A DNA stretch of 22,043 nt, from positions 1-22,043 of the IMG/VR virus record IMGVR_UViG_3300044616_001532. One strand, written 5' to 3'. This DNA comes from a virus. Position numbers and translations under genes: made by a program. Positions 1 to 22,043 of this stretch are shown one piece after another. Each line of letters opens with the position of its first letter. Positions within the stretch are counted from its first letter, which is position 1. A model generated the notes under the pieces. It was not told the DNA's origin. It worked only from the letters and a program-made list of their open reading frames with translations, and made no database searches.

Positions 1-4
1 TACG

Positions 5-54
5 CCGGAAAGCTCCGGTGATTAGATACTACACCCAACCACAGCAGAGCGCAA
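5..54 (-). promoter_or_regulatory. Promoter plus leader hairpin for a gene beyond the left edge
   Basis: Read on the minus strand, TTGCGC (49-54), a 17 bp spacer and TAGTAT (26-31) form a sigma70-type promoter. It is followed by the hairpin CCGGA-GCTT-TCCGG (5-18). The layout matches the promoter modules before other minus-strand units here. The gene it drives lies outside the window. Confidence 0.6.
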
Positions 55-108
55 GCCCCCATAGCGGGTAGGCCGCCAGCGTACCGGCGCGCGCTCCGGC
101 GAGCTTCT

Positions 109-133
109 GGGGTGCGGGGTATGGGGTGCGGGG
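109..133 (+). other. G-quadruplex motif 1
   Basis: Four runs of exactly four G are separated by three-base loops TGC, TAT and TGC. This is an ideal intramolecular G-quadruplex pattern on the plus strand, which is the template strand for minus-strand transcription. It lies just past the terminator at 166-192 and has a near copy at 2878-2903. Confidence 0.7.
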
Positions 134-161
134 TAGAGAGTGCGCGTGAATAATGAATAAT

Positions 162-192
162 AAAAACCCCCAGAGGGATGAGCTCTGGGGGT
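162..192 (-). terminator. Intrinsic terminator of the leftmost minus-strand unit
   Basis: CCCCCAGAG (167-175) pairs with CTCTGGGGG (183-191) over a 7-base loop, with one extra A-T pair. On the minus strand the stem is followed by TTTTTATTATTC. It sits about 30 bp past the stop of the gene at 219-488. Confidence 0.85.
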
Positions 193-218
193 GTGATACC
201 GGGGGAAGGTTTCCCGGC

Positions 219-488
219 TTAGATAAAGGGCTCCTCGCCGCTCTCCATCAGGATAAAGCGTGCGACCATCTTGGCCGTGGTTTCGGTGCTGTCGTACTTG
301 CCGAGCACGGGATACCCTGCCGTACAACCGGCGGAGTAGTCGTAGCCGTCATCGGCGCGCTTCCACAGCGTACCGCCAAAGTTCACGCCGTCGGTGCTCA
401 TCAAGGCCACCCACGCGTCATCCGCGAGGTCAATACGCAAGTATCCGGCCTCATCCATCTCGTAGGCCTCAGTTCCTTCTAATGCCAT
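219..488 (-). CDS. Hypothetical protein, 89 aa
   Basis: An acidic soluble protein starting MALEGTEAYEMDEAG, with no family I recognise. The ATG at 488 follows an AGGAGAGGAC ribosome site at good spacing. It is the last gene of its unit, with the terminator at 162-192 just downstream. The middle section (GVNFGGTLWKRADDGYDY) is aromatic and polar, and no membrane segment or metal motif is visible. Opposite-strand reading frames here lack ribosome sites. Confidence 0.8.
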   Translation of the reverse strand: MALEGTEAYEMDEAGYLRIDLADDAWVALMSTDGVNFGGTLWKRADDGYDYSAGCTAGYPVLGKYDSTETTAKMVARFILMESGEEPFI

Positions 489-538
489 TTGTCCTCTCCT
501 CTCCTGCTATTGCCGAACGACAACGCGCTCGGTCTGAA

Positions 539-733
539 CTAGTCTAGCACCAAGAACGCAAACACCGCAAGCACTACCAGAGAAGCTACACGCCAAGTAA
601 TCTCCTCACGGCGACGGCGATGAACCCAATCCTCGGTGTCGCGCTGATACTGCGACTTCGTGATAAGCGGGTGATAGGTTGGCTTGCGAAAATCTTGTAC
701 GCAAGAAGGGTAATCCCGATACGACTTACTCAT
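539..733 (-). CDS. Small C-terminally anchored membrane protein, 64 aa
   Basis: The first 45 residues are polar and basic (HRRRREE near residue 38). The C-terminal 17 or so residues (VASLVVLAVFAFLVLD) form one membrane helix, so the protein is probably tail-anchored with its N terminus in the cytoplasm. The start codon follows AGAGGAGAGCGAGT. It overlaps the end of the upstream gene (726-965) by 8 bp, implying coupled translation. Function unknown. Confidence 0.8.
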   Translation of the reverse strand: MSKSYRDYPSCVQDFRKPTYHPLITKSQYQRDTEDWVHRRRREEITWRVASLVVLAVFAFLVLD

Positions 734-965
734 ACTCGCTCTCCTCTAATGGGTATCCGGCGTTCTCCAACACCTCAATCATACACGCACGCACGGCTTC
801 CTTGTAATCACCAAAGGTCGCGCGCTCTCCGGGATAGAACCCCCGGAAGTCTACATCCGGCAGGTCGTCAGGGAGAAGGCCGCACTTGGCCTCAACCTTC
901 CGCGCTACCGCGACATAGAACTTGCTGAACGGAACTTCTAGTACTTCGTTCTCATCCCTACTCAT
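726..965 (-). CDS. Hypothetical acidic protein, 79 aa
   Basis: A small soluble protein starting MSRDENEVLEVPFSKFYVAV, rich in acidic residues and ending in an acidic tail. The ATG follows AAGGAGTACCTG. It is the first gene after the promoter module at 988-1037 and overlaps the next gene by 8 bp. I do not recognise a family. Confidence 0.8.
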   Translation of the reverse strand: MSRDENEVLEVPFSKFYVAVARKVEAKCGLLPDDLPDVDFRGFYPGERATFGDYKEAVRACMIEVLENAGYPLEESEYE

Positions 966-987
966 CAGGTACTCCTTCCTACTACGC

Positions 988-1037
988 CGGCAAGTGCCGA
1001 CTACTGAACACTACACCCACTATTGGGCTGTCGTCAA
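988..1037 (-). promoter_or_regulatory. Promoter plus leader hairpin for 965-219
   Basis: TTGACG (1032-1037), an 18 bp spacer and TAGTGT (1008-1013) lie on the minus strand. They are followed by the hairpin CGGC-ACTT-GCCG (988-999) and then AAGGAG. The -35 box lies inside the last codons of the gene ending at 1020. Confidence 0.75.
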
Positions 1038-1244
1038 GGCCTCAGTTGGGTCAAAGGATTCAGGGCGTTCGGCTGCCACCCAAGCGTCAAGCTCCACGCG
1101 CCACTTCCACGGACGCTCAATGAGGTCAATCACCAACTCGCACCGGTAATCCGACTCGGCAAACTCGGCATAGCCGCCGCGAATCATTGCGCGAGCAAAC
1201 GCCAACACATCGAGTTCGTCGTAAGGCCAATCAAATCGCCCCAT
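1020..1244 (-). CDS. Hypothetical protein, 74 aa
   Basis: I chose the ATG at 1244 (MGRFDWPYDELDVLAFARAM) because GGAAGGAC lies 6 bases upstream; the longer in-frame start at 1268 has no such site. The sequence looks mostly helical and is Trp-rich near PWKWRVELDAW. Its start overlaps the upstream gene by 14 bp, and its last codons carry the -35 box of the next promoter. Function unknown. Confidence 0.75.
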   Translation of the reverse strand: MGRFDWPYDELDVLAFARAMIRGGYAEFAESDYRCELVIDLIERPWKWRVELDAWVAAERPESFDPTEALTTAQ

Positions 1245-1530
1245 TATCTCGTCCTTCCTGTACGCCAATCTCCTCTAAGGCCGATACCTGAGCGTCAGCA
1301 AAGCACTCCGCACAGATACGCGATTCGTACTGCCGGTCGTCCTCTACCTCACTCCCGCACCAAGAACAAGCGTTCCTGCTCACTTCCACACCTTCCTTTA
1401 CTACTTCCGCACGGAACTTCCGTACGGCTTCTGAACGAGTGTACCCATAGTAGGTCTGGGTCGTCAAGTATCCGCCCACGATTTCGCTGACCACCCACGC
1501 CCCAGAGGGGAAGCTCCGGTAGACGCTCAT
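1231..1530 (-). CDS. Small zinc-ribbon protein, 99 aa
   Basis: It starts MSVYRSFPSGAWVVSE with AGGAGCAGGT before the ATG. The ATG overlaps the upstream stop as ATGA (1527-1530), which decides this start over an upstream in-frame one. The C-terminal half has CSWCGSE and later CAEC, a probable four-cysteine zinc site. The N-terminal part looks like a small beta and helix domain. Specific role unknown. Confidence 0.8.
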   Translation of the reverse strand: MSVYRSFPSGAWVVSEIVGGYLTTQTYYGYTRSEAVRKFRAEVVKEGVEVSRNACSWCGSEVEDDRQYESRICAECFADAQVSALEEIGVQEGRDNGAI

Positions 1531-1886
1531 ACCTGCTCCTGCCACTCGGCATACTTGGCGACAATCCCTTCGGCGTACCTCTTGGCCTCATCAAGGCCAA
1601 TAAAGACTTCGCCTTCCTCGTTGTCGTGATAGACGACCTCGAACCACGGATTATTGTGGAACTCAAGTGCGCCGGACTTCTCAGCGTCAGCGAGCTTCTC
1701 GTCAGTATCAAGCCCCTTCGCGTCAAGGTCGTTCGTATACCGGAGAACGCTCGTGCTGCCGTCTGGCTCGGTAAGGTGAATCCTCATCTCGCCGTTGCGG
1801 TAAATGACCACGCTCTTATCGTCGGAGAACCACACCGGTTCGCAATCGTGATACGGCGTAAAGAAGGCCGCGTCGTTCCTGCTCAT
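1527..1886 (-). CDS. Hypothetical protein, 119 aa
   Basis: It starts MSRNDAAFFTPYHDCEPVWF. The start codon shares one base with the upstream stop (TAATG), and it ends in an ATGA overlap with the next gene, so three genes are translationally linked. The middle (EMRIHLTEPDGSTSVLRY) reads as beta strands, and the C-terminal part (LDEAKRYAEGIVAKYAEW) is a helix. No known family. Confidence 0.8.
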   Translation of the reverse strand: MSRNDAAFFTPYHDCEPVWFSDDKSVVIYRNGEMRIHLTEPDGSTSVLRYTNDLDAKGLDTDEKLADAEKSGALEFHNNPWFEVVYHDNEEGEVFIGLDEAKRYAEGIVAKYAEWQEQV

Positions 1887-2191
1887 TAGTTCCACCCAAC
1901 TTCCTGCCACGCGACAAAGCACTCGTCGCACAAATCCACCGACTCCTCATAGGCGTTCTCATAGCCGTTCCACCCATAGCGGAAAGGCCGCGCCTTCACT
2001 CCTGCGTGCGACCACTCAGGCCACCGGTTCGCATTGTCGCAAGTGCGGAAATCATCAAGGCCGTTGTTGTTCTGGTGCGTACCCTCGCCGCAATCAACGC
2101 AAGTACCACCGGACAACGGAACCTCACAACCACAACGGCACGCGCAGGTGCTTTCTTGTGGCTCACCAACCGGAATCTCAAACAAGTCCAT
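1886..2191 (-). CDS. Cysteine-rich zinc-binding protein, 101 aa
   Basis: The N-terminal third holds CACRCGCE and CVDCGEG, and a further CDEC lies near the C terminus, so one or two metal sites are likely. The start codon follows GGAAGGAGAGGACAG. It is the first gene of the unit driven by the promoter at 2235-2263. A long polar, aromatic linker separates the Cys clusters. No function assigned. Confidence 0.82.
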   Translation of the reverse strand: MDLFEIPVGEPQESTCACRCGCEVPLSGGTCVDCGEGTHQNNNGLDDFRTCDNANRWPEWSHAGVKARPFRYGWNGYENAYEESVDLCDECFVAWQEVGWN

Positions 2192-2212
2192 CTGTCCTCT
2201 CCTTCCTCTACG

Positions 2213-2263
2213 CCGGCAATCACCGGTACGACGAACACTACACCCAACGATTCACGCCGTCAA
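2213..2263 (-). promoter_or_regulatory. Promoter plus leader hairpin for 2191-1020
   Basis: TTGACG (2258-2263), 17 bp and TAGTGT (2235-2240), followed by a hairpin with stem CCGGT/GCCGG around GATT (2213-2226), then GGAAGGAGAGG. It lies directly after the strong stem that ends the candidate RNA. Confidence 0.75.
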
Positions 2264-2270
2264 GTATGAA

Positions 2271-2316
2271 GGGGGGAGTCGCCTAGGGGAACCACTCCCA
2301 AGTTGCGACACCCCCC
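2271..2316 (-). terminator. Strong closing stem, terminator-like
   Basis: GGGGGG-A-GTCGC (2271-2282) pairs with GCGAC-A-CCCCCC (2305-2316): 11 pairs and one mismatch, with a smaller stem inside. The minus-strand tail (TTCATACTT) is only moderately U-rich, so it may be a weak terminator or the closing helix of the RNA. It separates the RNA from the promoter at 2213-2263. Confidence 0.5.
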
Positions 2317-2509
2317 AAACCCTTTCGCGGTATTGACGCTTATCCCTGCCTTACCACTATGGACAGCAGAGGCAACATCGGCTCTCGCCTAGTTGCTGCC
2401 ACCGACACCCCTGTTGGTTAGACCCAAGCTCGGTGGCCTTATCGTCTCGGGCAGTTCGTCTATCTGCCAACTATCCGGCCTCTACCCGGAACGGAATACA
2501 AGACTACAA

Positions 2510-2548
2510 CATAAGAATAAGGGAGTCAAGCCCGAAGGCCTGACTCCC
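2510..2548 (-). terminator. UUCG-capped hairpin with U-rich tail
   Basis: On the minus strand GGGAGTCAGGCC pairs with GGCTTGACTCCC around TTCG (12 pairs including one G-U). It is followed by TTATTCTTATG. The shape is that of an intrinsic terminator. It could end a first RNA or be an internal helix of a longer one. Confidence 0.6.
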
Positions 2549-2805
2549 AGACCGGTAGCTCACCGGCCTTATGTCCTGAAACCTTCAGGAGCCGTCGCCC
2601 CCAAAAGTTTCAGTAGACTATTCGCTTCCGCCGGTATTGGCCTAAACCTTCCGGCTTCCACTTACAATCTTGCTCTCCCGCATTTACAGCAGCGATTAGA
2701 GCCCATCACTCGCCTGAACCACTTCGCATTTATTTGGCTGCGTGCTTTGTTCCTAACACTCTCACCTAGTCGGTAGCTTCTCCTAGGATTGCTCCCGACA
2801 CAAGG

Positions 2806-2834
2806 AGTTTCTCACAGGCGTATCAGCAAGTCAA
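2806..2834 (-). promoter_or_regulatory. Possible promoter of the structured RNA
   Basis: TTGACT (2829-2834), 17 bp and GAAACT (2806-2811) on the minus strand. The -10 box is poor, but position and spacing match the other promoters, and transcription would start at the base of the 2769-2799 hairpin. Confidence 0.45.
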
Positions 2835-2855
2835 GTAAGTTGCGGATAAGGTTTG

Positions 2856-2871
2856 TGTAAGGAATCTTAAC
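2856..2871. promoter_or_regulatory. Operator-like inverted repeat, copy 1
   Basis: TGTAAG-GAAT-CTTAAC, a slightly imperfect copy of GTTAAG-ATTC-CTTAAC. It lies 21 bp upstream of the -35 box at 2829-2834, next to G-quadruplex motif 2. Confidence 0.55.
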
Positions 2872-2877
2872 TATTTT

Positions 2878-2903
2878 GGGGTGTGGGGTATGGGGTATGG
2901 GGG
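2878..2903 (+). other. G-quadruplex motif 2
   Basis: Runs of 4, 4, 4 and 5 G are separated by three-base loops TGT, TAT and TAT. It is a near copy of the motif at 109-133 and again lies just past a minus-strand terminator (2943-2977). Confidence 0.7.
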
Positions 2904-2942
2904 TCGCGTATGAATAGCGTGGCCTGATGATGTCGAGCTACA

Positions 2943-2977
2943 AAAAGAATCCCCCGGCGGGAGGACTCCGCCGGGGG
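2943..2977 (-). terminator. Intrinsic terminator after the RadC-like gene
   Basis: CCCCCGGCGG (2951-2960) pairs with CCGCCGGGGG (2968-2977) over a 7-base loop. On the minus strand ATTCTTTTTG follows. It ends the unit whose last gene is 3021-3518. Confidence 0.85.
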
Positions 2978-3020
2978 GATAGGACTCGCGGGAGGGAGGA
3001 CACCCCCCTACAAGTCGTAG

Positions 3021-3518
3021 TTAGTTCAGGGTGCTGCTGTCCTCAAACATACTCGGCTTCTGTGAACGGATACTCGTGAACGCGCCGTTCGCCCCGACGA
3101 CCAGATGGTCAAGGAACTGAACATCAAGCAGCGTTGCGGCCTTCGCCACATCAGCCGTGAGCCTGATGTCCTCATCGGAAGCGTCGCACTCACCAGAAGG
3201 GTGATTGTGAACGAGCGCGAAACCGACCGCCCCCATCATCAGCGCGGAGCGGAGCAGTTCACCAATCCGCACCGAAGTTCCGGTCGCAGTACCAGAGTAG
3301 ATACGATGAATCCCAAGCAGGTTGTTGCGACCGCCAACGGCGACAACGAACAGAGCCTCAGACATCTCCGTATCCGCGAACTCGCGGAACAGCGCAACCA
3401 ACTCGCGTGGCGAGGTGATGATGGCCGACTTGTTGCTCAACTTCTTGCGAACGACCGAATACTCATAGTCCGACCACATACCGGTTTCCGCGATGCTATT
3501 AGGCTTCCTCTTTGCCAT
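3021..3518 (-). CDS. RadC-like JAMM metalloprotein, 165 aa
   Basis: It contains the full JAMM metal site: H104-N-H106, then S114 and D117 at the expected spacing, with HNHPSG exactly as in the RadC/DUF2466 family. A glutamate near residue 54 (SEALFVV) is in the usual place for the catalytic acid. This family is widespread on phages and mobile elements; its substrate is unclear, and a peptidase or regulatory role is only inferred. At 165 aa it has the JAMM domain but lacks the N-terminal helix-hairpin-helix part of bacterial RadC. The start follows AGGAGGGTTT. Last gene of its unit. Confidence 0.9.
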   Translation of the reverse strand: MAKRKPNSIAETGMWSDYEYSVVRKKLSNKSAIITSPRELVALFREFADTEMSEALFVVAVGGRNNLLGIHRIYSGTATGTSVRIGELLRSALMMGAVGFALVHNHPSGECDASDEDIRLTADVAKAATLLDVQFLDHLVVGANGAFTSIRSQKPSMFEDSSTLN

Positions 3519-3526
3519 AAACCCTC

Positions 3527-3880
3527 CTACTGAGCCTTGACGAGAATCTTAGTGTCCTCGTTCTCAGGCAACTCTACCACTAGTGCGTAGTAATCGCAAT
3601 ACTGCTTGATAAGGTCGAGTGCGCGCTGGCCTCCTGACCACCCCAGATGGCAATAGTCGGGAAGCTCATCGTTCTGGTCTGTAAGATTCTGGTCGTGATA
3701 AAAGAAATACATTGGGTCGCTAACATTATCCTCTTGCGCCATCAGGCTAATCTCCGCAGCTGAACAAGTATTACAGCACCACCGGCCTACCTTCTCCGGC
3801 CCCATCACATAGGCCTCGGTATCGGTATGGAAGCGCAGCAAGATGTCGTCTAGTGAATCCCAGAACTCAATGTTGCTCAT
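3527..3880 (-). CDS. Hypothetical protein resembling DUF6891, 117 aa
   Basis: It starts MSNIEFWDSLDDILLRFH. The start shares a base with the upstream stop (TAATG at 3880), which decides it over a longer in-frame extension. WCCNTCSAAEI followed by MYFFYHDQNLTDQN resembles the pattern of the DUF6891 family as I remember it, a family of unknown function. CCxxC suggests a metal site. The RadC-like gene follows 8 bp later. Confidence 0.75.
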   Translation of the reverse strand: MSNIEFWDSLDDILLRFHTDTEAYVMGPEKVGRWCCNTCSAAEISLMAQEDNVSDPMYFFYHDQNLTDQNDELPDYCHLGWSGGQRALDLIKQYCDYYALVVELPENEDTKILVKAQ

Positions 3881-4095
3881 TAGTACACCCCCGTTTCGCC
3901 GCAGCCGCAAATGCCATCCTCGCAAGTTGCGCCCTCGGCAAGCAGCATTGCGCAGCCATACTTCTCGGCACGCTTCTCCTCGCAGGTTTCGCAATAGCGC
4001 GATGCCACCCCTGACCAGTTGTTATCCGCCCAGTACGCCATCGGCTTATCGCAGAAGTCGCACGATGCGGTAGCTACCAAATGCTCGTTGCTCAT
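3880..4095 (-). CDS. Cysteine-rich zinc-finger protein, 71 aa
   Basis: It starts MSNEHLVATASCDFCDKP after AAGGAGGACAAAG. Metal-binding pairs are CDFC, CETC, and a C-terminal cluster CEDGICGCGE. It is probably a small two-site zinc protein. First gene of the unit driven by the promoter at 4137-4165. Target unknown. Confidence 0.82.
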   Translation of the reverse strand: MSNEHLVATASCDFCDKPMAYWADNNWSGVASRYCETCEEKRAEKYGCAMLLAEGATCEDGICGCGETGVY

Positions 4096-4117
4096 CTTTG
4101 TCCTCCTTACTTCCTCA

Positions 4118-4165
4118 CCCAACTGGGCTACGCCTAACACTAATGGATAGGCGTAGCCAAGTCAA
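4118..4165 (-). promoter_or_regulatory. Promoter plus leader hairpin for 4095-3021
   Basis: TTGACT (4160-4165), 17 bp and TAGTGT (4137-4142), then a short hairpin CCC-AGTT-GGG (4118-4127) and AAGGAGG. The -10 box lies in the spacer of an 11-bp perfect inverted repeat (4126-4158). Confidence 0.75.
4126..4158. repeat. 11-bp perfect inverted repeat around a -10 box
   Basis: GGCTACGCCTA (4126-4136) and TAGGCGTAGCC (4148-4158) are perfect complements separated by 11 bp. The spacer begins with the -10 box. It could be a repressor site, or a hairpin in read-through RNA from the upstream gene. Confidence 0.7.
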
Positions 4166-4168
4166 GTT

Positions 4169-4672
4169 TTACTTCTTGCCGAACGAGGCCTCAATGCGCT
4201 CCATCATCTCAACCTGCTCACGATGAAGCCCCGGCACGCTAACCTCGCGCTCCTCGCCATACTCACGAATCCCATTGCGCTGATACATCTTGCCCTCAAC
4301 AAAAGTCCACTCCCAGAACGCGCCATCCTCGCCTGTCCACTCGTATTCGCCGTTCTCAATGAACGGAGCGGCGGCGGCAAAGAACACTTCCTCCTGACCG
4401 GACTTATTGTCGTAGCAGGTAATCACGAGGTCGCCGTGGTGATCCATCGTCTCAAAACCCAACTGCTCAAACACGGCCTTCGTGTCTGCGAGTTCACGAA
4501 GGTCGGCTGGCATCCACGAGAACCACGACGAGTGCTGCTTGCCGCCGCTGTACGACCCGCCGCGCTTTGCGCTGTCCGGTGCGTCGTTGAGTGCCATCAA
4601 CGCTTCATAGGCCGCAGCAAGATTCTCCTTCTTGATGACCAGATGACCATTGCCACTTACATAGTATCCCAT
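4169..4672 (-). CDS. Conserved phage protein of unknown function, 167 aa
   Basis: It starts MGYYVSGNGHLVIKKENL after AAGGAGTAGGACA; I rejected an upstream in-frame start that has no ribosome site. HSSWFSWMPADLRELADTKAVF and YEWTGEDGAFWEWTF look like the conserved blocks of a widespread phage and bacterial hypothetical family (MGYY starts, WMPW motif, GEDG-W-W motif). Soluble, with no catalytic motif I can identify. Single gene behind its own promoter (4697-4745). Confidence 0.82.
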   Translation of the reverse strand: MGYYVSGNGHLVIKKENLAAAYEALMALNDAPDSAKRGGSYSGGKQHSSWFSWMPADLRELADTKAVFEQLGFETMDHHGDLVITCYDNKSGQEEVFFAAAAPFIENGEYEWTGEDGAFWEWTFVEGKMYQRNGIREYGEEREVSVPGLHREQVEMMERIEASFGKK

Positions 4673-4696
4673 TGTCCTACTCCTTCCTACATCATC

Positions 4697-4745
4697 ACGG
4701 CAAGTGCCGTAGAGCAATACTAAGCCAACGCGCTGTATCGGTCAA
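4697..4745 (-). promoter_or_regulatory. Promoter plus leader hairpin for 4672-4169
   Basis: TTGACC (4740-4745), 17 bp and TAGTAT (4717-4722), then the hairpin ACGGC-ACTT-GCCGT (4697-4710) and AAGGAG. The first three bases of the -10 box are the stop codon of the upstream gene. Confidence 0.8.
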
Positions 4746-4989
4746 GTGCGCGAATCCAATGATCGGCGTTGGTGTGCCGGTCAATCGTCGTGTACTTGAT
4801 GCCAAGCTCGCCAAGAGAGCGGATGAGCAATGATGCGTCGGCATCCTCCTCCAAGAACAGGCGGTCGCCCTTCTGATACGAGTATGAGGTGATAAGCCCC
4901 TGAATCCCAAGCATCTCTACAAGCTCACGCTTCACTTCGAGCCAGCCGTGTGCCGGATCGTGGTGATAAGTGATAACCAAGTCCTCCAT
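4720..4989 (-). CDS. Conserved phage hypothetical protein, 89 aa
   Basis: It starts MEDLVITYHHDPAHGWLEVK after AGGAGGTTCT. The HGWLEV, ITSYSYQKGDRLFLEEDADAS pattern resembles a recurrent phage family (HGWL-V, SYSY-G---LEED-D) without known function. Small alpha/beta protein, soluble. Its TAG stop is part of the next promoter's -10 box. Confidence 0.82.
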   Translation of the reverse strand: MEDLVITYHHDPAHGWLEVKRELVEMLGIQGLITSYSYQKGDRLFLEEDADASLLIRSLGELGIKYTTIDRHTNADHWIRALDRYSALA

Positions 4990-4997
4990 AGAACCTC

Positions 4998-5066
4998 CTA
5001 CCGGCTCGTAAGCCGCCATACATACAAGGTCAGAAGCCCGACCAACAACCAGAATAGCACAATCAC
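4998..5066 (-). CDS. Tiny membrane peptide, 22 aa
   Basis: It encodes MIVLFWLLVGLLTLYVW plus a short basic tail, one membrane helix. The GTG start overlaps the upstream stop as GTGA (5063-5066), and the TAG stop sits within the ribosome site of the next gene. It fills the gap between two genes exactly. There is no strong ribosome site of its own (GAAGGG 11 bases away), so it would depend on coupling. Confidence 0.5.
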   Translation of the reverse strand: MIVLFWLLVGLLTLYVWRLTSR

Positions 5067-5506
5067 AATACTTCGCAACCCTTCAAATCAGAGCAGATGT
5101 GAAGGTATTCCTGCCAATGGCGAACTTCCTCAATCCACCCCTGAACCTCACCATCCTTGTCGATAAGGAACGAGGCGTGCGGGTCGCTAGACAAGGCCTC
5201 AATCACCGCAGCGCGAATCTCAAGGTCATCCTTCTTGGCAAGAATCTCCCAAGCATCAAAGCACTCCCAATCACGGATGACCGTACCAGAGTTATCCCAC
5301 AAGGCCTCATTGAGAAAGCCTACGCCAAGAAGCTCGTTGATCTTGCGAAGGATGCCCATACCGCCAATGTTCATCCGGTAATAGGCCGTGTTGCGCCAAT
5401 AGTCAGGAGCTTCATCGCTGTCGCCAAAAATCCACGGCGTTGCCTTCTTAGCAAAGGCTAGCGACTTCTCCCTGTCCTCTCGCATTGAGTAAATGTCGTA
5501 TCCCAT
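5063..5506 (-). CDS. Conserved hypothetical protein, 147 aa
   Basis: It starts MGYDIYSMREDREKSLAFAK after AGGAGGCATT. The block YYRMNIGGMGILRKINELLG is typical of a hypothetical family seen in phages and bacteria (Y-R-N--GMG motif). Soluble, mixed alpha/beta, with an acidic middle. First gene of the unit driven by 5549-5578. Function unknown. Confidence 0.82.
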   Translation of the reverse strand: MGYDIYSMREDREKSLAFAKKATPWIFGDSDEAPDYWRNTAYYRMNIGGMGILRKINELLGVGFLNEALWDNSGTVIRDWECFDAWEILAKKDDLEIRAAVIEALSSDPHASFLIDKDGEVQGWIEEVRHWQEYLHICSDLKGCEVL

Positions 5507-5527
5507 AATGCCTCCTACTACTTCCTA

Positions 5528-5578
5528 CCGAAAAAGTTCGGCAGGGCAAGCATAATGCCGCCCCGCCGGACTTGTCAA
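5528..5578 (-). promoter_or_regulatory. Promoter plus leader hairpin for 5506-4720
   Basis: TTGACA (5573-5578), 18 bp and TATGCT (5549-5554), then the hairpin CCGAA-CTTT-TTCGG (5528-5541) and AGGAGG. The inverted repeat at 5591-5606 lies 12 bp upstream of the -35 box. Confidence 0.75.
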
Positions 5579-5590
5579 TACCCCATCTCG

Positions 5591-5606
5591 GTTAAGATTC
5601 CTTAAC
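5591..5606. promoter_or_regulatory. Operator-like inverted repeat, copy 2 (perfect)
   Basis: GTTAAG-ATTC-CTTAAC is perfect and extends one base each side. It contains the stop codon of 5602-5892 and lies 12 bp upstream of the next -35 box. It is the best copy of the family. Confidence 0.65.
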
Positions 5607-5892
5607 CCTTTCGTGCCTTCCGTGGATGTCGACGATCATACTCCTCGGCAATAGCCTGAAGCTTCTCGACTGACCACGCCGGTAGCGGCTTGGCCGGCAC
5701 AAACTCTCTACGCGCTTCCTGCTCAGCCCAATCAGCCCACCCGGTAAGTCGATACCACGAGTACCACTTGTTCTGCCAAATGTACCGCGATACTGAGTTC
5801 CGGTAGGCGTTGTGCCGATACAAACCCTTCCTGAAAGCTGAGTACTGAAGAAACTCTTCTTCGGTGAACAGGCGATCAGTGGGTTCTGTCAT
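5602..5892 (-). CDS. Hypothetical basic aromatic protein, 96 aa
   Basis: It starts MTEPTDRLFTEEEFLQYSAF after AAGGAGC. The middle is unusually aromatic (YIWQNKWYSWYRLTGWADW), and the C-terminal tail is basic (DRRHPRKARKG), so nucleic-acid binding is possible. Its ATG directly follows the stop of the three-HTH gene, so the two are cotranscribed. No family recognised. Confidence 0.78.
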   Translation of the reverse strand: MTEPTDRLFTEEEFLQYSAFRKGLYRHNAYRNSVSRYIWQNKWYSWYRLTGWADWAEQEARREFVPAKPLPAWSVEKLQAIAEEYDRRHPRKARKG

Positions 5893-6348
5893 TTACTTGC
5901 TCCTTCGACCGGCGATAGCTCCGTTGCGACGAAGCACGGTGTTGATGTACTGCGCGCTCGTCTCATAGGTCTCACCGATAAGGCGGAGCTTCTCACCGGC
6001 CTGATAGCGGCTAACAATGTCAGCAACTACGGCCGTGGTGAAACGAACCTTCTTGTTCGGCGTGACGCCCTGATTGTAGAGCGCGTTTGTCACGGTACTA
6101 ATAGAGCACCCGAAAAATGAAGCTGCCGCCTGAACGGTCGCCTGATTCTCCTGAATGTGCTGCGCGATCTTAGCGTAATCAAACTTCCGGAGCTTCATCC
6201 CGCCGCTCATTCGCGGACGCTTTGGAAGGCCACTGGCCTTGATGATCTGCTGAACCCGCTGTCGGGTCACGCCGTACTTGTCGGCGACATCCTGAAGTGT
6301 CATACCACCGAAGTAGTCCTGATACATACTATCGTTCCTGTTTTCCAT
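5893..6348 (-). CDS. DNA-binding protein with three HTH units, 151 aa
   Basis: Three helix-turn-helix patterns follow one another: residues 16-37 (MTLQDVADKYGVTRQRVQQI), 71-92 (TVQAAASFFGCSISTVTNAL) and 120-141 (KLRLIGETYETSAQYINTVL). The first closely resembles sigma70 region 4.2 helices. Short basic linkers join them (PKRPRMSGGMKLRK). Probably a transcription regulator reading a long or repeated site. The start follows GGGAGAATCT. First gene of its unit. Confidence 0.85.
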   Translation of the reverse strand: MENRNDSMYQDYFGGMTLQDVADKYGVTRQRVQQIIKASGLPKRPRMSGGMKLRKFDYAKIAQHIQENQATVQAAASFFGCSISTVTNALYNQGVTPNKKVRFTTAVVADIVSRYQAGEKLRLIGETYETSAQYINTVLRRNGAIAGRRSK

Positions 6349-6368
6349 AGATTCTCCCTGTTCCGGTA

Positions 6369-6422
6369 CCGAGAGACGCTCGGCTCGTATGTCGATTGTA
6401 TCGCACCTGTAGTGCTAAACAA
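6369..6422 (-). promoter_or_regulatory. Promoter plus leader hairpin for 6348-5602
   Basis: TTGTTT (6417-6422), 16 bp and TACAAT (6395-6400), then the hairpin CCGAG-CGTCT-CTCGG (6369-6383) before GGGAG. It is the weakest match to the family in loop and spacer. Confidence 0.5.
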
Positions 6423-6476
6423 CCGGTAGATTGTCGTCCTGTGGCGTTTGGCCTGTGCGTACGCCACTCTGAACGC

Positions 6477-6731
6477 ATGGATTACTTTGTAGTGTATCGC
6501 CCCGGCAACCCCGAGACTTGGCACATCACCTCGACTGCCGGGTTCTACGACATTGCCACGAATCCTATCGAAGCTCTCCTGATGATTGGGGCAGATGTCA
6601 ACCACACCGACCCTGACGCCTCAGGCGCAGAGTTCAGCGTGCGATGGATTAACACCCCGTTTGGATTTCGCTCTCCTGAGCCGGGGGATGTTCCGGAAAT
6701 GGATGGGCAGGAAGCGGAGCCGGTTCAGTAG
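6477..6731 (+). CDS. Possible plus-strand hypothetical protein, 84 aa
   Basis: It starts MDYFVVYRPGNPETWHITST and has a balanced, protein-like composition. It is the only plus-strand candidate among minus-strand genes and fills a gap of over 400 bp. There is no Shine-Dalgarno site before the ATG and no clear promoter. Its last 83 bp overlap the antisense candidate 6649-6816. Soluble, acidic C terminus, no family recognised. Confidence 0.55.
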   Translation: MDYFVVYRPGNPETWHITSTAGFYDIATNPIEALLMIGADVNHTDPDASGAEFSVRWINTPFGFRSPEPGDVPEMDGQEAEPVQ

Positions 6732-6816
6732 CTTTATACCCAGAAAGCATAGTAAAGAAGCGAAGCACATAGCTGATAGAGCCAATCGCTACCAAGATGT
6801 CAAACATCAAGTCCAT
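6649..6816 (-). CDS. Possible small membrane protein, 55 aa
   Basis: It starts MDLMFDILVAIGSISYVLRF with one membrane helix, followed by a proline-rich tail. The ATG overlaps the end of the upstream gene (6807-7160) by 10 bp, as is common here, but the ribosome site is weak. The tail is antisense to the plus-strand candidate 6477-6731, so at least one of the two may be false. Confidence 0.4.
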   Translation of the reverse strand: MDLMFDILVAIGSISYVLRFFTMLSGYKATEPAPLPAHPFPEHPPAQESEIQTGC

Positions 6817-7160
6817 GAGATTCGCTCGCGCTCTGCGCTCTCGCGGAGGTATTCCATGTATTCCTTCGCCGGCTCATCGTGGCTAAAGATGCTGACATTG
6901 CTGCCGCGCATTCCGTCAATCCACCCAAGAACGACCTGTCCGTGCCGCTCGTGGCTAATGAACGGCGTGCCGTTGAGCATAATGGTCAGCTCCTCCTGAG
7001 CGAACCCTTCCGAAGCTCCGGCAAGAGCCTCATACAAGGCCGTCCTGCCAAAGACGCCTTCCACCTGCGGATAGATGTCGGAGTAGACAAAGTCCTCTCC
7101 CGACTCCACGATTTCGTCAATCGTATTGCCGTCAATGTACGCGCTGTAAACCGCCTTCAT
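6807..7160 (-). CDS. Hypothetical protein, 117 aa
   Basis: It starts MKAVYSAYIDGNTIDEIVES. AGGAGG lies 6 bases before the ATG, inside the end of the upstream gene; an in-frame TTG six bases earlier is less likely. Soluble, acidic, with no metal or catalytic motif seen. Two bases separate it from the Api92-like gene, so they are cotranscribed. Confidence 0.8.
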   Translation of the reverse strand: MKAVYSAYIDGNTIDEIVESGEDFVYSDIYPQVEGVFGRTALYEALAGASEGFAQEELTIMLNGTPFISHERHGQVVLGWIDGMRGSNVSIFSHDEPAKEYMEYLRESAERERISWT

Positions 7161-7162
7161 AC

Positions 7163-7963
7163 TCAACCTCCTACTACGCCGCCGAAGTGCTCATCACAGA
7201 ACGACTCAAAGGCGGTCATTGGAACCTTATCATAGTTGCGTTCGTACCCGCGAGAGCCATCTCCTTCATCGAAGTAGGCGTCGTCTGGGAGATTATCGTT
7301 ATCAGAGCTGTATTCGTCTCGTGAGACGAACGACCCGCGCTCATACACAACCTCACCCGCAAAGCCCATACCCGCCTCGCAATAGCGATGCGTAATGGTA
7401 AGCGTTGGAAACTGCTCGGCAAGAGCCTCAATGACCGGCTCGGCTGGCGACCACGCCGTATCAAAGTTGTACGATGTGCGACCCTGCTCGGTAATCTCCT
7501 CGGTCGTGCGGTCGTGCCACACCTCTCCGCAGTTCCACTTGGTTCCCCAGTTGGCAACATTCCAGTTGTACCACCAGTCTGGCTGCGATGAAATCTGTCC
7601 GACCTTATGGGTAGGACATACTTCCGAGCCGCCGAATCCGGCAGCTACAAAGTCCTTGATGGTTCCGTTGTTCAGCACTTCCTTGACGACAGGGAAGCCA
7701 TCTACTACCCAGAGGCCTTCAGCCTTCTCGTAGCCTTCCTCGTTGTACAAGCCGACCTGCGCCTTCGTCTCGACCCAGACCTTCTTACAGCCACAGAGGA
7801 AATCGTTCTGGGTCTCTGCCGCAGAATAGATAGGGCTATCCGGTGTCGGCACAATCTTGGCAAAGTCAAACGCATCCTTATCGCCCTTCACCAACTCAAT
7901 GAGCCGCGCGACATCTGCCTCGTCGCCCTTTACATCAACCTGATTTACGCACCAGTTTGGCAT
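7163..7963 (-). CDS. Api92/YubB ferredoxin-like domain protein, 266 aa
   Basis: The MPNWCVNQVDVKG start and the later WYNWNVANWGTKWN and TAWSPAEPVIEAL blocks are hallmarks of the Api92/YubB-like (DUF1281) family found on phages and plasmids. The fold is ferredoxin-like; the function is unknown. The length is typical to slightly long, with an acidic insertion near the C terminus (SSDNDNLPDDAYFDEGDG). The start follows AGGAGGCAGT. First gene of the unit driven by 8005-8033. Confidence 0.88.
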   Translation of the reverse strand: MPNWCVNQVDVKGDEADVARLIELVKGDKDAFDFAKIVPTPDSPIYSAAETQNDFLCGCKKVWVETKAQVGLYNEEGYEKAEGLWVVDGFPVVKEVLNNGTIKDFVAAGFGGSEVCPTHKVGQISSQPDWWYNWNVANWGTKWNCGEVWHDRTTEEITEQGRTSYNFDTAWSPAEPVIEALAEQFPTLTITHRYCEAGMGFAGEVVYERGSFVSRDEYSSDNDNLPDDAYFDEGDGSRGYERNYDKVPMTAFESFCDEHFGGVVGG

Positions 7964-7984
7964 ACTGCCTCCTACAACATCCTT

Positions 7985-8033
7985 ACTCCAAGTGGAGTGG
8001 TACTACCTTACAACCTAATGGCTTGCTCGTCAA
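7985..8033 (-). promoter_or_regulatory. Promoter plus leader hairpin for 7963-6807
   Basis: TTGACG (8028-8033), 17 bp and TAAGGT (8005-8010), then the hairpin ACTCC-ACTT-GGAGT (7985-7998) and AGGAGG. The upstream gene's TGA stop lies inside the -35 box. Confidence 0.75.
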
Positions 8034-8314
8034 GCGTGCCGGTGCGCCTCTACGAAATCGCAGCTTGGCAAGAAGCACCACCCCGCATCACGAGCGGCCT
8101 TGTCCGACATAAATGGCGGATGAAACTCACACTCGCACGGCGCGCAGTCCAAGCAATAGACCTCATAGCCCTCAGGGATACCGGCCTCGTACTGGTCGAA
8201 GTCGAGCACATCGAAGCGCGTGTTCGGCTCGCCATTCCAAGTACCGATAACCTTCTCGTCGGCATAAAAGACCATCGCCTTACAGCTCCGGCAACTATCC
8301 ATCTGGCCGCTCAT
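8030..8314 (-). CDS. Zinc-finger protein, 94 aa
   Basis: It starts MSGQMDSCRSCKAMVFYADE; the ATG overlaps the upstream stop as ATGA (8311-8314) and follows GGGGGAG. The metal pairs CRSC and CLDCAPCEC flank a beta-rich middle, and a further Cys pair and a His-rich end (EAHRHA) follow. Probably one zinc ribbon with extra Cys. No partner is evident. Confidence 0.82.
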   Translation of the reverse strand: MSGQMDSCRSCKAMVFYADEKVIGTWNGEPNTRFDVLDFDQYEAGIPEGYEVYCLDCAPCECEFHPPFMSDKAARDAGWCFLPSCDFVEAHRHA

Positions 8315-8877
8315 ACTGGCTCCCCCTGATAGTCCACGATGCCCTTCTTGTAGCGAATCATTGCGTCGGCCTCGGCTTCTGCTTGGTCGTAGCCAATGAT
8401 GCCGCCCAACGACTCCACGACTTCCCAAGTGTTCTCGTGCGAGTGAACGCCGCAATCAACCGACTTCTCCAAGATGACGCAATAGACCTCGCCACGAAGC
8501 ACGGAGTCTACGACGCTAATCTCGGATTCGGCCTTCGCCGCAAGCTCCTCCTCGGTATACGAATCACCGAGCCAGAACTTTGCCTGTTCCTTCTCAATGA
8601 CATAGAAGCCAATCTGCGCGGAATCCCACTTGTCGGTGAACGGCGCAAGGCTGATGCTCATGCCGGAGTGCGAGTAGCCATAAAGCTTATGGACATACAC
8701 CGCGTCTGCCGGTGGCGTGAAGGTCGCCGTATTCTCGTCATCGACCGGAAGCTTGACATCCCACGGGAAGCCGTAGTTTGCGGCCTTCTCTCCGGTATAG
8801 AACTGACCTGCGCGGTCGCCAAGGACATCGTAGCCGTCGGCTGTGTCCTGCTCGATTCGTGTCCTATGCTTATCCAT
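8311..8877 (-). CDS. Conserved phage protein of unknown function, 188 aa
   Basis: It starts MDKHRTRIEQDTADGYDVLG after AGGAGGCAGT. The block YGYSHSGMSISLAPFTDKWD followed by SAQIGFYV matches a widespread phage hypothetical family (Y-HSG, WDS-Q-GF). The next part (SYTEEELAAKAESEISVVDS) is helical. Soluble, with no catalytic residues identified. It heads a two-gene unit. Confidence 0.85.
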   Translation of the reverse strand: MDKHRTRIEQDTADGYDVLGDRAGQFYTGEKAANYGFPWDVKLPVDDENTATFTPPADAVYVHKLYGYSHSGMSISLAPFTDKWDSAQIGFYVIEKEQAKFWLGDSYTEEELAAKAESEISVVDSVLRGEVYCVILEKSVDCGVHSHENTWEVVESLGGIIGYDQAEAEADAMIRYKKGIVDYQGEPV

Positions 8878-8895
8878 ACTGCCTCCTACAACAAT

Positions 8896-8945
8896 ACGGC
8901 AACTGCCGTGCTAACGATACTAGGGTATCGGTATTATCCTGTCAA
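8896..8945 (-). promoter_or_regulatory. Promoter plus leader hairpin for 8877-8030
   Basis: TTGACA (8940-8945), 17 bp and TAGTAT (8917-8922), then the hairpin ACGGC-AGTT-GCCGT (8896-8909) and AGGAGG. The -35 box follows the upstream stop codon directly. Confidence 0.85.
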
Positions 8946-9215
8946 CTACCTATCGGCAACCTGAAAGATAAGACGACCGCCGCCGTTCATCTCGTCGTCT
9001 GCCGAGACAATCACCTCGAACTTGTCGCCGTGAATGTCCTCAATAATAAGAACCGGGAATGGGGGGAAATAATCGTCGCCTTCCTCAACCCGGCCACCAA
9101 TAATCCGCGCGCCGCGCAGCGGCTCAAGCATCTCACTGATGATGTAATGAACTTCCCGATCCTCTGGCAGAAGCTTCTCGCGCTCCTTTACTAGCGCGTC
9201 ATGATTGACTTCCAT
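8946..9215 (-). CDS. Hypothetical acidic protein, 89 aa
   Basis: It starts MEVNHDALVKEREKLLPEDR after AGGAGGAAGTT. An N-terminal helix is followed by beta-rich sequence (FPPFPVLIIEDIHGDKFEVI). No known family. It is second in the unit behind 9225-9413 and shares an identical ribosome-site context (TAGGAGGAAGTT) with it. Confidence 0.82.
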   Translation of the reverse strand: MEVNHDALVKEREKLLPEDREVHYIISEMLEPLRGARIIGGRVEEGDDYFPPFPVLIIEDIHGDKFEVIVSADDEMNGGGRLIFQVADR

Positions 9216-9224
9216 AACTTCCTC

Positions 9225-9413
9225 CTACTGCTGTGCTACCGGCACAACGATCTCGTCCTCGGGTGAGAACTGATCGACCGGAGCGAGTTCTGCGGTATAC
9301 ACCACCTCAACGCCATACGGCGTATCAAGCAGGGTATTCCAATCCCAGTTTGCCGGATGGTCTCCGCGCTCGTCTACCTCGATAGACAAGCTCACCAAGT
9401 ATGTTCGCGCCAT
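9225..9413 (-). CDS. Hypothetical protein, 62 aa
   Basis: It starts MARTYLVSLSIEVDERGDHP after AGGAGGAAGTT. Small beta-rich acidic protein; the pattern of two strands around WDWNTLLDTPYGVEVV resembles many unassigned small phage proteins. First gene of the unit driven by 9455-9483. Confidence 0.8.
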   Translation of the reverse strand: MARTYLVSLSIEVDERGDHPANWDWNTLLDTPYGVEVVYTAELAPVDQFSPEDEIVVPVAQQ

Positions 9414-9434
9414 AACTTCCTCCTACTACTTCCT

Positions 9435-9483
9435 ATCCCAAGCGGGATTTACTTAGTATCTGGGTTGTCTACCACCTTGTCAA
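9435..9483 (-). promoter_or_regulatory. Promoter plus leader hairpin for 9413-8946
   Basis: TTGACA (9478-9483), 17 bp and GATACT (9455-9460), then the hairpin ATCCC-GCTT-GGGAT (9435-9448) and AGGAGG. It lies inside the 3' end of the upstream gene. Confidence 0.75.
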
Positions 9484-9646
9484 GTACGAACGCAAACCGG
9501 AATGGTGTCTTGCTCCTGGGCTTGTGGGCAGCTCGACAATCCTCGCAGACCCATGCTCCGTTCGGATCGGGAACAAGGCCGTGCCTAACATTGTTCGGAC
9601 AGCGGGGTGCCGGAGCACCCTCCCATTCGCTAGTTCGACGCGCCAC
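9449..9646 (-). CDS. Small Cys-containing basic protein, 65 aa
   Basis: I prefer the GTG at 9646 (MARRTSEWEGAPAPRCPNN) because GAGGGGAGATC precedes it; longer TTG starts exist. CPNN and WVCEDC suggest a metal site. Both ends are basic. It overlaps the upstream gene by 17 bp, and the promoter of the next unit lies in its last codons. Confidence 0.72.
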   Translation of the reverse strand: MARRTSEWEGAPAPRCPNNVRHGLVPDPNGAWVCEDCRAAHKPRSKTPFRFAFVLDKVVDNPDTK

Positions 9647-9857
9647 GATCTCCCCTCTCAATCTCCTTGACAATCTTATGGATCATGCTGTCGCCGGCTT
9701 CTCGAACCTCCGCAGCAATTTCCCGATACGAACTGTCAATGAAATGTTCGGCCTCATCTGGCGTCCAGTCTGGGTAGAGCCGGAGAATGTCCTCCACTCC
9801 CCATGACACCGTAATAGAGATGATCTGAAATTCCTGATCGACCTCATCGTCGCTCAT
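9630..9857 (-). CDS. Hypothetical helical protein, 75 aa
   Basis: It starts MSDDEVDQEFQIISITVSWG; the ATG lies one base past the upstream stop, with a weak GAGTGAG site, so coupling is likely. The C-terminal half is a long amphipathic helix (AEVREAGDSMIHKIVKEIER). A longer upstream frame exists but overlaps the neighbouring gene and lacks a ribosome site. Confidence 0.72.
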   Translation of the reverse strand: MSDDEVDQEFQIISITVSWGVEDILRLYPDWTPDEAEHFIDSSYREIAAEVREAGDSMIHKIVKEIERGDRGASN

Positions 9858-9858
9858 C

Positions 9859-10128
9859 TCACTCACTTGGCACCACCAGTCGGCAGTTATCGAACCCCCG
9901 GGAACACATCCCCGGCTCGTGGGTATAGGCCTCACTGATCGCGGCACCACACGACAGACACCACTCCCCGCAAGGGCAGAAGTCATCTGAGGCAAAGACC
10001 GGATAGGGAGCATTCCCCTCGGAGTCTAAGGCCGTGCTACTAAGCTCCGCGCCAAACCGGGATTCGGCACACCCTTCGCAATGAATCCCACCTTCATAGG
10101 TATAGGCCTGAACAATCCACGCCATCAT
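9859..10128 (-). CDS. Cysteine-rich zinc protein, 89 aa
   Basis: It starts MMAWIVQAYTYEGGIHCEGC; the ATG shares a base with the stop of the tiny upstream gene (TAATG). Metal pairs are CEGC, CPCGEWCLSCG and later single Cys residues, giving seven to eight potential ligands. It is probably a two-zinc protein. No family recognised. Confidence 0.78.
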   Translation of the reverse strand: MMAWIVQAYTYEGGIHCEGCAESRFGAELSSTALDSEGNAPYPVFASDDFCPCGEWCLSCGAAISEAYTHEPGMCSRGFDNCRLVVPSE

Positions 10129-10184
10129 TACCAGAACCACCCTGCGACAAAGAACCAGAGAAGCCATAACAAATAGCGGCTCAT
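10128..10184 (-). CDS. Tiny membrane peptide, 18 aa
   Basis: It encodes MSRYLLWLLWFFVAGWFW, essentially one Trp- and Leu-rich membrane helix. A near-perfect AGGAGG site lies at normal spacing before the ATG, and its stop overlaps the next start (TAATG), so it is translated in all likelihood. It could be a real micropeptide or a leader peptide that couples translation of the zinc protein. Confidence 0.68.
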   Translation of the reverse strand: MSRYLLWLLWFFVAGWFW

Positions 10185-10193
10185 AAATACCTC

Positions 10194-10505
10194 CTACGGC
10201 TGAACGATTGTGGAGTCTGAGTATACCAGACCATACGATTCGGGATCGTGGCCAATGCGCGACTCAAGCTTCAGGGCCGGCATACTGACCTTCCTAATGC
10301 TCTCACCACAGTCGTGGCAACGAATCTCGGTAATGTCTGGGTAGGTGTATTCCTCAGGGTTCGCCTGAATGCCAATCGCGGCCCGATCCCCTTCGCCGGT
10401 AATCGAGCAGACAACCTCAAGCATCCCATAGAAGTAGATACCATCCCACCACTCGCCTGACGCCCGGGTCTTCCCAGAGCAGCCCTTATGAAGATAGGCC
10501 TTCAT
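10194..10505 (-). CDS. Hypothetical protein with a CxxC site, 103 aa
   Basis: It starts MKAYLHKGCSGKTRASGEWW. The ATG overlaps the upstream stop as ATGA and follows GGAGAAGCAGTC. KGCSGK at the N terminus and IRCHDCGESIR near residue 62 could form one zinc site around a beta-rich core. Second gene of the unit driven by 10795-10823. Confidence 0.8.
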   Translation of the reverse strand: MKAYLHKGCSGKTRASGEWWDGIYFYGMLEVVCSITGEGDRAAIGIQANPEEYTYPDITEIRCHDCGESIRKVSMPALKLESRIGHDPESYGLVYSDSTIVQP

Positions 10506-10753
10506 GACTGCTTCTCCAAGGAGATCGCCTTATCCGCATAGTCCATACCTTCGGCGGTGAGCCTCCGTACTTCCTCGGAGTCTCCATCCTTCTCATAGGA
10601 GACCAAGGCCTCCTGATAGGCGACACCCGCACGGAGCCACTCCATTGCCGCCATAGGGTTCTCTGACTCCCTGCCATTCAGGAACGCGGTAGCTGCTCGG
10701 CTCCTCAGGAATCCATCGAGCAACCCGCTCTCATACTTCTGGCCATCTGCCAT
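10502..10753 (-). CDS. Hypothetical helical protein, 83 aa
   Basis: It starts MADGQKYESGLLDGFLRSRA after AGGAGGTACCGGT, which decides the start against a longer in-frame option. Almost entirely helical and acidic (EWLRAGVAYQEALVSYEKDG). First gene leftward from the divergent control region. No family recognised. Confidence 0.8.
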   Translation of the reverse strand: MADGQKYESGLLDGFLRSRAATAFLNGRESENPMAAMEWLRAGVAYQEALVSYEKDGDSEEVRRLTAEGMDYADKAISLEKQS

Positions 10754-10774
10754 ACCGGTACCTCCTACTACACA

Positions 10775-10823
10775 CCCCAAGTGGGGCATCCCTAATCCTA
10801 AGGCCTGACTATCACGCTGTCAA
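10775..10823 (-). promoter_or_regulatory. Promoter plus leader hairpin for 10753-9449
   Basis: TTGACA (10818-10823), 17 bp and TAGGAT (10795-10800), then the hairpin CCCC-ACTT-GGGG (10775-10786) and AGGAGG. Operator-like copy 3 lies 11 bp upstream of the -35 box. Confidence 0.82.
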
Positions 10824-10834
10824 CCACCCAGCAC

Positions 10835-10850
10835 GATAAGGAATCTTAAC
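10835..10850. promoter_or_regulatory. Operator-like inverted repeat, copy 3
   Basis: GATAAG-GAAT-CTTAAC, one mismatch from the perfect copy. It sits 11 bp upstream of the -35 box at 10818-10823. Confidence 0.6.
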
Positions 10851-10881
10851 TTTCTATTCGTGCCCTGCGCTGGCCTGTTGT

Positions 10882-10897
10882 GTTAAGACGCCTTAAC
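10882..10897. promoter_or_regulatory. Operator-like inverted repeat, copy 4
   Basis: GTTAAG-ACGC-CTTAAC has perfect arms and a different spacer. Its centre lies 47 bp from copy 3, so the two could bind one regulator cooperatively. Confidence 0.55.
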
Positions 10898-11092
10898 AAT
10901 GCCCACCAGGAATAACACGATGGAATAACTGGAATAACCCGAATAACTGGCCAGAATAATAGCTGTGGTAATAACTCCGGTGCGAATAACTGCGGGAATA
11001 ACACTGTAGGTATTAGTTGTGAAGTGAGGGAAAAACGGCCTGGCTGCCCTGCCCAGGTATGCAAGCATCCCAACCCACCACTCTTTTATCAT
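10883..11092 (-). CDS. Doubtful small membrane ORF, 69 aa
   Basis: It starts MIKEWWVGMLAYLGRAARPF, with two hydrophobic stretches and AAGGAA nine bases before the ATG. Its second half is built from the GAATAAC repeats, which run through different codon frames, suggesting that selection acts on the DNA and not on a protein. I list it only because the stop falls in an operator-like repeat, as in the 5602 gene. Confidence 0.25.
   Translation of the reverse strand: MIKEWWVGMLAYLGRAARPFFPHFTTNTYSVIPAVIRTGVITTAIILASYSGYSSYSIVLFLVGIVKAS
10910..11002 (+). repeat. GAATAAC repeat cluster (iteron-like)
   Basis: Six exact copies start at 10910, 10923, 10932, 10941, 10984 and 10996, with near copies at 10954 and 10969. 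Three are in tandem with a 9-bp period. All have the same orientation. The setting, a 580-bp divergent intergenic region with other repeats, suggests an origin or a regulator binding array. Confidence 0.75.
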
Positions 11093-11131
11093 CTATAAGA
11101 TTCCTTCACCAAATCACCACCAACCCACCAC
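11071..11131 (+). repeat. CAACCCACCAC direct repeat pair
   Basis: Identical 11-mers at 11071-11081 and 11121-11131, 50 bp apart, flank operator-like copy 5. The rest of 11132-11400 shows no gene; it contains GC-rich hairpins such as GAGCC-TGA-GGCTC near 11346. Confidence 0.55.
11094..11109. promoter_or_regulatory. Operator-like inverted repeat, degenerate copy 5
   Basis: TATAAG-ATTC-CTTCAC keeps the ATTC spacer and inner arms but not the outer bases. It could be a weak site or chance. Confidence 0.3.
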
Positions 11132-11380
11132 CAGCAAAAAGAAATGCCCAGCACCGGGAAGATCTGGTCATAGCGCAGAGAGGGATAACAGTCCCCAGCA
11201 CAGAACGAATCAGCCATGATCGAACCTCTTTGCTCTCTCTACGATCTCTTAGTGTTTCTCCTTCCCTATGGAGCGTATACGGCGCCTGCCTCACGGCACC
11301 GTGACCCTCCTCTCACGACTCAGCCGCCTTCGGCGTCTTCGGGCCGAGCCTGAGGCTCACTGGCGTAGACAACCACAGAG

Positions 11381-11414
11381 CTGCGCAATAATACGACGGT
11401 GGTAGAATGTCTAG
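11381..11414 (+). promoter_or_regulatory. Leaderless promoter of the rightward genes
   Basis: TAGAAT (11403-11408) ends six bases before the ATG at 11415, with CTGCGC (11381-11386) 16 bp upstream. Transcription would start at the A of ATG, as in leaderless actinobacterial mRNAs. No ribosome site precedes the ATG. Confidence 0.55.
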
Positions 11415-11528
11415 ATGGAAAAGCATATGGTTGAATACATGAGAGAAGTCTTCGATGAGAACCCCGTGTTGGTAGCATCTACGCTTGCCGGCATTGTCAT
11501 CGGCTGCGTGCTGGCGCTAGCAAGCTAG
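11415..11528 (+). CDS. Small membrane protein, 37 aa
   Basis: It starts MEKHMVEYMREVFDENPVLV and ends with one membrane helix (VASTLAGIVIGCVLALAS). The N-terminal part is charged and probably cytoplasmic. The mRNA seems leaderless. The next gene follows 10 bp later behind AGGAGATACACT, so this peptide heads the rightward run. Confidence 0.62.
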   Translation: MEKHMVEYMREVFDENPVLVASTLAGIVIGCVLALAS

Positions 11529-11538
11529 GAGATACACT

Positions 11539-12105
11539 ATGGCATACATATTGCGCAAGTTCTCTGAGGAACTGATCGTAGTCCTGCTGATCGGCCTTGT
11601 GTCGACCACCACCGCCTGGACAGCGATCCAGGCCTCATTCCACAACAATGCGTCGTCTGCCGCCTATGGCGACTACCAGCTGATTATCGCTGACGCGAAT
11701 AACCTGTGGATTACGGCAGAGGTCAAGTACCGGGCCGACCTGCTGGCCTGGGACACCGGCCTTGGTGGCTCATATGAGTTCAGCGTGTACGCGGTGCCGT
11801 GCCAGACCAAAATCTTCCCCGCGACCCAACTGCCAGACTGCGCGGAGTATATGGACGCCGTGTATGGCCCATATAACGAGATGTATAACAGCGGAGACGA
11901 ATTCCTTGCGCTCTCTGAGCTTGAAGGCGGCTACAGCAACCGACTGCAGGTACTTACGGGTATCTTTGCCGTTGCCCTGTTTGCCCTGGGTGTCACCTCT
12001 CCGATGAAAAGCCGGAAGAACGCCTCCTACCTTGTGGCGTTTGCCGCAGTCCTGTGGGTGGTTGGCATTGGCCTAATGGTCACAATTCCCATCATCTTGT
12101 TGTAA
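11539..12105 (+). CDS. Integral membrane protein, 188 aa
   Basis: One N-terminal membrane helix (residues 11-30, ELIVVLLIGLVSTTTAWTAI) is followed by a soluble domain of roughly 105 residues. Two more C-terminal helices come last (VLTGIFAVALFALGV and VAFAAVLWVVGIGLMVTIPI). The soluble part has Cys pairs near CQTK and DCAEY that could form a disulfide if exported. The start follows AGGAGATACACT. No family recognised; an envelope-associated role is an inference from topology. Confidence 0.85.
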   Translation: MAYILRKFSEELIVVLLIGLVSTTTAWTAIQASFHNNASSAAYGDYQLIIADANNLWITAEVKYRADLLAWDTGLGGSYEFSVYAVPCQTKIFPATQLPDCAEYMDAVYGPYNEMYNSGDEFLALSELEGGYSNRLQVLTGIFAVALFALGVTSPMKSRKNASYLVAFAAVLWVVGIGLMVTIPIILL

Positions 12106-12114
12106 GGGGAAGAT

Positions 12115-12768
12115 ATGTCATACGTCATTGCAAATATCCCGCCAATTGCCTGCTACGTCCGCAAGGAGTACCTGCGCGACTTGCAAGACAGCCACGGAGA
12201 ATTCACTCCTGCCTATTGGGTAACCGTCAAGGCAATCCGCCACCGCGCCTTGTATATCGAAGCGTTCCTTCCGGAGTACGGTGCGCTCTATGACAAGCTG
12301 CCGATCAGCGCCTTTGTCTGGAAGCCGGAGACCCCAAGCCCTGACTTGAAGCTGGGTGACCTGCAGCTCTGGGACGCTATCTCCCCCCAGCTGAGCGTGA
12401 TCGAAAAGGCCGTGCTTAAGAATATGCGGTGTAAGTTCCGAACCCCGGCGGGCACATGGGGAGAGGGGCACTACCTCTTTACCGTTGACATGGTACATAC
12501 TGAACCGAACGAGATCGACGCAAACTGGGCGCGTGTCCCCTCTGAGCATAAGTCCTATAACTTTATCCGCCTAGACAACGGGCAATTTGCCGCCCAGCCA
12601 AACAACCGGGTGCTGTGGCTTGATGAGGCTATTGTGGCAAAGGAGCCAAAGATGCCGAACTTTAAGGTCAGCACCAAAGAGTTCTCGGCTGAGGGTGGCC
12701 GTTGGGGCCTAGGTGACGAAGACTCGTGGACATATGAGCCAACGCAAAATAAGGAGAAGGCCAAATGA
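12115..12768 (+). CDS. Conserved phage protein of unknown function, 217 aa
   Basis: It starts MSYVIANIPPIACYVRKEYL after AAGGGGAAGAT. The blocks ECYV/ACYVRKEYL, HGEFTPAYWVTVK, EYGALYDKLPISAF and DNGQFAAQPNNRVLW resemble a family conserved in diverse phages, as I remember it, with no known activity. Full length by comparison. It ends in an ATGA overlap with the next gene. Confidence 0.85.
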   Translation: MSYVIANIPPIACYVRKEYLRDLQDSHGEFTPAYWVTVKAIRHRALYIEAFLPEYGALYDKLPISAFVWKPETPSPDLKLGDLQLWDAISPQLSVIEKAVLKNMRCKFRTPAGTWGEGHYLFTVDMVHTEPNEIDANWARVPSEHKSYNFIRLDNGQFAAQPNNRVLWLDEAIVAKEPKMPNFKVSTKEFSAEGGRWGLGDEDSWTYEPTQNKEKAK

Positions 12769-12878
12769 GTGATTTTGGGGATTGGGCATGGGTGGTTGCC
12801 ATAGCCATGGGCGTGCTCATCATTGTGGAACAGGCTCGGTACGAGATCAAAGAGTCCCGTAAGAATAAGCGGCGATAA
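12765..12878 (+). CDS. Small membrane protein, 37 aa
   Basis: MSDFGDWAWVVAIAMGVLII is a single helix, followed by a very basic C-terminal tail (KESRKNKRR). The positive tail predicts an N-out, C-in orientation. The ATG overlaps the upstream stop as ATGA and follows AAGGAGAAGG. The next promoter starts 7 bp after its stop. Confidence 0.8.
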   Translation: MSDFGDWAWVVAIAMGVLIIVEQARYEIKESRKNKRR

Positions 12879-12885
12879 CCCCGAT

Positions 12886-12914
12886 TTGACAGTCTGTTTG
12901 CGGCCTGATACCGT
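12886..12914 (+). promoter_or_regulatory. Promoter of the sigma-fragment operon
   Basis: TTGACA (12886-12891), 17 bp and TACCGT (12909-12914). The -35 box is perfect and the -10 box is weak. Transcription from about 12921 would give a leader of about 150 nt. Confidence 0.65.
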
Positions 12915-12920
12915 TCCTCT

Positions 12921-13071
12921 TGTACCCGCCGGGGAACATCAACAACCGGGGAAAAGAGATGCGAGTCTCTGCTCTCGGAAGTAGAACGGTTCGCCATAAC
13001 CCGGTGGGGCACTTGTGTCGGTTGAGGCGGGACTCCTACCCCGCCTCCCGATACCTTAGTAGGAGGGAACC
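12921..13071 (+). promoter_or_regulatory. Structured leader RNA with ribosome-site pseudoknot
   Basis: An unusually long leader. ACCGGG (12945-12950) pairs with CCCGGT (13000-13005) and encloses AGAGA/TCTCT (12955-12970) and a small GG-GAA/TTC-CC stem, a three-way-junction shape. Downstream, GAGGCGGG/CCCGCCTC (13024-13047) presents the loop ACTCCTAC. CTCCTAC (13033-13039) of that loop is complementary to GTAGGAG (13059-13065), the ribosome site of the next gene. This is a plausible riboswitch or protein-controlled switch; I cannot match it to a known class. Confidence 0.5.
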
Positions 13072-13293
13072 ATGAAGACTCGAGAACTTAGAAAAACCGC
13101 CCGAAAGGTCGCCAAGACTCGCGGCCACCAGCTCACCAAGTTCACCCACCTGATGGGTGCCGGCTGGGATCTTGCCAGCCATGCCCAGTGCGAGAAATGC
13201 GGGTATGAGGTCAGTGTCTATCCGAACCCTGCTCCAAACGGCATCGACATTGCCGGAAACGCGGTTGCGGTGAATTGCGGTACGCCAGCGTGA
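13072..13293 (+). CDS. Small basic zinc-binding protein, 73 aa
   Basis: A very basic N terminus (MKTRELRKTARKVAKTRGH) is followed by CEKCGYEV and a single Cys near the C terminus (VNCGTPA). Nucleic-acid binding is plausible. AGGAGGG lies upstream of the ATG and is the target of the leader pseudoknot. It ends in a GTGA overlap with the next gene. Confidence 0.82.
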   Translation: MKTRELRKTARKVAKTRGHQLTKFTHLMGAGWDLASHAQCEKCGYEVSVYPNPAPNGIDIAGNAVAVNCGTPA

Positions 13294-13466
13294 AGCCATT
13301 CGTTTTCCGCAGGGACGAAGAACTAAAAACAACGCTAGACTGCACCGACTGCGATGGGCAAGCTAGGGCGCTCTGGTGCGATAATGACGGCAACATCCCC
13401 CTGTGCGATCCTTGCGTCCGCGCACGCGAGGCGGCCTACCGGGTTAAGTACGCAAAGGAAGACTAA
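13290..13466 (+). CDS. Small zinc-finger protein, 58 aa
   Basis: The GTG start overlaps the upstream stop (GTGA), giving MKPFVFRRDEELKTTLDCTD; a TTG start 15 bases earlier is less likely. CTDC and later CDNDG and CDPC form a probable zinc ribbon, with a basic helical C terminus. No ribosome site of its own is clear, so coupling is expected. Confidence 0.75.
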   Translation: MKPFVFRRDEELKTTLDCTDCDGQARALWCDNDGNIPLCDPCVRAREAAYRVKYAKED

Positions 13467-13672
13467 TGCGAATGAAGGTGTGCGTGCGCTGCAAGGAAGA
13501 TTGGCCAACGGATACTGAATTTTATAAAACACCCGAATCGCCAAAGTGCATCGCCTGCGAAAGCGAGAGTCAAGAGTGGCGGAAATACCGCACCCCTGAG
13601 CACATGGCTCGCCGGAGGGAATATCAACGCGCATATCAAGCGCGAAAGAAGCAGAGGGAGGCCCAGTCATGA
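13466..13672 (+). CDS. Small zinc-finger protein, 68 aa
   Basis: MRMKVCVRCKEDWPTDTEFY, then CIACESE, then a strongly basic helix (ARRREYQRAYQARKKQREAQ). The arrangement resembles the zinc-binding N-terminal part of phage endonuclease VII-like proteins, but the catalytic part is absent. The start shares a base with the upstream stop (TAATG). Confidence 0.82.
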   Translation: MRMKVCVRCKEDWPTDTEFYKTPESPKCIACESESQEWRKYRTPEHMARRREYQRAYQARKKQREAQS

Positions 13673-14085
13673 CCCGAAAGAAAATTGTCACAGCTGAAGA
13701 TGTGCGCGAGCTCAAAAAGCTCCTAGACACAGAGTACCTTACCTCGTTAGATGCGCCGGTGTCTGAGGAGAGCGACAGCTCCTTTGGAGATTTTCTCAAA
13801 GATGAGCACGCAGCCGACCCACTGACCGAGGCCATGAGGAACGCCATGGTAGAGGCGGTTCACTCGGTTCTTGACTCCCTGCCTTCGCGTGACCGGCAGA
13901 TCCTGTCCATGCGATACGGCATTGGTTTTCCCCGCCCGATGACCATGGAAGAGATCGGCGCAGAGTTTAGCCTCTCCCGTGAGCGTGTTCGCCAGATTGA
14001 GAACGCCGCCATGAAAACGCTGCGGCACCCAAGCAGAATGCGTAAAATGCGGCCGTACTCCGATGGCACCGGTAAGCAGCCATGA
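13669..14085 (+). CDS. Truncated sigma70-type protein (regions 3.2 and 4 only), 138 aa
   Basis: Residues 25-42 (TSLDAPVSEESDSSFGDF) match the region 3.2 linker of primary sigma factors. Residues 65-123 match region 4: MRYGIGFPRPMTMEEIGAEF, then SLSRERVRQIENAAMKTLRH and PSR. Region 4 binds the -35 box and the beta flap of RNA polymerase. Regions 1 and 2, needed for -10 recognition and melting, are absent; primary sigma factors are over 300 aa. It may act as a coactivator, a sigma4 mimic, or one half of a split sigma factor. The start overlaps the upstream stop (ATGA) after GGGAGG. Confidence 0.92.
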   Translation: MTRKKIVTAEDVRELKKLLDTEYLTSLDAPVSEESDSSFGDFLKDEHAADPLTEAMRNAMVEAVHSVLDSLPSRDRQILSMRYGIGFPRPMTMEEIGAEFSLSRERVRQIENAAMKTLRHPSRMRKMRPYSDGTGKQP

Positions 14086-14315
14086 CCGAAAGCGGACGAT
14101 GCTGCTTCTATTGCGGCAACCCCATGGAGCAACCGACTGAAAGCCGCTGCTGCAGCACGGGGTGTGAGCAGCTGGCGCTTAGGGTTGAGAGGACTTCGAT
14201 GGACGAGCTTCTTGACGACCGGCTGGCAGAGATGAAGTTCCTTCGGCCAATCAACCCAGACCCCGTAAAGGCAATGGCCGCAGCGATGAAGAAGTCCAAA
14301 GGCATTAACTCGTGA
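14082..14315 (+). CDS. Small zinc-finger protein, 77 aa
   Basis: CCFYCGNPM, then CCSTGC, forms a treble-clef-like or DUF2116-like zinc site at the N terminus. A helical acidic-basic tail follows (SMDELLDDRLAEMKFLRPIN). ATGA overlap with the sigma-fragment gene. Role unknown. Confidence 0.82.
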   Translation: MTESGRCCFYCGNPMEQPTESRCCSTGCEQLALRVERTSMDELLDDRLAEMKFLRPINPDPVKAMAAAMKKSKGINS

Positions 14316-14869
14316 GGATTCGACTTCGCCAAAAACACTCAGATGCTCGGCTAGCAGAGATTTACCAGACACCGCATCAGCATAGGCAGTGGGAAGACCA
14401 CATTCTCAGGGTAAAGATGACCATTGCGCTAGCTTCGTATTTTCCTAATGTTAAGACTATTGCTGATCTATCTGCCGGGGACGCAACGATCATCAGCGCT
14501 CTGCCGGCGGATACAAGGTACATCGGAGACTTTGCCCCTTCGTATCAATTTGTAGGACCAATTGAAAAAACCATCCACGAGATCCCTGAGGTCGATTTGT
14601 TTATCTGCTCTGAGACCATCGAACACCTTGACAACCCAGATGAGGTTTTAGTGGAGATCAGCAAGAAGGCAAAGCACTTAATCCTTACGACCCCAGATGG
14701 AGAGATTGACAACAATAATAAAGAGCACTATTGGGGCTGGGACAGCGACGGTGTGCGGGAAATGCTTTTAGCCTCCGGCTTTACCCCAAAGGCATTTTCC
14801 ACCTTCCAGATTCTTAACCTGGGGTACAGGTACCAGGCCTGGGCGTGCGACTCAACGCGGAGGATTTGA
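14312..14869 (+). CDS. SAM-dependent methyltransferase, phage type, 185 aa
   Basis: A class I Rossmann methyltransferase: motif I ADLSAGDATI (residues 51-60) and VDLFICSETIEHLDNPDEVL (94-113) as the acidic and post-II motifs. HQHRQWEDHILRVKMTIALA and EHYWGWDSDGVREML match a family common in actinobacteriophages. The substrate is unknown. The GTG start overlaps the upstream stop (GTGA). Its TGA stop lies in the -35 box of the next promoter. Confidence 0.9.
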   Translation: MRIRLRQKHSDARLAEIYQTPHQHRQWEDHILRVKMTIALASYFPNVKTIADLSAGDATIISALPADTRYIGDFAPSYQFVGPIEKTIHEIPEVDLFICSETIEHLDNPDEVLVEISKKAKHLILTTPDGEIDNNNKEHYWGWDSDGVREMLLASGFTPKAFSTFQILNLGYRYQAWACDSTRRI

Positions 14870-14914
14870 CAGGCGAATACCGATGCCTTAGGATGTGTTG
14901 GCGGGGTTTCCCGC
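14866..14914 (+). promoter_or_regulatory. Promoter plus leader hairpin for the long plus-strand run
   Basis: TTGACA (14866-14871), 17 bp and TAGGAT (14889-14894), then the hairpin GCGGG-GTTT-CCCGC (14901-14914) and AGGAGG before the ATG at 14935. This is the same design as on the minus strand. Confidence 0.85.
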
Positions 14915-14934
14915 TCTAGAGTAGGAGGTAGTAA

Positions 14935-15357
14935 ATGAGCTGCACGTATTGCGATCCGGCAACAAGCACAGAGATTAAGGTCACTCTTGGTGAAGGCACT
15001 ATGGGCGTCTACACGGCCCGAGTCCGCACCGACTACCGGTGGAACGGCTGGCTCTGCCCAGCATTCGATTTCAAGACCGCCCTGCGTGTTGCGGCGGACA
15101 CCCACATCCTCGCCTCAGAGGCCACCGAAGAAGGCGACCATGGCGACATGGTGGAGTTTGCTTCGTATAACGCCCGGTACGGTACGTTCGTGATGAGCGG
15201 TGGTGGCCGCTCGTTTGATGACGAGCTTGTGGAGATTAACGCCACGCCGTGCTGCATGCGCTATGATATTGGCGCAATGAACTGGACGTGGGTAGAAGAT
15301 ATGCCTGAGATGGGAGATGAGCCGGAGTTTACGGCAACAATCCCCGTACCAGTCTGA
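14935..15357 (+). CDS. Cys-motif protein, paralog of 18480-18905, 140 aa
   Basis: It starts MSCTYCDPATSTEIKVTLGE. The N-terminal CxxCDPxTS and the later TPCCMRYDIGA block recur in the protein at 18480 at similar spacing, so the two are paralogs. The two Cys clusters could form one zinc site bringing the termini together. Aromatic, acidic C terminus. First gene of the run. No family outside this window recognised. Confidence 0.85.
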   Translation: MSCTYCDPATSTEIKVTLGEGTMGVYTARVRTDYRWNGWLCPAFDFKTALRVAADTHILASEATEEGDHGDMVEFASYNARYGTFVMSGGGRSFDDELVEINATPCCMRYDIGAMNWTWVEDMPEMGDEPEFTATIPVPV

Positions 15358-15371
15358 TAGAAGGAGAAATC

Positions 15372-15923
15372 ATGGCGAAGAAGAAGGAAGTAACTGAGAC
15401 CATCACCATTCGTAAGTACGACGAGGAGATGGGTGATTCTTACGACGTAGAGGTTAAGAAGGAGCCAGTAAGCAATTGCGAGCTGTGCTCGTGCGCGGGA
15501 TGCCTTGATAAGCGTTGCTGCGAGCATCTGGCATATTGGGATAACGAGCATGGCCAGCCTGCGCGGTATCAGCTTGACCGGCTCGTTCAAGAAATTAAGA
15601 ATCGAGATGCTGTAATTGCCAAGCTCAACAAGCACATTGAATACCTTGGGGCCGCTTGCGATCTTGCGCTTGACAGCTTGGGGAAGTCTCACATGCACCC
15701 GGCAAAAGCATTTATTCACGTCATGAAGACTGCGCTTGAGCACGACGTTGCTCATGTTTGGCGACTGTTTGCAAAGGAAGCGTACCTTTGCGAAGCGTGC
15801 CGGTGCAACAAGTGCTTGGCCGCCCTCAGGGCTGTGTATAACAATGAGGCAAAGAGGCACGGCTACGAAAAGGTACCGGAGTGCTGCGGACACAAGCATG
15901 TCTCTGCAGACCTTCCGTTCTGA
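15372..15923 (+). CDS. Cys-rich coiled-coil protein, 183 aa
   Basis: Residues 36-52 hold CELCSCAGCLDKRCCEH, a dense metal motif shared with 17133-17429. Residues about 65-92 form a coiled coil (LVQEIKNRDAVIAKLNKHIE). A second cluster, CEACRCNKC (140-148), and CC at 171-172 follow. Multi-zinc or iron-sulfur binding is possible. The start follows AAGGAGAAATC. Function unknown. Confidence 0.85.
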   Translation: MAKKKEVTETITIRKYDEEMGDSYDVEVKKEPVSNCELCSCAGCLDKRCCEHLAYWDNEHGQPARYQLDRLVQEIKNRDAVIAKLNKHIEYLGAACDLALDSLGKSHMHPAKAFIHVMKTALEHDVAHVWRLFAKEAYLCEACRCNKCLAALRAVYNNEAKRHGYEKVPECCGHKHVSADLPF

Positions 15924-15940
15924 TGGGGAGGGGAGGTAAC

Positions 15941-16267
15941 GTGGGGCTCTGGATCAAGTGGGACGCTAATGCCCATAAGGACGACAAGATTGCGTCGCTG
16001 ACCGACACGGAGTTCCGCGCCTTTATCACGGCGATTAGTGAGGCAAAGCAGATCCGCAGTGGCGGCCTCTTTAAGAGCCGGAACCACCTCAAGGCGTGCA
16101 TTGGCAGTCGCTACAGCAAGGCGATTGACGGGCTCGTGGCGAAGGGGCTGCTGGGCCTAGACGAGATTGGGGGCGTTGCTGTGCTGGAATGGCATCGGTA
16201 TCAGGTTGACCCGACATCAAACAAGCGCCAGGCGGCGTACATTGCCCGGCAGCGCGTAAAGGTATAA
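15941..16267 (+). CDS. Probable winged-helix protein, 108 aa
   Basis: I chose the GTG at 15941 (MGLWIKWDANAHKDDKIASL) because GGGGAGG precedes it; an ATG at 15923 would put this site inside the gene. DTEFRAFITAISEAKQIRSG and IDGLVAKGLLGLDEIGGVAV read like a winged-helix or replication-initiator N-terminal domain, with a basic tail (NKRQAAYIARQRVKV). DNA binding is an inference. It ends in TAATG. Confidence 0.75.
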   Translation: MGLWIKWDANAHKDDKIASLTDTEFRAFITAISEAKQIRSGGLFKSRNHLKACIGSRYSKAIDGLVAKGLLGLDEIGGVAVLEWHRYQVDPTSNKRQAAYIARQRVKV

Positions 16268-16443
16268 TGGTAGAAGTAGTTTTTAACCCTTGCTACCAAC
16301 ATGACCCGAAAGTGTTTAGTAGTGAGTCATTTGCCTGGCACTGCAACGATTGTTTTAACAATGCGGTGCAAGAGCATAGGTGTGAAGACTTTTATCTTCC
16401 GGGCACCAAGGATTGCGAGCTTTGCTGGCTCGCAGAAAAGTAG
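16267..16443 (+). CDS. Small zinc-finger protein, 58 aa
   Basis: It starts MVEVVFNPCYQHDPKVFSSE; the start shares a base with the upstream stop (TAATG). HCNDC and DCELCW form a probable zinc site. It fills the space between its neighbours exactly. No strong ribosome site of its own. Confidence 0.72.
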   Translation: MVEVVFNPCYQHDPKVFSSESFAWHCNDCFNNAVQEHRCEDFYLPGTKDCELCWLAEK

Positions 16444-16450
16444 GGATACG

Positions 16451-16777
16451 ATGTGTAGCGAATACAACGGTTGGGCTAACTGGGAAACTTGGAACATGGC
16501 GCTCTGGATTGGTGAAGACCACGACGGAGAGCACATCTTGCTTCAGGCCCGGGAAGAAATTGCTGACTTTACCGACGATGAAGTGGTCAATGTGCACGAA
16601 GCAACGTCATCGTTGGCAAGCTGGTTGCGCGACTTTGCCGAAGAGGTGTATCTTGGTCACCTCAACAAGGATGACATCAAGGGGCCTGTGGCGGATGCCA
16701 TCTACCATAGCTACTTGCCAAAGGTTGAGTGGTATGAGATTGCAAAACATTATATCGAGGAGGCTGGACAAGAATGA
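16451..16777 (+). CDS. YNGWANWETWN-type phage protein (DUF7249-like), 108 aa
   Basis: MCSEYNGWANWETWNMALWI is the signature of a family very common in phages (YNGW-N-ETWN-ALW), cited by me as DUF7249-like. Helical, Trp-rich and acidic; function unknown. I chose the ATG at 16451 after AGGGATACG; a longer in-frame start overlaps the upstream gene. ATGA overlap with the next gene. Confidence 0.85.
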   Translation: MCSEYNGWANWETWNMALWIGEDHDGEHILLQAREEIADFTDDEVVNVHEATSSLASWLRDFAEEVYLGHLNKDDIKGPVADAIYHSYLPKVEWYEIAKHYIEEAGQE

Positions 16778-16932
16778 AGTACAACATCATGCAGGACTTG
16801 GTAATTGTTGGAGGGGGCGCCCTTCTCATGATTAGCGGCGTTCTCTCTAAGGAGCCGATCAACATTGTTATCGCCGGTTTGTTTTTCCTGTTTGGCATTG
16901 CAACCCTCTATGCCGACACTCGGCGGGGATAA
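16774..16932 (+). CDS. Small two-helix membrane protein, 52 aa
   Basis: It starts MKYNIMQDLVIVGGGALLMI and has a second hydrophobic stretch NIVIAGLFFLFGIATLY with a charged end (ADTRRG). It resembles phage or bacterial two-helix hairpins with both ends inside. ATG overlaps the upstream stop (ATGA). Holin-like size, but it is not near lysis genes. Confidence 0.78.
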   Translation: MKYNIMQDLVIVGGGALLMISGVLSKEPINIVIAGLFFLFGIATLYADTRRG

Positions 16933-16933
16933 G

Positions 16934-17149
16934 ATGTTTGCAGCAGGCCTTGCCCAATGGTTTGTATTTGTTATCTTCGGGAATGTAATATTCTGGCACG
17001 CAATCACGCACGAATATTGGTTTGGCTGGCTAGTGGCAGCAGTTTTCCAAATCTTTGGTATTGTAGCAATGGTTGATCACACGGCAGATCATTTCTTCCG
17101 TGAGGGGTTTAACAAAAACTGGGAGGAAAAGCGTGGCAAAAAGGGATAG
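16934..17149 (+). CDS. Small membrane protein, 71 aa
   Basis: It starts MFAAGLAQWFVFVIFGNVIF with a second hydrophobic stretch (WLVAAVFQIFGIVAMV). A soluble basic tail follows (NKNWEEKRGKKG). One base separates it from the upstream stop, and it overlaps the next gene by 17 bp. A GGGG site four to five bases from the ATG is weak. Confidence 0.78.
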   Translation: MFAAGLAQWFVFVIFGNVIFWHAITHEYWFGWLVAAVFQIFGIVAMVDHTADHFFREGFNKNWEEKRGKKG

Positions 17150-17429
17150 CATCTCTACTCTTAGCCTAGAGGCAGCTTGGTACCAGTACCGCGTCGGCCT
17201 TCTTGGGCCGGGAGAAGCGCTTTGGTTTAGCAGTAGCGCCATGTGTGAGTGCGGAAACTCAGACGGGTTCAACTGCTTTAACTCAGACCACCACGAGTGG
17301 CGACGAGTTATGAGCCTGGCCTTTATTGAAGAGCCCGTACGGATTGAGCCCCCGGCATTTGCTCCATGCGATGTGTGCGCATGCGTTGGCTGCTCTGAGG
17401 GGAATTGCTGTGAACACGAGGGAATCTAG
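17133..17429 (+). CDS. Cys-rich protein with the CxxCxCxxCxxxxCCEH module, 98 aa
   Basis: The GTG start follows GGGAGGAAAAGC and gives MAKRDSISTLSLEAAWYQYR. Residues 79-95 are CDVCACVGCSEGNCCEH, spaced exactly as in the protein at 15372. A second cluster near residues 38-48 is CECGNSDGFNC. Probably two metal sites. Unknown function. Confidence 0.82.
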   Translation: MAKRDSISTLSLEAAWYQYRVGLLGPGEALWFSSSAMCECGNSDGFNCFNSDHHEWRRVMSLAFIEEPVRIEPPAFAPCDVCACVGCSEGNCCEHEGI

Positions 17430-17439
17430 GGTGATTGGA

Positions 17440-17778
17440 ATGCTAGACAGGCTTTCTGAGCTTCCTCCGGAAATCTTTCGAACCGTTGAGTACAATGGCG
17501 ATATGATCCGGCTGCACCAGTGGGCCAGCAAGTGCTCTGGAGAGGTTGCTCAAACACATGAGCCGTATTGCCGGTTAAGTGCCGAGCTGGATGAAAGCCC
17601 CCCGGCTGGATGGTTTTGGCTGAAGCACTGGAGCGAAAACGAGCCGTTTGTTGCGTTCCTGCTGCAGAATGATGTGATCGAGCTTCACGATACCGCAGAA
17701 CGAGCGACCGGATATGTTGTTGCCAGGGCGGCACGGCTGAAGGTAAAGATCTTTGCGGCGGAAATTCATGGCGCATAG
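17440..17778 (+). CDS. Hypothetical protein, 112 aa
   Basis: It starts MLDRLSELPPEIFRTVEYNG with AGGGTGATTGGA before the ATG; a GTG at 17431 preceded by GAGGG is an alternative. Mixed alpha/beta, with an aromatic block PPAGWFWLKHWSENEPFVAF. No metal motif and no family recognised. It overlaps the next gene by 11 bp. Confidence 0.78.
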   Translation: MLDRLSELPPEIFRTVEYNGDMIRLHQWASKCSGEVAQTHEPYCRLSAELDESPPAGWFWLKHWSENEPFVAFLLQNDVIELHDTAERATGYVVARAARLKVKIFAAEIHGA

Positions 17779-17977
17779 CAACCACATCGAGGGCCACATT
17801 CACGTTGACTGCGAAGATAGCGCCGGGGCGACCGTGTACTCTGCCTGTAGTTGCTGTAATGCATTCCTTGACGAAGTAAAGGTAAACGTCTACGAGCTGC
17901 AGCAGTCTGCGCGTGAGCAGGGGCTATGCCCCGGGTGCGGCAGCGACTGGTGCGCCGGAGGATGCGACGATGAGTGA
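17768..17977 (+). CDS. Cys-rich zinc protein, 69 aa
   Basis: It starts MAHSNHIEGHIHVDCEDSAG after GGCGGAAATTC. The metal-binding patterns CSCC (near residue 28) and CPGCGSDWCAGGC at the C terminus, plus a His-rich N terminus, indicate one or two zinc sites. It ends with an 8-bp overlap with the next gene. Confidence 0.78.
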   Translation: MAHSNHIEGHIHVDCEDSAGATVYSACSCCNAFLDEVKVNVYELQQSAREQGLCPGCGSDWCAGGCDDE

Positions 17978-18056
17978 GAGGGTGTATGATCTGACTATCA
18001 CCGCTTTGGTCGGTGGGTTAATCTGGTTGCTGGTTTCAGCCGTTGGATTGCGTTAG
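17970..18056 (+). CDS. Tiny membrane protein, 28 aa
   Basis: MSERVYDLTITALVGGLIWL, then LVSAVGLR: one membrane helix with charged ends. GGAGG lies upstream of the ATG at usable spacing, inside the end of the previous gene. The next gene starts 12 bp later behind AAGGAG. Confidence 0.7.
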   Translation: MSERVYDLTITALVGGLIWLLVSAVGLR

Positions 18057-18068
18057 CAAGGAGTTGTT

Positions 18069-18197
18069 ATGGGTTTGATCTATTTGGGTATTTTCGTACT
18101 GGCCATGGTCGTCACCGGCATTTCGCAGTACCGCCGGTTTTTGCGATCACAGAGCCCTGAGGCCCGAACGGCCTTTGCCAAGAAGGGGAAGAAGTGA
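18069..18197 (+). CDS. Small membrane protein, 42 aa
   Basis: N-terminal helix MGLIYLGIFVLAMVVTGI, then a basic tail (QYRRFLRSQ, FAKKGKK), so N-out and C-in is likely. AAGGAGTTGTT precedes the ATG. GTGA overlap with the next gene. Confidence 0.8.
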   Translation: MGLIYLGIFVLAMVVTGISQYRRFLRSQSPEARTAFAKKGKK

Positions 18198-18487
18198 GCT
18201 ATACCTTTACCAAGAAGGATATTCAGGACGCCATTGACGCCCTGAACCGCCGGGCAGGGTTCCCGCCGGGCACAAAGCTCTGGGAAAACATCGACGGCAA
18301 GCAGGTATCAAAGGTTGGTTTCTACCACTCTTGGTACGATGCGGGCTTAAAGTTGGTCTGCACAACCAATGACCGTGGTGGTCACCGGTCTGTGTTAAAG
18401 CTTCAGACAACGAGCAAGCGCGAGTTTTACAACCTGATCTGGGCATACATTGCCGGACTCGATGATGCAAGGAGCAAGAATGACTGA
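18194..18487 (+). CDS. Hypothetical protein, 97 aa
   Basis: The GTG start (GTGA overlap) gives MSYTFTKKDIQDAIDALNRR. Basic, mixed alpha/beta, with GGHRSVLKLQTTSKREFYNL reading as strand then helix. No family recognised. AAGGGGAAGAA provides the ribosome site, and it overlaps the next gene by 8 bp. Confidence 0.8.
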   Translation: MSYTFTKKDIQDAIDALNRRAGFPPGTKLWENIDGKQVSKVGFYHSWYDAGLKLVCTTNDRGGHRSVLKLQTTSKREFYNLIWAYIAGLDDARSKND

Positions 18488-18905
18488 CGATATTAATATT
18501 CCAGAGCAGCAGATTGTCTGCGACTTTTGCGACCCAGAGACGAGCCAGGCGGCATTTGTAACCCTACATGCAAAGGCTCCAATCTTTTACGCCCGTGAGC
18601 TTCGTGAGCCGGACTCTGACGGTTTCCGCGTCTGCTCGTTTAGCGACGTTGCTGTTCGAAGGATCGGCGCGTGGCTAGCCAAGCAGGCAATGACCTTCTG
18701 GCCTAACGGGACTTTGATCGTTGAGGACGTCCACGAGAAGAGCTTTTGGATTATCCGCTTGTCAGAGACGGCGTCTGAGCTCGCGTTTGAGCAGTGCGTC
18801 CAAACGCCTTGCTGCGGACGATACGTTATCGGCGCAGAGACGTTCCCGTGGCAGTATGACGAGTCTGCCAGCCCCGAGTTTGCAGCTGAGGCCACCCCGT
18901 GGTAG
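18480..18905 (+). CDS. Cys-motif protein, paralog of 14935-15357, 141 aa
   Basis: It starts MTDDINIPEQQIVCDFCDPE after AAGGAGCAAGA. It shares CxxCDPxTS near the N terminus, a YARE/YTAR strand, and the block TPCCGRYVIGA plus SPEF near the C terminus with the protein at 14935. Overall the two are diverged paralogs. Zinc binding by the two Cys clusters is likely; the role is unknown. Confidence 0.85.
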   Translation: MTDDINIPEQQIVCDFCDPETSQAAFVTLHAKAPIFYARELREPDSDGFRVCSFSDVAVRRIGAWLAKQAMTFWPNGTLIVEDVHEKSFWIIRLSETASELAFEQCVQTPCCGRYVIGAETFPWQYDESASPEFAAEATPW

Positions 18906-19054
18906 CTCGAGTGCTGCGCGGCACCGGTCCACTTGGCATTTGCAATCACTGCGGAACGGTCTCACGTGTGTGGGAATACGGGGAGCCAGTTCGGGGAAAA
19001 GAACACGCGATCTGCTATCAATGCATTGAGGCGATTATCTCAGCCTTGCGCTAA
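18899..19054 (+). CDS. Small zinc-finger protein, 51 aa
   Basis: The GTG start overlaps the upstream stop and gives MVARVLRGTGPLGICNHCGT. CNHC and CYQC, about 25 residues apart, form a classic four-Cys zinc site. A GAGG lies six bases before the start. Its last 15 bp overlap the converging minus-strand gene. Last gene of the long run. Confidence 0.7.
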   Translation: MVARVLRGTGPLGICNHCGTVSRVWEYGEPVRGKEHAICYQCIEAIISALR

Positions 19055-19477
19055 GATCCCGAGCTTGCGAACAAGTGGCCGGACTGGCCGATAATGTTTG
19101 CAAGCGTTCTTCATAGACGTGCGTAAAAACTCATCCGTCATGTAGTGCCGAGCCATCTTCACATAGATCCTTGCCCATTTTGGCGTGTGGTTCTCATTGG
19201 ACTTTACGTGGGCCGCCTCGTGGATGGCCGTGTCAATGTCTTTGGCGCAAAGAATAATCTCGTGTTCTTCGGAGATAGATATGCCCATAGGGTGATGATA
19301 CCCGTATGTTTTGCGTTCTCTTTCGTGATGGTGCAATCGAACCAGCTGCACGCCTGACTTAAATGTCTTGCAGGAATCTGCAATGACCTCAATGGCCTCT
19401 CTCCACTTGGGTAGCTCTGACTTCGGCATAGTGACCGGGACAACGAGCTCAAAAGGAAGATCGGCGTACCACTTCAT
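19040..19477 (-). CDS. HEAAH metallopeptidase-like protein, 145 aa
   Basis: DTAIHEAAHVKSNENHTPKW holds HExxH (H86-E87-H90), the zinc and catalytic motif of gluzincin and SprT-type proteases; H97 or a nearby residue may be the third ligand. Small for a protease, as in phage SprT-like or toxin-type enzymes. The substrate is unknown. The ATG directly follows the stop of the ParB-like gene, so the two are cotranscribed. Confidence 0.82.
   Translation of the reverse strand: MKWYADLPFELVVPVTMPKSELPKWREAIEVIADSCKTFKSGVQLVRLHHHERERKTYGYHHPMGISISEEHEIILCAKDIDTAIHEAAHVKSNENHTPKWARIYVKMARHYMTDEFLRTSMKNACKHYRPVRPLVRKLGILAQG
19063..19105 (+). terminator. Possible terminator hairpin for the long plus-strand run
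   Basis: GCTTGCGAACA (19063-19073) pairs with TGTTTGCAAGC (19095-19105): 11 pairs with one G-U. GGCC/GGCC lies inside. It starts 8 bases after the stop at 19054 and lies within the converging minus-strand gene. The tail is only weakly U-rich (GTTCTTCAT). Confidence 0.4.
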
Positions 19478-19933
19478 TTATCGGCCCTTTTTGCGCTTTG
19501 AACCGCACGTTGGACAAACTTCCCCATCGTCAGACTCCGAGCCGTTTAGTTTTGCTAGGAGCTTTTGGATATCATCCTGGTCAAATGCAGTGTCAAGAAG
19601 GTAGTCGTTAGCGTCTGCCTCTTGGAGCAGCTCAAGAAGCGCATGGTCATTCCAGCTCGCAAGCTCAGAGGTTTTATTGTCCGCAAGCAAAATTGCTTTT
19701 GCCCGCTCGTTATCGCAGTCAACCCAGAACACCGGAACTTCCTTGATGCCGCAGATGCGAGCGGCCTGGAGCCGGTGATTGCCAACAAGCACGTACCCGG
19801 TAGAAGTCTGGGCCACAATGGTGCCGAACCACCCATTCTTCTTAATACTGGTAACAATAGCCCCAATATCACCCTCTCGAGCGTTCTCCGGGTGAAGCGC
19901 GAGCTTATCTACCGGTTCAATGCTGATTTCCAT
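19478..19933 (-). CDS. ParB/sulfiredoxin-like domain protein with zinc tail, 151 aa
   Basis: The N-terminal half has the ParB N-domain pattern: HPENAREGDIGAIVTSIKKN and VGNHRLQAARICGIKEVPVF (GxHRxxAA box at 51-58). In this family the fold binds and hydrolyses CTP or acts as a nuclease or ATPase; phage versions are often modification-related or regulatory. The C terminus adds CPTCGSKRKKGR, a single Cys pair with a basic tail. The usual ParB HTH domain is absent. GGAGG precedes the ATG. Confidence 0.88.
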   Translation of the reverse strand: MEISIEPVDKLALHPENAREGDIGAIVTSIKKNGWFGTIVAQTSTGYVLVGNHRLQAARICGIKEVPVFWVDCDNERAKAILLADNKTSELASWNDHALLELLQEADANDYLLDTAFDQDDIQKLLAKLNGSESDDGEVCPTCGSKRKKGR

Positions 19934-19957
19934 GCTTCCTCCAGGGTGATTTTTGCT

Positions 19958-20004
19958 GGCAAGTGCCGCGTTTGCATCCTACCTGAGGAACTCGCGCCAA
20001 ACAA
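19958..20004 (-). promoter_or_regulatory. Promoter plus leader hairpin for 19933-19040
   Basis: TTGTTT (19999-20004), 17 bp and TAGGAT (19976-19981), then the hairpin GGC-ACTT-GCC (19958-19967) and GGAGG. It repeats the design and the ACTT loop of the left half. Confidence 0.7.
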
Positions 20005-20045
20005 CGGGGCGCTGTTTTCTATGTAACAAAAATACTAATGAAGTC

Positions 20046-20075
20046 TGGTATCATCTAGACAAGAGCCCGGAAGGG
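20046..20075 (+). promoter_or_regulatory. Extended -10 promoter and leader hairpin for 20103
   Basis: TGG-TATCAT (20046-20054) is an extended -10 box; no good -35 box is visible. The leader holds CCC-GGAA-GGG (20066-20075), a GNRA-type loop, before GGGAGG. Confidence 0.5.
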
Positions 20076-20102
20076 TGCTAGGCTTGTCGAAGGGAGGTAC
20101 CT

Positions 20103-20801
20103 ATGAAGCTACCGGCACACAGGGCTCACCGACGATTTTGGACAGTGCTCGTTGCGTTGGCCGTGGCTACGGGCCTCCTCTTCCCAATGGGCTTCTGGAA
20201 TCCGCCAGAACCCGTCCAGGAGCCACCGAGAGAGGTTTTTGCCGACCAGCCAGCCGTTCCCACCAGCAGACCTCAAAGCTGGGACCAGAAGTGGGACAAT
20301 GCTATCCGGGTAAACGGCTTCGGGACTCGCTATGACGCCTACCAGCATGCTCGCTCTTGGTACGACTCCCCAAAGACGTGGGTGTATGCAAACAAGAAAG
20401 AGTGCGCTGCCCGCCCAGAGTGGAAGTGCTATCGCCGCAACATGGGTGGCTGGTATGCAAACGTGCGCCCATGGAAGACTACCTTGAAGAACATGTACGC
20501 CGCGCTTGGTCCGCGATTGCGCGAGCACCTCAATATTCCATCGTGGCACACAATCCCTACCCAAAAATTACTTATCGTCTCAACGCACACAGGTAAGTCC
20601 GTTGAGGTCTGGATCGCCGACTATTGCGCCTGCCACGGTGCAGACAGGAAGCAAGGCACGCGAGACGACAGCCTGATCGACCTGAGCCCACAAGTGTGGG
20701 CGGCCCTGGGGGCGTACAAGAACGAGAAGATTCCTGGATGGCCGTACGCCAACACAACCCCAGGATTTAAGAACACCATTGAGGTTCGCTTTATCCCCTA
20801 G
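20103..20801 (+). CDS. Membrane-anchored double-psi beta-barrel-like protein, 232 aa
   Basis: A basic N terminus and one membrane helix (residues 12-30, WTVLVALAVATGLLFPMG) form a signal anchor. A Pro-rich linker follows (40-58). The C-terminal part, VEVWIADYCACHGADRKQGT then LIDLSPQVWAALG (167-203), resembles RlpA-like double-psi barrels, where an Asp and IDLS are hallmarks. It probably sits outside the membrane and contacts the cell wall. The start follows GGGAGGTACCT. Lysis and wall remodelling are inferences. Confidence 0.75.
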   Translation: MKLPAHRAHRRFWTVLVALAVATGLLFPMGFWNPPEPVQEPPREVFADQPAVPTSRPQSWDQKWDNAIRVNGFGTRYDAYQHARSWYDSPKTWVYANKKECAARPEWKCYRRNMGGWYANVRPWKTTLKNMYAALGPRLREHLNIPSWHTIPTQKLLIVSTHTGKSVEVWIADYCACHGADRKQGTRDDSLIDLSPQVWAALGAYKNEKIPGWPYANTTPGFKNTIEVRFIP

Positions 20802-20830
20802 TTGACGCCTTGCTAGGATGAGCGTAGTAT
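20802..20830 (+). promoter_or_regulatory. Promoter for 20870
   Basis: TTGACG (20802-20807) directly follows the upstream stop, then 17 bp and TAGTAT (20825-20830). No small hairpin is seen in this leader. AAGGAGG precedes the ATG. Confidence 0.8.
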
Positions 20831-20869
20831 TGTGTAGTTGAAGAGCATCACCCAGTAAGGAGGATTAGC

Positions 20870-21241
20870 ATGGAAACCAAGATGGGCCCAGAGCTTGTAT
20901 TTATTCTTTCCCAGATTAGCGTGGGCCGCAAGAACGCCATTACGTATAAAGACCTTTCCCAGCGCACCCGGTGGAACAGCCGGGCAATCCAGCTGGCGGT
21001 TGAAGAGTTGCGGAATGTTTGGGAGCAGCCGATTTGTTCGGCATCCGACGCCCCGGCCGGGATCTACCTCGCCACCAGCTCTGAGGAGCTTGAGGCGTGG
21101 TCGAACATGCAACGAGAGCGCGCCCGAAGCCTTCTTCGATCTTCTTGGGCTGTCCGAAAGATTGCCAAGAAGTGGAAGGTCCAAGAAGATCAGGCTCGCC
21201 GCGACAACGCAATGCCTGGAGAGGTGACGCTCGGGCTATAG
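20870..21241 (+). CDS. Winged-helix-like protein, 123 aa
   Basis: It starts METKMGPELVFILSQISVGR. NAITYKDLSQRTRWNSRAIQ then LAVEELRN reads as a winged-helix DNA-binding domain, followed by a wing-like GIYLATSSEEL and a basic helical tail. Similar phage proteins are common and unassigned. The start follows AAGGAGGATTAGC. Confidence 0.8.
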   Translation: METKMGPELVFILSQISVGRKNAITYKDLSQRTRWNSRAIQLAVEELRNVWEQPICSASDAPAGIYLATSSEELEAWSNMQRERARSLLRSSWAVRKIAKKWKVQEDQARRDNAMPGEVTLGL

Positions 21242-21252
21242 CGTGTTATAGT
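21224..21252 (+). promoter_or_regulatory. Promoter of the FmdB-like gene
   Basis: GTGACG (21224-21229), 17 bp and TATAGT (21247-21252). The start of RNA falls at the first base of the stem at 21258. The -35 box lies inside the previous gene. Confidence 0.65.
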
Positions 21253-21257
21253 CCCCT

Positions 21258-21335
21258 GGGGCCGAGTAAACGCCAAAGGTCATCATGCCTGAGGGTAACG
21301 GCGGGTGTAACTCCCGCCCGGCTCCACCAAAGGAG
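21258..21335 (+). promoter_or_regulatory. tRNA-like, possibly switching leader
   Basis: GGGGCCG (21258-21264) pairs with CGGCTCC (21319-21325) as a 7-bp stem followed by ACCA, like a tRNA acceptor end. Next to it GGCGGG-TGTAACT-CCCGCC (21300-21318) mimics a T arm with a 7-base loop. No proper D arm or anticodon arm is visible and the length is 72, so it is not a normal tRNA. CTCC (21322-21325) can instead pair with GGAG (21332-21335), the ribosome site. Confidence 0.5.
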
Positions 21336-21340
21336 AAGGA

Positions 21341-21565
21341 ATGCCAGCTTACGACTACAAGTGCAAGAAGTGCGACATCGTCCGTGAGACCGTGCGCAAG
21401 ATGAGCGACGACTCTAAGGAGCTATGCCTTGTGTGCAACGGCGAGATGAGCGTTGTATTCAACACCCCGAAGATTACCTACAAGGGATCTGGTTGGGCCT
21501 GGCAGGAAAAAATTCCGCAAGAAACCCACCTCGTTATTGGCGCTGACCCCTCAGACAAGAAGTAA
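21341..21565 (+). CDS. FmdB-type zinc ribbon protein, 74 aa
   Basis: MPAYDYKCKKCDIVRETVRK with a second pair CLVC (near residue 36) and a C-terminal GSGW is the FmdB/CxxC_CxxC_SSSS zinc-ribbon pattern. Members are small regulators or of unknown function and are common in phages. AAGGAGAAGG precedes the ATG. Its last 32 bp overlap the converging minus-strand gene. Confidence 0.9.
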   Translation: MPAYDYKCKKCDIVRETVRKMSDDSKELCLVCNGEMSVVFNTPKITYKGSGWAWQEKIPQETHLVIGADPSDKK

Positions 21566-21893
21566 TCTCCTTAGCCAAGTTGTGCATTGCCTCGCCCGGA
21601 TTTTCTCCGCGACCAATGATGCTGGCTTCGTCTGGGACAAGATCTCCAGGAAAGCATTCAACAATCCAATGTGCTTCGCGCTTCTCGGTCTTCTCCCACC
21701 AAACAATCTGCACCGCTGGAAGCTCGACCCGCTTACCACAAGCTTGCTCAAATGCCCGCCATCCACAATCTAGGCACTTTTCAACATCTGTTGGTAATCC
21801 GTATGCCTTGGTTCCCTCTGGCCCAAGAATGATTGCCGCCGAATGCAAGCACTCTGCCTTCTCGTTCACCAGCTGTAAATCTTTTCCAGTCAA
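21534..21893 (-). CDS. Hypothetical protein with CxxC, 119 aa
   Basis: I prefer the TTG at 21893 (MTGKDLQLVNEKAECLHSAA) because GGAGG lies four bases upstream; a GTG further upstream has no site. CLDCGW near residue 42 plus a nearby single Cys suggests metal binding. The rest is mixed alpha/beta (VQIVWWEKTEKREAHWIVEC). No family recognised. Confidence 0.75.
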   Translation of the reverse strand: MTGKDLQLVNEKAECLHSAAIILGPEGTKAYGLPTDVEKCLDCGWRAFEQACGKRVELPAVQIVWWEKTEKREAHWIVECFPGDLVPDEASIIGRGENPGEAMHNLAKEITSCLRGQRQ

Positions 21894-21911
21894 TCGACCT
21901 CCGGTATCAGC

Positions 21912-21937
21912 CCGTCGCCCCGTCACTCCGTCGCCCC
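21912..21937 (+). repeat. CCGTCGCCCC direct repeat in leader
   Basis: Two identical 10-mers (21912-21921 and 21928-21937), 16 bp apart, lie in the leader of the 21893 gene. They could be a binding site or slippage. Confidence 0.5.
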
Positions 21938-21959
21938 ATCCCCCCCAGGAAGGATTGCG

Positions 21960-21988
21960 ATCATACGCCCCCCGGATACTCCCGTCAA
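21960..21988 (-). promoter_or_regulatory. Promoter for 21893-21534
   Basis: TTGACG (21983-21988), 17 bp and TATGAT (21960-21965) on the minus strand, among the best promoters here. The leader of about 60 nt is GC-rich and contains the direct repeat at 21912-21937. Confidence 0.8.
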
Positions 21989-22023
21989 GTTCAATTCTGT
22001 GTTCTAACTACAAAAGAAGTATT

Positions 22024-22042
22024 AGCCCAGGGCGCCGGGGCT
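22024..22042 (-). terminator. Possible weak terminator hairpin at the right edge
   Basis: AGCCC (22024-22028) pairs with GGGCT (22038-22042), with GGCGCC in the loop. The minus-strand tail AATACTTCTTTTG is partly U-rich. It would end a gene beyond the window. Confidence 0.3.
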
Positions 22043-22043
22043 C

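Follow-up and report, generated by a model that had tools for sequence, protein, structure and literature searches.

Positions 2271-2799 of the window, by which we mean the whole 22,043-nt stretch of virus-record DNA analysed here, hold two neighbouring minus-strand RNA genes, RNA-A and RNA-B, which very probably represent two new non-coding RNA families outside Rfam. The newness lies at the level of the RNA family, no known family being a fit, and we claim no new mechanism. An earlier note on this DNA had read the interval as a single ornate RNA of ~529 nt; we find instead two RNAs, ~280 and ~230 nt long and each with a promoter of its own, which elsewhere occur apart, fused, or alone. The span that it gave was almost exact, running from the predicted first base of RNA-A to the last paired base of RNA-B, and its central proposal of a real, structured locus agrees with the compensatory changes that homologues carry in the minus-strand helices. 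At the level of sequence evolution, both folds, the predicted start of RNA-A, a loop-loop contact of RNA-B, and the separate inheritance of the two RNAs are established.

In the window, 829 nt without a convincing gene separate a RadC-like gene (3021-3518, minus strand) from a small gene (1886-2191, minus strand), in keeping with the gene-free gap described previously. The upstream RadC-like gene ends in a strong intrinsic terminator (2951-2977, minus strand) that would insulate RNA-A and whose hairpin is conserved in 14 of 14 aligned loci, and directly 3′ of RNA-B lies a sequence resembling the promoter of the next gene (2235-2263, minus strand; TTGACG, 17 nt, TAGTGT). The neighbourhood of the RNAs is a cluster of small genes encoding RadC-like, DUF932, DUF1281/Api92-like, DUF7249, and DUF3846 proteins. 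Further along the window, positions 7163-7963 encode an Api92-like DUF1281_C protein, and positions 13669-14085 encode a sigma-factor-like protein (regions 3 and 4). A leader repeat with 84% identity, comprising a small hairpin and a ribosome-binding site, was also observed at 2246-2199 and at ~1019-972, with a different gene downstream of each copy.

Relatives of the locus were gathered through flanking-protein searches and DNA patterns and show graded divergence. Folding is stronger than that of shuffled sequence on either strand (z = −6.1 for the minus and −4.9 for the plus strand), so the strand is not decided by folding alone; the homologues place the structures on the minus strand, since the G-U pairs found there would turn into A-C mismatches on the opposite strand. 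The helices that had been listed beforehand do occur on the minus strand; among the 14 aligned loci, whole helices are exchanged, for instance CCACCGA/UCGGUGG for CUGACUC/GAGUCAG. The covariation on which the earlier note had made its reading depend was found in both RNAs. On an RNA-B alignment that was built without fitting to structure, 97.3% of the cells in 24 pairs are paired, vs 82.2% in shuffles, and this value falls to 28-42% once the partners are slid; in RNA-A, 94.0% of the cells in 30 pairs are paired, vs 79.9% in shuffles. Double-sided changes occur in 15 of the 24 RNA-B pairs (94 double-change cells vs 28.5 in shuffles) and in 21 of the 30 RNA-A pairs, counts that are inflated by sequence relatedness, the slid controls nonetheless collapsing. 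The plus-strand frame at 2393-2776, named beforehand as a possible member of a protein-coding family, is open for 127 codons in the window but is not conserved, being broken in relatives by frame-shifting indels and stops, and ~70 nt of this region are absent from loci in which the two RNAs are fused. In L028 and L063, where a promoter and a ribosome-binding site of its own precede nearly every gene, the RNA-A and RNA-B units contain no convincing ORF with such a ribosome-binding site. Judged from the aligned homologues, evolution has maintained the folds of both RNAs in related uncultivated phages, and each RNA combines covariation above controls and a conserved architecture with no coding signal, the features expected of a new structured RNA family.

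The predicted primary transcript of RNA-A occupies 2521-2799 (minus strand; ~280 nt overall), with a conserved body (2799-2569) that measures 226-235 nt in all loci and a covariance model that matches 15 phage contigs. It opens with a 5′ hairpin (2769-2799, minus strand; GUCGG...CCGAC) bearing the self-complementary loop UCCUAGGA, and this self-complementarity is kept despite changes in sequence (UCUAGA in L063, L079, and L027; GAGCCGCGGCUC in L023). Towards the other end stands a long 3′ hairpin (2576-2613, minus strand) with the invariant loop C-GACG-G, in which 14 of 17 pairs are changed on both sides; its native arms form 10 bp in the outer part vs 6 bp when arms are swapped, and in L025, L056, and L055 it is terminator-like with a U-rich tail. 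Folded alone, RNA-A reaches z = −5.9 against shuffled sequence. The 5′ end of the divergent RNA-A at L023:5697-5745 resembles a tRNA D-arm (GGCUCAAUGGUAGAG), probably by chance; a tRNA-like reading of it was dropped, as ARAGORN gives no tRNA.

The promoter-like and terminator-like elements that had been proposed for the locus take the form of TTGACT-17-NANNNT promoters and hairpins with U-rich tails. For RNA-A, the predicted promoter (2806-2834, minus strand) consists of TTGACT (2834-2829), a 17-nt spacer, and GAAACT (2811-2806). A TTGACN-17/18-NANNNT motif, present in 1.9% of 60-nt background windows, ends 5-6 nt before the RNA-A start in 19 of 19 RNA-A loci; the −10 box deviates from TATAAT, with A2 and T6 always present, and the fixed spacing predicts a start at 2799. 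The UUCG hairpin with a U-rich tail that had been noted before (2548-2521; with its tail TTATTCTTAT, 2511-2548, minus strand) lies between the two RNAs, separates them throughout the window clade, where it is the predicted terminator of RNA-A, and is absent from fused loci. Its 3′ arm contains the −35 box of the predicted RNA-B promoter (2501-2529, minus strand), which reads TTGACT (2529-2524), 17 nt, TAGTCT (2506-2501). TTGACT-17-TASTCT precedes RNA-B in the six window-type loci checked, and comparable promoters precede it in L063, L067, L027, L028, and L074. At seven other loci (L025, L077, L070, L071, L066, L062, and L065), RNA-B begins ~1-6 nt past a stop codon with no recognisable promoter; it can therefore come from another gene's transcript in some phages, which would suit either RNA processing or a cis-acting element. 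In L063, L028, L027, and L025, nearly all genes are built alike: a hairpin formed by the palindrome GTTC...GAAC comes first, followed by the promoter, a short 5′ hairpin, a ribosome-binding site, and the gene itself; the RNA-A and RNA-B units are without the last two of these parts. Palindromic GTTC...GAAC units also occur throughout the L067 locus, with promoters of the form TTGACN-17-NANNNT, and the short 5′ hairpins of the per-gene units in L063, L067, L027, L028, and L025 often have a CUU-containing loop.

The predicted RNA-B transcript (2271-2497, minus strand; ~230 nt) folds into helices P1, P2, P3, P4, P4b, P5, P6, P7 (GCGANA loop), and P8, and is found as a single copy per contig in 21 phage contigs. 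Its core (2334-2446, minus strand) comprises GACGAUAAGG (2446-2437) and GGAUAAGCGUCA (ending at 2334) and is closed by P3, in which GACG (2446-2443) pairs with CGUC (2338-2335). The core is invariant in 25 of 25 sequences except for the final bases of its first block, an invariance that partly reflects the fetching of loci by these same motifs, and P3, being invariant, is without support from covariation. The P4/P4b arm (2398-2437, minus strand) contains the previously described 8-bp stem (2437-2430 with 2405-2398) and the loop CUAACCA (2421-2415). An 11-pair stem that had been taken to close the whole locus does exist, as 6 bp (2316-2311 with 2276-2271) plus 5 bp inside, and is instead the local 3′ hairpin of RNA-B, P8 (2271-2316, minus strand). 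The P8 loop UGGUU (2294-2290) is complementary to AACCA (2419-2415) of the P4b loop, and the two loops covary across groups (AACCA/UGGUU, UGACUA/UAGUCA, UAACUA/UAGUUA, and UAAUC/GAUUG), with the contact down to 4 bp in some groups and a poor fit in L065. When arms were swapped between sequences, native arms paired better for P4, P4b, P5, and P7, most clearly for P4 (on average 6.8 bp native vs 4.2 bp swapped). Alone, RNA-B has a modest folding stability (z = −2.6 vs shuffled sequence).

Covariance-model searches of whole contigs recovered both RNAs in 12 phage contigs, RNA-A alone in three, and RNA-B alone in nine, the absences being provisional since the contigs are possibly incomplete; each RNA is present as one confident copy per contig. 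Where both occur, they stand in tandem, fused to each other, or 1-2 kb apart with either RNA first: direct fusion is seen in L013, L015, L036, and L014; RNA-A is upstream of RNA-B by ~1 kb in L063, L067, and L079 and by ~2 kb in L027; and RNA-B is ~1 kb upstream of RNA-A in L024 and L025. In L085 and L088, RNA-B sits immediately upstream of a gene. Neighbours, order, and position vary around a constant core, and RNA-A and RNA-B are, on these comparisons, inherited separately. The RNAs are carried by uncultivated tailed phages, on contigs of up to 86 kb. In head and portal genes, isolated phages are only distantly related to these carriers; two isolates gave a weak head-gene match, and one of these, Limnohabitans phage DC31, is without RNA-A and RNA-B. 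BLASTN against annotated phages and plasmids returned no match to either RNA beyond short chance ones, and the RNA-B core, when 85k prokaryote genomes were scanned for it, gave 13 matches, about the number estimated by chance and none amid RNA-B sequence. Additional viral scans yielded, for the RNA-A pattern, just one new contig, which is unmatched by the RNA-A model, and, for a looser RNA-B pattern, one true RNA-B (L124), the other matches being due to chance. A single ORF of ~3,990 codons (L105:55-12018) is found in a phage closely related to that of the window, and two adjacent paralogous small genes (MPVAYVKRALVQG... and MPTAFVKRALIQG...) lie near RNA-B at L062:1234-1572 and 1886-2224.

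A possible new class had been suggested from the window, with no claim to membership of GOLLD or ROOL, and our searches of known families are in line with both positions. At the gathering threshold, the 4227 families of Rfam gave no match in the window or in 14 related loci; within 2180-3030 there was no match up to E = 10; permissive thresholds applied to the window, L028, and L071 returned nothing consistent and no ribozyme, intron, RNase P, or tmRNA family; and ARAGORN found no tRNA or tmRNA in the window or in 19 related loci. Membership of GOLLD, ROOL, OLE, or pRNA is unsupported, as the covariance models of these families are unmatched, and tmRNA, RNase P, and group I or II introns were set aside on their family models and on ARAGORN. 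The pRNA of phi29 type is a short phage RNA with loop-loop contacts and in this resembles the RNAs of the window, which differ from it in having no Rfam match and in lying in a small-gene cluster with varying neighbours. GOLLD and ROOL form RNA cages whose functions are still open (PMC12286853). GOLLD is, like RNA-A and RNA-B, a structured phage-borne RNA, and many of its members exceed 800 nt and often lie near tRNA islands (PMC12286853); RNA-A and RNA-B, with their separate promoters, fall below this size, and their loci differ in having no tRNA-island neighbourhood, a soft indicator. ROOL resembles them in being phage-borne, structured, and pseudoknotted with no known protein partner, and the example studied is 659 nt long and its class often near tRNA islands (PMC12286853), whereas RNA-A and RNA-B are shorter, with no tRNA nearby and no Rfam match. 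Since the GOLLD and ROOL models are unmatched and no tRNA is nearby, we do not claim membership; it is possible that RNA-A and RNA-B work like GOLLD or ROOL without belonging to them. OLE is likewise a structured non-coding RNA, one that dimerises, as RNA-A and RNA-B possibly might, but it is ~600 nt long and cellular, mostly in Bacillota (PMC12054373), whereas RNA-A and RNA-B are carried by phages and have no Rfam match. Grad-seq of phage PhiKZ detected phage-encoded non-coding RNAs, one of ~100 nt (PMC8545117); these are, as is predicted for RNA-A and RNA-B, non-coding transcripts between genes, and they differ in the ~100-nt size of that one and in that annotated phages showed no relation to RNA-A or RNA-B.

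Invariant internal loops amid variable helices usually mark a binding surface. We propose that RNA-A and RNA-B, carried singly or jointly by a group of uncultivated tailed phages, would each be transcribed from its own sigma-70-like minus-strand promoter and ended by a hairpin, as RNA genes of a small accessory-gene cluster. Their invariant internal loops would bind a specific partner, for which the ribosome or a protein of the host or the phage is the likeliest candidate, and the RNAs may act in trans during infection as decoys, inhibitors, or scaffolds. A trans-acting role is favoured because own promoters recur and the core stays the same amid changing neighbours, and the single confident copy per contig also counts towards it; the promoterless RNA-B at seven loci, its position in L085 and L088, and its z of −2.6 count against our reading. 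We regard such a role through binding of a protein or the ribosome as a tentative proposal, and the whole statement, two RNA families plus this role so weighted, as reasonably probable. A broader picture, of two new, separately inherited phage RNA classes that would, as RNA genes of an accessory island, influence host defence or translation in trans, possibly as homo-oligomers built through palindromic or complementary loops, is speculative and on balance doubtful.

Several alternatives were weighed against trans-acting RNA genes. RNA-B, and perhaps RNA-A, could be a cis-acting structured 3′UTR that ends transcripts, protects mRNA, or tunes a flanking gene, as might be suggested by the RNA-B copies that start a few nucleotides past the stops of several different genes, by the U-rich tail that follows its 3′ hairpin at some of those seven loci, and by the copies just upstream of a gene; this is unlikely given that two groups have a promoter dedicated to RNA-B and no translated sequence between that promoter and the RNA, that neither flank holds a constant gene, that its conservation far exceeds the need of a terminator, and that contigs carry a single copy though many genes would profit. 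It is rather more unlikely that one or both are RNA-only homo-oligomers joined by loop-loop contacts, similar to yet unrelated to GOLLD, ROOL, and OLE, phage or bacterial RNAs that set the precedent for such complexes (PMC12286853). The RNA-A 5′ loop stays self-complementary through its sequence changes and the covarying P4b and P8 loops of RNA-B could pair within or between molecules, but the two RNAs are just a third to half the size of those precedents, and the RNA-A palindrome may be a mere small hairpin whose change amounts to about one or two events.

That RNA-A and RNA-B are the halves of a single RNA, coming together in the manner of two-piece tmRNA, would fit their adjacency in the window clade, their fusion in four loci, and their separation by 1-2 kb in others, reversed in order in two; base pairing between them is not above that of shuffled pairs, however, and the three RNA-A-only and nine RNA-B-only contigs, several of them 36-57 kb long though maybe incomplete, make this improbable. 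Compact folds whose purine-rich internal loops are invariant, together with the pseudoknot-like contact, would also suit a ribozyme, a decayed intron, or a distant form of RNase P or tmRNA, but the permissive Rfam searches and ARAGORN matched no such family and the surroundings lack exon-like conservation, so that we consider this highly improbable. An unremarkable gap or a protein-coding region, for which the 127-codon frame would speak, has a negligible chance of being correct given the indels and stops of the relatives and the strong minus-strand base-pair covariation.

Known families of large structured phage RNAs are few, and the RNA genes of the window add two, with tight boundaries, predicted starts, and folds tested by covariation. 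Their natural variants, in tandem, fused, split, RNA-A-only, and RNA-B-only, are ready-made experiments.
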